Of a DNA stretch of 64,000 bases, positions 1 through 64,000 are shown piece after piece; within the stretch, counting starts at the first letter, position 1; the number at the start of each line of letters is the position of its first letter. Made by a program: the position numbers and the translations under genes. The stretch is from an uncultured Shimia sp. Its GTDB lineage: Bacteria; Pseudomonadota; Alphaproteobacteria; Rhodobacterales; Rhodobacteraceae. The stretch is from the NCBI RefSeq assembly GCF_947498095.1, contig NZ_CANMJE010000002.1:372001-436000 (forward strand), in the 5' to 3' direction. The notes below the pieces were generated by a model. It was not told where the DNA came from, did not search any database, and worked only from the letters and a program-made list of their open reading frames with translations.

Positions 1-582
1 GATGCGAACACTGCCGTTTCTACCATAGACAATTTCCCCATTTGCAAGAGTGTTTCCGGTCCAGTCAACTGAGATTAGATTGTTCCAGCTATCACCAAAA
101 TCGACCCAATAGCCCGATTGCTTCTTGATTTGCGTGTTGTTCGTCTCTCCCCCGTGCAGCTTTGCAACACTTGTGGTGGCGTCAGTCAAGACCGTTCCTA
201 GCAGGTCGTCCAAGAAAAACGTCGCAGAGATCTTTGTTGCATCCGCAAACGTGCCAATGACAGTCAACACATTGTCACCGTGCGGAGTATTACCTAGCAG
301 CGAAAAGTAGAAGAAATCCAAATTGAAAGGATCAGGAGTAGCGTCTGCTACTGGTGCATCGTAGGTCATGGTAGTGACCTCACCCTGCGTTATCTCCTGA
401 AGGCACCGCCCGCCCCAACATTTTGTGTCATTGGATGTCTTTACTGGTGAGAAGATAAAATCATTCTCCACCCATGGGTCCGGGTTTCCATTTGCACCAT
501 CGAAATTCATCACAGCTGCATTTGCAGACGGCACGGCTATTACACCCAAAATCAAGGCAAATAGTGCATTTCTAACTCTCAT
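1..582 (-). CDS. Secreted protein of unknown function, 3' end outside window
   Basis: An open frame of 194 codons runs without a stop from an ATG at 582 to the window edge, so the C-terminus is missing. A strong Shine-Dalgarno (GGGGGAG) lies about 5 bases before the ATG. Residues 1-22 form a classical Sec signal peptide: Arg-rich start, hydrophobic stretch LFALILGVIAV, cleavage site SANA-A. The mature part contains two cysteines (CWGGRC, about residues 53-58) and many Asp, Asn, Thr and Gly residues, in a beta-rich style like secreted proteins that carry a C-terminal sorting tail. That tail, if present, lies outside the window. Exported protein is well supported; function is unknown. Base composition is A/T-richer than the core genes from 3246 onward. 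Confidence 0.75.
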   Translation of the reverse strand, partial: MRVRNALFALILGVIAVPSANAAVMNFDGANGNPDPWVENDFIFSPVKTSNDTKCWGGRCLQEITQGEVTTMTYDAPVADATPDPFNLDFFYFSLLGNTPHGDNVLTVIGTFADATKISATFFLDDLLGTVLTDATTSVAKLHGGETNNTQIKKQSGYWVDFGDSWNNLISVDWTGNTLANGEIVYGRNGSVRI

Positions 583-749
583 AACAATCTCCCCCTGTAC
601 ACTTCAAAATGACTTTGGGTATTCTCAGCCCAAAATGAAATTTGGGCAAGATTGCCACAAAATTGACGCAATTGCAATAATCGAAACACAAGCTCAAGCT
701 TTCCGTGCATGCCTTTTTGGCTTAGTCAGAATTCATTTTTGGCTCATCT

Positions 750-861
750 GAAACAATGACCTGCTAAATCACCTCATTGGAGTGATAGGGGAAACGATAC
801 TCGAAGACCCGCACCACGACACTGTCCGCATAACGGCCTTGGCCCATCTTGCTGCGAATGG
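750..861 (-). other. Possible C-terminal gene remnant in the 583-861 gap
   Basis: The gap between the secreted-protein gene and the RelE-like ORF contains no full gene. On the minus strand a 39-codon open stretch ends in a TAG near 760 and reads like real protein (for example SKMGQGRYADSVVVRVFEYR), but it is blocked upstream by an in-frame stop. It may be the tail of a gene cut off by a rearrangement. I cannot name the family and it could be chance. Nothing else was seen between 583 and 750 apart from the divergent promoter region of the secreted protein. Confidence 0.25.
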
Positions 862-1185
862 TTGAGATCGAAAAATATAACGACTAGCGATCAGGCGAAG
901 TTGGATGCCAAGGTTGGTGCAATTGAAGGGATTGCTGGGAGCCTACCCCCGGACTGGCTGAAGAAGTACAAGACTACCGACTTGAATGAATTGAAGGTCA
1001 GGGGGGATCACAAGCAGCTCCGCCCTTTATGTGTAGTGCTGCCCGAGCGGCGCATAGTTTTGTTGGTCGGCGCTGTTGAGAAGGGTGGGAAGATTAATAG
1101 GGGAGACCTAAAAAGTGGAAAGAATGCGGCAGATGAGTTGGAAAATGGCCTCGGAACGACAATGGGTTACTGGGAAGATACGTAG
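862..1185 (+). CDS. RelE/HigB-like toxin candidate
   Basis: This 107-residue protein starts at a TTG. Its central region (about residues 40-95) matches the pattern of RelE/ParE/HigB-fold toxins: Leu-Lys-Val, then RPLCVVLP, then a hydrophobic strand RRIVLLVGAVEKGGK, then a basic or polar helix. Toxins of this fold normally cleave ribosome-bound mRNA or inhibit gyrase. No clear antitoxin gene follows. The next ORF is in the same reading frame, separated by one TAG and one codon, and itself lacks a good start. Either this is an orphan toxin beside a decayed TPR gene, or both belonged to one longer gene. The weak TTG start, missing antitoxin and A/T-rich context make functionality uncertain. Confidence 0.45.
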   Translation: MRSKNITTSDQAKLDAKVGAIEGIAGSLPPDWLKKYKTTDLNELKVRGDHKQLRPLCVVLPERRIVLLVGAVEKGGKINRGDLKSGKNAADELENGLGTTMGYWEDT

Positions 1186-1188
1186 GCT

Positions 1189-3005
1189 TTGGAGCCGGCT
1201 TTCCTCAAAGGCTTAAAGCTGGCGAAGAAAGCTGATAAACGCTTCAATGAGGATCTCAGAAAGCCCCGTTTCAACAAACCTATAGATGCCCGTCAACTTT
1301 TGCCACAAATGCTGGAAAAATCAAAACTCGGCGAGACAGAGTTTGTCGAATGCGGGCTAGAAGCTGACGCCATCTACGAACGGATCGCGAATTCAATTCC
1401 GCGAGATTCTTTCTTCCGAAAAGAGCATTTCGACGCGCTAAGGGATTTGTGTTTACCCATTCTAGCTGAAATGTGCCGAGACCGAAGGCTCAAAGCTGCT
1501 TTGGAAGTACCTCTCACTAAAGAACAGTTGGCGCAGCTAAGAAAGCTGGTTTCTCAAGGCGAAGAACAACAAGCCACTTTGCAGGAAATATTGGAACGAG
1601 TGGGAAGCCTAGAGAATGCTGTGGCGGACTCACACACGCTATCACTAGACGAACATAAAGCTTTAACGAAACTCTTTGGCTCTAGAAATATTGAAACCAA
1701 GGAAGAGATTGTTAGCTTTCTGACCGTCAAAGCTCGTCAGTTTTCCAGCCTCAAATCTGAACTTGACGACTTGAAGGGGGCCAGCGAGAGAATTGGCAAT
1801 ATCCACTCAGCTGCATTGGCGAAATTGAGACAGTTGGACTTGGAAGCAGCCGAGGCGCTAATTTCCAATGCAAAGGATGTTAAAAGGGAGAATGTTCTAG
1901 CGCCAGCAATTCTACAAAACGCTCAATTGTTGTTGACCGAAGCTAGAATTGCATTGTTTTAGGGGGACGTTGAAAGTGCCTACAGAACACTTTCTGTCGC
2001 GGCAGATAGCTTCTTAGCAATGGGTTCGGATCAGCCAGTAATGATGCGAAGCGTTTATGAGCAAATGCTTACGGAGTACGGCAATCATTTTGGCAGGGAG
2101 GGTTGTGACTACTCTCTAAAGCTGATGAAAGATGCACTTCAAAAATTGATCGAGGCTCACAGCGCGAAGCATATCATGCGGTCCAGATGGACTTGGGAGA
2201 TATTTATATGCATTTGACAGACACCGCTGTTGGAGACGATGCAAAGAAATACGCCTCATTGTCTGAGAAGCATCTTGAAGAAGTGTTGAAAGAATCTGGA
2301 GAATTGTCAGACGAGAACGCACCACTAAGCGACGTATTCAATGGGGCGATGGCCAAGAATAATTTGGCAAACGTTGTGAAGTTGCGCACACGTTTCTACA
2401 AAAATAGGAATAGGCGAATGGCGCTGTTGAGAAAATCAATTAATCTACGGACGTCGGCGCTGGAAGTCTTCACAGCCAAAGATTTTCCAAAAGAACCCGC
2501 AATGGTTAACCAAAACCTTGTGTCCGACTATGGTAGGTTGGTAGAGAAAACTCTGGAGCAACCTGAAACATCACGACCAAACCTTAGCCTTGCGTTCCAA
2601 CACGGCATGGCAGCGCACGACTATTACATTGAAAACAATATGTATTGGGAACTGTTTAACGTTTGTTTGGACCTAGCTAATTTTTCCATGGATACATTTA
2701 GAACTGGAGGGCGCGTTACTGAAGACATGTTAAAAGTAGCTAATGGCTTTCTTGAAGCTGCTGAAGCGTTGGTGGATGTAGACAAAAACCCGATTTATTG
2801 GGCCAAAATTCAGGTCAATCGTTCAGCAATTCTCTTTGTCGAGGCCACAACACTCAATGGGGATGCGCGGGAGAATACTTGTAGAGAGGCACTTTCTTGC
2901 GTTGATCAAGCTTTAGCAAAGCTTGAAAATGACATATACGGTCACGCATACCAAAATGCTTTATTGGCAAAAGACAATTTATTGAAAATGCTGGAAAGCG
3001 ATTAG
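1189..3005 (+). pseudogene. Decayed TPR-type helical-repeat gene (one amber stop, one frameshift)
   Basis: Three open segments read as one ancestral protein of about 600 residues. Segment 1 (1189-1959) ends at a TAG. The same frame continues from 1963 with GDVESAYRTLSVAADSF and runs to about 2170, where the protein-like text moves to the frame used by 2187-3005 (YHAVQMDLGDIYMHL, to the TAG at 3003). The content is helical and Ala/Leu/Glu-rich. Segment 1 has a coiled-coil-like region (about residues 100-210), and the rest has TPR-like pairs such as NNLANVVKLRTRFY and RSAILFVEATTLNGD. The first segment starts with a TTG and no Shine-Dalgarno, so the 5' end is probably lost too. No function can be assigned. 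It belongs to the A/T-rich accessory block. A sequencing error at the frameshift cannot be excluded. Confidence 0.7.
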
Positions 3006-3245
3006 CTTTCAGCACGTCAATCCACAATCACGCCATCGCATTATCTGAGTGGTGACTGCTTCGAAACTAGTGCATAACGCTAGTACACATCAACGGCGGC
3101 GCATTCTTGAAAATTGTTTAAAATCAATGAGATGAATCTGGTGAAGAAGATTTCGAGGCTCTCTCGACCCACCGTTCTTACCCACAGTTCAAAATGAAGA
3201 TGCCACCTTGGCTGCGCGGCATTTCTGTTGCAGAGGCGAAAGCCG

Positions 3246-4229
3246 TTACTTCTCGTAATGCCCTGTCTGGTGCCAGCGCCAGGCGTCAGCAACCATGGTC
3301 TGCATGTCTGAGCGGGACGGGGACCAGCCCAGCAGCTGTTGTGCTTTGGTCGATCCCGAGACAAGTTTTGTGCAATCCCCGGCACGTCGCGGACCCTCAG
3401 TGTAGGGCACGATGCGATTTGTGACGGCGCGGGATTGGTCGATCACTTCTCGCACAGTAAATCCCTTGCCAGTGCCCAGATTGAACACTTCGGACGGGTT
3501 GCCGTCCAACAGCCATTTCAGACCCAGTACATGCGCATCAATCAGGTCGCTAACATGTACGTAGTCGCGAATGCAGGTGCCGTCAGGTGTATCGTAATCA
3601 GTGCCAAAGATCATGAGCGCATCACGACGACCATCAATTGCGTCGAGCATCAGCGGAATCAAATGGGTTTCTGGGCGATGAAATTCGCCGACCTCAGCTT
3701 CGGGATCACCACCGGCCACGTTGAAATAGCGAAAGATGACATGCCTCAGACCAGAGGAGGCGTCAAAATCCTTAAGCATATCCTCGATCGCGCGTTTCGA
3801 GGCGCCATAGGCGTTAATTGGATGCTGTTCTATGGTTTCGTCCAAGAGCACGTTGTCATGCTCACCATATGTGGCGCAAGTTGACGAAAATACAAAGCTT
3901 TCACAGTCAGCCGCCGCTGCCGCTTCGATCAGGTTCAATGATCCACCAGCGTTGTTTCGCCAGTACAGGCCGGGCTCAGCCATACTTTCACCCACTTGGC
4001 TTAGAGCGGCGAAATGCATGACGGCGATTGGGGCGTACCGGGCGAATACGTCGTCCAACCGGGCACGGTCTAACAGGTCGCCCTGTTCAAAAGGTCCAAA
4101 CTTCACCGCGTCCTGCCAACCGGTACTCAGATTGTCATAGGTGACAGGTGTGAAACCGGCCGCTTTCAGGGCCTTGCAGGCATGTGAGCCGATGTAACCG
4201 GCGCCGCCGGTGACGAGCACATTTGACAC
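3246..4229 (-). CDS. galE: UDP-glucose 4-epimerase
   Basis: GalE interconverts UDP-glucose and UDP-galactose using bound NAD, supplying sugars for surface polysaccharides. The 327-residue protein has the Rossmann NAD motif GGAGYIGSH at residues 8-16, the catalytic Ser/Thr segment SSTCATYGE (about 115-123) and the Tyr-x3-Lys pair in YGASK (Y141, K145), so it is an extended short-chain dehydrogenase of full family length. It lies 18 bases downstream of galU on the same strand, a natural pair because GalU makes its substrate. Its 3' end faces the accessory block at 1-3245 and marks where ordinary core sequence begins. Confidence 0.95.
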   Translation of the reverse strand: MSNVLVTGGAGYIGSHACKALKAAGFTPVTYDNLSTGWQDAVKFGPFEQGDLLDRARLDDVFARYAPIAVMHFAALSQVGESMAEPGLYWRNNAGGSLNLIEAAAAADCESFVFSSTCATYGEHDNVLLDETIEQHPINAYGASKRAIEDMLKDFDASSGLRHVIFRYFNVAGGDPEAEVGEFHRPETHLIPLMLDAIDGRRDALMIFGTDYDTPDGTCIRDYVHVSDLIDAHVLGLKWLLDGNPSEVFNLGTGKGFTVREVIDQSRAVTNRIVPYTEGPRRAGDCTKLVSGSTKAQQLLGWSPSRSDMQTMVADAWRWHQTGHYEK

Positions 4230-4247
4230 GCGGGGCTGCTCCTTGGA

Positions 4248-5141
4248 TTATTCTGCGGCTTTTCGGGAAACTGCGATTTCGTCGAGATAACTCAACAAAT
4301 CATCGCGCAGGTCATCGCGCGCCAGACCAAAGGCTACTGTCGCCTGCAAAAAGCCGGATTTTGACCCACAGTCATAACGCTGGCCGCGGAACCGGTAGCC
4401 ATACACACCTTTTTCGGTACCAATCTGTTTGGCGATCGCATCGGTGAGTTGAATTTCTCCTCCAGCGCCTGCATCCTGCCTGTTCAAATTGCGCAGCACG
4501 TCAGGGGTCAGGATATAGCGCCCGATCACGGCGAGGTTTGAGGGGGCGTCTTCGGCTTTGGGCTTTTCGACCATGCCTTTGACCGACACCAAAGATCCCA
4601 TGTCATCTGCAACGTCGAGCACACCATAGGATGACGTCTTTTCTTGCGGCACTTCCATCGCCGCAACCATGCAACCGCCGGTTTCCTCGTAGACATCAAG
4701 CATCTGCTTGAGGCAGCCCTGTTCGCCATCGATGACGTCGTCCGGCAAGATGACGGCGAAGGGTTCGTTTGCAATGAGTCGTCGGGCGCAATGCACGGCG
4801 TGACCAAGGCCCAGTGCGCGGTGCTGGCGAATGTAAGCAATAGCGCCACTGTCCATGTTGGTGGATTTCAGAATACGCAACAGGTCATCTTTGCCCTTCT
4901 TGCGAAGCTCCTGTTCCAGTTGAGGCGCGTGGTCAAAGTAGTCTTCCAAAGCGCTTTTGCCGCGGGACGTTACAAAGATGAATTCTTTGATGCCCGCCTC
5001 ACGGGCTTCGTCAATCGCATATTGGATCAACGGGCGATCTACCAAAGTCATGATTTCCTTGGGAATTGCCTTAGTCGCTGGAAGGAAACGCGTTCCCATA
5101 CCAGCAACCGGAAAAATGGCTTTGGTTAGTTTCTTGCGCAT
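4248..5141 (-). CDS. galU: UTP--glucose-1-phosphate uridylyltransferase
   Basis: GalU makes UDP-glucose from UTP and glucose 1-phosphate in the cytoplasm. The nucleotidyltransferase signature GMGTRFLPATKAIPKE is present near residues 14-29, followed by the family's VDRPLIQYAIDEA region, IILPDD-like nucleotide-binding loop (FAVILPDDVI) and EKP segment. I chose the ATG at 5141 (MRKKLTK); a TTG two codons upstream is possible but less likely. The Shine-Dalgarno is weak. It is first in a two-gene unit with galE. About 220 bases upstream, before the next gene, hold no other ORF and presumably its promoter. Confidence 0.95.
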   Translation of the reverse strand: MRKKLTKAIFPVAGMGTRFLPATKAIPKEIMTLVDRPLIQYAIDEAREAGIKEFIFVTSRGKSALEDYFDHAPQLEQELRKKGKDDLLRILKSTNMDSGAIAYIRQHRALGLGHAVHCARRLIANEPFAVILPDDVIDGEQGCLKQMLDVYEETGGCMVAAMEVPQEKTSSYGVLDVADDMGSLVSVKGMVEKPKAEDAPSNLAVIGRYILTPDVLRNLNRQDAGAGGEIQLTDAIAKQIGTEKGVYGYRFRGQRYDCGSKSGFLQATVAFGLARDDLRDDLLSYLDEIAVSRKAAE

Positions 5142-5367
5142 CGTCAAACTCGTAATAATTTTTCGCTCGATGTGGCTGTACCACTTGCGAAAATCTTACT
5201 TTACAACGCCTTGAATGGCAATGAAATAACCCTGCAAGAGTCTGCCTTGTTCTGCCGGCAAGGCCCTGTCAGAGCAATAGGGCTGCGGTCGCGAGTACGG
5301 GCTTGGGGGTGTTTGGCGGGGGCCACGCTATGATCGAGGACATGGCCCCGCCGAAGGGTGTTCTGGG

Positions 5368-5550
5368 TCAGCTGTCGGGTGCGCAGACCGTGCCGCCGGT
5401 TTCTGAACTCATAAGGCTGTAGCCTTCCATGCAGTATGCATTGCCGGCTTTGTCAAAGGTGGGCTGCATGTTGACCGGTTCCGGGTCAGGTGTAGAACAG
5501 GCGGCCAAAAGCAGCGCAGTAGCAGATGTTAGTACAAGTGGTCTCAGCAT
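5368..5550 (-). CDS. Small lipoprotein
   Basis: A 60-residue protein with a lipoprotein signal: charged start, hydrophobic core, and lipobox LLAAC with the acylated Cys at about residue 18. The remainder is short, with two further cysteines (YCMEGY and TVCAPDS) that could form a disulfide in the periplasm. An AAGGA Shine-Dalgarno precedes the ATG. Small lipoproteins of this style are common in Rhodobacterales, but no function can be given. It stands alone, convergent with nothing, between galU and the tRNA genes. Confidence 0.75.
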   Translation of the reverse strand: MLRPLVLTSATALLLAACSTPDPEPVNMQPTFDKAGNAYCMEGYSLMSSETGGTVCAPDS

Positions 5551-5750
5551 GGCGGAATATCCTTATTCATTCTAGGTGACTCGCATAGCATCATGGATTT
5601 AACAAAACCCCAAATCGCATGGGCAAAAACACGCTCTTGGCTTGCTGGTAAAATATTTCAAACCGCCTCGATTAATCCGCTTGACGTGCCATGCGGCGCG
5701 GCATAAACCACGGCTCACGCTGAAGGGCACCGCCCTGATGCGGGCAGTGA

Positions 5751-5827
5751 GCGGTTGTAGCTCAGTTGGTTAGAGTGCCGGCCTGTCACGCCGGAGGTCG
5801 CGGGTTCGAGCCCCGTCAACCGCGCCA
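5751..5827 (+). tRNA. tRNA-Asp (GTC), copy 1
   Basis: A 77-base cloverleaf including an encoded CCA tail. The acceptor stem GCGGTTG pairs with CAACCGC, the T-arm contains GGTTCGAGCC, and the anticodon loop CTGTCAC places GTC at 5785-5787, giving Asp. It is identical over all 77 bases to the second copy 74 bases downstream. Confidence 0.97.
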
Positions 5828-5901
5828 CCGCTGCCAGCCCCGATCCGGGGTGCCTGTCGGCAAACGGATCATTGCCGAAAGGCACGTCGAAAGACCTATG
5901 C

Positions 5902-5978
5902 GCGGTTGTAGCTCAGTTGGTTAGAGTGCCGGCCTGTCACGCCGGAGGTCGCGGGTTCGAGCCCCGTCAACCGCGCCA
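5902..5978 (+). tRNA. tRNA-Asp (GTC), copy 2
   Basis: Same 77-base tRNA as the copy at 5751-5827, with anticodon GTC at 5936-5938 and encoded CCA. The spacer between copies is not duplicated, so this is a gene pair kept identical rather than a fresh duplication of the whole segment. The 3' end lies 103 bases before the Hint-domain gene. Confidence 0.97.
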
Positions 5979-6081
5979 CTTTCATTTTGAAATCAACACA
6001 AAATGCCTGGTAGCTGCCACAATCGTGGCCGTTTGTCCCTTTAAGGATTTGTTTGACACAAAGCTTTAAAACGGACGCCTT

Positions 6082-7176
6082 ATGGCAGACCCTTACATCT
6101 CTGAAGTAAAGTATCTCGGCGGTCCAAGCCTCGATTTCATTGAGATCGTGGTCGATGAGGGTACAGATGTCAGCGATATTCTGGTCACGGTCTACAATCC
6201 TGGTGGGTCGGTGCGGACGGTCAACACGCTTGAGACCTATGCCACGACCGTCAATGGCTTTGATGTTTACATCATCAACAACGTTGATTCCTCGACATTT
6301 AGTGGCCTGAACAAAAGCGGAGCCGTATCGCTCAGCGAGAATGGCACGGTCTACCAGTTCATCTCGTTTGATGACGGGGCACCGGTGACGGCTAACGGTG
6401 GGGCTGCAGATGGCGAAACGTCGACCCAGATTGGTCAGGCCGGCGCCGGGGAATCCCTCGAAGGGACGCCAGGCGGAGGCTACACCACACAGACCGACCC
6501 CAACGAAGGGGATATTCCCTGCTTCCTCGCTGGAACGCGCATCGCCACGCCCAAGGGGGAGGTCGCCGTTGAAGACTTGCAACGCGGTGACCTTGTGCTT
6601 GACGCCTTTGGCAATCTTGTTGCCGTGCGCCAGGTTTTGTCGCGCAGGGTCGCAGGGCATCAGGCGCGCAAGGATCTGAAGCTGCGCCCCATCTGCATCA
6701 AGGCAGGCGCCCTTGGTGAGGGGATGCCAGAGCGGGACCTATTTGTTTCGCGCCAGCACCGCATCATGGTGTCGTCACCAATTGCCTCGCGTATGCTGGA
6801 CAGCGCGCAGGTTCTTGTCGCTGCGCACCAGTTTGTCGGTGCGCCGGGCGTCGACTTTGTCGGGCCCGCAGAGCAATTCGTGTACCACCACCTGCTGCTG
6901 GAACGGCATGCCGTCGTTTTGGCCGAAGGTGCACCCTGTGAGAGTTTTCTGGTGGCGTCGCAATCGATGATCTCGATAACGCAGGAGTCTCGGGAAAAGG
7001 TTATTGCGGACTTCCCTATGGCCAAATGCCCGACGTACGCCGCGCCGTCAGCACTGCCGATCCCACATCGCAAAAAACAGGCGCGGCTGATTGCGCGCCA
7101 CATTAAGAACGCCAAAGCCTTTTTGTCAGAGGACAGTGTTGCGGCCCCGTCAAACACATTTGGCAGGGCCGGATAG
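6082..7176 (+). CDS. Hint-domain (Hedgehog/intein-type) protein
   Basis: A 364-residue protein. The N-terminal part (about 1-130) starts DPYISEVKYLGGPSLDFIEI and resembles lamin-tail-like beta domains of secreted proteins. The Hint domain begins at the nucleophile position C147 in PCFLAGTRIATPKGEVAVEDL, followed by the RGDLVL block, SRQHRIMV and HHLLLERHAVVLAEG. This is the Hint_2 arrangement frequent in Rhodobacterales. Hint domains catalyse an N-to-S acyl shift and can cleave the upstream peptide bond. Only about 70 basic residues follow, without an obvious effector domain. No Sec signal is visible; type I secretion is possible but no Ca-binding repeats are seen. The substrate or partner is unknown. 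It directly follows the two tRNA-Asp genes. Confidence 0.85.
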   Translation: MADPYISEVKYLGGPSLDFIEIVVDEGTDVSDILVTVYNPGGSVRTVNTLETYATTVNGFDVYIINNVDSSTFSGLNKSGAVSLSENGTVYQFISFDDGAPVTANGGAADGETSTQIGQAGAGESLEGTPGGGYTTQTDPNEGDIPCFLAGTRIATPKGEVAVEDLQRGDLVLDAFGNLVAVRQVLSRRVAGHQARKDLKLRPICIKAGALGEGMPERDLFVSRQHRIMVSSPIASRMLDSAQVLVAAHQFVGAPGVDFVGPAEQFVYHHLLLERHAVVLAEGAPCESFLVASQSMISITQESREKVIADFPMAKCPTYAAPSALPIPHRKKQARLIARHIKNAKAFLSEDSVAAPSNTFGRAG

Positions 7177-7181
7177 GTTGG

Positions 7182-8555
7182 TCAGCGCGTCAATTCATGC
7201 AAAATGCGCGCCCAAGACCGTGTGCCTTTGTGAAAGCTTTCCAAGTCGTATTTCTCATTTGGCGAGTGGATTTGATCGTCGTCCTTGCCAAAACCGATCA
7301 GCATCGAATCCACACCCAGGATATCCTTGAAATACCCCGCAATCGGGATCGAGCCACCACAGCCGACGTATGCCGCAGGACGTGGCCATTCGTCTGACAA
7401 AGCTTTGCGGGCTTTCTCAAAGGCCGGATCATCAATTGTCATTTGTGATGCGGGTGATCCCTTTTCAGTACGATACTCAACCGTGAAACCCGCGGGCAGG
7501 TTGCTTTCTAGGTAATTGCGGAAACTCTCGCGAATCTTATCCGGGTCCTGCTGGCCCACCAGACGGAACGACAGTTTGGCCGAGGCCTGACTGGGCAGAA
7601 CAGTTTTGAACCCGTCTCCGGTATAGCCGCCCCAAATGCCGTTCACATCGCAGGTGGGACGCGACCAGATCTGTTCAAGTGGCGTGCGGTCCTGTTCGCC
7701 GGCAGGCTCTTTCAGTCCTACATCACCCAGATAGGTCTCGTGGTCAAAGTTCAGGCCCTGCCATTGTGCGCGAATCTCGTCGGCGAGTTCCGGCACGTCT
7801 TCGTAAAAGCCCGGCACCGTGACAGCACCTGTTTCGTCATGAAGGCCGGCAAGGATTTTTGACAAAACCCGGATTGGGTTCATTGCCAACCCGCCATACA
7901 TGCCCGAATGGAGATCGCGGTCGGGACCAGTGATGGTAAAGTCTTCCCCGAGCAAACCGCGCAACTGCGTGGTGATCGCAGGAACCGCACTTTCGAACAA
8001 TCCAGTGTCGCAGATCAGCGCAATATCCGTTGTCAGCTCTTTGGCGTTTTCCTGCATGAAGGGCACAAGTGAAGGCGAGCCTGATTCTTCTTCGCCTTCG
8101 AGGAAAAACGTAATTTTGCAGGGCAGGGAGCCATGAACGGCCTTCCATGCGCGGCAAGCTTCGATAAAGGTCATCAACTGCCCCTTATCGTCTGATGAAC
8201 CGCGTCCGCGGATCACCTTGCCTGCCGGGGTTTCTTCGATGGCGGGATCAAACGGATCGCGGTCCCACAAGTCCAAAGGGTCAACCGGCTGCACATCATA
8301 GTGACCGTAGAACAGAAGGTGGGGACCGGGGCCATCGACATGACCTACAACCATGGGGTGGCCCTGGGTGGGGCGCTTTTCCGTAGTAACACCAAGAGTT
8401 TGCAGGTCGGAGACCAGCCAATCTGCCGCGTTGTCGCAGTGATCTTTAAAGGCGGGATCCGTTGAGATCGAAGGGATTCTCAGCAAATCCAACAAGCGAT
8501 CCGTGGCCTCGCCAATGTCTGAATCAATACGCTCAAGTACAGTTTCTAGTGTCAT
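7182..8555 (-). CDS. M20-family metallopeptidase (dipeptidase-like)
   Basis: A 457-residue cytoplasmic zinc peptidase of the M20/ArgE/DapE/CPG2 superfamily. Zinc-site motifs are in order: FYGHYDVQP (H85, D87), GRGSSDDKGQ with the bridging Asp, and the catalytic EGEEESGS, then IPIAGYF and a late His (DQIHSPNEKYD). The insert between motifs fits the dimerisation domain. The length and the HYDVQP signature fit the dipeptidase/carboxypeptidase branch rather than acetylornithine deacetylase. It is convergent with the Hint gene (5 bases apart) and divergent from hemA. Precise peptide substrate is not predictable. Confidence 0.9.
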   Translation of the reverse strand: MTLETVLERIDSDIGEATDRLLDLLRIPSISTDPAFKDHCDNAADWLVSDLQTLGVTTEKRPTQGHPMVVGHVDGPGPHLLFYGHYDVQPVDPLDLWDRDPFDPAIEETPAGKVIRGRGSSDDKGQLMTFIEACRAWKAVHGSLPCKITFFLEGEEESGSPSLVPFMQENAKELTTDIALICDTGLFESAVPAITTQLRGLLGEDFTITGPDRDLHSGMYGGLAMNPIRVLSKILAGLHDETGAVTVPGFYEDVPELADEIRAQWQGLNFDHETYLGDVGLKEPAGEQDRTPLEQIWSRPTCDVNGIWGGYTGDGFKTVLPSQASAKLSFRLVGQQDPDKIRESFRNYLESNLPAGFTVEYRTEKGSPASQMTIDDPAFEKARKALSDEWPRPAAYVGCGGSIPIAGYFKDILGVDSMLIGFGKDDDQIHSPNEKYDLESFHKGTRSWARILHELTR

Positions 8556-8653
8556 GTTCTGTGCGCCTCTGCAGTCTTTAAACTCGAAAATCCGGGCGAG
8601 CCTAGCAGGGTTTGCAGGACTGTCCAGCAGTGCCGAAAGCCCGGGTGGTTGCC

Positions 8654-8667
8654 TTGACTTGTGTCAA
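8654..8667 (+). promoter_or_regulatory. FNR/Dnr-type operator upstream of hemA
   Basis: TTGACTTGTGTCAA is a perfect TTGAC-N4-GTCAA dyad, extended to 7-base arms by flanking CC and GG. It matches the CRP/FNR-family half-site pattern recognised by FnrL or Dnr-type regulators in Rhodobacterales. It lies about 133 bases before the hemA start in the region shared with the divergent peptidase gene. Oxygen control of hemA by FnrL is known in Rhodobacter; binding here is inferred. Confidence 0.65.
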
Positions 8668-8799
8668 GGTTCCGCCTCGCGGCAAAATGTAACCTGTTGT
8701 GCAAATGGTGTGCGCGATATATCCATTCAGACACTTGAATGATTATGAGCCGGAAACGCGCATCCTCCGGGCTCGTGATTAAATGCGGAGGGGACACCC

Positions 8800-10023
8800 G
8801 TGGACTATAATGCTCAGATTGAAGCCGCCATCCAGCGACTGCATGACGAAGGTCGTTATCGGACCTTTATCAACATCGAGCGGGAAAAAGGGAACTTCCC
8901 TCATGCTGTCTGGAATAAACCGGATGGAACAACTCAGCCGGTGACAGTTTGGTGCGGCAATGACTATCTCGGAATGGGCCAGCACCCTGTTGTGACGGAT
9001 GCGATGCACGAAGCGGTTGACGCCACCGGCGCAGGGTCGGGCGGCACACGCAATATTTCGGGAACCACCGCGTATCACAAACGTCTGGAAGCCGAGATTG
9101 CCGACTTGCATGGCAAGGAATCATCGCTGTTGTTCACTTCGGCTTATATCGCCAATGACGCGACGCTCTCGACGCTGCCGAAACTGTTTCCCGGCCTGAT
9201 TATCTATTCAGATGAGCTGAACCATGCCTCGATGATCGAAGGTGTACGCCGCAATGGCGGTGCCAAGCGCATCTTCCGCCACAACGACGTCGAACATCTG
9301 CGCGAGTTGCTTGCGGCAGACGATCCTGCAGCGCCCAAGCTGATCGCCTTTGAATCTATCTATTCGATGGATGGCGACTTTGGCCCGATCGAAGCGATCT
9401 GTGATCTTGCGGACGAATTTGGCGCTCTGACTTACATCGACGAAGTGCACGCCGTTGGCATGTACGGTCCACGCGGTGGCGGTGTCACTGAACGGGATCG
9501 TCTTGCCCATCGGATTGATATCATCAACGGCACGTTGGCCAAGGCCTATGGCGTGATGGGTGGGTATATCGCTGCAAGCTACAAGATGTGTGATGCAATC
9601 CGCTCTTATGCTCCGGGCTTTATCTTCACCACCTCGCTGCCGCCCGCGGTGGCTGCCGGTGCCGCTGCTTCGGTCAAGCATCTGAAAACAGATCAGGACC
9701 GTCGCGATCAGCAACAGACACAAGCCAAGATTCTCAAGACCCGCCTTAAGGGATTGGGCTTGCCGATTATTGATCACGGCTCACACATCGTTCCGGTGAT
9801 GGTGGGGGACCCCGTTCACACCAAAGCGTTGTCGGACATGTTGCTTGAAAGGTTTGGCATCTACGTGCAGCCGATCAACTTCCCAACCGTTCCACGTGGC
9901 ACTGAACGCCTGCGCTTTACGCCTTCGCCTGTTCATGGCCCGGACGAGATGGATCGCCTGGTAAGTGCTCTGGATGAGTTGTGGTCTCACTGTGCGCTGA
10001 ATCGTGCCGAGTTGGCGGGCTAA
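8800..10023 (+). CDS. hemA: 5-aminolevulinate synthase
   Basis: ALAS condenses glycine and succinyl-CoA to 5-aminolevulinate, the first step of heme, cobalamin and, where present, bacteriochlorophyll synthesis by the C4 route of alphaproteobacteria. The 407-residue protein has WCGNDYLGM (about 51-59), GGTRNISGT (81-89), the aspartate region [11 protein letters not shown] (213-223) and the PLP lysine K248 in GTLAKAYG, the position used in Rhodobacter ALAS. The start is a GTG at 8800, supported by a GGAGGGG Shine-Dalgarno at about 8787-8793. The FNR-type dyad upstream suggests oxygen-responsive expression. Confidence 0.97.
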
Positions 10024-10132
10024 GCCCCGCCAAAGGTGCAATAATTGTTGCACTGTGTTACATTAGCCTCAACAAAGGGCCCGATCCGAATCGGGGACGA
10101 AAACGGATCGGCATTGCAGTGAGGCGAATGGC

Positions 10133-11302
10133 ATGATCAGGCGCAAGGGACATCGCGATACCGAAAAGGTAGACGAGCGACCGAAAGGGTTCGACGACTA
10201 CGCATTGTGTCTGGGTGACATGATGCGAGGCGAGCGTGCCACGTTGGGCAAGTCACTTCTCGACGTTCAGCGCGAGTTGCGCATCCGCGCCTCATATATC
10301 TCTGCGATCGAAAACAGCGATCCTTCGGCGTTTGAAACGCCTGGGTTTATCGCGGGTTATGTCCGGTCCTATGCGCGTTATCTTGGCATGGACCCCGAGT
10401 CTGCCTTTGACCAGTTTTGCGACGAAAGCGGTTTTGCTACCGCGCATGGTATGTCCGCCGAAGCCTCGACCATCCGCAAGGGCGGCAAAGCTGCGGTGAG
10501 TGGTGAAAGCAATCCATTTGAAAATCCGGTGCTGGCCTTTACGCCTGAACAGGAATCAATCCTGTCCCGCATCGAGCCTCGCGCCATCGGATCCTCTCTG
10601 GTTTTGGTCGCGCTGATAGCTGCCATTGGCTATGGCGGCTGGTCGGTTCTGAATGAAATCCAGCGCGTGAAACTCACACCTGTAGAACAAACCCCAGTGG
10701 TGGCCGCAGACCTCGATCCTTTGGCCGAAGCTACGCAAGGTCGCGACGACGTTGTGGCAGGCGGCTTTACAGCGCCCGAGGCGCTGGATCGTCTCTATCG
10801 CCCCGAGGCACTGGATGCCCCGGTGATGGTGGCACGCGACGCACCGATCTCTACGCTAGACCCTTCCGCCACTGGTCTTTTTGCGCAGGATGTTCCGTTC
10901 TCAACCGCGGAAGCCGAAGAACAGCTTGACCGCGCTGTGCCGCAGGTTCTGGCCAGCGACGCACCTGAACTGACATTGATGGCTGTACGCCCTGCCTGGG
11001 TTCGTGTCCGAGCTGCTGACGGGTCAATTCTGTTGGAAAAAATCCTCAACGCCGGCGAAGAGTTCACATTGCCCCAAACCGAAGAAGCTCCGGTTCTGAC
11101 AGCTGGGATGAGTGGCTCGGTCTATTTCAAGCTCAACGGCGCGCTGTATGGTCCGGCGGGCGATGGCGCAGACCGTATTGGCGATCTGGCGCTTGATCTC
11201 GACCAACTGCAAGAGACTTATGATCTGGCTGATTTGGGCGGTGACCCTGAACTGGCGCGGATCGTGGCCGAAGCAGACGCGGCAATCGTAACGGACGAGT
11301 AA
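10133..11302 (+). CDS. RodZ-like HTH and DUF4115-type membrane protein
   Basis: A 389-residue protein with RodZ architecture. An N-terminal helix-turn-helix (about 26-88) contains LGDMMRGERATLGKSLLDV and the typical PGFIAGYVRSYARYLGMDP. One transmembrane helix lies at about 153-173, a Pro/Ala/Asp-rich linker follows, and a C-terminal beta domain (about 275-360) contains RPAWVRVRAADGSILLEKIL. RodZ links MreB to the cell-wall synthesis machinery. Here the linker between membrane and beta domain is about 100 residues. It is followed 67 bases later by ispG; the two are often neighbours in Rhodobacterales. Role in cell shape is inferred from the architecture. Confidence 0.85.
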   Translation: MIRRKGHRDTEKVDERPKGFDDYALCLGDMMRGERATLGKSLLDVQRELRIRASYISAIENSDPSAFETPGFIAGYVRSYARYLGMDPESAFDQFCDESGFATAHGMSAEASTIRKGGKAAVSGESNPFENPVLAFTPEQESILSRIEPRAIGSSLVLVALIAAIGYGGWSVLNEIQRVKLTPVEQTPVVAADLDPLAEATQGRDDVVAGGFTAPEALDRLYRPEALDAPVMVARDAPISTLDPSATGLFAQDVPFSTAEAEEQLDRAVPQVLASDAPELTLMAVRPAWVRVRAADGSILLEKILNAGEEFTLPQTEEAPVLTAGMSGSVYFKLNGALYGPAGDGADRIGDLALDLDQLQETYDLADLGGDPELARIVAEADAAIVTDE

Positions 11303-11369
11303 TCCCCATTGCCCCCCTTGGGGAACCGGCCTACATAAGCCCTGATCCTAGTCGGTGAGGGGCTTTTTC

Positions 11370-12503
11370 ATGTCGATCAACCACATTCGCCCGTGGCGCA
11401 ACATTGAGCGGCGTAAATCTCGCCAGATCCATGTCGGCAACGTGCCGGTTGGTGGCGACGCTCCGATCGCCGTGCAGACAATGACCAACACGGACTCTTC
11501 GGATGTCAAAGCCACGCTGGGACAGATTCTGGACGCTGCCGAGGCGGGCGCTGACATCGTGCGGGTTTCAACCCCGGATGCAGCGTCGACACAAGCACTG
11601 AAAGAAATTGTGTGCGAAAGCCCGGTGCCAATCGTCGCCGACATTCATTTCCACTATAAACGTGCCATCGAGGCCGCCGAGGCGGGGGCGGCATGCCTGC
11701 GTATCAACCCTGGCAACATCGGCGATGAGAAACGCGTCAAAGAGGTGATCCAGGCCGCCAAGGACCACGGGTGTTCCATTCGCATTGGCGTCAACGCCGG
11801 GTCGCTGGAAAAGCACCTTCTTGAAAAATATGGCGAGCCTTGTCCTGATGCGATGGTCGAGTCCGGGCTCGAACACATCCGCATACTCGAAGACAACGAT
11901 TTCCGGGAATACAAGATCAGTGTGAAGGCGTCCGATGTCTTCATGACCGCCGCCGCTTATCAACAGTTGGCCGATGTGACGGATGCCCCGATCCATTTGG
12001 GTGTGACCGAAGCGGGTGGTTTTGTTAGTGGGACAATCAAGTCTGCGATTGGTTTGGGTCAGCTTTTGTGGATGGGCATCGGTGACACGATGCGTGTCTC
12101 GTTGAGCGCTGATCCGGTTGAAGAGGTCAAGGTCGGGTTCGAAATTCTGAAATCCCTGGGTTTGCGCCACCGTGGGGTCAATATCATTTCCTGCCCCAGC
12201 TGTGCGCGGCAAGGGTTTGACGTCATCAAGACCGTTGAAGCCTTGGAAACCCGTTTGGCGCATATCCACACGCCCATGTCACTTTCGATCATTGGATGTG
12301 TGGTGAATGGTCCCGGCGAGGCACTGATGACGGATGTCGGCTTCACCGGCGGTGGGGCAGGGTCCGGAATGGTCTATTTGGCGGGCAAGCAAAGCCACAA
12401 GTTGTCAAATGACCAAATGGTCGACCACATCGTAGAACAGGTTGAACGCCGCGCTGCCGAGATCGAAGCGGGTCAAATCGAAAGCCAGCCCGAAGACCTC
12501 TGA
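11370..12503 (+). CDS. ispG: 4-hydroxy-3-methylbut-2-enyl-diphosphate synthase
   Basis: IspG (GcpE) carries out the penultimate step of the MEP isoprenoid pathway, converting MEcPP to HMBPP with a 4Fe-4S cluster. The cluster cysteines are visible as C275 and C278 in [13 protein letters not shown] and C310 in [12 protein letters not shown], and the TIM-barrel N-terminus has the [11 protein letters not shown] segment. I chose the ATG at 11370 (377 residues); an in-frame GTG at 11355 would give five more residues but has no advantage. The gene ends 98 bases before the convergent dsbA-like gene, with a palindromic hairpin in between. Confidence 0.96.
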
Positions 12504-12564
12504 TCCTCCACACTTCGTATTGCCGGAAGTACTCCGGGGTGAATGCACGCCTTTCGGGGCGTCC

Positions 12565-12583
12565 AGAGGGGCAGCGCCCCTCT
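12565..12583. repeat. GC-rich palindromic hairpin after ispG
   Basis: An 8-base perfect stem (AGAGGGGC and GCCCCTCT) with a 3-base loop lies between convergent ispG and the dsbA-like gene. There is no U-run, so termination would be weak on its own. The same AGGGGC/GCCCCT core occurs at 21158-21171 and 29242-29256, also just after gene ends, so it looks like a small dispersed repeat. Confidence 0.5.
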
Positions 12584-12601
12584 GATCCAAAAATGCTGGA
12601 C

Positions 12602-13345
12602 TTACCCGCGCTTTTCTTCGACCAGCGCAGTCATGGTGTTCAAAGGCAAATAGCCGCGCAGCAACTGGTCTTGCATGACAAAGGTCGGCGTGCCTGAAAT
12701 GCTTAGTTTTTGAGCCAGGGCGCGGGTGGCACGAATTTCATCCGTCACCTCAGCACTGTCCATATGCGCCAACACGGCTGTCGCATCCAATCCCAAAGCG
12801 TCAGCCAAACGTGACAGGGCTGTTGGGCTGGGCTCACCGGTCATTGAGATAAGGGCATCATGCGCCATCGCATAAGCCTCTGACCCCGCAACTTGTTTTA
12901 CAGCCACGGCAAAGCGTGATGACAGAACGGAGGCTTCTCCAAGGATTGGAAGTTCCTTGTAGATCAGGCGGATATTGCCATCATTTTCAACCAGCTGCTT
13001 GACCTCTTCGTGAGCCTTCCGGCAATAGCCGCAGCGGTAGTCGACAAATTCTACCAGCGTGATGTCGCCATCTGGGTTGCCGCCAACGTAGCTGTACCCA
13101 TCGTCGAAAATCTCTCCGGAATAGGCTTTGACCAGCGCCAAATCATGCGCGGCTTCTGCCTGAGCCTCGCGCTGTTGGAGCAGGTCTACGGCTTCCATGA
13201 TGACTTCTGGATTGTCCAGCAAGTATGAGCGAACCTCGGCACGGAAAACTTCGCGCTCTTCGTCGGTCATCTTGTCCAAATCAAGCGCCAATCCGGGCAG
13301 CGCGGTCAGGGCGAACGCGCCCGCAAGTGAGAGGGATCGGATCAT
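12602..13345 (-). CDS. DsbA-like periplasmic thiol oxidoreductase
   Basis: A 247-residue exported thioredoxin-fold protein. The first 19 or so residues are a Sec signal (LAGAFALTALPGLA-LDLDK). An N-terminal helix-rich segment (about 22-75) precedes the thioredoxin fold, whose active site is YRCGYCRKAHEE (Cys-Gly-Tyr-Cys) at about residues 110-113, with the cis-proline loop GTPTFVM near 227. This order matches the DsbA/ScsC-like family (Com1-type) of alphaproteobacteria, which oxidises or isomerises disulfides in periplasmic proteins. It is downstream of the M48 protease on the same strand with a 22-base gap, suggesting a periplasmic protein-quality operon. Confidence 0.88.
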   Translation of the reverse strand: MIRSLSLAGAFALTALPGLALDLDKMTDEEREVFRAEVRSYLLDNPEVIMEAVDLLQQREAQAEAAHDLALVKAYSGEIFDDGYSYVGGNPDGDITLVEFVDYRCGYCRKAHEEVKQLVENDGNIRLIYKELPILGEASVLSSRFAVAVKQVAGSEAYAMAHDALISMTGEPSPTALSRLADALGLDATAVLAHMDSAEVTDEIRATRALAQKLSISGTPTFVMQDQLLRGYLPLNTMTALVEEKRG

Positions 13346-13367
13346 CTGGATCTCCGTATGTTAAAGG

Positions 13368-14729
13368 TCATCGTCTTTTACCTGTTCTTTCGGCAGCAAT
13401 CATTATGTCTTCTGCACGGCGCCACGCACTAGAGCCACGCGGCAAAAGGCCCGAAGCACGACGCGCATGAATTTCGGCATCTTTTAGCCGGCCCTGCAAA
13501 GCATATCGCTCGGCGGTCGACAAGGATGCCATGCCGTTTTGGCCGTTTTTGGCATAGGCTTGCCCCAAATCACGCAGCAACCGCGCATCCCTAAAATCTC
13601 GGGCACGGGCACGCTCAAGGGCATCTAACGCCTCCTTGTCTCTTCCGGCTGCCATCAAGGCGCGGCCATATCCCGCAAGGTTCAGCGCGTTTCGCGGAGC
13701 GAGTTCCACCGACCGCTCGTAGGCATCAACTGCGGCGCTAAACTGCCGTGTTTCCAGCAGTATTTGCCCTTTGAGTTCATAATAGAACGCATCGTTTGGT
13801 CGCAACTCCAGCGCTTGGTTTATCCGCGAGACGGCCCGAGACGCGTCGGAGAGACGCAGATAGGCCACAGCTTCGCGCATGGCTCGAATGTCCTCGGTCG
13901 GACTTTCTTTAGAACGCTGCAAAGTCCATTTAGGCGACCGCGTAAAAGCCGAGGCTTTGCCGCGCGCCCGTGCAAACCAGTATTGCGCCTCGGCCTGAGG
14001 TTTGACCTCGCCGGTGTAGCCATCGACAAAGTTCTGCATTGCGCGAACCCGGTCCCGTGTCAGCGGGTGCGAACGAATGTACGGGTCCTGACGCGAAACA
14101 TTCAGCAATTCCTGTCCCCGAAACAATTGGTGTACGGCCACGGCGCCGCGGGGGTCCACGCCGCCTCGCGCCATATAGCGAACGCCCGACTGGTCCGCAG
14201 CGGCTTCTTCTGCGCGTGTGTGTGCCAGAAAGTTGCGTTGAGCCGCCGATTGGGTGCCAAGAGCAAGCCCCGCGGCGGCATCAGCACTGCCGGTGGCCGC
14301 TGCGACGGCAAGAGCCAGGGCCATGCCCAACCCGGCGGCATTACGTGCGCTGTCGAGGTTCAAATGTCGGCGAGTTATGTGGCCATTGGTAATATGCGCG
14401 GCCTCATGAGCAATCACAGCCTGCAACATCTCAGGTTTATCGAGCCGGTTCAAAAGGCCGAGGTGAATATAGATATGCTGGCTGTCGATGACAAAAGCGT
14501 TGAGGCTACGGTCATTGACCAAAATAATTCGAACACCTGGCCCCAAACCCGAGGCCAATAGGATCGGTTCGGCAACTTTGGTCAGAGCGAACTCAATGTC
14601 TGGATCCCGTATGAGCCCGGCAGCCCGGGCTGGCAATGTCACCAGAACCAAGACTGCGCTCAGCAACAAAGCCGCCGAAAGCCGAAAGGTATGGATTGAC
14701 GGCAACGCCGTTTCACGGTGAAAGATCAT
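13368..14729 (-). CDS. M48 metalloprotease with TPR domain (BepA-like)
   Basis: A 453-residue exported protease. The chosen ATG (MIFHRETALPSIHTF) puts a hydrophobic signal segment at about 16-36. The zinc motif HEAAH lies at 108-112, with the downstream Glu region RAEEAAADQSG, and the C-terminal half (about 290-450) holds TPR helices such as LKGQILLETRQFSAAVDAYERSVEL-type units. This is the architecture of BepA/YfgC, a periplasmic protease and chaperone that monitors outer-membrane protein assembly. A longer frame exists to 14804 but would overlap the divergent aminotransferase heavily. The start chosen here is the least certain element. Confidence 0.85.
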   Translation of the reverse strand: MIFHRETALPSIHTFRLSAALLLSAVLVLVTLPARAAGLIRDPDIEFALTKVAEPILLASGLGPGVRIILVNDRSLNAFVIDSQHIYIHLGLLNRLDKPEMLQAVIAHEAAHITNGHITRRHLNLDSARNAAGLGMALALAVAAATGSADAAAGLALGTQSAAQRNFLAHTRAEEAAADQSGVRYMARGGVDPRGAVAVHQLFRGQELLNVSRQDPYIRSHPLTRDRVRAMQNFVDGYTGEVKPQAEAQYWFARARGKASAFTRSPKWTLQRSKESPTEDIRAMREAVAYLRLSDASRAVSRINQALELRPNDAFYYELKGQILLETRQFSAAVDAYERSVELAPRNALNLAGYGRALMAAGRDKEALDALERARARDFRDARLLRDLGQAYAKNGQNGMASLSTAERYALQGRLKDAEIHARRASGLLPRGSSAWRRAEDIMIAAERTGKRR

Positions 14730-14751
14730 GGGGCCAATAGGAACGAAAAAC

Positions 14752-15903
14752 ATGCGGAACTCAAGACGCTCAGAGGTCGATCCCTTTATTGTGATGGATG
14801 TCATGGAAGCTGCCCGTCTGGCCGAGGCCGACGGGCGTCACATTATCCATATGGAAGTGGGTCAACCCGGTACTGCCGCACCGCGCGGCGCCCAAAACGC
14901 GTTGACTGAGACAATGCAGGGCGACGCTCTCGGGTATACGGTAGCTTTGGGATTGCCTGCCTTGCGCACCCGTATCGCGCAGCTTTATGGGGAGTGGTAC
15001 AACGTCGACCTTGATCCCAATCGTGTGATCGTCACGCCAGGGTCATCCGGGGCTTTTCTGCTCGCTTTCACGGCGCTGTTTGAGGCCGGTGACCGAGTGG
15101 CGATCGGCGCGCCGGGGTATCCGTCATACCGGCAAATCCTCAAAGCCTTGTCGCTGCAACCCGTTGATTTACAGACCTCCGACGCGAACCGCTTGCAGCC
15201 AGTGCCGTCTGATTTTGCAAACATGGATGTGCAAGGTCTGATGGTTGCGTCACCAGCCAACCCCACCGGCACCATGCTGGACCGTTCAGCCATGCAGGCG
15301 CTTTATGACGCCACAGCCGCAAAGGGGGCTGCCTTTATCAGCGACGAGATTTATCACGGCATCGAATACGAAGCCAAGGCAGTGACCGCGCTTGAGGTCA
15401 CAGATGACGCGTACATCATCAACTCATTCTCCAAGTATTTTTCTATGACTGGTTGGCGCGTAGGTTGGATGGTCGTACCGCAGGATCACGTGCGTCTGAT
15501 CGAGCGTTTGGCGCAAAACATGTTTATCTGCCCTCCACATGCCAGTCAGGTGACCGCATTGGCCGCGATGGATTGCCACGAAGAGCTTGAGGCCAACATG
15601 GCAGTCTATCGCAAGAACCGGGCTTTGATGATCGAAGGATTGCCAAAAGCCGGGTTTGATCGCTTTGCACCACCGGATGGGGCTTTTTACGTCTACGTCG
15701 ACGTCAGCCGCTACACGGAAGACAGCCGCGCCTTTGCCAGCGAAATTCTGGAAGAGGCCGGGGTTGCCGTCACGCCGGGGCTGGATTTTGATCCGGTGCG
15801 CGGGGCAACGACCCTGCGGTTTTCTTATGCACGGGCGACCGAAGACATTGCCGAAGGGCTTGCGCGACTAAAACGGTTCATGACCGCGCGCGGGGCTATC
15901 TAG
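14752..15903 (+). CDS. Class I/II PLP-dependent aminotransferase
   Basis: A 383-residue fold-type I aminotransferase. Recognisable are the substrate-arm segment MEVGQPG near residue 35, the ASPANPTGT loop, the ISDEIYHGIEY aspartate region and the PLP lysine in SFSKYFSMTGWRVGW. Amino-acid substrate is not determinable; members are commonly aspartate/aromatic or alanine-type. The ATG at 14752 has an AGGA at suitable distance; an in-frame ATG eight codons earlier is possible but would leave a negative gap to the divergent M48 gene. The two genes therefore have almost no intergenic DNA, so their promoters must lie inside each other's coding starts. Confidence 0.88.
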   Translation: MRNSRRSEVDPFIVMDVMEAARLAEADGRHIIHMEVGQPGTAAPRGAQNALTETMQGDALGYTVALGLPALRTRIAQLYGEWYNVDLDPNRVIVTPGSSGAFLLAFTALFEAGDRVAIGAPGYPSYRQILKALSLQPVDLQTSDANRLQPVPSDFANMDVQGLMVASPANPTGTMLDRSAMQALYDATAAKGAAFISDEIYHGIEYEAKAVTALEVTDDAYIINSFSKYFSMTGWRVGWMVVPQDHVRLIERLAQNMFICPPHASQVTALAAMDCHEELEANMAVYRKNRALMIEGLPKAGFDRFAPPDGAFYVYVDVSRYTEDSRAFASEILEEAGVAVTPGLDFDPVRGATTLRFSYARATEDIAEGLARLKRFMTARGAI

Positions 15904-15982
15904 CCGCGGCGTCTTGGGTCAGGGCTGGTTCCGCGCCGTTGGCTGGGCTAGACTGCGCGAAAGTCCCGAACGGACAAGGGTA

Positions 15983-17203
15983 ATGAGCAGAGTTTTAGCA
16001 GTTTTCGCGATGTTGTGGATCGCAACCGTGGCCGCCGCCCAGGATCTGAGTGGCCTTGCCCGCGTGGATGCTGAGAAAAGCAGCCTGACAAATACGTGGA
16101 GGGATCGCGTCGACCTGACGCTTAGCCTGTCGCAGGGGGTGCCGTGGCGCGTGTTCCAACTGGATGACCCGCGCAGGTTGGTTTTGGATTTTCGCGAGAT
16201 TGACTGGCAGGGGTTTGATGCGGACGCGCTCGGACAGGTTGAGAGCATTGGACAGGTGCGTCATGGCCAGTTTCGTCCCGGCTGGAGCCGTATGGTGCTT
16301 GATTTGGACAGCCCACTTGTTGTCGAAACCGCAGGGATGACCTTGGACGAGAGCTCGGGGCAGGCGCTTTTGCAGCTGTCCTTGATGCCCTCGACTGAAG
16401 AAGACTACGCCAGCAAGTCCGGTGCCCCACGCGACCCACGATGGGATTTGCCAGAGCCTGCTGACGTAGGTGAGGCGCGCGAAGAGCGCCCCGACTGGGC
16501 CCCGATTGTGGTTGTTCTCGACCCAGGCCACGGCGGAATTGATCCCGGCGCAGAACGTGATGGCGCTCAGGAAAAAGACCTGATGTTATCCTTTGCCCGT
16601 GAAGTACGCGATTCCTTGCGACGGACCGGCAGTTTTGAAGTGATCCTGACCCGCGACGAAGACGTTTTTGTCTCGCTTGAGCGTCGTGTTTCGATTGCTC
16701 ATGAGGCAGGTGCGGATGTGTTCATTTCGCTACACGCAGACGCCTTGCAAAAGGGCCATGCCAGCGGCGCAACGGTTTATACGCTGTCCAAAGAGGCGTC
16801 AGATGCAGCTTCGGAGATACTGGCCGAGCGACATGACCGCTCGGACATTCTTGCCGGTGTTGATCTCAGTGGCGCCGATGATCGCGTTGCCGATGTCTTG
16901 TTGGACCTTGCCCGTCAAGAAACACAGCCTCGGACAGACATTCTGGCGCGCGCCTTGGTGAACACGATCCGCGAAGCCAGCGGCTCATTGAACAAAAAGC
17001 CGCTGCGCCGGGCAGGGTTTTCCGTACTTAAGGCCGCCGACATTCCATCGGTTTTGATCGAAGTTGGCTTTTTGTCGTCAGATGTAGATATGGAGCGCCT
17101 GCAAGACCCGATTTGGCGCGCGATTATGGCTGGCGCGATCCGGGATGGCCTGCTGACGTGGCGCGCCGAAGACAAAATCCTGCGGGGTCTGTCACGCCAG
17201 TGA
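15983..17203 (+). CDS. N-acetylmuramoyl-L-alanine amidase (AmiC-type)
   Basis: A 406-residue periplasmic hydrolase that cuts the bond between MurNAc and the stem peptide during cell separation. It has a Sec signal (residues 1-19, ending AAAQ), an AMIN domain (about 25-140) for septal targeting, and an Amidase_3 catalytic domain with VVLDPGHGGIDPGA, VFISLHADAL and the catalytic-Glu segment VLIEVGFLSS. I chose the ATG at 15983 because an AAGGG Shine-Dalgarno sits just before it and the signal peptide begins there; the frame is open upstream to 15914. The PBP1A gene follows after 138 bases on the same strand, a functional pair in peptidoglycan metabolism. Confidence 0.92.
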   Translation: MSRVLAVFAMLWIATVAAAQDLSGLARVDAEKSSLTNTWRDRVDLTLSLSQGVPWRVFQLDDPRRLVLDFREIDWQGFDADALGQVESIGQVRHGQFRPGWSRMVLDLDSPLVVETAGMTLDESSGQALLQLSLMPSTEEDYASKSGAPRDPRWDLPEPADVGEAREERPDWAPIVVVLDPGHGGIDPGAERDGAQEKDLMLSFAREVRDSLRRTGSFEVILTRDEDVFVSLERRVSIAHEAGADVFISLHADALQKGHASGATVYTLSKEASDAASEILAERHDRSDILAGVDLSGADDRVADVLLDLARQETQPRTDILARALVNTIREASGSLNKKPLRRAGFSVLKAADIPSVLIEVGFLSSDVDMERLQDPIWRAIMAGAIRDGLLTWRAEDKILRGLSRQ

Positions 17204-17341
17204 CGTTGGGGAAATGGCAAGCCTATTGGCAAAAAGGCGCGCAGTGATGTCGGCGATGTGTTTTGACCCCGTGCGCGACGGAATATATAGAGACCGAAAG
17301 ACCTGTTTTTCAGGACCACGTACACGATACCGGAGCATAAT

Positions 17342-19894
17342 GTGCTAAGAGCCATTCTTACATTTCTCGGCAGCATCTTCACTTTTGTGACGATGGGTCT
17401 CGCCGTGGTTGCTCTGTCTATCGGGGCGGTCCTGTGGATGTATGGGCGGGATTTGCCGAGCCACGAAAGCTTGGCGCAATATAAACCCCCAACGATCAGC
17501 CGTATTTATTCGAACGAAGGTCGGATCATTGATGAGTTCGCCCGCGAACGCCGGTTGTTTGTGCCTTCAGATCAAATCCCCGATCTCGTGAAACAGGCGT
17601 TCATCTCTGCGGAAGACAAGAATTTTTATCATCACTCAGGGTATGACGCCCGCGGGATTGCCGCAGCAGGGGTCGAAGCCATTCGCTCGCGCGGTCAGAC
17701 GGTTCGTGGCGCCTCGACAATCACGCAGCAGGTGATGAAAAACTTCCTCCTGTCTGGTGACCGCAAGATCGAGCGGAAGATCAAAGAAATCATTTTGGCG
17801 ACACGGGTCGAAGAGACACTGAGCAAAGATCAAATTCTGGAGCTTTACCTGAACGAGATTTTCCTGGGTCAGAACTCTTACGGTGTGGCCGCTGCCGCAC
17901 AGACCTATTTCAACAAATCCCTGTCAGATCTTGAACCGCATGAGGCGGCAACATTGGCGTCCATGCCGAAGGCGCCGGGCAAATTCCACCCGGTTCGCAA
18001 TTATGACCGCGTGTTGTCGCGCCGCAACTTTGTTCTGAAAGAAATGGCCGAGAACGGTTACATCACCGAAGCGGCCTATGAAGCGGAAAAGGCGTTGCCA
18101 CTGCGGTCCGTGCAAAATGGCGACTTTGACAGTTTCAAATCTGCTCTGCCGCCGCGCGACTATTTCACCGATGAAATTCGCCGCCAATTGAGCGTGGATT
18201 TTGGGGAAGAGGAATTCTTCACCGGTGGCATGACCGTGCGCGCGACTATTGATCCAGAGATGCAAGAGATTGCGGCGCGTGCGCTGCGTCATGCACTTGA
18301 AAAGTATGACCGTTCGCGCGGCTTGTGGCGTGGAACAGGTTTAAAGCTGGCCGCGGAACAATTGGCCGATGAGGCCACATGGCGCGAAGCACTTGGGGCA
18401 CTGGAGGTTTCGCGCGATGTAGACCTCGAAGGCCATTGGTATCCGGCAGTTGTGCTGGAGGTTGGCAATAACGATGCCCGCATCGGGATCGAAGGTGTTG
18501 AGGACGACGATGATGGTCATTGGATTCCTGCCAAGGATGTAACCTGGGCGCGTAAGCTGAACGAAGATGGCACCCGTGGACGTAAGGCCAAAGTGGCCGG
18601 AGATCTCGTTGATGTTGGTGACGTTGTGTTGGTGCGCGCGATTACCAAAGAAGAGAGCGGCGAGTTCGTACGCTGGTCGTTGCGGCAGGTCCCGGAAGTG
18701 CAGGGCGGCTTTATGGCGATGGACGTCAACAACGGCCGCGTGATTGCGATGCAGGGTGGCTTCTCATATCAGGATTCGGTCTTTAACCGCGCGACACAAG
18801 CCAAACGGCAGCCCGGTTCATCCTTTAAGCCCTTTGTCTACGCCTCGGCACTGGACAGCGGTTACAGCCCGGCGACCATCGTGATTGATGCGCCGATTGA
18901 AATTGATACGCCGCAAGGCGTATGGCGCCCGCGCAACTCGACCAACAAGTTCTACGGGCCAACCCCTCTGCGAACCGGTATTGAAATGAGCCGGAACCTC
19001 ATGACCATTCGTCTGGCGCAAGAGGTCGGCATGGAAGTCGTGGCCGACTATGCAGAACGCTTTGGCGTTTATGACGATATGGGGAAATTCCTTGCCAACT
19101 CACTCGGGTCTGAGGAAACCACGCTTTTCCAGATGGTTGCGGCCTATGCCATGTTCGCCAACGGTGGTGAACGGGTTGAGCCAACCCTGGTGGACCGCGT
19201 ACAGGACCGCTATGGCAAGACGATCTATCGTCACGACCAGCGCGAATGTACCGATTGTGATCGGGCTGATATCGCCACCAACCGTGGCCCGCGTATTGTG
19301 ACCAATCGCGAGCGGGTGATGGATGCGGTGACTGCCTATCAGCTGACTTCAATGATGCAGGGTGTTGTGACGCGCGGCACGGCCTCCAGTCAGGTCCAGC
19401 TGCCTGTGCCAATCGCGGGCAAGACCGGCACCACTAACGAAGCCAAAGACGTCTGGTTTGTCGGCTTTTCTAGCACTGTTGTTGCAGGCTGTTACATCGG
19501 CCATGACCGCCCACGTCCTTTGGGGGCAGGGACCTATGGGGGCACCACCTGTGGCCCGGTTTTCCAAGAGTTCATGAGTGAGGCCATCAAGAAATACGGT
19601 GGCGGTAAGTTCCGCGTGCCTCCGGGCGGACATTTCATCAAGATCGACCGCTACTCTGGCGCGCGTTTGGCCAATGATGCGTCCGGTCCGAGTGTTGTGG
19701 CGGAGTACTTCCGTGATGGCGAAGAGCCGATCTTTGGTATCACTTTTGACGGTGGCTTTGCGATGGGATCGAACCTGCCATTGTTCGACGAGGTGCATGC
19801 AACCGGAACCGAAGTCACGACGTCAGATGGCGAAACCACTGTGGTTGGACCCAAAGCGACGTTTGGCACCATGAGTTCGGGTGGTCTTTACTAA
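17342..19894 (+). CDS. Penicillin-binding protein 1A (class A PBP)
   Basis: An 850-residue bifunctional cell-wall synthase anchored by one N-terminal membrane helix (about 7-33). The glycosyltransferase domain has catalytic E91 in SAEDKNFYHH and the RGASTITQQVMKN and KEIILATRVE motifs. The transpeptidase has the SxxK nucleophile S493 in PGSSFKPFVY, SxN in SRNLMT, and K694-T-G in GKTGTTNEAKDVWF. A PCB_OB-like insert lies between the two. The start is GTG at 17342 with GGAG six bases upstream; an overlapping ATG one frame away stops immediately. Full family length. Gene symbol mrcA/ponA would fit but is not fixed here. Confidence 0.95.
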   Translation: MLRAILTFLGSIFTFVTMGLAVVALSIGAVLWMYGRDLPSHESLAQYKPPTISRIYSNEGRIIDEFARERRLFVPSDQIPDLVKQAFISAEDKNFYHHSGYDARGIAAAGVEAIRSRGQTVRGASTITQQVMKNFLLSGDRKIERKIKEIILATRVEETLSKDQILELYLNEIFLGQNSYGVAAAAQTYFNKSLSDLEPHEAATLASMPKAPGKFHPVRNYDRVLSRRNFVLKEMAENGYITEAAYEAEKALPLRSVQNGDFDSFKSALPPRDYFTDEIRRQLSVDFGEEEFFTGGMTVRATIDPEMQEIAARALRHALEKYDRSRGLWRGTGLKLAAEQLADEATWREALGALEVSRDVDLEGHWYPAVVLEVGNNDARIGIEGVEDDDDGHWIPAKDVTWARKLNEDGTRGRKAKVAGDLVDVGDVVLVRAITKEESGEFVRWSLRQVPEVQGGFMAMDVNNGRVIAMQGGFSYQDSVFNRATQAKRQPGSSFKPFVYASALDSGYSPATIVIDAPIEIDTPQGVWRPRNSTNKFYGPTPLRTGIEMSRNLMTIRLAQEVGMEVVADYAERFGVYDDMGKFLANSLGSEETTLFQMVAAYAMFANGGERVEPTLVDRVQDRYGKTIYRHDQRECTDCDRADIATNRGPRIVTNRERVMDAVTAYQLTSMMQGVVTRGTASSQVQLPVPIAGKTGTTNEAKDVWFVGFSSTVVAGCYIGHDRPRPLGAGTYGGTTCGPVFQEFMSEAIKKYGGGKFRVPPGGHFIKIDRYSGARLANDASGPSVVAEYFRDGEEPIFGITFDGGFAMGSNLPLFDEVHATGTEVTTSDGETTVVGPKATFGTMSSGGLY

Positions 19895-20026
19895 CGGGCA
19901 TCACTCCGTCTGGCACATCTTCCAGCATTTTGAAGCAATCGCTTTGCGAGACCGACTGGTGCCTTGCCCGCGCTCATGGGGTGGTTTATCACCCAAGCCT
20001 GACCAAATTTGAATGGATCCGACCCG

Positions 20027-21154
20027 ATGCGCGCCGAAGCCCAGAACACTGTTGCCAAGATCGAGAAATCTCTGGAGCTTTTGCGCCAGCGGATGGATTG
20101 GGAGACGGCGTCTTTTCGGTTGGAAGAATTCAACGCCCGCGTCGAAGACCCTGACTTGTGGAACGATCCGGAAGCCGCACAAAAACTGATGCGCGAGCGT
20201 CAGAACCTGGTTGATGCAATTGAGACCTGTACATCGATTGAAACTGACATGAACGACAATGTCGAACTGATCGAACTGGGTGAAATGGAAGAAGACGAAG
20301 AGGTCGTCGCCGACGCCGAAGCGGCTTTGACCAAACTGGCTGTGAAGGCTGCGGAAAAAGAGCTCGAAGCCTTGCTGGACGGCGAAGCGGACGGCAATGA
20401 CACGTTTCTTGAGATCAACTCGGGCGCTGGTGGTACCGAAAGCTGTGACTGGGCGTCGATGCTGGCGCGTATGTATGTGCGTTGGGCTGAGAAAAAAGGC
20501 TACAAGGTCGAGCTGCAATCAGAGACAGCCGGTGAAGAAGCGGGCATCAAATCTGCCGCTTACAAAATCTCGGGGCACAATGCCTATGGGTGGCTGAAAT
20601 CTGAAAGCGGTGTTCATCGTCTGGTGCGTATTTCGCCCTTTGACAGTGCCGCCAAGCGCCATACCTCTTTCACCTCGGTAAAAGTCTACCCTGTGGTCGA
20701 TGACAATATCGAAATTGAAGTGAACCCCGCAGACATCCGGATCGATACCTATCGTTCGTCAGGCGCAGGTGGTCAGCACGTAAACACCACCGACTCGGCG
20801 GTGCGGATTACCCACCATCCTACGGGTATCGTGACCACGAGCTCGGAAAAATCCCAACACCAGAACCGTGACATTGCCATGAAGGCGCTGAAGTCTCGGT
20901 TGTATCAGATGGAATTGGATAAGCGGTCTGCTCTGGTCAATGAGGTGCATGAGAACGCTGGCGATGCGGGCTGGGGTAACCAGATCCGGTCTTACGTGTT
21001 GCAGCCCTATCAGATGGTCAAAGATCTGCGCACCAACTTTGAGACCTCGGATACCAAGGGCGTGCTGGATGGTGATCTGGATGGGATCATGGCGGCCACC
21101 CTTGCGATGGACGCCTCTGGCAAGAGCCGCGCCGACGCGCAATCCGAGGACTAG
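20027..21154 (+). CDS. prfB: Peptide chain release factor 2
   Basis: RF2 recognises UGA and UAA and triggers peptide release. The 375-residue protein contains the GGQ catalytic motif at residues 248-250 ([10 protein letters not shown]) and the codon-recognition SPF loop in [15 protein letters not shown]. The ATG at 20027 (MRAEAQNTV) fits the family N-terminus. Unlike Escherichia coli prfB there is no in-frame UGA and no programmed +1 frameshift: the equivalent region reads straight through as LRQRMDWE. Autoregulation by RF2 level through that mechanism is therefore absent. Confidence 0.97.
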
Positions 21155-21157
21155 GGC

Positions 21158-21171
21158 AGGGGCCAGCCCCT
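21158..21171. repeat. GC-rich palindromic hairpin after prfB
   Basis: AGGGGC and GCCCCT with a 2-base loop, 4 bases after the prfB stop. It shares its core with the hairpins at 12565-12583 and 29242-29256. No U-run follows, so it is a possible weak terminator or small dispersed palindrome. Confidence 0.45.
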
Positions 21172-21288
21172 CTTGGCCCCGGACAAGGTCCGGTGCCAAT
21201 TCACCCCGGGATATTTAGAGCCAAAAGAAGCCTGGACCTTGCATGCAGCTGCGAGGACGGTAGCCTGTTGTCATTGAGGGAGGCAGTA

Positions 21289-22704
21289 ATGGACATACTG
21301 GACCGGGACGCGGTGGAGATTCTGGCTGCGCTGCACGCAGGTGAAATGACGTGTGAAGCGCTAATGGCCGAGACCTTGGCGCGGATCAAAGCCGTGAATG
21401 GCAGCGTCAACGCCTTGGTATCGCTGCGTGATTCCGCAACACTGATGAATGAGGCGCGCGCGGCCGATCAAGTTCAGCGTGAAGAGCGCGGCGCGCTTCA
21501 TGGTCTGCCTTTTGCCGTCAAAGACCTCGCCGCGTTGGTCGGCCTACCTAATTCGCAAGGCTCGCCGCTCTATGCCGATCAGGTACCCCAGCAGGATGAT
21601 ACATTGGTAGCCCGGCTACATGCTGCTGGCGTGATCTTTGTTGGCAAAAGCAATGTCCCAGAGTTCGGTCTCGGTTCGCACAGTTACAATCCGGTCTTTG
21701 GCGTGACACGCAACCCCTATGACACCACGCGCGCAGCAGGGGGCTCGTCCGGAGGCGCCGCGGCGGCACTGGCCACGGGAATGGTTTCGCTGGCGGATGG
21801 ATCGGACATGATGGGGTCTTTGCGCAACCCGGCAGCCTTTTGCAATGTCTATGGATTTCGCCCCAGTTGGGGCGTGGTGCCCCGCGAACCGGGAAGCGAA
21901 ACGTTTCTTCAACAACTCTCCACCCTCGGACCGATGGCCCGCAGCCCACGTGACATGGCGTTGATGATGTCGGTGATTGCCGCGCCCAACCCTATGGTTC
22001 CACACAATGCCCCTGTGCAGGACTGGACGCTTGAGCCGCCGCAGTCGCTGTCCAACGTATCGGTCGGGTGGCTCGGTGATTGGGGCAGCGCCTATCCGAT
22101 GGAACCGGGCATTCTTGAGATGTGTGAAGCGGGGCTAAAAGGCTCTGGCTTTCATGTGGAGGGGCTGGACGCCCCGTTTGCCGCTGAAGATTTATGGTCC
22201 AGCTGGACAACCTTGCGCCATTGGGCCGTATCGGCAGAACTGGCTGCGGATTATTCAAACTCAGAGCGCCGCGCACAACTGAAACCAGAGGCGCAATGGG
22301 AAACCGAAAGAGGTCTGGCGCTAACCGCGTCGCAGATCAGCCAGGCAGGTGCATTGCGGGCGCGTTGGTATGAAGTTCTGGCGGACGTGCTTCAACGTTA
22401 TGACGCGTTGGCGCTGCCCGTGTCCCAAGTCTGGCCCTTTGATGCAGACATTCCTTGGCCGCGTGAAATCAATGGGCAGGTGATGGACACCTACCATCGA
22501 TGGATGGAAGTTGTTGTCCCTGTCAGCCTGGCCGGCGTGCCTGCCATCAGTTTGCCGATTGGCTTTGGCGACAGGGGATTGCCGATGGGGGTACAACTGT
22601 TCACAGCCAAAGGACGCGATCGTGACCTGTTGAATTGGGCACAAGCCTATCACGACACTACTGGTTGGCCGCAAAAGTGTCGGGCTCATATTCAGAACAG
22701 TTGA
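21289..22704 (+). CDS. Amidase-signature hydrolase
   Basis: A 471-residue member of the amidase-signature family (GatA-like). The Ser-cisSer-Lys triad is visible: the lysine in PFAVKDLAALVG, the cis-Ser in GGSSGGAAAALA, and the nucleophilic Ser in the segment SDMMGSLRNPAAFC, where the more usual GSDTGGS is replaced by MMGS. The ATG at 21289 is preceded by the strong GAGGGAGG. There is no gatB or gatC nearby and the C-terminal region differs from transamidase GatA, so a free-standing hydrolase of amides is more likely. Substrate is unknown. Confidence 0.88.
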   Translation: MDILDRDAVEILAALHAGEMTCEALMAETLARIKAVNGSVNALVSLRDSATLMNEARAADQVQREERGALHGLPFAVKDLAALVGLPNSQGSPLYADQVPQQDDTLVARLHAAGVIFVGKSNVPEFGLGSHSYNPVFGVTRNPYDTTRAAGGSSGGAAAALATGMVSLADGSDMMGSLRNPAAFCNVYGFRPSWGVVPREPGSETFLQQLSTLGPMARSPRDMALMMSVIAAPNPMVPHNAPVQDWTLEPPQSLSNVSVGWLGDWGSAYPMEPGILEMCEAGLKGSGFHVEGLDAPFAAEDLWSSWTTLRHWAVSAELAADYSNSERRAQLKPEAQWETERGLALTASQISQAGALRARWYEVLADVLQRYDALALPVSQVWPFDADIPWPREINGQVMDTYHRWMEVVVPVSLAGVPAISLPIGFGDRGLPMGVQLFTAKGRDRDLLNWAQAYHDTTGWPQKCRAHIQNS

Positions 22705-22767
22705 TTTGTGTAAGCCCAGAGGGTCTTATCACATAACATTGGGCGACATGCATTTTGGGAGGAGTGG

Positions 22768-23571
22768 ATGCCGGATAAGCCAGAACTGGGCGTACCCCCG
22801 CTGGGAGAGGTGACTTTCGCGATGTTGCGGGGGGCGTTGGCGCGCGGATGGAAGGATTTCCTGGCTCGGCCCGGATATGGTTTCGTGTTTTCGGCGTTCT
22901 ATGTGATCGCTGGCTGGTTTTTGACGTGGCTTACGGTGGAAACCGGTCATACCTATTGGCTGGTGTTTGCCGCGATTGGCTTTCCCTTGATCGGCCCCTT
23001 TGCTGCAGTGGGACTTTACGAGGTCTCGCGGCGTCTTGAACAAGGGCGCGCGATGGACATCTACGCGATTTTTGGCGTGATCGGGCGGCAGGGGAAACGG
23101 CAACTGCCGTCTATCTGTGCGGTGATCATTATTGTATTTCTGTTCTGGTTCTTTCTGGCGCATATGATTTTTGCACTGTTCCTGGGCCTTTCAACCATGA
23201 CCAATGTCTCAACATCCTTTGAAGTCTACCTGACCGGCAATGGTTTGGTGATGTTGGTGGTTGGATCGGTGGTTGGCGCGCTCTTTGCGTTGCTGTTGTA
23301 CATGATAACCGTGATCTCTTTGCCCTTGTTGCTGGATCGCGAGGTGGACTTTGTCACCGCCATGATCACCAGTTTTCAGGCCGTTTCACAGAACTTCATT
23401 CCAATGATATTTTGGGCGGCCCTTATTGCAGGGCTCACCTTTCTGTCGCTTCTTCCCGGGTTTATGGGCCTTTTCATTGTTTTGCCGCTGTTGGGGCACG
23501 CGACCTGGCATCTCTATTCTCTGATGAAAGAGGCCGGTGTGGACGAAGAGGATTTGGCAGAAACTACCTGA
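22768..23571 (+). CDS. DUF2189-type integral membrane protein
   Basis: A 267-residue inner-membrane protein with about six hydrophobic helices: [76 protein letters not shown], a helix near 210-225 and one near 230-250. The segment [22 protein letters not shown] is characteristic of the DUF2189 family. No function is established. The start ATG has AGGAG upstream. It stands alone, convergent with the small gene at 23579. Confidence 0.8.
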
Positions 23572-23578
23572 CCACCGT

Positions 23579-23794
23579 TTATTGCTCGCGCCCCATGTGT
23601 CTAAGGCGCTGGCGGAGCGCATCCGCGCGTGCATCGTTTATCTCCAACGCAAACACATAGGCATGCGTCAGGAAGAACCCCAGTTCAGTCTCATCCTGCG
23701 CCTGATCTGCGGCCTCGGTGTAGAGTGAGACCAGTGCCGCCCTGTCATGGCTCGCATGGGCCTTCAGTAAGCGTTGGTCGAGACTGTCCGTCAC
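23579..23794 (-). CDS. Small helical protein coupled to the Rieske oxygenase
   Basis: A 71-residue, all-helical, soluble protein rich in Ala, Leu, Asp and Arg, with no recognisable motif (central segment YTEAADQAQDETELGFFLTH). Its ATG overlaps the stop of the upstream Rieske gene in an ATGA, which suggests translational coupling and shared function. It could be an assembly or regulatory partner of the oxygenase. Single-TPR-like helices are plausible, but no family is named. Confidence 0.7.
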   Translation of the reverse strand: MTDSLDQRLLKAHASHDRAALVSLYTEAADQAQDETELGFFLTHAYVFALEINDARADALRQRLRHMGREQ

Positions 23795-24942
23795 TCTGCC
23801 GCCTGCGGCAGGTCACGGTCTGACAGGCGCGACGCGACCCAGGAATGGAAACAGTGGGTCGGCCCATCCATTGCGGGGGAGAACCGCCCGCCATCGAACC
23901 CCAGTGCATGGCGACCCTGCTGCATGCCTTCGACAACAAAAACGTCTTCTTCAAAAACCACCCGCCATTGTTCGGTGTTTTTGCCCCGCATGTCTGCATC
24001 GGTTTCCGGCGTGGCATAATAGAGGTGAATATGCTCAACAGTTCGGTCCAGTGCCAAGGGTTCCAGTACGATGGCGAAAGCATGATCGCGTTGCGCGCCA
24101 AGCAACACGTTGGGATAGACGGCGATGTATTCGGCGCCTTGGTCCCATTGGTCTGAGAGTCCCTCAAAATCCGGGAAAGTGGTGCCATCGTCGCCTTTGA
24201 GCTGTTGATAGACCAACGTGCCCTGACCCGAGTAGAGGCCTGCTTCGTTAATGTTGTAATGATCTTCCAGTCGCGAGATTGCGTTTAGCCCCGGATGGAC
24301 CCACGGCAGATGATAAGCCTCGCAGAAATTCTCAACTGCGAGTTTCCAGTTGCTTTGAACTTCCAGATCAAATCGGCTGTCCGAGCCGCCGTGATAAAGC
24401 GGCTTTTCCACTTCCGACCAGCGCTTGAGAAGATCCGCGTGCACCTCTTCAAAGGCTGGCGCGTCGCCAGAGACGTTGACGAATACAACGTCGCGCCAGA
24501 TATGGCTGCGCACTTCGATCAGGCCAAGGTCTTCGCGTTTCATGCAATCATGCGTGTTTTGGCCTGGGCCGCCCACATGCGGCGTGGTGACCAGACGCCC
24601 ATTCGTCGCGTAGCACCAGGAGTGATAGGGACAGCGGATGGCCCCTTCGATTTTACGCGGTTCATCAACAAGGATCATGCCACGGTGGCGACAGGTGTTG
24701 TAAAAGACCCGAACTTCTCCCTCTTTGTCACGGATTAACAAAAGAGGCATGCCCAGAAAGCTTAGTGGCACCGCGTCGCCGGGTTCCGGGACATCCGCTG
24801 CGACAGCGAGGCCGGTCCAGGTAGACTGCAATACGGCCTGTTTCTCATCTTCGAAACAGCTCGCGTCAGTGTACCACTTATTGCCAAGACCATTGGCAGT
24901 CTCAATAGGGCGCATGACCCCGGAAAGGTTTGGCTGTGTCAT
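23791..24942 (-). CDS. Rieske aromatic-ring-hydroxylating-type oxygenase, alpha subunit
   Basis: A 383-residue Rieske non-heme iron oxygenase. The Rieske 2Fe-2S ligands are C84 and H86 (CRHRG) and C104 and H107 (CPYHSW). The mononuclear iron site has H211 and H216 in EAYHLPWVHP, with a late acidic ligand in the EEDVFVVEG segment. Despite the family name, members of this branch often demethylate or hydroxylate quaternary amines or similar small substrates; which one is not determinable. No ferredoxin reductase gene lies nearby, so it must borrow one. I chose the ATG at 24942 (MTQPNLSG); the frame is open to 24969. A divergence-free XRE gene lies upstream on the same strand. Confidence 0.9.
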   Translation of the reverse strand: MTQPNLSGVMRPIETANGLGNKWYTDASCFEDEKQAVLQSTWTGLAVAADVPEPGDAVPLSFLGMPLLLIRDKEGEVRVFYNTCRHRGMILVDEPRKIEGAIRCPYHSWCYATNGRLVTTPHVGGPGQNTHDCMKREDLGLIEVRSHIWRDVVFVNVSGDAPAFEEVHADLLKRWSEVEKPLYHGGSDSRFDLEVQSNWKLAVENFCEAYHLPWVHPGLNAISRLEDHYNINEAGLYSGQGTLVYQQLKGDDGTTFPDFEGLSDQWDQGAEYIAVYPNVLLGAQRDHAFAIVLEPLALDRTVEHIHLYYATPETDADMRGKNTEQWRVVFEEDVFVVEGMQQGRHALGFDGGRFSPAMDGPTHCFHSWVASRLSDRDLPQAAE

Positions 24943-25062
24943 CCTGTGCTCCTGTTTCCCGCGACTCAAATCATACGCGCAATTGCATCAGTCAATTGCT
25001 GATCTGCGACTCGACAATGCGATTCGCGACACGAATTCGTTTCTGACCGGGGCTAATAGGCG

Positions 25063-25878
25063 TCAGGAAAACGGGCGATCCAGTTGCAATAACTTGCGGT
25101 GATAGGGGATCAGCTCATCGGGTTTGCAAAACCCGACCGAGCGTGCAGCACTTAGCACGGCGCCAGTGTCTGACCCAAGATGCTCATAGACCAGACGGGC
25201 CGCACGGCAACCGGTAACAGTTTCCCGTACGGTGCGAGTGGCGTACCCAATCCAATAGTGATTTTGAAACGATGCGACCCGGCTGAGATAGTTGAACGAA
25301 GTCGCCATCGTGTTCTTGTGGGACACAAGCGCGGCAAGACCGTCTTCCTGCGGCAAAACGACTCCGCGGAACTCTCGCGTTTTCTGATCTGTGGGAAGCC
25401 CTTGTTGGCGCATACCTTCTTTGGCTTCATAACCTCGGATAAACGTATGTTTGTCTTGGCGAAATACATAGACCAGACCGATGATAATCAGATCAGCTTC
25501 GGTGAAGCTCAGTCTTGAAAACCGATAAAACCCGTCCGGAAAGACATCTTGTGGAATGTCAGTCATTCCAGTCCCGACAAAGTCAGCGATGAGTGGATGA
25601 TTGAGCACACCACGTTCGGTGGACAAGCTGTTGATGGGTTCCAGAAGGATGCGGGCATCCACATCAAAAAACTGGCACATCCGGTGCAAAACGTCAGGTC
25701 GTGGAAAGCTCTCGCCCGAGAGGTAGCGATTGAATTGCGTGCGATTGATGCCCAGTTCCCGACACAGCTGGGAAACAGACGGATATCGGTCCGCCAGAAT
25801 CCGCAGGTTTGCACCGAAAATTTTCCGAAGTTCCGCTGGAGACGGTTGAGAATCTTGGGTTCCCGAGGCGTTTGTCAA
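25063..25878 (-). CDS. XRE-family transcriptional regulator
   Basis: A 271-residue regulator with an N-terminal Cro/C1-type helix-turn-helix (about 22-75: LCRELGINRTQFNRYLSGE) and a C-terminal domain of about 180 residues of unknown ligand. It lies 120 bases upstream of the Rieske gene on the same strand, so regulation of that gene is a reasonable inference. Upstream of its start are four phased GGCRC repeats (25916-25990) that could be its operator. Confidence 0.85.
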   Translation of the reverse strand: MTNASGTQDSQPSPAELRKIFGANLRILADRYPSVSQLCRELGINRTQFNRYLSGESFPRPDVLHRMCQFFDVDARILLEPINSLSTERGVLNHPLIADFVGTGMTDIPQDVFPDGFYRFSRLSFTEADLIIIGLVYVFRQDKHTFIRGYEAKEGMRQQGLPTDQKTREFRGVVLPQEDGLAALVSHKNTMATSFNYLSRVASFQNHYWIGYATRTVRETVTGCRAARLVYEHLGSDTGAVLSAARSVGFCKPDELIPYHRKLLQLDRPFS

Positions 25879-25915
25879 TGCAATCTCCGGTTGATTTTTT
25901 TTGTTTTACTCGCGC

Positions 25916-25990
25916 TTAAGGCGCAACTGTATCCGATACTTGGCGCAGATTGACGCTATTTGGCGCCACTGTGATGCAGTTTGGCACCAG
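25916..25990 (+). promoter_or_regulatory. Four phased direct repeats between the XRE gene and the divergent gene
   Basis: The element GGCGC or GGCAC occurs at 25920, 25942, 25962 and 25983, three of them inside TTGGCRC. Spacings are 22, 20 and 21 bases, about two helical turns, so all copies face the same side of the DNA. This is the layout expected for cooperative binding by a repressor or activator. The nearby XRE protein is the obvious candidate; binding is inferred. Confidence 0.5.
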
Positions 25991-26004
25991 GAGTTTGTCT
26001 TGTC

Positions 26005-26023
26005 GACACAATTTCGTTGTGTC
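26005..26023 (+). promoter_or_regulatory. GACACAA-N5-TTGTGTC inverted repeat
   Basis: A perfect 7-base dyad with a 5-base spacer lies 79 bases before the gene at 26102. Its size and symmetry fit an operator for a dimeric regulator, distinct from the direct repeats just upstream. The cognate protein is not known. Confidence 0.45.
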
Positions 26024-26101
26024 CGACGCCCAAATTTCAATGTGCAGGTCGGGAAACTTTTGTGAAACTCATAGGGAGGGCAAAAAGGAGTTAGAACTCA
26101 G

Positions 26102-26467
26102 ATGCTTGGCGTGGTTCTGTGGAGTGATAATGCGGATAAAAAAGCGGTTATCTGGTGCGAAGATCAAGGCGATTTAGCTTTTTTTAACGGGGACAATTAC
26201 ATGCCTCGAGAACTGGTGGACTTGGACGCCGGAGACTTGGTTCATTTCGAACTTCAGCAAGAAAAGCACCTGCGCTATGCCCACAATCCTCGGCGTATCG
26301 AACAAGGGGCGTACGAGGGCTTGGCGGGTGCGCTGCAAGAGGCTGCGAAGCCACGCCAGCCAAATGAAATGGGCAGGTCTGCGACCAAGCCGCAAGCTTC
26401 GGCAGACGTGATTCTGTTTACCCCCCATGTTACTGAGAGAGCGGACCGCGAACTGGTTGCTGTCTAA
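26102..26467 (+). CDS. Conserved-looking small protein of unknown function
   Basis: A 121-residue soluble protein. The N-terminal part (1-65) looks like a small beta domain (LGVVLWSDNADKKAVIWCED, then LDAGDLVHFEL), reminiscent of short nucleic-acid-binding or cold-shock-like folds, though no signature is present. The C-terminal half is polar and low in structure. A good Shine-Dalgarno (AAAGGAG) lies upstream, and a strong terminator follows directly, so this is a real single-gene unit. Function is not known. Confidence 0.7.
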   Translation: MLGVVLWSDNADKKAVIWCEDQGDLAFFNGDNYMPRELVDLDAGDLVHFELQQEKHLRYAHNPRRIEQGAYEGLAGALQEAAKPRQPNEMGRSATKPQASADVILFTPHVTERADRELVAV

Positions 26468-26471
26468 ACGC

Positions 26472-26502
26472 AAAGGGGACCGTTTATTGGTCCCCTTTTT
26501 TT
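26472..26502 (+). terminator. Rho-independent terminator
   Basis: A 10-base perfect stem (AAAGGGGACC and GGTCCCCTTT) with a 7-base loop is followed by an uninterrupted run of seven Ts on the plus strand, 5 bases after the stop at 26467. Confidence 0.93.
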
Positions 26503-26524
26503 AACACTTGATCGGTTCTGACTG

Positions 26525-27088
26525 TTATTCGGCACCGCGTGATAGGGCCGCAACTCCCGTCCGGGCGACTTCTACCAGACCCAAGGGGCGCATCAGGTCG
26601 GCAAAAGCGTCAATTTTCTCTGACGCCCCGGTGATTTCAAACACAAAACTTTCCAGCGTTGAATCCACCACATTGGCGCGGAAGATATCGGCCAGCCGCA
26701 GGGCCTCGACGCGCTTTTCTCCGCTGCCGGTAACCTTGAACAACCCAAGTTCGCGCTCAACTGCAGCGCCTTCTACGGTCAGGTCATGCACCTCGTGAAC
26801 CGGAACGATCCGACCCAGCTGTGCCTTGATCTGCTCGATCACTTGCGGCGTGCCTGTGGTCACAATGGTGATGCGCGACTGGTGACCCAGATGATCCACC
26901 TCGGCCACGGTCAGGCTTTCGATGTTGTATCCGCGGCCTGCGAACAGACCGATCACCCGCGCCAGGACACCTGGTTCGTTGTCGACCCGCATTGCCAGCG
27001 TATGAGATTCCTGCACGTCAGAAAACGTTGGGCGCAGGTTATAGGCGGAGTGCTTGTTCGAGCCTTTTTTGATTTTTAGAGCAGCCAT
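26525..27088 (-). CDS. ilvN: Acetolactate synthase small (regulatory) subunit
   Basis: The 187-residue regulatory subunit activates the large subunit and confers feedback inhibition by valine. An ACT domain lies at about residues 27-100, beginning HTLAMRVDNEPGVLARVIGLF with GYNIESLTVAEVDH, and a second ACT-like C-terminal domain follows. It lies 11 bases downstream of the large subunit and shares its attenuator-controlled transcript. The symbol ilvH is used for the same family. Confidence 0.95.
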   Translation of the reverse strand: MAALKIKKGSNKHSAYNLRPTFSDVQESHTLAMRVDNEPGVLARVIGLFAGRGYNIESLTVAEVDHLGHQSRITIVTTGTPQVIEQIKAQLGRIVPVHEVHDLTVEGAAVERELGLFKVTGSGEKRVEALRLADIFRANVVDSTLESFVFEITGASEKIDAFADLMRPLGLVEVARTGVAALSRGAE

Positions 27089-27099
27089 TTCCGTTCTCC

Positions 27100-28854
27100 T
27101 TACACTAGAACCGCGCCGCCAGCTTCGATCGCGCCTTGCGTCGAAGCCTCGCCCAGAAGCATTTCATTGTGCGGCTTGCCCGACGGGATCATCGGGAAGC
27201 AGTTCTCGTGCTTTTCAACGAGGCAATCAAAGATCACTGGACCATCGTGATTGATCATTTCCATGATCGCGTCATCCAGATCATCTGGGTTGTCGCAATA
27301 AATCCCTTTGGCGCCAAAGGCTTCGGCGAGTTTCACAAAGTCGGGCAGGGCTTCGGACCAGCTGTGTGAATAGCGTTCACCGTGCAGGAGTTCCTGCCAT
27401 TGGCGCACCATACCCAAACGTTCGTTGTTCAGGATGAACTGTTTCACGGGCAAGCGGAACTGAACCGCGGTCCCCATTTCCTGCATATTCATCAACCAGG
27501 AGGCTTCGCCCGCCACGTTGATCACCAGCGCATCGCGATGCGCCATCTGCACACCGATAGACGCAGGGAAACCATAGCCCATCGTGCCCAGACCACCGGA
27601 GGTCATCCAGCGGTTGGGGTCTTCAAAGCCCAAGTATTGTGCGGCCCACATTTGGTGTTGGCCCACTTCGGTGCAGATGTAGCGGTCGTGATCCTTGGTC
27701 AGCGCTTCAAGCCGTTGCAGCGCATATTGCGGCTTGATGATCTTGCCTTCCTGTTTGAAGCTCAGGCAATCTGTTTCACGCCATTTGTCGATCTGGCCGT
27801 GCCATTTGGTCAGCGCCTCTTTGTTGGTCTTGCGACCGCGGGCTTTCCAAACCTTGAGGATATCCTCGAGAACATGGCCAACGTCGCCAACGATCGGGAT
27901 ATCGGTTTTGATGACCTTGTTGATCGACGAGGGGTCGATGTCGATATGTGCTTTTTTCGACTTGGGCGAAAACGCTTCGATCAACCCGGTGATCCGGTCG
28001 TCAAAGCGCGCCCCGACGTTGATCATCAGATCACAGCCGTGCATCGCCATGTTGGCTTCGTACAATCCGTGCATGCCCAGCATGCCCAGCCAGTTCTTGC
28101 CAGATGCCGGGTATGCCCCCAGACCCATCAGGGTCGAGGTGATCGGAATGCCTGTGGTGTCGACCAGCTCGCGCAGCAGCTGTGACGCGGCCGTGCCCGA
28201 ATTGATAACGCCGCCACCGGTATAGAACACAGGCCGTTCGGCCTTTTCCATCGCTTCCACGAGTTCGGTGATCGCCTCGATATCGCCCTTCATCTGAGGT
28301 TGGTAATGCGAGGTTTTCGCCGCCTGAGGCGGGGTATAATCGGCGCTGGCAAACTGCACATCCTTGGGGATGTCGACCAGAACCGGTCCCGGACGACCGG
28401 ACCGCGCGACATGGAACGCCTCATGGATGAGGCCAGACAGGTTTGCCGTGTCTTTGGCCAGCCAGTTGTGCTTGGTGCAGGGGCGGGTGATGCCAACAGT
28501 GTCCGCTTCCTGAAAGGCGTCCGAGCCAATCATGAATGTCGGAACCTGGCCAGAAAGCACAACAATCGGGATTGAGTCCATCAGAGCATCAGTCAGGCCG
28601 GTTACCGCGTTAGTGGCCCCGGGACCAGAGGTCACAAGCGCGACACCAACCTTGCCGGTTGAGCGGGCATAGCCTTCGGCGGCATGTACGGCCCCCTGTT
28701 CGTGGCGCACCAAGATGTGACGAATATCGTTCTGCTGAAAGATCTCGTCATAAATCGGTAGGACTGCCCCGCCGGGATATCCGAATACCGTGTCCACACC
28801 CTGATCCTTAAGGGCCTGAACTACCATTCTCGCTCCGGTCATCTGACGTGTCAT
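27100..28854 (-). CDS. ilvI: Acetolactate synthase large (catalytic) subunit
   Basis: The catalytic subunit condenses two pyruvates, or pyruvate and 2-oxobutyrate, in valine, leucine and isoleucine synthesis, using thiamine diphosphate, FAD and Mg. At 584 residues it has the TPP N-terminal domain with the catalytic Glu in RHEQGAVHAAEGYAR, SGPGATNAVTGL, the central FAD domain, and the TPP-binding Mg region at NVAGEASWLMNMQEMGT. That segment replaces the textbook GDGSF with GEASW, which I take as a lineage variant. The ATG at 28854 is preceded by GGAGAG. Transcription passes through the leader-peptide attenuator at 28894-28995. Confidence 0.96.
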   Translation of the reverse strand: MTRQMTGARMVVQALKDQGVDTVFGYPGGAVLPIYDEIFQQNDIRHILVRHEQGAVHAAEGYARSTGKVGVALVTSGPGATNAVTGLTDALMDSIPIVVLSGQVPTFMIGSDAFQEADTVGITRPCTKHNWLAKDTANLSGLIHEAFHVARSGRPGPVLVDIPKDVQFASADYTPPQAAKTSHYQPQMKGDIEAITELVEAMEKAERPVFYTGGGVINSGTAASQLLRELVDTTGIPITSTLMGLGAYPASGKNWLGMLGMHGLYEANMAMHGCDLMINVGARFDDRITGLIEAFSPKSKKAHIDIDPSSINKVIKTDIPIVGDVGHVLEDILKVWKARGRKTNKEALTKWHGQIDKWRETDCLSFKQEGKIIKPQYALQRLEALTKDHDRYICTEVGQHQMWAAQYLGFEDPNRWMTSGGLGTMGYGFPASIGVQMAHRDALVINVAGEASWLMNMQEMGTAVQFRLPVKQFILNNERLGMVRQWQELLHGERYSHSWSEALPDFVKLAEAFGAKGIYCDNPDDLDDAIMEMINHDGPVIFDCLVEKHENCFPMIPSGKPHNEMLLGEASTQGAIEAGGAVLV

Positions 28855-28893
28855 GTGTCTCTCCGTTTACAACGTCACAGTTTTCATACGCAT

Positions 28894-28922
28894 AAAAAAG
28901 CCCCCGATCGTCTGACGGGGGC
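28894..28922 (-). terminator. Attenuator terminator of the ilvIN leader
   Basis: On the minus-strand transcript, GCCCCCG and CGGGGGC form a 7-base stem with a 9-base loop, followed by six Us, located 40 bases before ilvI. Its 5' arm overlaps the 3' arm of the competing antiterminator by three bases, so the two structures cannot form together. Confidence 0.88.
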
Positions 28923-28964
28923 GCATGGGGAACCGTTATGGTGTCCGTTACCGGCCCATGCGCC
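28920..28964 (-). promoter_or_regulatory. Antiterminator hairpin of the ilvIN leader
   Basis: GGCGCATGGG (28955-28964), inside the end of the leader-peptide gene, pairs perfectly over 10 bases with CCCATGCGCC (28920-28929), which runs into the terminator's 5' arm. A ribosome stalled on the upstream Leu/Val/Ile codons would leave the first arm free, allow this hairpin and so prevent termination. A ribosome reaching the stop codon would cover it and permit termination. Confidence 0.8.
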
Positions 28965-28995
28965 AATTTCCCACGATGACGACTAGCTGTTCCAC
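28948..28995 (-). CDS. ilvIN attenuator leader peptide
   Basis: A 15-codon ORF starting at GTG and reading MEQLVVIVGNWRMGR before TAA. A perfect AAGGAG Shine-Dalgarno sits 8 bases upstream (29004-29009). Five consecutive codons encode Leu-Val-Val-Ile-Val, the end products of the pathway encoded downstream, which is the hallmark of ribosome-mediated attenuation. The stop codon lies between the two arms of the antiterminator, exactly where a translating ribosome would mask its first arm. The peptide itself is not expected to have a function. Confidence 0.85.
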   Translation of the reverse strand: MEQLVVIVGNWRMGR

Positions 28996-29241
28996 AGCAA
29001 GCGCTCCTTCAAAATGCGTGCGCGGACATTATTAAGGGCAGGAGAGGGCGTCAACAGGGAAATCTGCGCTGCAGTGCAATAATCTCACAGAAAGTGTCGC
29101 TTCGGGTCGAAAATCTTTCCGAAAGTTGCGCAGATCGAGGTGTGATCTGAAGAAACAGGAAAGTTGGGTGCTGATTCTGCTTCTCCTGGCCAAAAAAGCT
29201 TTTCGGAGTGAGCGTTCGCTTTGCCCGTTAAAACCGACGAG

Positions 29242-29256
29242 AGGGGCGGCGCCCCT
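29242..29256. repeat. GC-rich palindromic hairpin after the response regulator
   Basis: AGGGGC and GCCCCT with a 3-base loop, 37 bases after the end of the minus-strand response-regulator gene. It is the third copy of the same core. The rest of the 29010-29292 gap presumably holds the ilv promoter; no ORF is seen there. Confidence 0.45.
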
Positions 29257-29292
29257 TGAGCAGGTTTAGCTTTCAGGTCTCACTTCTAGGCG

Positions 29293-29937
29293 TTAAAGGC
29301 CTACACCCGTGCCTTGCAGCACGCCGTGCTCCATTGCATAGCGCGTCAGCCCGGCGGTCGAGCTGATCCCCAATTTGCGCTTGATGTTTTTGCGGTGGGT
29401 TTCAACCGTGCGAACCGAGATATTGAGGGCACTTGCAACTTCTTTGTTCGACTTGCCTTGGGCCAGTTGCAATAGAACTGTCTGCTCGCGACTGGTCAGG
29501 CTTTCGCGCATGTCATCGCCCGATGGTTCCAAAGATCCCTTGGCGCCAGTGCACAGGTAACGTTCGCCTTGCATCACCGTATCAATGGCAATCTTGATCT
29601 CTTCGGTTGGCACATCTTTGAGGATGTAGCCGCGCGCGCCATGGCCCAAAGCGGTTGAAATGTATTCCGGGCTGTCATGCATCGACAGGATTAAAATGCG
29701 CGTGTCGGGGTTCGCCTCGAGCAGCATCTCGGTTGCGGTCAACCCACCGATCTCGGGCATGTTGAGGTCCATCAACACCACATCCGGGTTGAGACCACGC
29801 ATTTGTTCCACGGCTTCGCGACCATTGGTCAGGGTGGCGATCACCGCAATATCACCGTAGCTCTCCAACACGGATTGAATACCCTCGGCGACCATTGGGT
29901 GATCATCGACAATAACAACTGTGGTCTGTTCACTCAT
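29293..29937 (-). CDS. NarL/FixJ-family response regulator
   Basis: A 214-residue two-component regulator. The receiver domain (1-120) has acidic residues D11-D12, phosphoacceptor D57 in LMDLNMPEIGG, Ser/Thr in ILSMHDSPEY and the conserved Lys in YILKDVP. A LuxR-type helix-turn-helix follows (about 148-205: LTSREQTVLLQLAQGKSNKEV). Its ATG overlaps the kinase stop by ATGA, so the two are translationally coupled. The divergent TRAP operon is the likely target, through the dyad at 31483-31504. Confidence 0.93.
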   Translation of the reverse strand: MSEQTTVVIVDDHPMVAEGIQSVLESYGDIAVIATLTNGREAVEQMRGLNPDVVLMDLNMPEIGGLTATEMLLEANPDTRILILSMHDSPEYISTALGHGARGYILKDVPTEEIKIAIDTVMQGERYLCTGAKGSLEPSGDDMRESLTSREQTVLLQLAQGKSNKEVASALNISVRTVETHRKNIKRKLGISSTAGLTRYAMEHGVLQGTGVGL

Positions 29938-31358
29938 GCGCGGGCCTTTCTGGTCTCGGTCGCGTTTTCCTGTGGTTGCAGCATATGTGTCAGCGGAACT
30001 TCGGCCACGATAACCGTTCCCGAGCGTGACGAGAAGATGCGCAATGTTCCTTCAAGCTGTTCCACACGCTCCTGCATGTTGCGCAAGCCAAGTCCCGAGC
30101 CGGGTTGCGAGGTCGTCTCGGACGGGATGCCACCGCCATCGTCGGCAATGCGCAGCGTGGCGCCTTTCTTGTGGCCGCGCACGTCGATGGTGACCTTGCT
30201 GGCACCGGCATGACGTTCGATATTGGTCAAAGCTTCTTGAGCAATCCGGTAGAGCGCAATCTTGGCGTCTTGGTCCAGACGATTGCGAAACACCACCGTG
30301 TTGAAGTCCACATCAATTCCGGTGCGGGTAGCAAAGTCATCGGTCAGCGCCTTGAGGGCAGGGCCCAAGCCAAGATCATCCAGCACTCCGGGGCGCAAAT
30401 CACGGCTGATCCTGCGCACTTCCTGAATGGCTCCTGAGAGATGGTCGATGCCCTTGTCCAACATGTCTTCACCGCTGCGATCACCCGCGCCAAGTCGCCG
30501 TCGAGCGCTGTCCAGTGCATACCTTACGCCAACCAAAAGCTGGCTGATCCCGTCATGCAACTCACGGGCCACGCGTCCGCGCTCTTCTTCTTGGGCATCA
30601 AAGACCCTTTGAGTCAGTTCTTTGAGCTTGGTTTCTGCCAACCTGCGCTCGCGAATGGTGATGAAGAGGCCAGACATGAACACCAGCAAAAGAGCCGCCA
30701 GCGTGATAGCCAGAATGTACATTGATGTCTGACGCACGCGTGTCTCAACATCTGCGCGCGCCTTGGCAACCGAAGCCAGGACATCGTCAATGAAAACCCC
30801 CGTACCCACGGCCCAACGCCAGCTGGGAAAAGACGTCACATAGGTGATCATCCGCGCTTCTTTCCCGGTTGATGGCTTTTGCCAAAGATAGCTGTGGTAT
30901 CCCGCACCCTGTCGGGCAATCGCGATCAACTCGTCCACAACAGGCGTACCTTCGCTATCTGTCAGGCCGGACCAATTCCGGTCGATCATATCAGTTTGGC
31001 GCGGGCTCACGAGGTTTTTGCCGTCATAGTCGTAGACAAAAAAGAACCCGTCGGTGCCATAGATCATGGCTGCCAGGATCTGCATGACTTGACGTTTGGC
31101 GTCTTCATCGTCTGGAGCGGCGCTACCATAGACATAATAAAAGCCGTTACGCGCCTGGGTCACATAGTTGCGCAATTCGGCCTTTTTGGCTTCGATCAAC
31201 TGATCTTCCAAGGTCGCAATCTCGCGCTCGGCCAGCTGTCGTGACTGGTTCGCCACCAAGAGCGAAATCGCCGCAACCGCCAGAATGAGCGGTACGGTGG
31301 CCAGCAGAAACAGCTTTTGCCCATAAGACAGGCGCAGGAGCGTCATCAGTTTGCGCAT
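29934..31358 (-). CDS. Cache-domain sensor histidine kinase (HisKA_3 type)
   Basis: A 474-residue membrane kinase. Helices at about 16-36 and 213-234 flank a periplasmic single-Cache-type sensor (about 40-210, with GTDGFFFVYDYDGKNLVSP and the motif W-x-x-SG). A HisKA_3 dimerisation domain has phosphoacceptor H268 in RVARELHDGISQ, and an HATPase domain has the N-box (ALTNIERHAGA) and GxGLGLRNM. Cache sensors often bind small carboxylates, which fits control of the adjacent TakP-type 2-oxoacid TRAP system; that is inference. Confidence 0.92.
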   Translation of the reverse strand: MRKLMTLLRLSYGQKLFLLATVPLILAVAAISLLVANQSRQLAEREIATLEDQLIEAKKAELRNYVTQARNGFYYVYGSAAPDDEDAKRQVMQILAAMIYGTDGFFFVYDYDGKNLVSPRQTDMIDRNWSGLTDSEGTPVVDELIAIARQGAGYHSYLWQKPSTGKEARMITYVTSFPSWRWAVGTGVFIDDVLASVAKARADVETRVRQTSMYILAITLAALLLVFMSGLFITIRERRLAETKLKELTQRVFDAQEEERGRVARELHDGISQLLVGVRYALDSARRRLGAGDRSGEDMLDKGIDHLSGAIQEVRRISRDLRPGVLDDLGLGPALKALTDDFATRTGIDVDFNTVVFRNRLDQDAKIALYRIAQEALTNIERHAGASKVTIDVRGHKKGATLRIADDGGGIPSETTSQPGSGLGLRNMQERVEQLEGTLRIFSSRSGTVIVAEVPLTHMLQPQENATETRKARA

Positions 31359-31482
31359 TGTGATTCGATAATAGGGAATCGGTGCGAATCATAGCGCTGA
31401 TTGCCAGTTTTTAGGCGGTTCATGCATGATTTACGCAGTAATACGGAGGGAATTGGTCAGAAAATCTGCCAGTTCGGTCTGA

Positions 31483-31504
31483 GAATACGTAGTACTTGGT
31501 ATTC
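31483..31504 (+). promoter_or_regulatory. FixJ/NarL-like dyad before the TRAP operon
   Basis: GAATAC and GTATTC form a perfect 6-base inverted repeat with a 10-base spacer and contain TACGTAGTAC, similar to TACGTAG-type sites of FixJ-family regulators. It lies 101 bases before takP in the 246-base region shared with the two-component genes. Regulation by the adjacent response regulator is inferred. Confidence 0.45.
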
Positions 31505-31604
31505 CCTAAAGTCAGAGGCAAAGCTAACCTTCCGTCACTTGCAACGATCCGTCCGTGTGCCAAAAGGCATGTCGGACTGAACTAATTCTGGGAGGATTAC
31601 CTAT

Positions 31605-32687
31605 ATGGATCGTCGTTCTTTTCTGAAGACTTCTGCTCTGGGCGGCGCGGCCGCTGCTACCACTCTGGCGGCTCCGGCGTACGCAACAGGCAAACGCACC
31701 TTGACCATGGTGCAATCATGGCCACGTGGCTTTGCTGTTCTTGATGATGCCGCAACCTACCTGCAAACCATGGTTGGCGAAATGTCGGACGGTCAGCTGA
31801 CCATCGACAAGAAAGCACCGGGCGAGCTGGTTGGCGCGCTGGAAGTGTTTGACGCCGTGTCGTCGGGCCAAGCTGATATGTATCACTCGGCTGACTACTA
31901 CTTCATTGGTCAGCACCCTGGTTATGCATACTTCACCGCGGTTCCATTTGGTGGCACGGCACAGGAAGTTTCGAACTGGTACTATCACGGTGGTGGTGAG
32001 CAGCTGCACGACAAGCTGGGCGAAATCTTCAACCTCAAAGGCCTTCTGGCTGGTAACTCCGGCTCGCAGTCGGGTGGTTGGTTCCGCAAAGAAATTAACT
32101 CGGCAGCAGACTTCAACGGTCTCAAGTTCCGTATGCCTGGTCTGGGCGGTAAAGTGCTGGGTAAACTGGGCGCATCTGTTCAGAACATCCCCGGTGGTGA
32201 ACTGTATCAGGCGCTTTCTTCGGGCGCGCTGGACGGTCTGGAGTGGGTTGGCCCAATGGCTGACGAACGCGCCGGCTTCCAGGAAGTTGCCAAGATCTAC
32301 TACACTGCTGGTTTCCACGAGCCAGGTTCGGCGCTTGCAGCCAACATGAACCTCGACGTTTGGAACGAGTTGAGCGATCAGCACAAAGCGATCATGCGCT
32401 ACGCTTCTATGGCGACCACGCAGCTTCAGCTGTCGGAAACTCTGGCCAACAACGGTGCCGCACTGGCCCGTCTGCAGGCTCAGGGCGTCAAGACCCTTCA
32501 GTTCTCGGACGATGTTTGGGATGCGTTTGGCGCGGCTTCTGCCGAAGTCATGGACGAAAACATGGGCGACGAACTGTTCGCAGAGATCCGTGCTTCGTTC
32601 GAAGCTTCGCTGGCCACCTCGGCAAGCTGGATCAACAAATCGGACGGCTACTACGTTCAGCAGCGTATCCGCGTTCTGGGCGGCTAA
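31605..32687 (+). CDS. TRAP transporter substrate-binding protein, TakP-like
   Basis: A 360-residue periplasmic binding protein with a Tat signal (MDRRSFLKTSALGG, twin Arg at 3-4; cleavage near AYATG). The body has the DctP/TakP fold, with SWPRGFAVLDDAATYLQ, the central Arg segment FRMPGLGGKVLGKLG and the GALDGLEWVGP block. These are close to the TakP branch, which binds 2-oxoacids such as pyruvate together with Na in Rhodobacter sphaeroides. It is the first gene of the operon and is followed by a hairpin before the membrane subunits, typical where the binding protein is made in excess. Confidence 0.9.
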   Translation: MDRRSFLKTSALGGAAAATTLAAPAYATGKRTLTMVQSWPRGFAVLDDAATYLQTMVGEMSDGQLTIDKKAPGELVGALEVFDAVSSGQADMYHSADYYFIGQHPGYAYFTAVPFGGTAQEVSNWYYHGGGEQLHDKLGEIFNLKGLLAGNSGSQSGGWFRKEINSAADFNGLKFRMPGLGGKVLGKLGASVQNIPGGELYQALSSGALDGLEWVGPMADERAGFQEVAKIYYTAGFHEPGSALAANMNLDVWNELSDQHKAIMRYASMATTQLQLSETLANNGAALARLQAQGVKTLQFSDDVWDAFGAASAEVMDENMGDELFAEIRASFEASLATSASWINKSDGYYVQQRIRVLGG

Positions 32688-32707
32688 GCCACCCTTTCAA
32701 AACACAG

Positions 32708-32733
32708 GTGGGTTCCGGAGTACCGGGACCCAC
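32708..32733 (+). promoter_or_regulatory. Intercistronic hairpin between binding protein and permease genes
   Basis: GTGGGTTCCGG and CCGGGACCCAC form an 11-base stem with one G-U pair and a 4-base loop, without a U-run. It sits 20 bases after the binding-protein stop. Such hairpins usually stabilise the upstream mRNA against 3' exonucleases and set unequal subunit levels. Confidence 0.7.
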
Positions 32734-32798
32734 AAACAGGTCTGAGCAGGTCAAAACAAAAATCGCCTGCTCCACCAACAATTTCCTAGGGGGACAAG

Positions 32799-33722
32799 AT
32801 GCAGGACGACGGCGGCTCAGGCTTCGGCGCGCTTCTGGATGGTATCTGGTGGTTCATCCAGAACATCGGCATGGCCTTTTACAACTTCGGATATGCGATC
32901 ACGCACCCGCAACTCTGGCTGGACTGGTCCAATAAAGAAGCGGTGATGCGGTTTGTTTATTACGGCGGATCGGTCGAGTTTTTCTTTGTTGTGTTCACAC
33001 TGTTCCTCGTGGTGACCGCGATTGGAATGTGGCGCAATTCTTTCATGTGGCTCTGTGTTCGGGTGCTGGAAGGGTTTGCTAACACCACCGGGCGTTTCTT
33101 TGCCTGGGCAGGACTTCTGATGGTTCTGCAGCAGATCATCATCGTGTTTATGCAGCGGATTTTCACCCGGCCGGACATCGTGTTCGGGTTCGGCGTTCCG
33201 CTCCAGTTCGACATCAGCTGGTACGCTGAAGAATTGAAGCTTTACAATGCGTTGGTCGTTGCTCTTTGCGCGACATACACCTTTGTCCAAGGCGGACATG
33301 TGCGAGTGGATCTGGTCTATTCGGCAGTGTCGCACCGGGTTAAAAAGACGATCGACATGTTCGGGTCTTTGTTCTTTATGATGCCCATGGCCGTGCTGAC
33401 ATGGCTTTACGGCTGGTACTTCATGTGGCGCCACCTGATTGTTCCGAAACCCTCGGCTTCAGATACGCTGGACCGTCTCTTGTTGAAATCTCGCGCTATG
33501 CGCTGGAACGTCGAGTTTATTGGCCCGTCGCCGAACGGATTTACCGCGTACTTCCTGTTCAAAATCCTTCTCGTCGCCTTTGCTGGCATGGTCTTCCTGC
33601 ACGCAATCGCCTTCTTCTATCGCTCGTATCTTGAGCGCAAGGAAGGCATGGAAAGCGACGGCAAATACCTCGACCGCGATACGCTGGGCGAGGGTGAAGA
33701 AGCCTACGAAGGCACACACTGA
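32799..33722 (+). CDS. TRAP transporter small permease (DctQ family, long form)
   Basis: A 307-residue membrane subunit, much longer than the usual 160-200 of DctQ proteins, as in the TakQ-like branch. Hydrophobic segments include FFVVFTLFLVVTAIGMW, LMVLQQIIIVFMQRIF, YNALVVALCATYTFV, LFFMMPMAVLTWLYGWYF and LFKILLVAFAGMVFLHAIAFFYR. The family signature GGHVRVDLVY follows the central helix. It partners the large permease 17 bases downstream. Confidence 0.9.
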   Translation: MQDDGGSGFGALLDGIWWFIQNIGMAFYNFGYAITHPQLWLDWSNKEAVMRFVYYGGSVEFFFVVFTLFLVVTAIGMWRNSFMWLCVRVLEGFANTTGRFFAWAGLLMVLQQIIIVFMQRIFTRPDIVFGFGVPLQFDISWYAEELKLYNALVVALCATYTFVQGGHVRVDLVYSAVSHRVKKTIDMFGSLFFMMPMAVLTWLYGWYFMWRHLIVPKPSASDTLDRLLLKSRAMRWNVEFIGPSPNGFTAYFLFKILLVAFAGMVFLHAIAFFYRSYLERKEGMESDGKYLDRDTLGEGEEAYEGTH

Positions 33723-33739
33723 GTTAAGGGGCAGTTACT

Positions 33740-36094
33740 ATGTTGTTTGGACTTGATGGGGTCGAGATCGGCCTGATTATCGTCTTCCTCTGCCTCTTCG
33801 GGGGCATCCTTTCGGGCTTTCCGGTGGCTTTCGCCATCGGCGGAGCGGGGATTATTTCCTTCGGGATCATCGCAGCACTCGACAGTGCCGGGATCCTGAT
33901 TCACCAGGCGATTGATACATCGTCAGCCATGTATGCGGACCTTGTCTCGCAAGGGATTAAGGCCGATACGATCTCGGTCTTCCGATACCCAGACTTGCCG
34001 CGTATCGAAGAAGCTGTGTTCCCACGCGGATGGGAAGTTGCGATGGATCGCAACGTTTCCTTCATCGTGAACCGGATCAACGAGCGTGTTCTTGCGGGTC
34101 AATCGATCGAAACCCTTCTGGCTGTTTTGATGTTCGTCCTCATGGGCATCACGCTTGAGCGGTCTAAAATTGCAAACGACCTTCTGACCACAATGGCGCG
34201 CGTCTTTGGCCCGCTGCCTGGCGGTCTGGCCGTTTCGGTTGTTGTTGTGGGAGCGTTTCTTGCGGCCTCGACAGGGATCGTTGGTGCGACCGTGGTCACA
34301 ATGGGGCTGTTGTCCCTGCCAACCATGTTGCGCAACGGATATTCTCCTGAGCTTTCGACGGGGGTGATTGCCGCGTCGGGCACGTTGGGGCAGATCATTC
34401 CGCCGTCAATCGTGATTGTTCTGTTGGGTACATTGGCAGGCGATCTCTATTCAGCTGCCCAAGAAGCACGCGCGCAGACTGCGGGATGTACCGATGCGCT
34501 GACCTATCTGGGTGAGCCAGCGGTTGTGTCGGTCGGAACCTTGTTCCAGGCGGCGCTGGTTCCCGGTGTCATGCTGGCGTTGCTTTATGCGCTCTATGCC
34601 TTTGGCTACGCGCTATTCAATCCGTCGAAAGCACCTGCTGTGGCAATGGGATCAACCAATGCCGAACCAGTGAGCCGTAACGAAGCGTTCACCTGGTTCC
34701 TTGGTATTCCGGTGCTGCTCATCGCGGGTTTCTTTGTCTTGGGCAATGTCAACGTGATCGGTTCGCAGTCTTTGCAGGTCGACTCATATACTGACATCGG
34801 TGAGGCCGCCTCTTTGCGCACAAATGTCAGCGAGGCCTGTCAGGCGTCGATGATAGAACTGCACGGACAAGAAGCCTGGGACGAGGCCGTGGCTGAATCC
34901 GCCGCGATTGAAGCCGATGGCGGTGTTCAGCAGAGTGTGAAACTGTCGGACGAAGAGATCGCCGAACGCGTCGCCACCAAAGAGGCCAACGCGGCCCCGA
35001 TTGGAACAGGTATCTCGATCCTGATGGTCATGGCAGCCTTGGTTCTGGTCTTTGCCCGCGGCGTGAGCCCGTCGGCAGACCGTCGTCCGCTGATCATCGG
35101 CGCGGTTGGGGTAATCCTGGCCTTTATCGTCGATATCGTGCTGATTTCGCCTTCGACCAGTGCAGGTGCCAGCGTGGTGCTGTGGCTGATCCCCTTCGCT
35201 CTGACGATGTATGGCTGTACGCACGCAGCAGGCTATATGTCCAAGAACGAATTGATCCGTGTGGTCTTCCCACCACTGGTTCTGATCGTGGCTGTTCTGG
35301 GTTCAATCCTTGGTGGCATCACCAACCCAACGCCGGCAGCGGCGCTTGGGGCAGGGGGTGCGTTGATGTTGGCGGCCTACCGTCGTCTTCAGGACGAAGA
35401 GCGCAGTGGCAAAGTGATCCTGTTCTCTACGGTCGCGATCATGCTGTGTATCCTGATCGGCATTAACTTTGACTTGCGGATCAACCAAGGCGACGTGAGC
35501 TTTGAAAGCTGGGTGGCGTTCTTCTTCGCCTATGCGGCCTATCTCTACGCAGCCTTTGGTCTTTTGTTCTCGTGCTACGTCCTGTTCAAGGGCGGCATCC
35601 TGACCCCGGTGGTACGAGAAACGGCCAAGGTGACCTCGATGGTCTTTACCATCCTGATCGGTTCGCAGTTGCTCAATCTGGTGGTGATTTCCTTTGGTGG
35701 CGAGCACTATATCCAGCAGTTCCTCAAGAGCTTTGACAACGAGTTCACGGTGTTCCTGATCGTGATGTTGGTGCTCTTCGTGCTGGGCTTCGTGCTCGAC
35801 TTCCTCGAGATCATCTACATCGTGATCCCGATCGTCGGGCCGGTGATCTACGGTGGTACTTTCGATCCGAAATGGGTCACCATCATGATCGCCGTGAACC
35901 TGCAGACCTCGTTCCTGACGCCACCCTTTGGCTTTGCGCTGTTCTATCTGCGCGGCGTTGCTCCGAAAGAGGTGACAACCGGGCATATTTATCGAGGTAT
36001 CATTCCGTTCGTGTTGATCCAGGTGGTGGGGCTGGCCTTGTTGTGGTCCTTCCCGATCATCGTGACCTTCCTGCCGGACCTGATCCCGAACTGA
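33740..36094 (+). CDS. TRAP transporter large permease (DctM family, extended)
   Basis: A 784-residue membrane transporter; ordinary DctM subunits have about 430 residues and 12 helices. The N-terminal part includes GGILSGFPVAFAIGGAG and the LEVLLAVLMFVLMGITL-like region, with family sequence GATVVTMGLLSLPTMLR and SGTLGQIIPPSIVIVLLG. An acidic soluble insert (about 345-415) and a block of extra helices then precede the C-terminal QTSFLTPPFGFALFYLRGVAP signature. It uses the Na gradient to import the ligand delivered by the binding protein. The operon ends at the terminator 28 bases later. Confidence 0.9.
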   Translation: MLFGLDGVEIGLIIVFLCLFGGILSGFPVAFAIGGAGIISFGIIAALDSAGILIHQAIDTSSAMYADLVSQGIKADTISVFRYPDLPRIEEAVFPRGWEVAMDRNVSFIVNRINERVLAGQSIETLLAVLMFVLMGITLERSKIANDLLTTMARVFGPLPGGLAVSVVVVGAFLAASTGIVGATVVTMGLLSLPTMLRNGYSPELSTGVIAASGTLGQIIPPSIVIVLLGTLAGDLYSAAQEARAQTAGCTDALTYLGEPAVVSVGTLFQAALVPGVMLALLYALYAFGYALFNPSKAPAVAMGSTNAEPVSRNEAFTWFLGIPVLLIAGFFVLGNVNVIGSQSLQVDSYTDIGEAASLRTNVSEACQASMIELHGQEAWDEAVAESAAIEADGGVQQSVKLSDEEIAERVATKEANAAPIGTGISILMVMAALVLVFARGVSPSADRRPLIIGAVGVILAFIVDIVLISPSTSAGASVVLWLIPFALTMYGCTHAAGYMSKNELIRVVFPPLVLIVAVLGSILGGITNPTPAAALGAGGALMLAAYRRLQDEERSGKVILFSTVAIMLCILIGINFDLRINQGDVSFESWVAFFFAYAAYLYAAFGLLFSCYVLFKGGILTPVVRETAKVTSMVFTILIGSQLLNLVVISFGGEHYIQQFLKSFDNEFTVFLIVMLVLFVLGFVLDFLEIIYIVIPIVGPVIYGGTFDPKWVTIMIAVNLQTSFLTPPFGFALFYLRGVAPKEVTTGHIYRGIIPFVLIQVVGLALLWSFPIIVTFLPDLIPN

Positions 36095-36121
36095 CCCGGA
36101 TGAGGATAGACAAAGTACAAG

Positions 36122-36145
36122 CGGGGGCCTTTGGGCCCCCGTTTT
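36122..36145 (+). terminator. Terminator of the TRAP operon
   Basis: An 8-base perfect stem (CGGGGGCC and GGCCCCCG) with a TTTG loop is followed by TTTT, 28 bases after the permease stop. Confidence 0.9.
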
Positions 36146-36184
36146 CGTTTGCGCACTCGGATCTTAGAATCGCGGTGGATCGGC

Positions 36185-36574
36185 TCAGGAGGATAACTGC
36201 AGCAAATCCCAACGATGGCCAAACGGGTCACGCCACACGGCAACCGTCCCATAAGGCTCGTGACGCGGTTCCTCTTCAAAGGTGACACACTTGGCCAGCA
36301 TATCTGCGTGGTCGCGGGCAAAATCATCGGTGTGCAAAAACAACCCGATACGCCCGCCGAATTGATTGCCAATGACGGCACTTTGCGCGTCGTCCGCAGC
36401 GCGAGCTAAAAGAATGCTGGTCTGGGCCGTTCTATCCGGTGCGATCACAACCCAGCGTTTGCCGCCGCCAAGATCAGTGTCCTCGCGCAGGTCGAATCCT
36501 AAGGTGCCAACATAGAAACCCAGCGCCTTGTCATAGTCTGGAACGATCAGAGAAAAGGCATGCAAGTGACGCAC
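36185..36574 (-). CDS. VOC-family (glyoxalase/dioxygenase fold) protein
   Basis: A 129-residue vicinal-oxygen-chelate protein. It begins MRHLHAFSLIVPDYDKALGF, with the first metal-ligand candidate near H5, and ends DPFGHRWDLLQ, the typical C-terminal repeat signature. The second beta-alpha-beta repeat contains IGLFLHTDDFARDHADML. The fold is shared by glyoxalase I, resistance proteins and dioxygenases, and the substrate is not predictable. It lies 2 bases after bpt and is probably cotranscribed with it. Confidence 0.85.
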   Translation of the reverse strand: MRHLHAFSLIVPDYDKALGFYVGTLGFDLREDTDLGGGKRWVVIAPDRTAQTSILLARAADDAQSAVIGNQFGGRIGLFLHTDDFARDHADMLAKCVTFEEEPRHEPYGTVAVWRDPFGHRWDLLQLSS

Positions 36575-36576
36575 GA

Positions 36577-37398
36577 TCAGCCCTTGGGTGCGCGAATGTC
36601 GGGCAAAGACAGATTGGCAACCTGCTCGGCAATTGGGTCTGTCAGCAGCGGGTGTCGCTTGCTGTCAAAGCGCTCTGGCTCGCCAATGTCCTGCCAGTGT
36701 CCATCGGAGTAAACTTCCAGCCCCGAGAAATTTCTTTTGTAGCCCATCTTGGTGCTGCCAGGCACCCAATAGCCCAGATAAACATAAGGTAATCCCGCCT
36801 CTCGCGCGATCTCTATGTGATCCAGGATCAGATAGGTCCCAAGGCTCTGGCGCGGAACATCCGGCGTGTAAAACGAATAGACCATACTGACCCCATCATC
36901 GAGGATGTCCGTCAGCGACACACCAATCAGATCATGGCTGTCATGGTCGGTATACTCAACAACACGGCTGCGGATCGGGGTTTCCTCAATCATCGCGGCG
37001 AATTCGAAGACATCCATGTCCGCCATTCCACCGTCAGCGTGGCGGCTGTCCAGATAGGTGCGGAACAGATCATATTGGTCTTCGGTTGCCCAAGGTGACG
37101 TGGCTCTGCGCACCAGATGGCTGTTGCGCTTGATAATCCGCTTTTGGCTACGCGATGAGGAAAATTTAGCCACATTGATACGCGCTGAAAGGCAGGCAGA
37201 ACAATCTGAACAGGACGGGCGATAAAGCACATTCTGTGAGCGACGAAACCCCTGATGCGACAGAGTGTTGTTCAGGGCCGCGGCATGTTCACCCTGCAAC
37301 GCCGTAAACAACTTCCGCTCCATCCGCCCCTCAAGATAAGGGCAGGGCTGGGGCGCGGTCACGTAGAACTGCGGGGCAAGAGGAAGTGTGTGACGCAT
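36577..37398 (-). CDS. bpt: Aspartate/glutamate leucyltransferase
   Basis: Bpt attaches leucine from Leu-tRNA to proteins with N-terminal Asp or Glu, marking them for ClpS-ClpAP degradation (bacterial N-end rule). The 273-residue protein has the N-terminal ATE domain with [13 protein letters not shown] and the cysteine pair [11 protein letters not shown], and the C-terminal domain with [10 protein letters not shown] and [20 protein letters not shown]. The short length and motifs fit the Bpt branch rather than eukaryotic arginyltransferase. Its Shine-Dalgarno lies in the arm of a perfect 11-base hairpin directly before the ATG. Confidence 0.92.
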
Positions 37399-37430
37399 AT
37401 CGTCCTGATCAGTAGCTCAATCAGGACGAT
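37399..37430 (-). promoter_or_regulatory. Hairpin masking the bpt ribosome binding site
   Basis: In the minus-strand mRNA, ATCGTCCTGAT and ATCAGGACGAT form an 11-base perfect stem with a 10-base loop. The 3' arm contains the AGGA Shine-Dalgarno and ends at the base before the bpt ATG, so the folded RNA should block initiation. It could equally act as a weak terminator of the upstream RDD gene, but there is no U-run. Confidence 0.7.
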
Positions 37431-37457
37431 AGCACGGATTTTCCCGAGGCCAAGGGC

Positions 37458-37913
37458 CTAGTAGCGTGCCGCACGATTGATTGCGACAGATCCCATAACG
37501 TGGTCGGTCAAACCTTGGCCGCGAGACGACATCAACATCAGCCCGATCGAGATCAGTTGCAGCGGAAAGATCGAGATCGACACGTGGTACCCCAGCGTGT
37601 GTAAAAAGGCGCTGCCAAAGTCAAAGTGGCGCCCGGTGCGGTCGCGAAACTCAATCGATGTCAGGCGCATGCCCCACGTGGCCGAGTGCGTGCTCAAAGT
37701 GATCGTGCGATAGATAAACCCGACGATAAGCAGGATGAACGCAAAGAAAAACAGGCCCACAACGGTAAAGAGCGCCACCACCGATGAGATTGCCACGATG
37801 ACAACCAGATCGATCACCCAGGCGATCAACCGTTTTGTGGGAACATCTGCATAGAACGCTGGTTGTGTGTCAGGATCTGGAAGTTGAAAGTCCATTTGGG
37901 CGGTCGTGCTCAT
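37458..37913 (-). CDS. RDD-family membrane protein
   Basis: A 151-residue inner-membrane protein of the RDD family. The signature Arg-Asp-Asp region is represented by RLIAWVIDLVVIVAIS (about 28-43), followed by helices at 47-65 and 105-125, and the RTITLSTHSATWGMRLTSIE segment. RDD proteins are often small transporters or membrane-associated proteins of unknown role. It lies upstream of bpt on the same strand. Confidence 0.88.
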   Translation of the reverse strand: MSTTAQMDFQLPDPDTQPAFYADVPTKRLIAWVIDLVVIVAISSVVALFTVVGLFFFAFILLIVGFIYRTITLSTHSATWGMRLTSIEFRDRTGRHFDFGSAFLHTLGYHVSISIFPLQLISIGLMLMSSRGQGLTDHVMGSVAINRAARY

Positions 37914-37944
37914 TTTGGGGTAGGGTCCTATGTCAACAATAGTT

Positions 37945-37968
37945 CAGTGGCCCCGATCGGGGCCACTG
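37945..37968. repeat. 24-base perfect palindrome
   Basis: A perfect 12-base-arm palindrome centred on GATC, with arms reading CAGTGGCCCCGA, lies between the DUF2852 gene and the RDD gene, both on the minus strand. There is no loop and no clear U-run for the minus strand; on the plus strand TCTTTT follows. It may be a terminator hairpin or a protein-binding dyad. Confidence 0.55.
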
Positions 37969-37988
37969 GGTCTTTTGTGGGGGCAGGC

Positions 37989-38417
37989 TTAAGCCTGCGG
38001 AGCCTCACGTTCTGCTGCGGCGGCTGTGGCGCGTTCGTCCATAAACTCGTCGAACTCGGCCTTGTCTTTGGCTTCACGCAGACGTTCGAGGAAAGTTTCA
38101 AAGCTTTTCTGCTCGTCTTCGAGGCGGCGCAGCGTTTCTTCGCGGTAAGCGTCAAAGGCGCGGTTGCCTGTTGGGGTCATCACGTGCATCGCATGACGGT
38201 GGCGGCGGCTGCAGGACTTGTTGAACATGGTTGAACTCCAGCGATTGGTGTAGGTGATGTAAAAAACTAGGGCCAGGCCGATGGGCCAGAACAGGATAAA
38301 GCCTAGGATCATCGCGGCGATCCAAGCGCCTTTGCCTTTGCTGTCAAGCCAGGCCACGCTGCGTGTAAACCAACCGGTTGGGCTGGAAGCGACGGGGGCA
38401 GTGGCAGAAGGTGTCAT
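37989..38417 (-). CDS. DUF2852-type membrane protein
   Basis: A 142-residue protein with one clear membrane segment (AAMILGFILFWPIGLALVFY) followed by a basic patch SCSRRHRHAMHV and a charged, coiled-coil-like helix (about 85-125, rich in Glu, Lys, Arg). The hydrophobic segment plus ITYTNRW is typical of DUF2852. No function is known. The ATG at 38417 has GGAGAG upstream; the frame is open to 38456. About 150 A/T-rich bases upstream form its promoter region. Confidence 0.8.
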   Translation of the reverse strand: MTPSATAPVASSPTGWFTRSVAWLDSKGKGAWIAAMILGFILFWPIGLALVFYITYTNRWSSTMFNKSCSRRHRHAMHVMTPTGNRAFDAYREETLRRLEDEQKSFETFLERLREAKDKAEFDEFMDERATAAAAEREAPQA

Positions 38418-38568
38418 GTTTTTCTCTCCGTGGTCTGTAATGTAAATCGTCTTCACATCCCCAAAATCGGCATGTGGAGGTGCTTTTGCAAGTGGCTATG
38501 TGAATGTTTTTTACATTATCTGAATAAGATATTGTAAAAAAACAAATAATAGTGAGTTTTTGGGTGGG

Positions 38569-39036
38569 TTATACGATGAAATCTGCTGGTTTCGCACCAG
38601 TCAATCCCGGCAAAAGGCTTGGATCGATGTGAAAAACATGGTTCGGCGTGCCAGCAGCGGCCCAGACTATATCAAACTCCAACAGCCTTAAATCGATAAA
38701 AGCGCGTATCGGGGTGATGTGTCCGACCGGGCTGACGCCGCCAATGGCAAAGCCGGTTTGCGCACGCACCAGGTCGGCATCGGCCTTGCCCAGACGTTCA
38801 CCTGCCAAGGCACTGGCCTTGACCGTATCGACCTGATTGCCGCCAGCCGTGAGAAACAGAATAGCTTCTCCGCTTGAGTCACCTTGGAAGATGATGGATT
38901 TCGCAATCTGGTCGAGCACGCACCCAATGGATTCCGCGGCCATTTGTGCGGTCCGGGCCCTGTCCGTCTCACGCACATCATTCGGAAGGCCAGCTGCTTC
39001 AAGGGCGGCACGCACGCGTTTCAGGCTTTTGCTCAT
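38569..39036 (-). CDS. YbaK/ProX-family aminoacyl-tRNA deacylase
   Basis: A 155-residue trans-editing-type protein of the YbaK/INS domain family, which hydrolyses mischarged tRNAs such as Cys-tRNA-Pro or Ala-tRNA-Pro. Seen are AKSIIFQGDS, the Lys-containing VDTVKASALAGERLGKAD, TGFAIGGVSPVGH with the catalytic Gly-x-x-Pro-x-Gly loop, and the FIDLRLLEFDIVWAAAGTP region. The ATG at 39036 (MSKSLKRV) is preferred over the upstream frame. Which tRNA it edits is not clear. Confidence 0.9.
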   Translation of the reverse strand: MSKSLKRVRAALEAAGLPNDVRETDRARTAQMAAESIGCVLDQIAKSIIFQGDSSGEAILFLTAGGNQVDTVKASALAGERLGKADADLVRAQTGFAIGGVSPVGHITPIRAFIDLRLLEFDIVWAAAGTPNHVFHIDPSLLPGLTGAKPADFIV

Positions 39037-39132
39037 TCGAACGGTCTCCATGGGGGTCGCTCTAGAAAACCCAAGGGCACTGGGTTTGTAAACATCGTTG
39101 ACCCGCAGACCCGTGCCACCCAGAGTGTCGGC

Positions 39133-39498
39133 ATGGATAATATTACTTTAGAAGATTGCGTCGCGTTGGAGACACGAGTTTGGCAAGCGCTTGTGTCCGG
39201 TGATTCCGAAGCGGATGGCGCACTGTTGAGTGCGGATTTCCTCGGTGTCTATCCAAGCGGTTTTTCGGATCGTGCCGGGCACATGGAACAGCTTTCAGAC
39301 GGGCCCAGTATGGCAGAGTTCCAACTGTCCGAGACGCGCCTGATGGAATTTGGACCCGGTCGCGTGCTTTTGGCATACCGCGCCGATTATCGCACACCGA
39401 ACGCAACCAAGTGGCAGGCCATGCTGATTTCATCCCTCTGGGAGAGCATTGATGGTCAGTGGATCAATCGCTTTTCGCAGGACACGCCTGTGACCTAA
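39133..39498 (+). CDS. SnoaL/DUF4440-like (NTF2-fold) protein
   Basis: A 121-residue protein of the NTF2-like fold: an N-terminal helix (LEDCVALETRVWQALVSGD), a cone-shaped sheet with SADFLGVYPSGFSDRAGH and a terminal segment WQAMLISSLWESIDGQWI. This matches DUF4440 proteins, which often act as small enzymes or ligand binders. The ATG at 39133 fits the fold start; the frame is open to 38884, overlapping the deacylase gene. Its end overlaps the convergent next gene by 4 bases. Confidence 0.75.
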   Translation: MDNITLEDCVALETRVWQALVSGDSEADGALLSADFLGVYPSGFSDRAGHMEQLSDGPSMAEFQLSETRLMEFGPGRVLLAYRADYRTPNATKWQAMLISSLWESIDGQWINRFSQDTPVT

Positions 39499-40070
39499 GT
39501 CATCCGCGTTAGGGCTGCCTGTATTTTTGCTTCGAACTTTGCGACACGCTTTGTCTCGACCGTCTCAGAGGCATAGAGCGACAGCATACGAAATTGCGCC
39601 TTGGGCGCGCAGGCCTTGATCAGACCCCATTTCAAAGCGCGGTAGACCGGGCGTCGCAGAATGAGGCGGTCAACCCATCCCGGTGCCCCCAGTGTCGTGA
39701 TCGCCAAAGCATGCTTCATATTGGTTAATCGTGGTGTCAGGGCAGACAGGTCGCTTGCGTGGTCATAGGCCACGCCGGGCAGGAAACTGCGGTCGATCCA
39801 TCCTTTGAGAATTGCAGGCAATCCGAACCACCACGTGGGAAACACCATTACCAACATCTCGATGTCGGCCAATCCCGCCTGATCCAAAAATGTGTCCTGA
39901 TAGTACGCTTTACGTTCGTTTGGTGTCAGCACTGGATCAAAGCCCTCGCGGTAAAGATCGAGGAACTGCACATCGTGACCGGCGTCGGTCAGCGCATCGT
40001 GGACAGCTTGGGCCAGATGAGCATTCAGGCATTGGGGCAGGGGGTGTGCAAGAACAATGAGACAGCGCAT
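39495..40070 (-). CDS. Flavodoxin-fold NAD(P)H dehydrogenase (quinone)
   Basis: A 191-residue flavoprotein of the NQO/MdaB/KefF fold that reduces quinones with NAD(P)H, protecting against redox cycling. It has the FMN or FAD loop LIVLAHPLPQCLNAHLAQ, LVMVFPTWWFGLPAILKGWIDR and ITTLGAPGW. It overlaps the convergent NTF2-like gene by 4 bases and is divergent from glnE with 96 bases between. The quinone substrate is not predictable. Confidence 0.87.
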   Translation of the reverse strand: MRCLIVLAHPLPQCLNAHLAQAVHDALTDAGHDVQFLDLYREGFDPVLTPNERKAYYQDTFLDQAGLADIEMLVMVFPTWWFGLPAILKGWIDRSFLPGVAYDHASDLSALTPRLTNMKHALAITTLGAPGWVDRLILRRPVYRALKWGLIKACAPKAQFRMLSLYASETVETKRVAKFEAKIQAALTRMT

Positions 40071-40166
40071 AACGGGACCTTACGGCGCGCCAGAGGCGGC
40101 GACAAGCTGTCGCCCGAGGCCCTTCGCCCCATTGACGAAGCCGCTGCAACATGTCCATTTGCTGGC

Positions 40167-42950
40167 ATGAATTTTCAGTCCCGCATCATCCGCCTTCCAT
40201 TTGCTTATGACACTGACCGTGGCGACGAAACGGTGGAATTGGTGCCAGATCTGCCAACTGAATTGAAAGAGCTGATCCACGGAACTTCGGGAAGCAGCCC
40301 GTATCTCAAGCTGTTGATCGAAAAAGAAAACGATTGGCTTCCCGAGGCGTTTGACGATCCCGAAACCGCGCTGAAAACACTGTTTTCTGACCTTGGAGAG
40401 ATGGCGCCGGACCGCCTTGCGGTCGAGTTGCGTCGCGGTAAACGTCGAGTGGCGCTGCTCACCGCTTTAGCTGATCTTGCAGGCGTTTGGGCGCTGGAGC
40501 AAGTCACAGGTGCCCTGACGGACTATGCCGATCTGGCCAGCGATCTGGCGCTAAAGGCCGCCATTGCCAACGAGATCAAGCGCAAGAAACTGCCGGGCCA
40601 GACCGAAGATGATGTGGCCACTGCGGGCGGCATGGTCACCTTGGCGATGGGCAAGATGGGCGCGCACGAGCTGAACTACTCGTCCGACATCGATCTGATC
40701 TGCCTCTTTGACGAAACCCGCTTTGACCCGGATGACTTTCACGACGCGCGCTCTTCTTTTGTGCGTGCGACCCGCAAGATGTCGGCCATGCTCAGCGATC
40801 TGACCGGCGACGGGTATGTCTTTCGTACCGACCTGCGTTTGCGTCCCGATCCGGCGGTGACACCTGTTTGTCTCGCGATGGAAGCGGCCGAGCGCTACTA
40901 TGAAAGCCTTGGTCGCACATGGGAGCGCGCGGCCTATATCAAGGCGCGGCCCTCAGCAGGTGATCTTGATGCGGGCGCAAAATTTCTCAAGACCCTGACG
41001 CCCTTTGTCTGGCGCAAACATCTGGACTTTGCCGCCATTCAAGATGCCCACGACATGCGTTTGCGTATTCGTGAGCACAAAGGCTTGGGCGGAGACATCA
41101 CTTTGCCGGGCCACAACATGAAGCTGGGGCGCGGCGGCATCCGGGAAATCGAATTCTTTACCCAGACACGCCAGTTGATTGCTGGTGGACGTGATCCATA
41201 CCTGCGCGACAATCGTACAGTGCCAGCTTTGGGGCGATTGGCCGAGAAGGGCTGGGTGCCGTCTGAAACGGCTGAAATTCTATCGCATCACTATCGCGCG
41301 CATCGCGTGGTCGAGCATCGGATCCAGATGGTCAATGATGCGCAAACCCATGACTTGCCAAAATCCGATGAGAACATGCAGCGCCTGGCCTGTCTGTCCG
41401 GACGTGATCTGGATGAAATGACGCGGGACATCCATGACCGTCTGACCGAGGTGCATGAACTCACCGAAGGCTTTTTTGCCCCTGATGCCGGCGACACCGT
41501 GACAACGCATGAGTTTGACAGCGACGTGATTGATCGCTGGCAAACCTATCCTGCCCTGCGCTCGGAACGCGCGGTCGAAAGCTTTGCACGCCTGAAGCCT
41601 GAGATTCTGAACCGCCTCGCGGAGACCGCCCATCCCAATCAGGCGCTGCTGGCACTGGATGGGTTTTTGGCAGGTCTACCTGCGGGCGTACAGCTTTTCG
41701 CGTTGCTTGAGGCAAACCAGCAACTCATTGATTTACTTGTGGATATTGTTGGGACAGCCCCGGCACTGGCGCGGCACCTCAGCCGAAATTCTGGCGTGTT
41801 CGATGCCGTGATCGGAGGGTCGTTCTTTAAGGCTTGGCCGAGTGAACAGGGGCTGCGCGAAGAGTTAGCTGATGTGCTGATCAGTGCAGGAGACGATTAC
41901 GAAGGTAAATTGGACGCGGCGCGTCGGTGGGCCAAAGAGTGGCACTTCCGTGTCGGTGTTCATCACCTTCGTGGGGTGATTTCTGCGGATGAAGCCGGGG
42001 TGCACTATGCCGATCTCGCCAGTGCGTGCCTCGCGGCGCTTTGGCCCGTTGTCGTCGCCAAGTTTGCCGAAAAACACGGCGAGATGCCGGGGCGCGGTGC
42101 GGTCGTCCTGGGCATGGGTTCACTTGGTGCGCGCCGTCTAAACGCGGATTCCGATCTGGACCTGATTGTGATCTACGACGCGGACGGTGTCGACTTCTCC
42201 GAAGGCCGCCGTCCGCTGGCAAGCCGTGCGTATTATGCCCGTTTGACGCAAGCGATGGTCACGGCTGTGTCCGCTCAGATGGCCCAGGGGCGGCTCTACG
42301 AGATCGACATGCGGCTGCGGCCTTCAGGAACGCAAGGACCGGTGGCCACCTCAGTCGCGTCGTTTAAGAATTATCAGGAGAACGAGGCATGGACGTGGGA
42401 GCATCTGGCATTGACCCGCGCGCGCCCGGTGGCTGGTGATGGCGCTTTGATGAGTGAAATCGTAGCCTTTCGTCGCAGTGTTTTGGCCTTGCCACGCGAT
42501 GACGCCAAGATCCGCACAGATGTGGCCGATATGCGCGACAAGATTGCTTCGGCCAAAGCACCCAGCGGGATCTGGGAGGCCAAAATCGGCAAGGGACGGA
42601 TGCAGGATATCGAGCTTTTGTCGCAAACGGCGGCGCTGTTGGCGGGCAGCCCGCGCCGAACTGTCCCGCAAGCCTTGCGTTCAGGTGTCGCGATTGGGTG
42701 GCTCGATGCCGCGGAAAGTACAGCACTCAAAGACGACTATGCGCTTTTCTGGCAGGTACAGGTGGCGGCTAAGCTGCTGAGTGAACAGGATTTGTCCCCT
42801 GAGGTGATCGGTGAAGGTGGTGCAGCGTTTCTTTTGCGAGAAACCGGGATGGGCACGATGTCAGAGTTGGAAACGGCTTTGGGTCAGGCCGCAGCCCGCG
42901 CTGGACAACACATCGACATGGCTCTGGGACGGGCGTTGACAAAGGAATAG
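40167..42950 (+). CDS. glnE: Bifunctional glutamine synthetase adenylyltransferase/deadenylyltransferase
   Basis: GlnE adenylylates and deadenylylates glutamine synthetase in response to PII, controlling nitrogen assimilation. The 927-residue protein has two nucleotidyltransferase domains, each with a regulatory helical domain. The N-terminal (deadenylylase) site is MGKMGAHELNYSSDIDLI at about 160-177; the C-terminal (adenylylase) site is MGSLGARRLNADSDLDLI at about 650-667. The length fits the alphaproteobacterial form. I chose the ATG at 40167 (MNFQSRIIRLPFAYD), which matches the usual N-terminus; the frame extends to 39759 but that part lies antisense to the quinone-reductase gene. Confidence 0.94.
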   Translation: MNFQSRIIRLPFAYDTDRGDETVELVPDLPTELKELIHGTSGSSPYLKLLIEKENDWLPEAFDDPETALKTLFSDLGEMAPDRLAVELRRGKRRVALLTALADLAGVWALEQVTGALTDYADLASDLALKAAIANEIKRKKLPGQTEDDVATAGGMVTLAMGKMGAHELNYSSDIDLICLFDETRFDPDDFHDARSSFVRATRKMSAMLSDLTGDGYVFRTDLRLRPDPAVTPVCLAMEAAERYYESLGRTWERAAYIKARPSAGDLDAGAKFLKTLTPFVWRKHLDFAAIQDAHDMRLRIREHKGLGGDITLPGHNMKLGRGGIREIEFFTQTRQLIAGGRDPYLRDNRTVPALGRLAEKGWVPSETAEILSHHYRAHRVVEHRIQMVNDAQTHDLPKSDENMQRLACLSGRDLDEMTRDIHDRLTEVHELTEGFFAPDAGDTVTTHEFDSDVIDRWQTYPALRSERAVESFARLKPEILNRLAETAHPNQALLALDGFLAGLPAGVQLFALLEANQQLIDLLVDIVGTAPALARHLSRNSGVFDAVIGGSFFKAWPSEQGLREELADVLISAGDDYEGKLDAARRWAKEWHFRVGVHHLRGVISADEAGVHYADLASACLAALWPVVVAKFAEKHGEMPGRGAVVLGMGSLGARRLNADSDLDLIVIYDADGVDFSEGRRPLASRAYYARLTQAMVTAVSAQMAQGRLYEIDMRLRPSGTQGPVATSVASFKNYQENEAWTWEHLALTRARPVAGDGALMSEIVAFRRSVLALPRDDAKIRTDVADMRDKIASAKAPSGIWEAKIGKGRMQDIELLSQTAALLAGSPRRTVPQALRSGVAIGWLDAAESTALKDDYALFWQVQVAAKLLSEQDLSPEVIGEGGAAFLLRETGMGTMSELETALGQAAARAGQHIDMALGRALTKE

Positions 42951-42954
42951 ACCG

Positions 42955-43224
42955 ATGGCCGAAATTGACTGGGATCCCAAGGGGCTAATTCGGGAGTCCT
43001 ATCAGATTGAAGGTATTATCGAGTCTCAGTGCCGGTCGATCTTTTTGGATTGGGCCCTGTCGATCCCGTCGGGATTGGACACGCGCGATGGCCTGAATGC
43101 GATGCTGGCCATCTACGGCGAGGCGCAACCTGACCACCCCATGACTAGCATACTTGAGCAAGGTCTTGTCCAAATCTGCCGTCCAAAACGGCGCGGTGGC
43201 TGGCGGTCTCGGGATCGAAATTAG
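42955..43224 (+). CDS. Small protein of unknown function after glnE
   Basis: An 89-residue protein starting 4 bases after the glnE stop, so very likely cotranscribed. It is Trp- and Asp-containing, mostly helical (MAEIDWDPKGLIRESYQIEG, then QCRSIFLDWALSIPSGL), and ends in a basic tail RPKRRGGWRSRDR. No motif is recognised. The position and helical amphipathic content suggest a real gene, possibly linked to nitrogen control. Confidence 0.65.
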   Translation: MAEIDWDPKGLIRESYQIEGIIESQCRSIFLDWALSIPSGLDTRDGLNAMLAIYGEAQPDHPMTSILEQGLVQICRPKRRGGWRSRDRN

Positions 43225-43362
43225 CCTATAGAAACAAGGGATTTTCGGGAAATTTGCATCGAAAATTCCACTGAATCGAACACAATTTGTCTCATTCTTG
43301 CCCTATTTCGCGCGCAGATTGATCGCGTGTAAATGGACCTGGGGGTCCAAAGGAGACTGGAC

Positions 43363-44022
43363 ATGAAACGTGTTCGACTGACAGCAGCAATGATGATTTT
43401 TGGGCTTGGCCTTTCGGCCTGTGCCTCGGTTGAGACCGCAACACGAAACACGCCGATTGAGCAAACTCAGTCTGAGTTGCCTGCTCCGGCGCCGTCTTTC
43501 GCACTTGCTGGCTTCGACGTAAACGTGCCGACGACCCTGACTGTTTCGGAAAAGAACTCCTATAAACCCAAGGTCGATATCGTTTGGCGCGGTGACCCCT
43601 ATGGCAACCGCTATCAGCAAGTTGGAGCCATCTTCGAGGACGCGATCCAATTGGGTGGTGGACAGCTTAACGGCGCAATGCCCGTAATCGTCGAAATCGA
43701 AGTTAAAGAGTTCCACGCCTTGACGGAAAAAACCCGTTACTCGATTGGTGGGACACACGAGCTGGAATTCGTTATGACCATTCGCGACGCGGCCACTGGC
43801 AATGTCGTTCGTGGGCCACGTACGATCCGGGCTGACCTTGTTGGCTATGGCGGCGAAAAAGCGATCCAAGCTGAATCGCGTGGTCTGACCCAGAAATTCC
43901 GCATCACCAACCACCTGGCACGTGTGATCCAAGACGAGATGACGCTTGCGACTGGGTGGGTTGAACCCAAGGGTCGGGTGACTGCAACGGTGGTCCCTAT
44001 GACACCGGTACAGCCGATCTGA
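43363..44022 (+). CDS. Lipoprotein of unknown function
   Basis: A 219-residue lipoprotein with lipobox LGLSAC (acylated Cys near residue 18). The mature part is beta-rich, with VNVPTTLTVSEKNSYKPKVD, VIVEIEVKEFHALTEKTRYS and a closing ATVVPMTPVQP, in the style of outer-membrane-associated lipoproteins. The ATG at 43363 has AAAGGAGA upstream; the frame is open to 43333. Function is unknown. A hairpin directly downstream may be its terminator. Confidence 0.8.
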   Translation: MKRVRLTAAMMIFGLGLSACASVETATRNTPIEQTQSELPAPAPSFALAGFDVNVPTTLTVSEKNSYKPKVDIVWRGDPYGNRYQQVGAIFEDAIQLGGGQLNGAMPVIVEIEVKEFHALTEKTRYSIGGTHELEFVMTIRDAATGNVVRGPRTIRADLVGYGGEKAIQAESRGLTQKFRITNHLARVIQDEMTLATGWVEPKGRVTATVVPMTPVQPI

Positions 44023-44058
44023 TCTGAATAGCTCTTTTCAGTGCTACGAGACATCTTT

Positions 44059-44087
44059 AAGAGGACGGCATGACGCCGTCCTCTTTT
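44059..44087 (+). terminator. Terminator-like hairpin with the next gene's ATG in its loop
   Basis: AAGAGGACGGC (44059-44069) and GCCGTCCTCTT (44075-44085) form an 11-base perfect stem followed by TTTT at 44084-44087. The 5-base loop ATGAC contains the ATG at 44070 proposed for the methyltransferase, and its GAGGA Shine-Dalgarno is in the 5' arm. It could terminate the lipoprotein transcript, mask the next start, or both. Confidence 0.7.
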
Positions 44088-45266
44088 CCTGTGATCCGCC
44101 TGAAACCCAAGGCCAATGCCCGTGCCATTCGTCACGGCTTTCCCTGGATTTATGACAACGAGTTGGTTGTTGACCGCCGTACCCGCAACATTCCGCCCGG
44201 AAGCATCGCCATTCTGGAGGATGCTGACCGCCGCCCCATGGCACTGGTGGCCGTGAACCCAAATTCGCGCATCATGGGACGTGTTCTGGATCGTAACCTT
44301 GAGGCGTCGATTGATCAGGCTTGGCTGGCCGCAAAACTGTCCCGCGCATTTGAATTGCGTTCGCGGATCTATGATGCGCCGTTTTACCGCCTGATCCACG
44401 CCGAAGCTGATGGCTTGCCCGGTGTGGTCATCGACAGATTTGGCGATGTTGCCGTCGTGCAGCCAAACGCGGCCTGGGCTGAAGTTTTGTTAGAGCCACT
44501 GGTGCAGGCGTTGGTTGACGTCACGGGCGTCACAACTGTGCTCAAGAGCGGGTCCGGTCGGGCGCGTGGCCTTGAGGGGCTTGATGATGACAGTGCCACT
44601 CTGATCGGGTCCGCGCCTGATGCGCCGGTCCCCGTCACAATGAACGGCGCGACCTATATGGCCGATCTGACCGGGGGGCAAAAAACCGGGCTTTTCTATG
44701 ATCAACGACCCAATCACGGATTTGCCGCTGACCTTTGCAAAGATGCAAAGGTTCTGGATGTGTTTTCCCATGTGGGTGGGTTTGCTTTGGCAGCCTTGGC
44801 TGGGGGGGCTCAATCGGCGCTGTCTGTGGATGGGTCTTCGCCGGCATTGGCCTTGGCAGAGCAGGGCGCTGAGGTATCCGGTTTTGGGGATCGCTTTAGC
44901 ACCCGCAAAGGCGACGCCTTTGAGACCCTTGCCGCCTTGGCGGAAGAGGGAGAACAGTTTGACGTGGTCATCTGCGACCCCCCAGCCTTTGCGCCGTCAA
45001 AACCGGCGTTGGAAAAAGGTTTGCGCGCCTATGAGCGCGTTGCCCGTTTATCGGCGCCACTGGTGCGCGAAGGCGGCTATCTGGTGCTGTGCTCCTGTTC
45101 GCATGCGGCAGATCTCGCCAAATTTCGTGGCGCTTCCGTGCGCGGCATTGGTCGGGCAGGGCGCCAAGCTCAATTGATCCACACAGGCTTTGCGGGCCCT
45201 GATCACCCATTGATGCCGCAATTGGCCGAAAGCGGCTATCTCAAAGCACTGTTTTTCCGACTGTGA
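44070..45266 (+). CDS. RlmI/RlmK-like 23S rRNA methyltransferase
   Basis: A 398-residue class I SAM-dependent methyltransferase of the RlmI (YccW) family, which makes 5-methylcytosine in 23S rRNA. An N-terminal PUA domain (about 1-75) begins VIRLKPKANARAIRHGFPWIYDNEL. The linker is GLPGVVIDRFGD. The SAM domain has KVLDVFSHVGGFALAALAGGA near 235-255 and the catalytic EQFDVVICDPPAFAPSK, then YLVLCSCSHA with the catalytic Cys. The ATG at 44070 lies in a hairpin loop; GTG at 44091 is an alternative. Confidence 0.87.
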   Translation: MTPSSFPVIRLKPKANARAIRHGFPWIYDNELVVDRRTRNIPPGSIAILEDADRRPMALVAVNPNSRIMGRVLDRNLEASIDQAWLAAKLSRAFELRSRIYDAPFYRLIHAEADGLPGVVIDRFGDVAVVQPNAAWAEVLLEPLVQALVDVTGVTTVLKSGSGRARGLEGLDDDSATLIGSAPDAPVPVTMNGATYMADLTGGQKTGLFYDQRPNHGFAADLCKDAKVLDVFSHVGGFALAALAGGAQSALSVDGSSPALALAEQGAEVSGFGDRFSTRKGDAFETLAALAEEGEQFDVVICDPPAFAPSKPALEKGLRAYERVARLSAPLVREGGYLVLCSCSHAADLAKFRGASVRGIGRAGRQAQLIHTGFAGPDHPLMPQLAESGYLKALFFRL

Positions 45267-45805
45267 AACGGCTCCTGCTGGATACCTGTGTGATCTATCC
45301 CACGGTGATGCGTGAAATGCTATTGGGAGTGGCTCAGACCGGAGCTTTTCAGCCGATCTGGTCTACCCGTATTCTTGAGGAATGGGCGCGTGCGGCGCGG
45401 AAAATCGGACCTACGGGCGAAGCTCAGGCACGCGGTGAAATTGCGCTGGTGCGGGCCACTTGGCCAAACGCTGAGGTGACGTGGAAGCCCTCGCTTGAGG
45501 ATCGTTTGTATTTGCCCGACCCCGCAGATGTACATGTGCTAGCAGCTGCGATCGCCAGTTCCGCAGATGCCATTGTCACAGTGAATGCCAAGGATTTTCC
45601 GCGTGGATTGCTGGCCGAAGAAGGGTTGGAACGGATTGACCCCGATACGCTGTTGCGGGGGATCTGGGACATCTCACCAGTGGCTGTTGAACAGGTTGCA
45701 GAAAAGGTCCGCGCTGAAGCTGATCGGCTCTCGGGCGAGACCTGGGACATGCGAAAGCTGTTGAAAAAGGCGCGTTTACCGCGATTGGCTAAAGCGCTCG
45801 GGTAG
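45263..45805 (+). CDS. PIN-domain protein (VapC-like), no visible antitoxin
   Basis: A 180-residue PIN-like ribonuclease. The acidic active-site residues are D7 in KRLLLDTCVI, a Glu near EEWARAA, and Asp residues in LPDPADVHVLAAAIASSADAIVTVNAKDFP. VapC toxins are about 130 residues, so this protein carries a C-terminal extension (about 135-180). No antitoxin gene precedes it; it starts with GTG overlapping the methyltransferase stop as GTGA, which suggests translational coupling and perhaps an RNA-processing rather than a toxin role. Confidence 0.75.
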   Translation: MKRLLLDTCVIYPTVMREMLLGVAQTGAFQPIWSTRILEEWARAARKIGPTGEAQARGEIALVRATWPNAEVTWKPSLEDRLYLPDPADVHVLAAAIASSADAIVTVNAKDFPRGLLAEEGLERIDPDTLLRGIWDISPVAVEQVAEKVRAEADRLSGETWDMRKLLKKARLPRLAKALG

Positions 45806-45824
45806 GCCGAACAGGCTGTCCGAC

Positions 45825-46511
45825 CTACGAGATACCCCATTTGGTTTCCAAAGCCTCGATGGCCTTGATCCGCTCTGGCGTTTTGGGGTGGCTCAACATC
45901 CACGCAGGCGTCTTGGCACCATGCGCTCCGGTTAGGTGCTCTAGCTTTTCAAACAGCGATTTTTGCGGGCCTGTGCCAATTCCGGCCTTTGTCAGCAATG
46001 CCGAGGCATATTCGTCGGCCTCAAACTCATCACTGCGTGACAGACGCGCCGCCAGCAGCGAAATGGCACTGTTTGCAATCCATACGCCGATCCCGGGCAA
46101 GAAACGCCCCAAGACCATCGCCAGGGCCGTGCGCAAGGCATTCTGCCCGGAAAAATCGATCATACGGCGACGGGAGTGGCCCAAGGCAACGTGACCCAAC
46201 TCGTGCGCAATAACGCTGGCCATTTCTGACGCTGTGACTTCACCAGTGCGGAATTTGTTGTAAAACCCGCGGGTTATGAAGATTCGGCCATCCGGGGCGG
46301 CAAGACCATTCACGGGCTCGATTTCGTAGATGTTTACCTTGATACGGGGCAGATCAAGCGCTTTGGCCATATCTTTGATCAACGGCACCAACGTGGGATC
46401 AACCAGCTCGGTAGATTTTGCATCCAACTCGCGCGAGGTGCGCCAAGCTGAAAAGCGAAACATGATCAATCCGTAGATAATCGCAAGCAGAATGGGGGCA
46501 AAACGCAACAT
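45825..46511 (-). CDS. M48-family membrane metalloprotease
   Basis: A 228-residue zinc protease with an N-terminal membrane helix (about 3-20) and HELGH at 103-107 (H103, E104, H107), then the third-ligand region DEFEADEYASALL. This HtpX-like branch lacks the extra transmembrane helices of true HtpX, so it is an M48 peptidase of the smaller Ste24-related type. Role in membrane-protein quality control is inferred. It is convergent with the PIN gene and upstream of nothing in its own strand beyond the DedA gene. Confidence 0.88.
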   Translation of the reverse strand: MLRFAPILLAIIYGLIMFRFSAWRTSRELDAKSTELVDPTLVPLIKDMAKALDLPRIKVNIYEIEPVNGLAAPDGRIFITRGFYNKFRTGEVTASEMASVIAHELGHVALGHSRRRMIDFSGQNALRTALAMVLGRFLPGIGVWIANSAISLLAARLSRSDEFEADEYASALLTKAGIGTGPQKSLFEKLEHLTGAHGAKTPAWMLSHPKTPERIKAIEALETKWGIS

Positions 46512-46547
46512 GTCTCTGATATGGGGCAGCGCGCGCGCGGGGGCAAG

Positions 46548-47144
46548 TCACCCTTTGGTTTTCTGACGCCTTTGCCAGTAGATCGCGGCCGCAACTATAA
46601 CAATGGCCAACCCCGTCAAAGCCCATGTCACGCCGCCCAAGAGACGCGCGACCTTTGGAAGGTTGTGGGCAAACAGAAACCCGAGCCCGCAATAAAGCCC
46701 GACCCAGACCAGTTTGCCCAGTGACGCCCAAAGCGTGAACCGCGCCCATGTCATATCGGCGGCCCCTGAAATCAGATTCACATAAGGACCAAGCGGCGAG
46801 AGTAACCAGCGGCTGAAAAACACACCCGGCCCACCGCGGGTGTCCGTCAAGTCTTGGGCGCGCCTGTAAAGCTGAGCGCTGCGTCGATGCCGCTGTGCAA
46901 AGGCCTGAACGCGGTCGTGAATGGCCACGCCCGTGAAATAGCCCGTTTGATCGCCCAAAACTGCGCCGGCAAAGGCCACGATCATGAGCAAGGGCAGGGA
47001 CATCGCGCCGCCAGACGCGAGTGCGCCACCTGCCAGCATGAGCCAAGAGGCGGGGATGGGAACAATCAGGCAGCAAGCAAATGTGCAAAGCCCCACCAAA
47101 AGTGGGCCATATGTCAGCAATGCGTCTGTCAGCCAGTCGGCCAT
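46548..47144 (-). CDS. DedA-family membrane protein
   Basis: A 198-residue integral membrane protein of the DedA/VTT family, whose members move undecaprenyl phosphate or other lipids across the inner membrane and affect envelope stress. It has GGALASGGAMSLPLLMIVAFAGAVLGDQTGYFTG, the re-entrant-loop signature with FFSRWLLSPLGPYVNLISGAA and a C-terminal helix WALTGLAIVIVAAAIY. The GDQTGYF and R/P-containing loop are hallmarks. Which lipid is moved is unknown. Confidence 0.88.
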   Translation of the reverse strand: MADWLTDALLTYGPLLVGLCTFACCLIVPIPASWLMLAGGALASGGAMSLPLLMIVAFAGAVLGDQTGYFTGVAIHDRVQAFAQRHRRSAQLYRRAQDLTDTRGGPGVFFSRWLLSPLGPYVNLISGAADMTWARFTLWASLGKLVWVGLYCGLGFLFAHNLPKVARLLGGVTWALTGLAIVIVAAAIYWQRRQKTKG

Positions 47145-47214
47145 AGGTTTGCCTGTGTTTGAATACGGCTATGGGATGCATGACCGGATCGCAGGCCTTG
47201 CGTCAAGACCGACC

Positions 47215-48399
47215 CTAGCGTGTCAGTTCCTTCATGCCTTGCTCGATCCCCTGCAACGTCATGGGCACCATGCGGTTCTCAAAGATGTTCTGGATCATTT
47301 TTACCGACTGAGTGTATTGCCAGTGTTTTTCCGGGATCGGGTTGATCCAAAGATTTGACGTCCATTGCTCGCGGGCGCGTTCCAGCCAGACCTGCCCGGC
47401 TTCGGCGTTCCAATGTTCGTTGGCGCCACCGGGATAGGCGATCTCATAGGGGCTCATCGAGGCGTCGCCAACAAAGATACACTTATAGTCTGGGCCGTAA
47501 GTTCGCAGCACTTCGTGAGTCGGGGTCTGTTGATCCCAGCGGCGACGATTGTCCTTCCACACACCCTCGTACAGGCAGTTGTGGAAATAGAAATGCTCCA
47601 TGTGTTTGAACTCGGAACTGGCCGCGGAGAACAGCTCTTCTACAACGCGGATGTGCGGATCCATTGATCCGCCAATATCCAAAAACAACAGAACTTTCAC
47701 CGCATTACGCCGTTCAGGGCGGGTTTGCACGTCAAGGTAGCCATGCTCTGCCGTGGCACGGATGGTGCCGTCCAGGTCCAACTCTTCATGCGCGCCGTCA
47801 CGGGCCCAACGCCGCAGGCGTTTCAGGGCAACCTTGATGTTGCGTGTGCCCAGCTCGATCGAGTCATCAAGGTTTTTAAACTCTCGCTTGTCCCAGACTT
47901 TGGCCGCGCGCTGGTGGCGGCTTTCTTTCTGGCCGATCCGGACGCCCTCGGGATTGTAGCCATAGGCGCCAAAGGGCGATGTCCCGGCCGTGCCGATCCA
48001 TTTGTTGCCTCCCTGATGGCGACCTTCTTGTTCCTTGAGACGCTCTTGCAACGTCTCCATCAGCTTTTCAAAGCCACCAAGCGATTCAATCTCGGCCATC
48101 TCCTCCGGCGAGAGGTGCTTTTCGGCCATCTTGCGCAGCCATTCCTCGGGAACATCAACAGCGTTCAAAACATCCTGCATGCTGATGTTTTCTAACCCCG
48201 AAAAGGTCGCAGCAAATGCGCGGTCAAACTTATCAAGATTACGCTCGTCTTTGACCATGACCGAACGCGCCAGATAATAAAACGAGTCCACGTCATAGGT
48301 GGTCAACCCGGCCTTGACCCCTTCGAGAAAGCTCAGGTATTCGCGCAACGAAACAGGCACGCCTCCGTCTCTCAGGTTTTCAAAGAGCGGCAGAAACAT
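47215..48399 (-). CDS. VWA-domain protein (CoxE-like)
   Basis: A 394-residue protein with a C-terminal von Willebrand factor A domain. The MIDAS metal site is represented by DIGGS at 241-245, replacing the classical DxSxS, in KVLLFLDIGGSMDP. Helical N-terminal part (1-200) precedes it. VWA/CoxE proteins act with MoxR AAA+ ATPases to insert metals or remodel enzymes; the MoxR gene is only about 4 kb away on the same strand. A 55-residue membrane protein gene lies 3 bases upstream. Confidence 0.85.
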   Translation of the reverse strand: MFLPLFENLRDGGVPVSLREYLSFLEGVKAGLTTYDVDSFYYLARSVMVKDERNLDKFDRAFAATFSGLENISMQDVLNAVDVPEEWLRKMAEKHLSPEEMAEIESLGGFEKLMETLQERLKEQEGRHQGGNKWIGTAGTSPFGAYGYNPEGVRIGQKESRHQRAAKVWDKREFKNLDDSIELGTRNIKVALKRLRRWARDGAHEELDLDGTIRATAEHGYLDVQTRPERRNAVKVLLFLDIGGSMDPHIRVVEELFSAASSEFKHMEHFYFHNCLYEGVWKDNRRRWDQQTPTHEVLRTYGPDYKCIFVGDASMSPYEIAYPGGANEHWNAEAGQVWLERAREQWTSNLWINPIPEKHWQYTQSVKMIQNIFENRMVPMTLQGIEQGMKELTR

Positions 48400-48402
48400 G
48401 CG

Positions 48403-48570
48403 TCAGACCGCCATACGATGCAAGATGATCGTGATAAAGAGGCCGACAACCGCGAAAATCATTGCATAAATGGCCGCATATTGCAGCAGATCAAGCGGTT
48501 TGCCTTTGCGTTTTTTCGCCTGCAGGGCGCCGAGGATAGCGCCTAGAATGGCGCTGCCGAGAACGATCAT
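48403..48570 (-). CDS. Short membrane protein (55 residues)
   Basis: A 56-codon frame ending in TGA that reads MIVLGSAILGAILGALQAKK at its N-terminus, followed by a second hydrophobic stretch YAAIYAMIFAVVGLFITIIL. Two helices with a basic loop KKRKGKP suit a small inner-membrane protein. It lies 3 bases before the VWA gene and 5 bases after the DUF2927 gene, all on the minus strand, so it looks like part of one transcript. No function is known. Confidence 0.7.
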   Translation of the reverse strand: MIVLGSAILGAILGALQAKKRKGKPLDLLQYAAIYAMIFAVVGLFITIILHRMAV

Positions 48571-48575
48571 GGGGC

Positions 48576-49940
48576 TCAGTATCTCCTTTTGACAGGGCTG
48601 AGCGATGCGATTTCACGCAGTTTTGCGCGCACGGCCCAGTCCGGACCAAAGCCGTATCGCGCCCAGCCCAGACTGTCCAGCCGGACGGCTTTGGCTTCGC
48701 TTGTACGCCCCAAAAGATCGAGCGCCTCGGCTCTGAGCAGCATCAAGGTTGACAGCAGAATTGCGTTCTCGTGGGCCGCGGCCACGCTGAGATGCGGATC
48801 AATCAACTGAAGCGCCTCTTGGCCATTTCCGGCAGAGATGGCGTATGCCGCCAGTTGTGTGGCGACAAAGGCGCGGTGTGGGGCGGTGTTGGGCGTCTGC
48901 GCATATACGCGATCGGCGTAGAGGAAATAGTTGAGCGCGCGTTCGGCGCTGTACGCCTGCATGAGTCGACCCAGGGCGAAGTAGGAAAAGCCAAGGCGAT
49001 GATCGTTCCACCCTTCGGCCTGAGCCACATTCAAGGCTCGATTGGCAGAATTTCGTCGCTCTGTTGGGCCAGTGCCAGGGCCAAGCGCACGTTGCACGGC
49101 ATCAATCCATTCACGGTTGGTCGATTTGGCAAAGCGTGGTGAGCGACCTTCGCCACGCGGGTTGATACGCGCCAGAATGGCGGGCAAGCGGGCTTCGACC
49201 TGGCCTCGGGTCATGCCGTTTTGCAGGGCCGGGTCGTAATAAGCCCGAAGGATCGTCATGTCGAACCCAGTCAGAACCGCATGCACGTTGTCGTCGTTAA
49301 AGACACTGTCCGACAGGCGATAAAGGTCGTTGAGCGGCCCAAGTGCTTGGGCCAGTTCCTCGTGCAGGCAATCGCGAACTTCTTGCGGGCTGGTGTCATT
49401 GGGCAGGAAAATTGCCAGCTTCTGGCGGTTTTCCAACAAACCCCAATTGGTCTTGGCTGTTCGCTTGGCCGAGCGGTATTGCGACAGACTTGAGATATTG
49501 GGCGCAACAAAGCAGGCGGCATGCGCAAGATTGCGGCGAATTTCTGATTTGCTCACCGCTTCGATTGTGATGTTGGCGTTGCCGGATTTTGTCTGCGTGA
49601 TATCAATTCCGGCCTCGGTGCGCAGCCGGTAGAGCAGGCGGGTCAGGTCAGGTTGCAGGCTGGCCGGTGCCTTGCCGGTAACGCGAACAGTGATCGGCCC
49701 CTGAAAGCGCGTAAGGATCGGCAGTTCCCGACCACTTTCCATCATGAAAGACAGATCCAGAAAGTCACGGGCAATGTCGCGGTTCGACCGGTTTGGTGCC
49801 GTCACGGTCGGAGCTGCAAAAATCTTCATTGGCGGAAGAGTGCCACCGTCAACGTCTGCACGGCTTGGAGTCTCGCTTGGGGGCGAAGACATGCAGGCAC
49901 TTAAGGCCAAAACAAGAGGGAGAATAAAGGTCTTGCGCAT
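48576..49940 (-). CDS. DUF2927-type lipoprotein
   Basis: A 454-residue lipoprotein with lipobox LALSAC (Cys near 16). The DUF2927-like region (about 50-260) contains RDIARDFLDLSFMMESGRELP, then a HEELAQALGPLNDLYRLSDS segment with the HE pair resembling an inactive or metal-binding protease-like site. The C-terminal part (about 280-440) has TPR-like helices (AEGWNDHRLGFSYFALGRLM). Periplasmic or outer-membrane location is likely. Its first base overlaps the last base of the GNAT gene in TAATG. Confidence 0.82.
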   Translation of the reverse strand: MRKTFILPLVLALSACMSSPPSETPSRADVDGGTLPPMKIFAAPTVTAPNRSNRDIARDFLDLSFMMESGRELPILTRFQGPITVRVTGKAPASLQPDLTRLLYRLRTEAGIDITQTKSGNANITIEAVSKSEIRRNLAHAACFVAPNISSLSQYRSAKRTAKTNWGLLENRQKLAIFLPNDTSPQEVRDCLHEELAQALGPLNDLYRLSDSVFNDDNVHAVLTGFDMTILRAYYDPALQNGMTRGQVEARLPAILARINPRGEGRSPRFAKSTNREWIDAVQRALGPGTGPTERRNSANRALNVAQAEGWNDHRLGFSYFALGRLMQAYSAERALNYFLYADRVYAQTPNTAPHRAFVATQLAAYAISAGNGQEALQLIDPHLSVAAAHENAILLSTLMLLRAEALDLLGRTSEAKAVRLDSLGWARYGFGPDWAVRAKLREIASLSPVKRRY

Positions 49941-50410
49941 TATGAGCGTTGATACCGAATGAATGGGGTGAGTTTGCCGATCCGGTCATAAAGTGTCCGG
50001 GCCGTTTTGTTGAAATCCTGAGTTAACCAATAGACATTGCATGCGCCTGCTGCATCTGCGGCGTCATAAACTGCTTGGATCAGCTTCCGGCCAACGCCGG
50101 TGCCGCGGGCTTCTGGTGCGGCATAGAGGTCTTGGAGATAACAGATATTCTCAACCTTCCACGCATGTCTGTGGAACAGATAATGGGTCAATCCGATCAG
50201 ATGACCATCCTGCTCTGCAACAAAACATGAAAAGTCCTGAGGATCGTCCCCAAGAAGTCGCGCAAAAGTGGTTTGGTAGACCTCTTCAGGAACCGAGGTT
50301 TCATAGTACTCAAGGTATCCGGTCCAGAGTGCGCGCCACTGCGATTCATCCCCGGCAACCAAGGGTCTAATGTTCGCGCTTTTTTCTGTCGACACAGGGA
50401 CTCTCCTCAT
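49940..50410 (-). CDS. GNAT-family N-acetyltransferase
   Basis: A 156-residue acetyltransferase. The acetyl-CoA-binding motif A is seen as QDLYAAPEARGTGVGRKLI (R/QxxGxG/A pattern), preceded by strand IGLTHYLFHRHAW and followed by NVYWLTQDFNKTARTLYDRIG. Substrate (a protein, amino acid or antibiotic) cannot be inferred. It is translationally linked to the DUF2927 gene by a 1-base stop-start overlap. Confidence 0.88.
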   Translation of the reverse strand: MRRVPVSTEKSANIRPLVAGDESQWRALWTGYLEYYETSVPEEVYQTTFARLLGDDPQDFSCFVAEQDGHLIGLTHYLFHRHAWKVENICYLQDLYAAPEARGTGVGRKLIQAVYDAADAAGACNVYWLTQDFNKTARTLYDRIGKLTPFIRYQRS

Positions 50411-50530
50411 CCGCCGCTTACAAATAGCCGAAAAAACCGGACACTGGTATGAAACTGTTAAGGCGACTTTGTGGTGTTAGGTCGGGGCACTATGATCCAG
50501 CACCCGAAACAAGACAAGAACGACAGTAAG

Positions 50531-51562
50531 TTAGACGCCAAATTCTGTTCGGGCTTGCGAGGGCAAAATCCCAAAGTGCCGGCGAAACTGAGACGAAAAC
50601 CGACTCCAATCCCAAAACCCAAACTGCGCCGCGATATCGCCAATTGTGCTAGTGGCATTTTCCGGCGCCGCAAGCGCACGGCGAACTGCGTGCAACCTTT
50701 GAACACGAAGATAGGTCAGCGGTCCCATGGCCACATGGGTCGAGAATGCCTGTTCCAGGCTACGTCGCGAGGCGGATGCTCCGGCGACCAGAGAGGGGTC
50801 GGCCGGTAAAGACAAGGGCGTTGAAGAGAGGTTAAGGCTATGCTGGCGGAAGCGAACAAATGACGGCACGGCGTCCTGATGTGAAGCACTCGCGCTGCTT
50901 GGCCAATAGAGCGCAAGCTGCGCTGCAAGACTGGCCACCAACGCATGCCCTAAGGTGCTCAAGCCCGCAGCTTGGGTGATCTGCGTCGCGTTCTCTAGCG
51001 CCTGCACACAGTCATCGCGCATGCGTTGCGCCAACGGGCTTTGTGGCAGAAAACCCAAATCCCCGTTGAGCCCGATAAGCCAATCAGTCAAGGCCGGGGT
51101 AAAGGCGCAATGGGCCAAAAGCATGTCTTTTTGCACGCTGATCGCCAGAGCACTGCCATCTTGCGGGCTGACCACATGCATTAAGGCCCCCGGAGACATG
51201 ACAAACATGTCGGTCGCATCCGTCACGTGACCGTTGATACGGAACGGTTGGCCCGAATTGAGCTGAACGCCAAAGGTGAAACAGTCAGGCGGGCTGACGA
51301 CTTCTTGCTCAAGAGATTGGTTGCAATACTCGATGTGAATCGCAACATCCGGTCCCAGCTGACCGCTCAGAAATCGCCCCTGAAAGGCGCCTGCTGTGAG
51401 CTGTGTGTAAGATTGGTCATGGCCGGAAAGCCGCTCGGACTGCTGATCAAAATCCGAATAAATCGAATCCAATAGATTGGGAGACGCTGCGCTAAATGCG
51501 TAACGTGGGAACCAACTTGTTGAAATCGCTTTCGAATTCTTCATCTTCATGTCCAGACGCAT
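50531..51562 (-). CDS. AraC-family transcriptional regulator
   Basis: A 343-residue regulator with a C-terminal double helix-turn-helix (about 250-340: SLEQAFSTHVAMGPLTYLRVQRL, then ATSTIGDIAAQFGFWDWSRFSSQFRRHFG) and an N-terminal AraC-binding-like domain (about 40-200). It is divergent from the alpha/beta hydrolase with 84 bases between, so it probably regulates that gene. The ATG at 51562 is uncertain; MKMKNSK four codons in is an alternative. Confidence 0.88.
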   Translation of the reverse strand: MRLDMKMKNSKAISTSWFPRYAFSAASPNLLDSIYSDFDQQSERLSGHDQSYTQLTAGAFQGRFLSGQLGPDVAIHIEYCNQSLEQEVVSPPDCFTFGVQLNSGQPFRINGHVTDATDMFVMSPGALMHVVSPQDGSALAISVQKDMLLAHCAFTPALTDWLIGLNGDLGFLPQSPLAQRMRDDCVQALENATQITQAAGLSTLGHALVASLAAQLALYWPSSASASHQDAVPSFVRFRQHSLNLSSTPLSLPADPSLVAGASASRRSLEQAFSTHVAMGPLTYLRVQRLHAVRRALAAPENATSTIGDIAAQFGFWDWSRFSSQFRRHFGILPSQARTEFGV

Positions 51563-51646
51563 TGCGCTGACGGTTTAACGCCAAGGTCCAATCTCTTGTT
51601 AGCGTGTTTCAATCATTAAATGAGACAAACATTCAGGGAGCAAGTC

Positions 51647-52492
51647 ATGATCCGAACTCTGGTCACAGCCGCCATCGTTGCGGTTACAGCAACACTGGCG
51701 CTCGCCGAGGGCCGGTGGACCTCTATTCCACAACCCGCGGCCATGCCCGAAACCTCAAACAGCGGAACGGCAGCGGTTAACGGTATTGAGATGTACTATG
51801 CCGTCTACGGCGAGGCAGAGGGCACGCCCATCCTGATGATTCACGGTGGATTGGCTCATGCCGATATCTGGAGCGCCCAAGTGGCCGATCTGATGGCAGA
51901 CTACAAAGTCATCGTCGCAGATACGCGTGGACACGGGCGATCAACCAACGATGGCAGCGACTACTCCTACGGGCTTTTGGCCTCGGATTACCTCGCGCTG
52001 ATGGATCATCTTGGCGTTGAAAAGGTGCATCTGGTGGGATGGTCTGATGGAGCCAATATTGGCTATTCGATCAGCCAGACAAATCCAGAAAGACTGGCCA
52101 CCCACTTTGCACATGCAGGCAACGTGACCTTAGATGGCATCGATCCGTCCGTTGAAACCAACGAGACCTTTGGCGCCTACGTCGGAGCTATGGCTGCGGA
52201 TTACGCCAAATTGTCCCCTACGCCCGAAGGGTTTGAGGATTTTCTGGGCGGTGTGGCAGCCATGTGGGGCACTGAAAAGCCGGGTGGCGTGGACGCACTG
52301 GGTTCGGTTCCTGTGAAAACCGTTGTTGTGCAAAGCCAGTATGACGAAGCCATTTTGATGGCGCACGCAGAGATGATTGCGTCAACAATTCCCGGTGCAA
52401 CTCTCGTGTTGCAGGAAAACGTGAGCCATTTCTCGATGTTCCAAGCACCGGACGAATACACGGCCGATATTAGGGCGTTCCTCGGAAATTGA
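51647..52492 (+). CDS. Secreted alpha/beta hydrolase
   Basis: A 281-residue exported hydrolase: Sec signal (1-20, ending ALA-EG), oxyanion loop HGG at 66-68, nucleophile S133 in GWSDGANIG, an Asp in SQYDEAIL and the catalytic His in NVSHFSMF. The fold is that of alpha/beta hydrolases of the epoxide hydrolase/esterase type. The ATG at 51647 is chosen for the GGAG Shine-Dalgarno. The divergent AraC gene suggests substrate-induced expression. Substrate unknown. Confidence 0.87.
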   Translation: MIRTLVTAAIVAVTATLALAEGRWTSIPQPAAMPETSNSGTAAVNGIEMYYAVYGEAEGTPILMIHGGLAHADIWSAQVADLMADYKVIVADTRGHGRSTNDGSDYSYGLLASDYLALMDHLGVEKVHLVGWSDGANIGYSISQTNPERLATHFAHAGNVTLDGIDPSVETNETFGAYVGAMAADYAKLSPTPEGFEDFLGGVAAMWGTEKPGGVDALGSVPVKTVVVQSQYDEAILMAHAEMIASTIPGATLVLQENVSHFSMFQAPDEYTADIRAFLGN

Positions 52493-52516
52493 TCCTGACG
52501 CGCAGCGACGAAACCA

Positions 52517-52549
52517 AAAAGGCCCGCCGGCAGAACGGCGGGCCTTTTC
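52517..52549. terminator. Bidirectional terminator
   Basis: GGCCCGCCG and CGGCGGGCC form a 9-base perfect stem with a 6-base loop, with AAAA on the left and TTTT on the right. It lies between the convergent hydrolase and MoxR genes and should stop both transcripts. Confidence 0.92.
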
Positions 52550-52569
52550 TAAAGGTCATGTTTGCAGCG

Positions 52570-53409
52570 TTAGCGTCCTGAGCGCGCCATAAAAGCCAGG
52601 CGTTCAAAGAGGTGCACGTCTTGTTCGTTCTTCAACAGGGCGCCGTGCAATTTGGGCAACGCATTGGCGCCATCGCGGGCAAGATCTTCGGCATCCAGGT
52701 CTTCGGCCAGCAGCAGCTTGAGCCAGTCCAATACTTCTGAAGTGGAAGGTTTCTTTTTCAGCCCTGGTTGTTCGCGAATCTCAAAGAACTGAGTCAGGGC
52801 CGTTGTCAGCAACTGCTCTTTAATGCCCGGGTGATGCACTTCGACAATGGCGCGCATCGTGTCGTGATCGGGAAAGCGGATGTAGTGAAAGAAACAACGG
52901 CGCAAAAAGGCGTCAGGCAGTTCTTTTTCATTGTTCGATGTGATGATCATGATCGGGCGATGTTTTGCCTTGATCGTCTCACCGGTCTCGTAGACATGGA
53001 ACTCCATCTTGTCGAGTTCCTGCAAAAGATCGTTAGGAAACTCAATATCGGCTTTGTCGATCTCATCAATCAGCAGGACGACTTTTTCGTCTGCTTCAAA
53101 GGCCTCCCAAAGCTTGCCTTTTTTGATGTAGTTCTTCACGTCATGGACGCGCTCTTCGCCCAGTTGGGAATCCCGTAGACGGCTGACGGCGTCGTATTCA
53201 TACAGGCCTTGTTGCGCTTTGGTGGTGGACTTGATGTTCCATTCGATCATGCGCAACCCCAACGCTTCTGAGACCTGACGGGCCAATTCCGTCTTGCCTG
53301 TACCGGGCTCGCCTTTGACCAGAAGCGGTCGTTCCAGCGCTACGGCTGCGTTGACTGCAACATTCAGATCGTCCGTCGCGACGTAGCTTTTCGTGCCTTC
53401 GAATTTCAT
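52570..53409 (-). CDS. MoxR-family AAA+ ATPase
   Basis: A 279-residue AAA+ ATPase with Walker A GEPGTGKT at 33-40, Walker B LLIDEIDKAD around D115-E116, sensor 1 ITSNNEKELPDAFLRRCF and arginine finger context. MoxR ATPases remodel or load metal into partner proteins together with VWA-domain proteins; the likely partner, the CoxE-like gene, is about 4 kb away on the same strand with intervening genes. A long 300-base gap separates it from the divergent dksA. Confidence 0.93.
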   Translation of the reverse strand: MKFEGTKSYVATDDLNVAVNAAVALERPLLVKGEPGTGKTELARQVSEALGLRMIEWNIKSTTKAQQGLYEYDAVSRLRDSQLGEERVHDVKNYIKKGKLWEAFEADEKVVLLIDEIDKADIEFPNDLLQELDKMEFHVYETGETIKAKHRPIMIITSNNEKELPDAFLRRCFFHYIRFPDHDTMRAIVEVHHPGIKEQLLTTALTQFFEIREQPGLKKKPSTSEVLDWLKLLLAEDLDAEDLARDGANALPKLHGALLKNEQDVHLFERLAFMARSGR

Positions 53410-53629
53410 AGGATGTTTCCTGCGCGTGCGTTCAAACTTTGGCGCACCCTAGTGCGTTTCTGAATTGACGTGAAGTCCCAGAAGTTTTGACGCTGCGAAC
53501 TAAGCAACAGTGGCCACCAGAGGTTGACAGTGACCAAAAAATTTGCGTTTTCCCAAAACGCTTTAATGAGGACAAAAATTCACCGCATTGCGACTTTAAG
53601 GGTAGTGACAATCTTCTGAAACAGGAGTA

Positions 53630-53644
53630 ATGCCGTGGCCATAG
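53630..53644 (+). CDS. Four-codon upstream ORF before dksA
   Basis: ATG-CCG-TGG-CCA-TAG encodes MPWP. It overlaps, in another frame, the AGGAG-supported GTG at 53635. The AGGAG is only 2 bases from this ATG, too close to be a good ribosome binding site for it, so translation is doubtful. It is listed because it sits in the leader of dksA. Confidence 0.25.
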   Translation: MPWP

Positions 53645-53709
53645 AGAAGGGGGGTCTGATGTCTGAAGGAAATTTAGCGACGGACGTTAGCCACATCGAG
53701 GGAGCAGAC

Positions 53710-54132
53710 ATGAAAGCTGAGAACTTCCTGCCCGACGACTACCGTCCCGCAGAAGATGAACCATTCATGAACGAGCGTCAGCTCGAGTATTTCCGCCGCA
53801 AACTGGTTGATTGGCGCGAAGAATTGCTGGATGGCAGCCGCGACACGATCGAGGGGCTTCAGGAAAGCACACGCAACATTCCTGACGTGTCAGATCGCGC
53901 CAGCGAAGAAACTGATCGTGCATTGGAACTGCGTACCCGTGACCGTCAGCGCAAGCTGGTTGCCAAAATTGATTCGGCTCTGCGCCGCATTGACGAAGGC
54001 GAGTATGGCTATTGCGACGTCACCGGTGAGCCGATCTCACTCAAGCGTTTGGACGCACGTCCGATTGCGACCATGAGCCTTGAGGCTCAGGAACGTCACG
54101 AGCGTCGTGAAAAGGTCCATCGCGACGATTGA
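53710..54132 (+). CDS. dksA: RNA polymerase-binding protein DksA (single-cysteine type)
   Basis: DksA acts with ppGpp in the RNA-polymerase secondary channel. The 140-residue form has a coiled coil with the tip residues D59, D62 and A64 (DVSDRA) and a degenerate zinc finger with one cysteine, C102 (YCDVTGEPIS). Single-cysteine DksA is known and functional in Rhodobacter sphaeroides. The frame is open upstream to GTG 53635 (AGGAG, good spacing) and ATG 53659 (GGGGGG); I chose the ATG at 53710 with GGGAG because it fits the family N-terminus. The true start, and so a 25-residue extension, is unresolved. A strong terminator follows. Confidence 0.88.
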   Translation: MKAENFLPDDYRPAEDEPFMNERQLEYFRRKLVDWREELLDGSRDTIEGLQESTRNIPDVSDRASEETDRALELRTRDRQRKLVAKIDSALRRIDEGEYGYCDVTGEPISLKRLDARPIATMSLEAQERHERREKVHRDD

Positions 54133-54161
54133 TCCTGGCGGATCATCACAAAGATACATTG

Positions 54162-54189
54162 CGCCGGGGTCTTTATCCCCGGCGTTTTT
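54162..54189 (+). terminator. dksA terminator
   Basis: CGCCGGGG and CCCCGGCG form an 8-base perfect stem with a 7-base loop, followed by TTTTT, 29 bases after the dksA stop. Confidence 0.92.
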
Positions 54190-54206
54190 CGTTTCAAAAG
54201 GCAGCT

Positions 54207-55382
54207 ATGAGTATTTCGGGCAAGAAAATCACCATTGTTGGCGGCGGTATTGGCGGCCTGACGGCGGCTTTAGCGCTTCAGGCGCGCGGCGCCAAGGTGA
54301 CCATTTTGGAACAAGCTCCGGCGATTACCGAAGTCGGTGCTGGCATTCAGGTCAGCCCCAACGGCTTTGCCGTGATGCAGGCGCTGGGGCTAGGTGACGC
54401 GTTTCGCGCGATTGCGGTTCGGGGGCAGGCAGTCGAATTACGCGACTATCGTGCCTCAAACCTGGTGGCGCGATTGGATCTCGGGCTGCTGCCCGAGGAC
54501 CAACCCTATTTTTTCATACACCGCGCTGATCTGGTTGACCTGTTGGCCGAGGCAGCGCGCGCCGCGGGCGTCCGTCTGCGGCTGTTGCAGCATGTAGAGA
54601 CTGTGAGGCCCGGCGTCGTGCCCGAAATCCAGATGACCAATGGCGCTGTGATGAAAGCTGATCTGGCGATCGGTGCGGATGGATTGCACTCTTACGTGCG
54701 CAAGGCACTGAACGGCACGATTGCCCCGTTCTTTACACGTCAGGTGGCTTGGCGGGCGACCATTCCCAATGACCTGAACCATCCGGCAGTTGCGCGTGTG
54801 CATATGGCGCCAAAACGGCACATGGTCAGTTACCCTTTGCGTGGTGGTGAACTCATCAATCTGGTGATGGTGCAGGAGCGCATGCAGTGGGCAGACGAAG
54901 GGTGGATGCACGAAGATGATCCTGCGAATTTGCGTGAAGCTTTTGCAGATTTTAGCGGTGAGGCTGCAAAAATGCTGGCGCGCGTGGACAAGGTCGGGCT
55001 TTGGGGGCTGTTCCGCCATCCTGTTGCTCCGAAGTGGATCGGCGAAAATGTTGCCATCCTAGGGGATGCTGCGCACCCCACGCTGCCGTTCATGGCCCAA
55101 GGGGCCGTTATGGCGATGGAAGATGCCTGGGTGCTGGCAGATGCTTTGGCCAAGGCCGATGATATGACTGTGGGTCTTGAATCGTATCAATCCCGTCGCG
55201 TTGAACGAGCCACCAAGGTGATCGAGACCGCCAGCGGAAATGCTTGGAAATACCACCTCAGTTTCCCACCTATTCGTATGGGTGCCCATCTGGGGCTGCG
55301 AGCGGTGTCCAAGCTGGCTCCAAAACGGCTATTGCAGCAGTTTGATTGGATCTATCGTCACGACGTGACAAAAGACAACTAA
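54207..55382 (+). CDS. FAD-dependent aromatic monooxygenase (PHBH/salicylate hydroxylase-like)
   Basis: A 391-residue class A flavoprotein monooxygenase. It has the dinucleotide motif IVGGGIGGLTAALAL at about 9-23, the DG motif region AIGADGLHSYVRKAL, and the GD motif VAILGDAAHPTLPFMAQGA. Family members hydroxylate phenolic compounds with NAD(P)H; salicylate or 3-hydroxybenzoate hydroxylases are the closest types, but the substrate is not set. The ATG at 54207 (MSISGKK) follows AAAGG; the upstream frame is inside the dksA terminator region. No other aromatic-degradation gene is adjacent. Confidence 0.87.
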   Translation: MSISGKKITIVGGGIGGLTAALALQARGAKVTILEQAPAITEVGAGIQVSPNGFAVMQALGLGDAFRAIAVRGQAVELRDYRASNLVARLDLGLLPEDQPYFFIHRADLVDLLAEAARAAGVRLRLLQHVETVRPGVVPEIQMTNGAVMKADLAIGADGLHSYVRKALNGTIAPFFTRQVAWRATIPNDLNHPAVARVHMAPKRHMVSYPLRGGELINLVMVQERMQWADEGWMHEDDPANLREAFADFSGEAAKMLARVDKVGLWGLFRHPVAPKWIGENVAILGDAAHPTLPFMAQGAVMAMEDAWVLADALAKADDMTVGLESYQSRRVERATKVIETASGNAWKYHLSFPPIRMGAHLGLRAVSKLAPKRLLQQFDWIYRHDVTKDN

Positions 55383-55487
55383 AGTCGGTTCAAACGCCTC
55401 TGCCCAAATCGACCTCAAACGTTTAGCACTTTGCCTTCTCGTGATCCGTGCTAGGTTTTGCGCAAGTCTTTGACAGAGGAGTGCCCA

Positions 55488-56198
55488 ATGACCCGTTTCT
55501 TGCTGAGTGTGTCCCTTATTTGCTTTTTACCCGGTATGGCCTCATCCGAAAGCCTTTGGAACAAGGTCAAGAAAGGCGCATCTGACGCCGGTACGGCGGT
55601 TGGCAATACAGCGAATGATGTGGGAACAGCGGTTGGTAACACGGCAAATGATGTCGGCACAGCCATCGATAACACGGTGTCTTCGACCTCTGAGATGCTT
55701 TCGGATGAGGCGACACCAGCTGAAACCCGCGCGCGTATTGACAGCGGGGCAACCAGAACCCTGGCAGCACTCCTGGCCGAGAACCCGCAGGCGCAAATCC
55801 TTTATGATCAGAGCTATGGGTATGCCGTGTTTGATGCGCGCCAAGTTGCTATTCTAGGGGCGGCGGCCGGGTATGGTCGTGGCGTTGCGGTCGTGAAAGA
55901 AAGCGGTGCGCGCTCATATATGAGCATGGGAACAGGGGGCCTCGGGGTGGCGTTTGGCATTGGGGGCTTTGAGCGGCAGATCGTGATCTTGTTCGAAACC
56001 GCCGGGCATTTTGATGATTTCGTGCGCAACGGTTATGACGCCACGGCCGAAGCCAGCAGCATGACGGGCAATGACAACGACATGGAACAAGCCCGCTTTG
56101 TCGAAGGTCGCTCGTTCTATTACCTATCCAAAAATGGTTGGCGCGTGGCTGCGACGGCAACAGGGACCAAGTACTGGCTCGACAATGACTTGAACTGA
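55488..56198 (+). CDS. SYLF/YSC84-domain exported protein
   Basis: A 236-residue protein with a Sec signal (about 1-20, MASSES cleavage region). After it, a short tandem repeat GTAVGNTANDV occurs twice and a third variant GTAIDNTVSS follows, about residues 36-64. The C-terminal SYLF (YSC84) domain (about 75-236) contains AAGYGRGVAVVKE and the GGLGVAFGIGGFERQIVILF region, a lipid-binding fold known from eukaryotic and bacterial proteins. The repeat looks like a flexible spacer. The ATG at 55488 has GAGGAG upstream. Envelope association is inferred. Confidence 0.85.
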   Translation: MTRFLLSVSLICFLPGMASSESLWNKVKKGASDAGTAVGNTANDVGTAVGNTANDVGTAIDNTVSSTSEMLSDEATPAETRARIDSGATRTLAALLAENPQAQILYDQSYGYAVFDARQVAILGAAAGYGRGVAVVKESGARSYMSMGTGGLGVAFGIGGFERQIVILFETAGHFDDFVRNGYDATAEASSMTGNDNDMEQARFVEGRSFYYLSKNGWRVAATATGTKYWLDNDLN

Positions 56199-56208
56199 TC
56201 CCGACGCA

Positions 56209-56988
56209 TTAGGCCGCCAACTCAACCCAGACCGGGACATGGTCTGAGGGCTTTTCACGTCCTCGGATTTCTTTGTCGATCTGGCAATCACGCAGCAGAT
56301 CGGCACATTGCGGGCTGAGCAGAAAGTGGTCGATACGAATGCCATCGTCACGGTTCCACGCCCCGGCCTGATAATCCCAGAAACTATAGTGACCGGCGCC
56401 GTGCACACGAGCGCGGAATGCCTCGGTGAAGCCAAGATTCATCAGACGCCGAAAGGCGGCGCGGCTTTCGGGTCGGGCAAGGGCGTCTTCCTGCCACGCC
56501 TCGGGGCGCCGGGCGTCTTCGTCTTGGGGGATGATGTTGTAGTCGCCGGCCATCAGGAAGGGTTCTTCCATCGCCAGCAGTTCCTGCGCGCGCGCGTGAA
56601 GCCGTTCCATCCAGGCAAGTTTATAGTCGTACTTGGGGCCGGGGCAGGGGTTGCCATTCGGCAGGTAGAGACCACAGACCCGCACAGGGACATCCCCCAT
56701 AACGGTAGCCTCGATCCAGCGGGCCTGTTCGTCGCTGTCATCGCCGGGCAGGCCGCGTGTGATGTCCTCCAGAGGGAGTTTTGACAGGATGGCGACGCCG
56801 TTAAAGGATTTTTGGCCGTGGGTTTCGACCTGATAGCCACGTTCTTCAAAGATTTCTCGCGGAAAAGCTTCGTCCACAGACTTAATCTCTTGGAGCAAAG
56901 CTACGTCAGGCTGCGCTTCATCCAGCCAGTCGGGTAGGGCGTTGATCCGCGCCTTGATGCCATTGATGTTAAATGTGGCGATTTTCAC
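56209..56988 (-). CDS. xth: Exodeoxyribonuclease III
   Basis: A 259-residue AP endonuclease/3' exonuclease of the xth family. Metal- and substrate-site residues are seen in FNINGIKARINAL (N-terminus), LLQEIKSVDEAFP, GLYLPNGNP and AGDYNIIPQDEDAR with the catalytic Asp-Asn, then the terminal IDHFLLS and SDHVPVW. It repairs abasic sites. It is convergent with the SYLF gene (10 bases apart) and divergent from the TSGL-repeat gene. Confidence 0.94.
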   Translation of the reverse strand: MKIATFNINGIKARINALPDWLDEAQPDVALLQEIKSVDEAFPREIFEERGYQVETHGQKSFNGVAILSKLPLEDITRGLPGDDSDEQARWIEATVMGDVPVRVCGLYLPNGNPCPGPKYDYKLAWMERLHARAQELLAMEEPFLMAGDYNIIPQDEDARRPEAWQEDALARPESRAAFRRLMNLGFTEAFRARVHGAGHYSFWDYQAGAWNRDDGIRIDHFLLSPQCADLLRDCQIDKEIRGREKPSDHVPVWVELAA

Positions 56989-57374
56989 GGCGCTCTCCCT
57001 GCTCAGATTTTGTTAAGATTTATCCTCACTCCGTGAGGAGAGACAAGCCACCGCGACGAGAGGAGTAGAGAATCTCTCGAGTCGGCAGTGCGATTCCGGG
57101 CTCGGATTCGGCATCCCCCCAGATAGATTCGGATACACTTTATGGTTGAGTTTTCGAAATGTGGCGAAAATGAGGCGCAAAAAAGGCGAAAAAATGCAGC
57201 CAGCAACATGCAAATAATTTAATTTAAAAACAGATGGTTGGGGGATTTGTGGTTCTGAGATTGAAATTGATCTAACACCAAATGCGAGAAAAATTATTTT
57301 GCAAACCCGTTTAACGTGCAAGCCTGAAGAGGCTCAAAACTTCAAAACGAAACCTAACTCGGAGGGTCTTTCTT
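56989..57374. other. 386-base divergent upstream region without a gene
   Basis: No ORF here is convincing on either strand. The region is A/T-rich at 57180-57330. It contains a hairpin CCTCAC/GTGAGG (57024-57038) near the xth side and a second GAGA/TCTC stem near 57070, and ends in a strong GGAGGG Shine-Dalgarno for the repeat gene at 57375. It presumably holds both promoters; I see no recognisable operator. Confidence 0.6.
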
Positions 57375-57812
57375 ATGCTCGCAAAAAAATCTGTTGAAAT
57401 GGTTAACGAAACCTTTGCAAACCGTGCGGTGCAGCGTTCTGGCACAAGCATTCATGACGGTATGAACACGGAAATGTTCACGTCTGGTCTATCGCCAGAG
57501 ATGGCACAGGACGCAATGGCCGGTGATGGCGCCGAGATGTTCACATCCGGCCTTGTACAAATGTACACCTCGGGCCTGGCCGCCACCGGCAGCGCAACAG
57601 AGGCCGGCGATGGCACCGATCTGTTCACGTCGGGACTGGTGGAAATGTACACTTCGGGCCTCGCGGCAACCGGCGATGCGGTGGAAACCGGCGAAGGCAC
57701 TGAAATGTTCACCAGCGGACTGGTGCAGATTTTTACGTCTGGTTTAGTGCCAACAGAAAAGGCCGAAGCCGAAGCGGGTGAAGGCAATGCGCTTTTCACC
57801 TCGGGCCTTTAA
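57375..57812 (+). CDS. [FY]TSGL-repeat protein, possible multi-core precursor peptide
   Basis: A 145-residue protein with eight copies of the pentapeptide [FY]TSGL, at residues 35-39, 56-60, 64-68, 84-88, 92-96, 112-116, 120-124 and 141-145 (the very C-terminus). Motifs come in pairs 8 residues apart, and the pairs repeat every 28 residues. Linkers are acidic and Gly/Ala/Thr-rich (AATGSATEAGDG). The N-terminal 31 residues are unique and could be a leader. There is no signal peptide, no membrane segment and no cysteine. Every copy uses different synonymous codons for TSGL, so the repeats are old and the peptide is conserved by selection. Function is unknown; precursor of a processed peptide is one reading. 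Strong GGAGGG Shine-Dalgarno. Confidence 0.8.
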   Translation: MLAKKSVEMVNETFANRAVQRSGTSIHDGMNTEMFTSGLSPEMAQDAMAGDGAEMFTSGLVQMYTSGLAATGSATEAGDGTDLFTSGLVEMYTSGLAATGDAVETGEGTEMFTSGLVQIFTSGLVPTEKAEAEAGEGNALFTSGL

Positions 57813-57831
57813 GACCGATTGCAACGGGAAC

Positions 57832-57851
57832 GGGGCGCCGAGAGACGCCCC
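57832..57851 (+). terminator. Weak hairpin between the repeat gene and the next gene
   Basis: GGGGCG and CGCCCC form a 6-base stem with an 8-base loop, 20 bases after the repeat-gene stop, without a U-run. It may lower expression of the downstream gene relative to the repeat protein. Confidence 0.4.
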
Positions 57852-57872
57852 CTCTATACCACGGTGACTGAC

Positions 57873-58907
57873 ATGACCAACATTGTTCAACTCAACGTCC
57901 CGTCCCAGCGGCAATCTCAGCCTGACCATCACGCGGCATTGATGGCCAGTTTTGCCAGCTACCGTCGGTTTGGTGACGATGTGTTCTGGCTTAAAGAAAA
58001 CGCCGAACTTCTGAACATTCTGGAATGTTCTGGGGCGTCGGCAAACGAAGTTGCGCTGGATGCCTATCGCGGCTTTTATGACAAGGGCGAAGACCGCCTG
58101 CGGTTCTTTCCGCAGTATTATCGGTTTCTCTTGTCGATCTGTTTGGATCTCGAAGACCTAGGAATGGATGGATCCAAAGGCGAAGAACTCACGAAATGGG
58201 TCTCAGAACAAGGGTTTGCGCACGCTGAACTTTCTGATCTTCAGCGCATGGAGGCGCGCCGCCTTATGGCACGTCGTGGATGTGACCCACTGGCAAATGA
58301 CAGCAGTCTCGAAGAACGGATGCGTCGTTTCATTGCCCGGTCTGCAACCTTTTCCATGCCCAACAAAAAGGCCGCCTATGAACTGACACATGCGGTTTTC
58401 TATCTCTCGGAATATGGTCGCAAAGACCCGCAGCTTGACGGTGACATACGTACCTCGCTGGAATTTACCGGGCTTTTGGCCTTTTTAGAACAAAACGCGG
58501 ATCTTTTGGCCGAGGTTTGCATCGCACTACGGTATGGCGGGTTTGACGTGCCAGTCGTCTGGGAAAACTGGTTGGTACGTCACACGCATCGCTTTGCGAT
58601 TGAGACCGGTGGCCAGACAACGCCGATGGACGGCTACCATGAATTTCTGGTTTGCAACTGGATGATGTCGGTCTGTGGTCACAAGAGTTTTGCCAAGCCG
58701 GTCAAATCCGAACGTATGGCGTTCTTCCGCCCTGACGGGGTTGCAGGTCCGCTGCGTGAATTGTCGGAATGCATGTATAAACTGCCTGATCGTTCCGGTG
58801 ATTGGGAGGTGATGCGCCGGGTCGTATTGGACCATCTCTCAGAGGATGCGCAGGCGGTTGTTGGCTGGGCTGAGACCTCCTGTGACAAATTTGGTGATTT
58901 TTTCTAA
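57873..58907 (+). CDS. Unrecognised, largely helical soluble protein
   Basis: A 344-residue protein starting at the ATG of MTNIVQLN (the frame is open 18 codons further up). It is predominantly alpha-helical with paired aromatic and Leu-rich helices (ILECSGASANEVALDAYRGF, FFPQYYRFLLSICLDLEDLG, KKAAYELTHAVFYLSEYGRK, CNWMMSVCGHKSF) and four scattered cysteines. No HExxH, radical-SAM, ATP-grasp, kinase or YcaO motif is visible. Position 61 bases after the TSGL-repeat gene suggests a partner of that protein. I cannot name the family. Confidence 0.7.
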   Translation: MTNIVQLNVPSQRQSQPDHHAALMASFASYRRFGDDVFWLKENAELLNILECSGASANEVALDAYRGFYDKGEDRLRFFPQYYRFLLSICLDLEDLGMDGSKGEELTKWVSEQGFAHAELSDLQRMEARRLMARRGCDPLANDSSLEERMRRFIARSATFSMPNKKAAYELTHAVFYLSEYGRKDPQLDGDIRTSLEFTGLLAFLEQNADLLAEVCIALRYGGFDVPVVWENWLVRHTHRFAIETGGQTTPMDGYHEFLVCNWMMSVCGHKSFAKPVKSERMAFFRPDGVAGPLRELSECMYKLPDRSGDWEVMRRVVLDHLSEDAQAVVGWAETSCDKFGDFF

Positions 58908-58945
58908 GGCTTTGCTCGCTCCGGTCGCTCAATGGCGGGGCACGC

Positions 58946-59869
58946 ATGACACGCTTTAACAATACAGCGCTCGTGGGCACCGGTTTGGCGGTGCTCTACA
59001 CGCTGATGATTTCCTCGGCAGACGCCATCACAAAGTTCATAGCCAAGGGCTATGCGGCACCTCAACTCTTTGCCCTGAGTGGTGCCATCGTGGTCGGCCT
59101 TGCCTGGGTATCGTCGCGGGCAGGGGGCACACGCCAACCCCTCAGAACCTCCTGCCCGCGCGCGATGGCTCTAAAGGCTGCCCTGACGATTGTTGGATCG
59201 GCCGCCTTTTTCTACGCATTTCGCTATCTTCCCTTTGCGGAAGTCTTTGTTTTCATTGGCTTGATGCCAATTTTTGCCGGGTTGTTTTCGGCACCAATAT
59301 TGTCTGAACACGTCCGCCCCATGGCCTGGGCTGCGCTGGCGGCGGGTTTTGTCGGTGTGCTGTGCCTGTTCCCCGCTGGGCTGTCTTCGGTGTCTTTTGG
59401 CCATGGCATCGCGCTGATCGCGTGCCTGTGCGGCACACTTTCAATGGTTCTGGCGCGCTATATTGGCCGTCACGAAGACAACGCCCTGTCACAGGTGCTG
59501 TTCACCAATCTTGCGCTGTCGATCTCAATGGCTCTTGTACTGCCGTTTGTTTTTGTGCCGATGCCTCTGAGCGATTTGGTCTGGGTCGCCGCTTATGCAG
59601 TGTTCTTGTTTGCCGCCCGCCGGCTTTTGGTGGTGTCGTTGCGTCTGTTAAAAGCCTACACGGTCACGCCGCTGATGAACTTGCAGTTTGTCTGGATGGT
59701 TGTGCTAGGCGCGGTGTTCTTTGGCGAGGTGCCCGCCACCAATATCTACCTTGGTGTGGCCATCGTCATTGGGTCAGGTGTGTTTCTGGTCTGGGATCAA
59801 ATGCAGCCGGATACACAGGTGTCCTTGCCACGTTTCTCTTGGATACGTCGCATAAGGTTTTCCAGATAA
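58946..59869 (+). CDS. DMT-superfamily (EamA) transporter
   Basis: A 307-residue, ten-helix membrane protein of the drug/metabolite transporter superfamily: two EamA repeats, the first with YTLMISSADAITKFIAKGY and FYAFRYLPFAEVFVFIGLMPIFAGLF, the second with SLRLLKAYTVTPLMNLQFVWMV and GEVPATNIYLGVAIVIGSGVFLVW. Family members export amino acids, metabolites or drugs. It is 38 bases after the unrecognised gene and may belong with it, but DMT genes also occur alone. Confidence 0.9.
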   Translation: MTRFNNTALVGTGLAVLYTLMISSADAITKFIAKGYAAPQLFALSGAIVVGLAWVSSRAGGTRQPLRTSCPRAMALKAALTIVGSAAFFYAFRYLPFAEVFVFIGLMPIFAGLFSAPILSEHVRPMAWAALAAGFVGVLCLFPAGLSSVSFGHGIALIACLCGTLSMVLARYIGRHEDNALSQVLFTNLALSISMALVLPFVFVPMPLSDLVWVAAYAVFLFAARRLLVVSLRLLKAYTVTPLMNLQFVWMVVLGAVFFGEVPATNIYLGVAIVIGSGVFLVWDQMQPDTQVSLPRFSWIRRIRFSR

Positions 59870-59878
59870 GAAATTGAA

Positions 59879-60202
59879 TTAAATCGAAAAACTTGTGCCG
59901 CATCCGCAAGAACTTGTGGCGTTAGGGTTTTCAATCACAAACCTCGCGCCGATCAATTCTTCGCTAAAATCGATCACCGCATTGGCCAGAAATGGCAACG
60001 ACACCTCATCAACCACAACCCGCTCACCATTACCTTCCAGTACCATGTCGTCCGCGGCAGGTTCGTCCAGCTTGATCTCGTATTGAAAGCCGGAACAGCC
60101 GCCGCCTTCGACCGCGACACGCAGGGCCTGACCCTGATCGGCGGCGCCAATCTCTGCAAGACGTTCAAAGGCACGGTCCGTGACTTTTGGCGGAAGGTTC
60201 AT
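59879..60202 (-). CDS. A-type iron-sulfur carrier (IscA/ErpA/SufA family)
   Basis: A 107-residue A-type carrier that passes Fe-S clusters to apoproteins. The three cluster cysteines are C36 (GGGCSGFQY) and C99, C101 (SSCGCGTSF). The start is the ATG at 60202 (MNLPPKVT); the frame is open far upstream but is not protein-like there. It is divergent from dgt and may be the ErpA-like housekeeping form; which one is not decided by sequence alone. Confidence 0.92.
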   Translation of the reverse strand: MNLPPKVTDRAFERLAEIGAADQGQALRVAVEGGGCSGFQYEIKLDEPAADDMVLEGNGERVVVDEVSLPFLANAVIDFSEELIGARFVIENPNATSSCGCGTSFSI

Positions 60203-60304
60203 TTTGTCACTCCTGACAGGCGGTTCGCGCGAATTTGGCCGGTTTCCATGACAGCCAAGCTGCAATATAGAAATCAAAGGGACAGGCGACAAGGACCAAC
60301 AACC

Positions 60305-61441
60305 ATGCGAGCGCCATATGCCTCGGATCCGATGACAGCCAGGGGACGGCGTGTCGCGGAAGAGGAAAGCACCTTTCGCTCTTGCTTTCAGCGGGATCGC
60401 GATCGAATTATTCACGCGTCGGCCTTTCGGAGGCTGAAACACAAGACACAGGTTTTTGTGGAGCATGAAGGTGATTACTATCGCACACGGTTGACCCATT
60501 CGATTGAGGTCGCGCAAGTGGCACGCACCATTTCAGGAGCTCTGGGCTTGAACCCGGAACTGACTGAGGCCATCGCGCTGGCCCATGATCTGGGCCACAC
60601 GCCGTTTGGTCACACCGGCGAAGACGCTTTGGACGCGCTGATGCAGCCCTATGGTGGCTTTGATCACAACGCACAAGCCATCCGCATTGTCACCTCGCTT
60701 GAGCGGCACTATGCCGGGTTTGATGGGTTGAACCTCACCTGGGAAACCCTTGAAGGCATTGCAAAACATAATGGTCCCGTTGTCGGAGATCTGCCCTATG
60801 CGCTATCCGATTACAACGCGCTGCACGATCTTGAACTGGACACTTATGCCAGCGCCGAAGCCCAGGTTGCAGCACTTGCCGATGACATTGCTTATAACAA
60901 CCACGACCTGCATGACGGCTTGCGAGCGGGGCTGTTTTCCGAAGCAGATATCACCGACTTGCCGATCATCGGGCAGGCCTATGCTGACGTTGACAGCCGC
61001 TACCCCGACCTTGATCCGGTGCGTCGCCGCCACGAGGCCTTGCGCCGCGTCTTTGGCGTAATGGTGGCTGATGTGATCGACACGTCGCAAGCGCTGCTCA
61101 CTCAAAGCGATGCTAAGTCTGTGGAAGATATCCGTGCCTATGGCGCGCCTGTGATCCAGTTTTCACCCTCACTGTGGCGCGATCTGCGGCAAATCCGCGA
61201 TTTTCTGTTCACCCGCATGTACCGGGCTCCAGCCGTCATGGAAAAACGCGCCGAAGTCACAACCGTAGTTGAGGATCTGTTCCCGTTGTTTTTGAATCAG
61301 ACCGATCTTTTGCCGAACCAATGGCAACCGGACATCGCAGCGGCGCCAGACAAAACCCATGTGGCACGGATCGTGTCAGATTACCTTGCCGGGATGACCG
61401 ATCGCTATGCTTTGCAGGAGCATGAGCGGCTCTTCGGTTGA
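60305..61441 (+). CDS. dgt: Deoxyguanosinetriphosphate triphosphohydrolase-like protein
   Basis: A 378-residue HD-domain dNTPase. Metal ligands are visible as H65 (TRLTHSIEVAQVA), H94-D95 (ALAHDLGHTPFGH) and the later Asp in LADDIAYNNHD. Members cleave dNTPs to deoxynucleoside and triphosphate. The ATG at 60305 (MRAPYASDPMTARG) fits the family start; the frame runs back to 60083 across the IscA gene and is not used. It precedes argS by about 50 bases. Confidence 0.92.
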   Translation: MRAPYASDPMTARGRRVAEEESTFRSCFQRDRDRIIHASAFRRLKHKTQVFVEHEGDYYRTRLTHSIEVAQVARTISGALGLNPELTEAIALAHDLGHTPFGHTGEDALDALMQPYGGFDHNAQAIRIVTSLERHYAGFDGLNLTWETLEGIAKHNGPVVGDLPYALSDYNALHDLELDTYASAEAQVAALADDIAYNNHDLHDGLRAGLFSEADITDLPIIGQAYADVDSRYPDLDPVRRRHEALRRVFGVMVADVIDTSQALLTQSDAKSVEDIRAYGAPVIQFSPSLWRDLRQIRDFLFTRMYRAPAVMEKRAEVTTVVEDLFPLFLNQTDLLPNQWQPDIAAAPDKTHVARIVSDYLAGMTDRYALQEHERLFG

Positions 61442-61492
61442 CCTGACCGCCCACGGGTGTAAAACCCGGCCAAACCATTCAGGATGGGTCAT

Positions 61493-63238
61493 ATGAACCT
61501 CTTCACCGACATACGCGCGCTGGTTATCAGCGCTTTGGAAACCATGCAGTCCGAAGGCTCGTTGCCGGGCGATCTGGATTTCAAGAACGTGGCCGTTGAG
61601 CCACCCCGCGATGCGGCGCATGGCGACATGGCAACCAACGCGGCCATGGTGCTGGCCAAGCCCGCGAAAATGAAGCCGCGCGACATCGCCGAAGCTCTTG
61701 CCGGTAAGCTGGCCGAAGATGTGCGTGTGACCAGTGCCGAAGTGGCCGGCCCGGGGTTCTTGAACTTACATCTGGCGCCGACATTGTGGCAGGGTCTTGT
61801 CAAATCGGCGATCGAGTCCGGCGCAGATTTTGGTCGTTCGGACATGGGGCAGGGCCTAAAGGTAAATGTTGAGTATGTCTCGGCCAACCCGACCGGGCCT
61901 CTGCATGTGGGGCACACCCGTGGGGCCGTGTTTGGCGATGCACTGGCTTCATTGCTGGATTTCGTCGGTTTCAACGTCACCCGTGAGTATTACATCAACG
62001 ATGGTGGCGCGCAGGTCGATGTTTTGGCGCGCTCTGTGTATCTGCGGTACCTCGAAGCGCACGGCCAAGAGGTCGCGTTCGAGGACGGGACCTATCCCGG
62101 CGACTATCTGGTGCCGGTTGGCGAGGCGCTGAAGGACAAGGTGGGTGACGCCTATGTCAACCAACCCGAAGGTGTGTGGCTGGTCGAGGTTCGCGACTAT
62201 GCGACCGAAGCAATGATGGATCTGATCCGTGCCGACCTGAAGGCACTGGGCGTCGAGATGGACCTGTTCTATTCCGAGAAATCACTCTATGGCACGGGCC
62301 GGATTGAGGCTGCGCTAGAGACGCTTGAGAGCAAGGGCCTGATTTACGAAGGCGTGCTTGAACCACCCAAGGGCAAGAAACCCGAAGATTGGGAGCCACG
62401 CCAGCAGACCTTGTTCAAGTCGACCGAACACGGTGACGACGTGGACCGCCCGGTTAAGAAATCCGATGGCGCATGGACCTATTTCGCGCCAGACATTGCT
62501 TACCATTATGATAAGGTTTCCAGAGGCTTCGATGCCCTTATTGATGTGTTTGGTGCCGATCATGGTGGCTATGTCAAGCGTATGAAGGCGGCCGTGTCGG
62601 CATTGTCTGATGGCCGTGTGCCACTGGACATCAAGCTCACGCAACTGGTGAAGCTCTACAAGAACGGCGAACCGTTCAAGATGTCCAAACGCGCCGGTAC
62701 TTTCATCACGCTGCGGGATGTTGTCGATCAGGTTGGTGCGGATGTCACCCGGTTCCACATGCTGACACGCAAGAACGACGCGCCGCTGGACTTTGATTTT
62801 GACAAAGTACTGGAGCAGTCCAAAGACAACCCGGTGTTTTACGTCCAATACGCCCATGCGCGGGTTTGCTCGGTGCTGCGTAAGGCGGCCGAGGCTGGCA
62901 TTGCTGCGGATGATGCGACGCTCGCCGCCGCTGACCTTGCAAAACTCGACCATGAGGCCGAGATCACGGTGGCCAAAAAACTCGCCGAATGGCCGCGTCT
63001 GGTTGAGATTGCCGGGCGTACCAATGAGCCACACCGCGTCGCCTTTTACCTCTACGAATTGGCCAGCGAACTGCATGGACTTTGGAACAAGGGCAACGAA
63101 GAGACATCGCTGCGCTTTATCCAAGAGGGCGATCCGGCCACATCACAGGCGAAAATCGCCCTAGCGCGCGCCGTAGCCGTTGTTATTTCTGCTGGTCTTG
63201 GTATTCTCGGCGTAACTCCTGCGCAGGAGATGCGGTGA
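61493..63238 (+). CDS. argS: Arginyl-tRNA synthetase
   Basis: A 581-residue class I aminoacyl-tRNA synthetase. The HIGH-equivalent is [15 protein letters not shown] and the KMSK motif is [13 protein letters not shown], with the ArgRS N-terminal Add-1 domain and the C-terminal DALR anticodon-binding domain ([16 protein letters not shown]). I chose the ATG at 61493 (MNLFTDIR), 8 bases after AGGA; an in-frame ATG three codons earlier is possible. In Rhodobacterales it is typically followed by the SPOR-domain gene, as here. Confidence 0.96.
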
Positions 63239-63319
63239 TCAAGCTGCACATCGCGCGGGGTTAGAGGCATAGGCAAGACAACCCCGACGACACTGTATCG
63301 TCGTGGCAGTGAGGCGATA

Positions 63320-64000
63320 ATGGCAGAGATTCCGATGTCGGGGCAGGGGATGACTCCTGAAGAACCCCGGACACTTGGTCCCCTAATCAATCTGTTCGGC
63401 GCCGTGGCGTCGCTGGCGCTGGTCGCCGGTGCAGGTGTGTGGGGCTACAAGCTCTTGGTACGTGACGTGAGCGGCGTTCCTGTCGTGCGAGCGGTCGAAG
63501 GACCGATGCGTGTTCAACCAGATGATCCCGGTGGACGCCAGGCAGAGCATCAGGGGTTGGCTGTGAATGCGGTTGCGGCGGATGGCGCTGCGGCTGCTCC
63601 TGCGGACCGTCTGGTTCTGGCGCCAGAGCCGATTGATCTGACCGCCGAAGACGAAAGACTGGTCGCCGCAAGTGTGCCGCAGGTTGAGCCCGCGACAACA
63701 CGCGAGGCGCCCGCGCCACAAGACACCAGCGATATCGTGGCTCCTCCGCCCCTGTCTGCGGACAAAATCGATGCGATTTCTGAGTTGGCCAACCAGATTG
63801 CCGCCGAGACATCACCTTTGGCCAGTGATCCCAATGATGAAGTTGAGCCGGTCAAAACCTCTCTGGCAACGCCGGAAACGACTACGACGCCCGAGCCGGC
63901 AGCCACAGAGCCGGAAGCCGAACCGGTGGTCTTTACCAACGGCGTCAGCCATTCCTTGCGTCCGGTTCTGCGCCCGGAAGGGCTCGGAAACACTGACACA
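63320..64000 (+). CDS. SPOR-type membrane protein, 3' end outside window
   Basis: An open frame of 227 codons runs from the ATG at 63320 to the window edge. A membrane helix lies at about 22-42 (LINLFGAVASLALVAGAGVW), followed by a long periplasmic linker rich in Pro, Ala, Glu and Thr. Near the end the RPVLRPEG segment resembles the region just before a SPOR (peptidoglycan-binding) domain. The SPOR domain itself would lie beyond the window. The position directly after argS fits this family. Role at the septum is inferred. Confidence 0.75.
   Translation, partial: MAEIPMSGQGMTPEEPRTLGPLINLFGAVASLALVAGAGVWGYKLLVRDVSGVPVVRAVEGPMRVQPDDPGGRQAEHQGLAVNAVAADGAAAAPADRLVLAPEPIDLTAEDERLVAASVPQVEPATTREAPAPQDTSDIVAPPPLSADKIDAISELANQIAAETSPLASDPNDEVEPVKTSLATPETTTTPEPAATEPEAEPVVFTNGVSHSLRPVLRPEGLGNTDT

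Follow-up and report, generated by a model that had tools for sequence, protein, structure and literature searches.

The window analysed here is a 64,000-nucleotide stretch of contig NZ_CANMJE010000002.1 from an uncultured marine Shimia sp. (Rhodobacterales), and it carries a two-gene pair located between the genes for exodeoxyribonuclease III and an ErpA-type Fe-S protein. The features of the locus are as follows.

56209..56988, minus strand: exodeoxyribonuclease III, conserved left flank (profile match, relatives' gene order)
57361..57366, plus strand: GGAGGG ribosome-binding site, 8 nt 5' of the ATG (direct reading)
57375..57812, plus strand: multi-core precursor-like protein, 145 aa, with eight [FY]TSGL cores (read from the sequence)
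57477..57491, plus strand: core 1, FTSGL, residues 35-39
57540..57554, plus strand: core 2, FTSGL, residues 56-60
57564..57578, plus strand: core 3, YTSGL, residues 64-68
57624..57638, plus strand: core 4, FTSGL, residues 84-88
57648..57662, plus strand: core 5, YTSGL, residues 92-96
57708..57722, plus strand: core 6, FTSGL, residues 112-116, serine encoded by AGC
57732..57746, plus strand: core 7, FTSGL, residues 120-124
57795..57809, plus strand: core 8, FTSGL, residues 141-145, the exact C-terminus
57832..57851, plus strand: possible hairpin GGGGCG...CGCCCC between the precursor and putative enzyme genes (z -0.2, not significant)
57873..58907, plus strand: DUF6902 protein, 344 aa, DUF6895-like candidate core-modifying enzyme (profile match, predicted fold)
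58946..59869, plus strand: EamA/DMT transporter, optional neighbour (profile match, E 9e-14)
59879..60202, minus strand: ErpA-type Fe-S protein, conserved right flank (TIGR00049 above its cut-off)

Re-reading of the 145-residue product bore out the eight [FY]TSGL copies and the layout given in a preliminary description of this DNA. Six FTSGL and two YTSGL cores start at residues 35, 56, 64, 84, 92, 112, 120, and 141; three 28-residue units each hold two cores spaced 8 residues apart, and one early and one C-terminal core complete the set. The cores are also spelled differently, as had been stated: all eight DNA 15-mers are distinct, and the serine codon switches between TCN (seven cores) and AGC (one core). 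None of 300 residue shuffles reached the count of eight TSGL. The earlier claim that the peptide itself is under selection agrees with the substitution values of the window precursor, in which pS is 0.77 and pN 0.104 in the cores (the F/Y change being part of this pN), while pN is 0.60 in the linkers. The GGAGGG sequence is a good ribosome-binding site, although its presence does not prove expression, contrary to the earlier assertion. The protein is predicted to be disordered (pLDDT 41.7). Short strands appear around several cores in this low-confidence model. A known repeat family is ruled out, since no model in Pfam, NCBIfam, PHROGs, or PADLOC fits the protein, and 20 precursors searched against Pfam gave scattered weak matches only, each in at most two of the 20 members.

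The 344-residue partner, previously regarded as unrecognised, belongs to Pfam DUF6902 (PF21843; E 1.8e-157, 524 bits versus a cut-off of 27, profile positions 1-345 of 351). It stops about 13 residues short of its relatives at an in-frame TAA. The predicted structure is well folded (pLDDT 91, pTM 0.90) and nearly all-helical. A Foldseek search against the PDB returned no fold match (best E 0.25), and sequence searches against the PDB yielded no meaningful match to any solved chain. Many of the weak Foldseek matches are peptide- or protein-binding solenoids, including TPR- and ARM-type binders, none of them significant. No nucleotide- or cofactor-binding family was matched in the profile scans of this protein. 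DUF6902 is not mentioned in the literature searched, and FTSGL and YTSGL returned nothing on this subject, judged by title. Likewise, no title or abstract opening in this literature, which covered few subscription papers, describes the system.

The genes around the pair encode exodeoxyribonuclease III, the DMT transporter, the ErpA-type protein, a dGTPase, and ArgS. The right-flank protein falls just below the cut-off of the ErpA model itself (111.2 of 117 bits). A gene-order comparison, which the preliminary description had proposed, placed the pair at the same locus in 110 of 117 relatives. The third gene was correctly identified as a DMT transporter; its proposed role in export is weakened. 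A DMT gene lies 3' of DUF6902 in 69 of 117 relatives, but none was found in the other 48 (one of which, L189, stops at a contig edge), and the gene occupies the same place in three of ten genus members that lack the pair. A dedicated exporter is therefore rejected as a general rule. As had been noted, the two- or three-gene unit contains no protease gene, and no class-defining lanthipeptide, YcaO, or radical-SAM enzyme turned up when the window genes surrounding the pair were scanned against Pfam and NCBIfam. An attenuator hairpin between the two genes was considered and merits no more than a minor remark. Intergenic stretches reach z below -2 in 36 of 113 cases versus 6 of 113 controls inside DUF6902 (mononucleotide shuffles), whereas a raw energy below -10 is attained by 109 of 113 controls versus 100 of 113 intergenic stretches; there is thus no energy edge over the controls, and the hairpin of the window is itself not significant.

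Of 390 genomes sampled from the order, 107, or about a quarter, encode DUF6902, which was found here above the cut-off only within the window's own family. In a set of 60 genomes that includes the source of the window, 18 (the source among them) have a DUF6902 match above the cut-off, with a repeat ORF upstream in all 18. Among the relatives of the first search that carry DUF6902, a repeat ORF was present in 17 of 17, and 99 of 100 further loci have a repeat ORF or at least two core-like copies. Across 118 DUF6902 loci, the upstream ORF contains a 4-mer repeated at least three times in 105; two loci (L112 and L131) are partly masked with cores still visible, and inspection by eye finds two core-like copies in ten and none in one (L164). 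A loose core pattern, applied without shuffles, was found upstream of 78 of 80 named loci, a set that comprises the best 80 of 336 and overlaps the other locus set; L235 has no match to the pattern and L205 only two. The structure alignment takes in 56 of these 80. The precursor-DUF6902 pair spans 46 genera. Phage and plasmid collections, from which records very near the window were possibly excluded, gave no DUF6902 match at E 1e-5, and a phage or plasmid origin was rejected on this result together with the conserved chromosomal-type flanks. In a conservation check set beforehand, the repeat protein and its partner proved to be co-conserved. The 17 of 17 and 99 of 100 loci, together with selection on the cores, lend strong support to the earlier proposal that a multi-core precursor is accompanied by a dedicated protein encoded next to it, and we regard the pairing of precursor and putative enzyme as well supported.

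About 40 core pentamers occur across the lineages, such as FTSGL, FVSGL, FTCGL, FTSWS, FTTSM, and FSSTC. The cores are uniform within most genomes, and yet the copies differ widely at synonymous sites; this within-genome identity refers to instances with at most two mismatches from the genome consensus, strongly different second cores being left out. More than one core type was recognised by eye in about 16 of 116 precursors (L118, L122, L124, L127, L133, L134, L136, L145, L148, L149, L151, L152, L157, L169, L170, and L174), starting from 27 flagged by a loose pattern, and the uniformity is therefore not absolute. Of the 116 consensus cores, 115 have S, T, or C at position 3, counted with the register of the L120 core label corrected manually by one residue, and these residues are also frequent across positions 2-5. 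Modification of Thr and Ser, as suggested earlier, would be compatible with this composition. Each precursor holds 1-20 main-core instances, and the last core coincides with the protein end in 80 of 116. A substitution count across the repeats, another proposal of the preliminary description, was run on the 116 precursors, a set that excludes L164 and L131. The cores show a pS of 0.544 and a pN of 0.061 (pN/pS 0.11), in comparison with pN/pS values of 0.47 for the pre-core region and 0.85 for the linkers. The cores are under strong purifying selection, while the linkers are nearly neutral. Units are nearly identical in L104 (core pS 0.09) and in the long array of L093. Core types follow the DUF6902 tree, requiring 48 changes where 100 shuffles gave 86 on average (81-90). 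This comparison covers 40 types in 114 rows; L189 and L191, with short or broken DUF6902, were omitted from the tree.

The window DUF6902 also matches DUF6895 (PF21836; E 2.6e-24, 86.5 bits versus a cut-off of 23.8), and an hhalign comparison of the two profiles aligned residues 80-237 with 96% probability (E 2e-9). In the joint alignment, Tyr169, His173, Asp210, Glu214, Tyr255, and His256 are kept in at least 113 of 116 DUF6902 proteins and in all eight DUF6895 domains, and Trp39, Glu119, and Gly182 are nearly as conserved. DUF6902 is a distant relative of DUF6895, although its function may differ, and the His/His/Asp/Glu/Tyr set shared by two distant families looks catalytic. According to the title of a paper cited in PMC13352647 (ACS Catal. 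2026, doi 10.1021/acscatal.5c08590), a DUF6895 protein is a lasso-peptide epimerase; the term DUF6895 occurred in the literature searched only in that reference list. A small precursor-like ORF lies close upstream in all seven DUF6895 loci opened, directly upstream in six and one gene further away in S. fungicidicus (four of seven DUF6895 plasmid matches were opened). The two kinds of loci thus share a homologous putative enzyme with Y-x3-H, D-x3-E, and Y-H residues and a small peptide gene upstream. By eye, the DUF6895 precursors mostly combine a single leader with one or two hydrophobic cores of greater length, rich in W, Y, and V, with no common Ser/Thr/Cys, which would favour backbone chemistry. 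In contrast, the DUF6902 precursor is multi-core with pentapeptide cores, and its locus is devoid of lasso-type neighbours.

These findings lead us to propose, with a probability of roughly one half, a two-gene RiPP-like system in which a multi-core precursor is paired with a DUF6902 protein that works on the cores. An encoded precursor with conserved cores lies beside a dedicated gene, whose product is the presumed enzyme. The first gene would produce an unstructured precursor that opens with a short N-terminal leader and continues with tandem units, from a few to about 20. In most units, a pentapeptide core, F-x-[STC]-x-x, would come after a recognition stretch belonging to that unit (roughly G-[DE]-x-[VT]-E-[MA]). 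The second gene would encode a helical enzyme of the DUF6895/DUF6902 superfamily acting on each core. Epimerisation is tentatively the preferred chemistry, in which a core residue would be converted from the L to the D form through the conserved His/His/Asp/Glu site. The pentapeptides would presumably then be released from the precursor and may serve as lineage-specific signals or antagonists. The uniformity of the cores suggests a need for many copies of a single peptide product. A more speculative but possible version combines these elements: DUF6902 would epimerise F-x-[STC]-x-x cores into lineage-specific D-residue pentapeptides, possibly species-specific signals, forming an undescribed multi-core RiPP class in Rhodobacterales. 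All copies of the core would change jointly (FTSGL to FVSGL throughout, for instance), since the enzyme or receptor would tolerate only one version.

Several known systems resemble parts of this arrangement. Cyanobactins are multi-core RiPPs with an own recognition stretch for each core. Like microviridins, they combine several cores per precursor with one processing enzyme, as the DUF6902 system would; unlike either, the DUF6902 locus has no ATP-grasp, YcaO, or PatA/PatG-type protease, its cores are five residues long, and it comprises two genes only. Fungal pheromone and dikaritin-type precursors, which are eukaryotic, secreted, and processed by Kex2-type proteases, similarly carry many near-identical short cores between variable linkers, but no eukaryotic-type secretion or Kex2-type processing features were noticed in the window precursor. 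Lasso peptide clusters encode an asparagine-synthetase-like cyclase and the B1/B2 proteins next to the precursor; none of these is found among the window neighbours, and most relatives have the same flanks. Microviridins are described as multi-core RiPPs in PMC5934393. MslH, the Ca-dependent lasso-peptide epimerase of MS-271, uses two His/Asp pairs and acts at the precursor C-terminus (PMC10406935). DUF6902 is comparable in its two conserved His and two conserved acidic residues and in the frequent C-terminal position of the last core, whereas MslH has a calcineurin-like fold (PMC10406935), distinct from the nearly all-helical DUF6902 prediction.

The same RiPP-like pair might instead carry out side-chain chemistry on the core Ser/Thr/Cys, such as dehydration, cyclisation, acylation, or a similar reaction. 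The nearly invariant S/T/C at position 3 and the composition of positions 2-5 fit this idea. It is nevertheless unlikely, given that DUF6895 cores, judged by eye, have no common Ser/Thr/Cys, though the polar enzyme residues are common to both families, and that DUF6902 matched no nucleotide- or cofactor-binding family. A module for signalling or assembly rather than biosynthesis, in which DUF6902 binds the cores as a receptor, chaperone, or scaffold, would accord with the helical fold and the TPR-/ARM-type Foldseek matches (E at least 0.25, not significant). The uniform cores, and the way their types track the DUF6902 tree, would also be consistent with ligand-receptor coevolution. We consider such a module unlikely as well, because the near-invariant residue set looks catalytic and the related DUF6895 is named an epimerase in the title cited in PMC13352647.

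Another possibility is that the repeat protein works in its uncut form, serving in a structure or matrix that DUF6902 helps to assemble. Tandem units in up to 20 copies and the modelled strands at several cores point in this direction, but the model confidence is very low, the linkers are near-neutral, and the main-core copy number ranges from 1 to 20. Moreover, the cores differ together from one species to the next, something for which a structural lattice offers no obvious reason, and this explanation is very doubtful. Chance or recent duplication, producing low-complexity repeats without function, might be suspected from the nearly identical units of some relatives. It is already contradicted by the TSGL shuffles, the locus conserved across genera, and the core selection, in which synonymous sites diverged while the cores stayed uniform, and is extremely improbable. 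The repeat-core/DUF6902 pairs seem to represent a family of ribosomally made, modified peptides that has not been described before.

A domain of unknown function, DUF6902, thereby gains an immediately testable candidate substrate, and the roughly 40 natural core variants, each with its own adjoining putative enzyme, offer a ready-made collection for studying enzyme specificity. The cores are synonymously diverged, peptide-identical within most genomes, and different between species, which makes them a striking example of selection acting in coordination on short repeats of a peptide. This combination suggests a lineage-specific peptide product.

The 145-residue product of the repeat gene contains eight copies of the pentapeptide [FY]TSGL, the last of which forms its exact C-terminus, bearing out the preliminary description of the sequence. 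These copies, hereafter called cores, are encoded by eight 15-base stretches that are all distinct. The gene and its two companions are arranged as follows:

57375–57812, + strand: repeat protein (precursor), 145 residues, with [FY]TSGL at residues 35, 56, 64, 84, 92, 112, 120, and 141
57873–58907, + strand: partner protein, 344 residues, Pfam DUF6902 (PF21843), E 1.8e-157; DUF6895 (PF21836) also matches, less strongly, at E 2.6e-24
third gene, + strand: EamA/DMT transporter (Pfam match)

No model in the Pfam, NCBIfam, PHROGs, or PADLOC libraries fits the repeat protein. An in-frame TAA ends the DUF6902 gene of the window about 13 codons earlier than in its relatives (58905–58949), resulting in a shorter C-terminus; in Roseovarius litorisediminis (locus L264), a stop also falls within the matched stretch. 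At 55488–56198, a SYLF-type protein (NCBIfam match below the cut-off) carries tandem DVGTAVGNTAN repeats near its N-terminus.

A direct search detected the repeat protein in 17 of 60 genomes, all of which are among the 18 with DUF6902 over the cut-off (the window's own genome is included in both counts). In G026, the eighteenth genome, DUF6902 is likewise preceded by a repeat ORF, whose core (FTSWS) diverges too far for the direct search to find it. Across the order, DUF6902 occurs in 107 of 390 genomes and 46 of 139 genera, and a class-wide sample of 289 contains three genomes with a match above the cut-off, each from the window's own family. A total of 118 loci were compiled, including one from each of 100 further DUF6902 genomes of the order-wide set. 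In 107 of them, an ORF whose end lies no more than 300 nt from the start of DUF6902 contains a 4-mer at least three times; 105 of these are clean, and in L112 and L131 a masked stretch accounts for the count. Two core-like copies were recognized by eye in ten of the eleven failing loci (L149, L157, L162, L169, L170, L174, L180, L187, L190, and L191), those of L169 representing two different cores. In the eleventh, L164, reading by eye found no core-like copy. Among the best 80 of 336 GTDB matches, a looser pattern gave at least three core-like matches upstream in 78 named loci, two in L205, and none in L235; the closest named relatives in this set are Shimia species, with up to 79% identity.

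The pair is flanked by an exodeoxyribonuclease III gene on one side and an ErpA-type gene on the other. These flanks were found in 115 and 111 of the 117 relatives, respectively, and both in 110. Ten members of the sampled genus lack DUF6902; the two flanking genes adjoin in seven of them, and a DMT gene alone lies between them in the remaining three (L284, L289, and L292). The DMT gene is found downstream of DUF6902 in 69 of the 117 relatives, and one of the other 48 loci, L189, runs into a contig edge. The transporter and the pair can be lost apart. Taken together, the incomplete occurrence of the DMT gene after DUF6902 and its presence in three loci devoid of DUF6902 define the unit as a two-gene pair. 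The DMT exporter proposed earlier therefore stands as a neighbor, although an optional one rather than a fixed member.

Among 116 precursors, the consensus core carries Phe at position 1 in 107, Thr or Ser at position 2 in 109, and Ser, Thr, or Cys at position 3 in 114 (115 with one register correction). Position 4 is mostly Gly, Ser, or Trp, and position 5 mostly Ser, Leu, Met, Cys, or Ala, yielding approximately 40 distinct pentamers. In a register not yet refined, the core is preceded by residues approximating G-[DE]-x-[VT]-E-[MA] and frequently followed by an Ala/Gly/Ser-Pro pair. The last core coincides with the protein end in 80 of the 116. For core instances chosen with at most two mismatches, pairs from the same genome agree at 99% at positions 2–5 and 89% at position 1, and pairs between genomes at 25–57% and 75%, respectively. 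Approximately 16 of the 116 precursors are mixed in core type, such as FSTSC with FSSGS in L122, L124, and L127.

Comparison of copies within the same gene gave a pS of 0.544 and a pN of 0.061 for the cores (ratio 0.11), with pN/pS values of 0.47 for the six residues ahead of the cores and 0.85 for the linkers. The high pS and low pN of the cores indicate that most copies are old and that the peptide is kept by selection, rather than reflecting fresh duplication; copies in L104 and L180 show few synonymous changes. Core labels placed on the DUF6902 tree require 48 changes, versus a mean of 86 in shuffles. L054 carries five copies of [FY]VSGL versus [FY]TSGL in its tree neighbors L057 and L058, with similar flanks at the first and last copies. 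The five-genome clade L094–L097 and L099 contains four core types (FTSGS, FTSGL, FTCGL, and FTSAS), in which the first-core flank is recognizable in all five genomes and the last-core flank in four, the exception being L096. Such switching may reflect either many coordinated changes that selection fixed in one copy after another, or their spread by short-tract conversion with subsequent synonymous drift. Two core types reside within one precursor in L122, L124, L127, L133, L134, L152, and L157, for example with FSSGS at the ends and FSTSC in the middle; these are possible intermediates of a core switch.

The predicted DUF6902 fold is nearly all-helical (pLDDT 91, pTM 0.90), and its comparison with the PDB returned no significant match. 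Profile comparison revealed kinship with DUF6895 over residues 80–237. In a joint alignment, Tyr169, His173, Asp210, Glu214, Tyr255, and His256 are conserved in 113 or more of the 116 DUF6902 proteins and in all eight DUF6895 domains, and Trp39, Glu119, and Gly182 are nearly as well conserved. By the title of a work cited in PMC13352647, a DUF6895 family epimerase acts on a lasso peptide. The lasso-peptide epimerase MslH is described in PMC10406935 as using two His/Asp pairs; DUF6902 has two conserved histidines and two conserved acids, although the folds differ. By analogy, these residues would fit a two-base epimerase with the same working principle as MslH.

A small precursor-like ORF is present in all seven DUF6895 loci opened: G540 has two, G615 has one that contains two core-like stretches, and G038 and the plasmid loci of Kitasatospora, Pseudalkalibacillus, and two Streptomyces have one each. 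It lies directly upstream of DUF6895 in six; in S. fungicidicus one gene intervenes, and the small peptide looks unlike those of the other loci. In the G540 locus (L278:3100-9600), two similar small peptides (...LVG[RP]W[YF]V...) precede the DUF6895 gene, and the neighbors encode an MFS transporter, an O-methyltransferase, and a papain-like cysteine peptidase; this locus looks like another RiPP cluster. The Kitasatospora and Streptomyces plasmid loci L280 and L281 encode small peptides with GYVLAW[DE][KR]YVLVV, followed by DUF6895-containing proteins of about 580 residues, with type I polyketide synthase genes at most about 6 kb away.

The analysis establishes the repeats and their pairing with DUF6902, the shared locus, selection on the cores, and kinship with DUF6895; the initial finding is real and extends beyond what was visible from the sequence alone. 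The pair works like a multi-core RiPP system and is a candidate member of that class, pending chemistry. As its low-confidence structural model suggests, the precursor would be made without a stable structure. DUF6902 would recognize the stretch ahead of each core and act on each core, most likely through an L-to-D change of one residue, and the cores may then be freed by a protease encoded outside the locus. The many copies of a uniform core point to the amount of a single product being important, and the interspecies variation of the core would fit a lineage-specific signal or antagonist.
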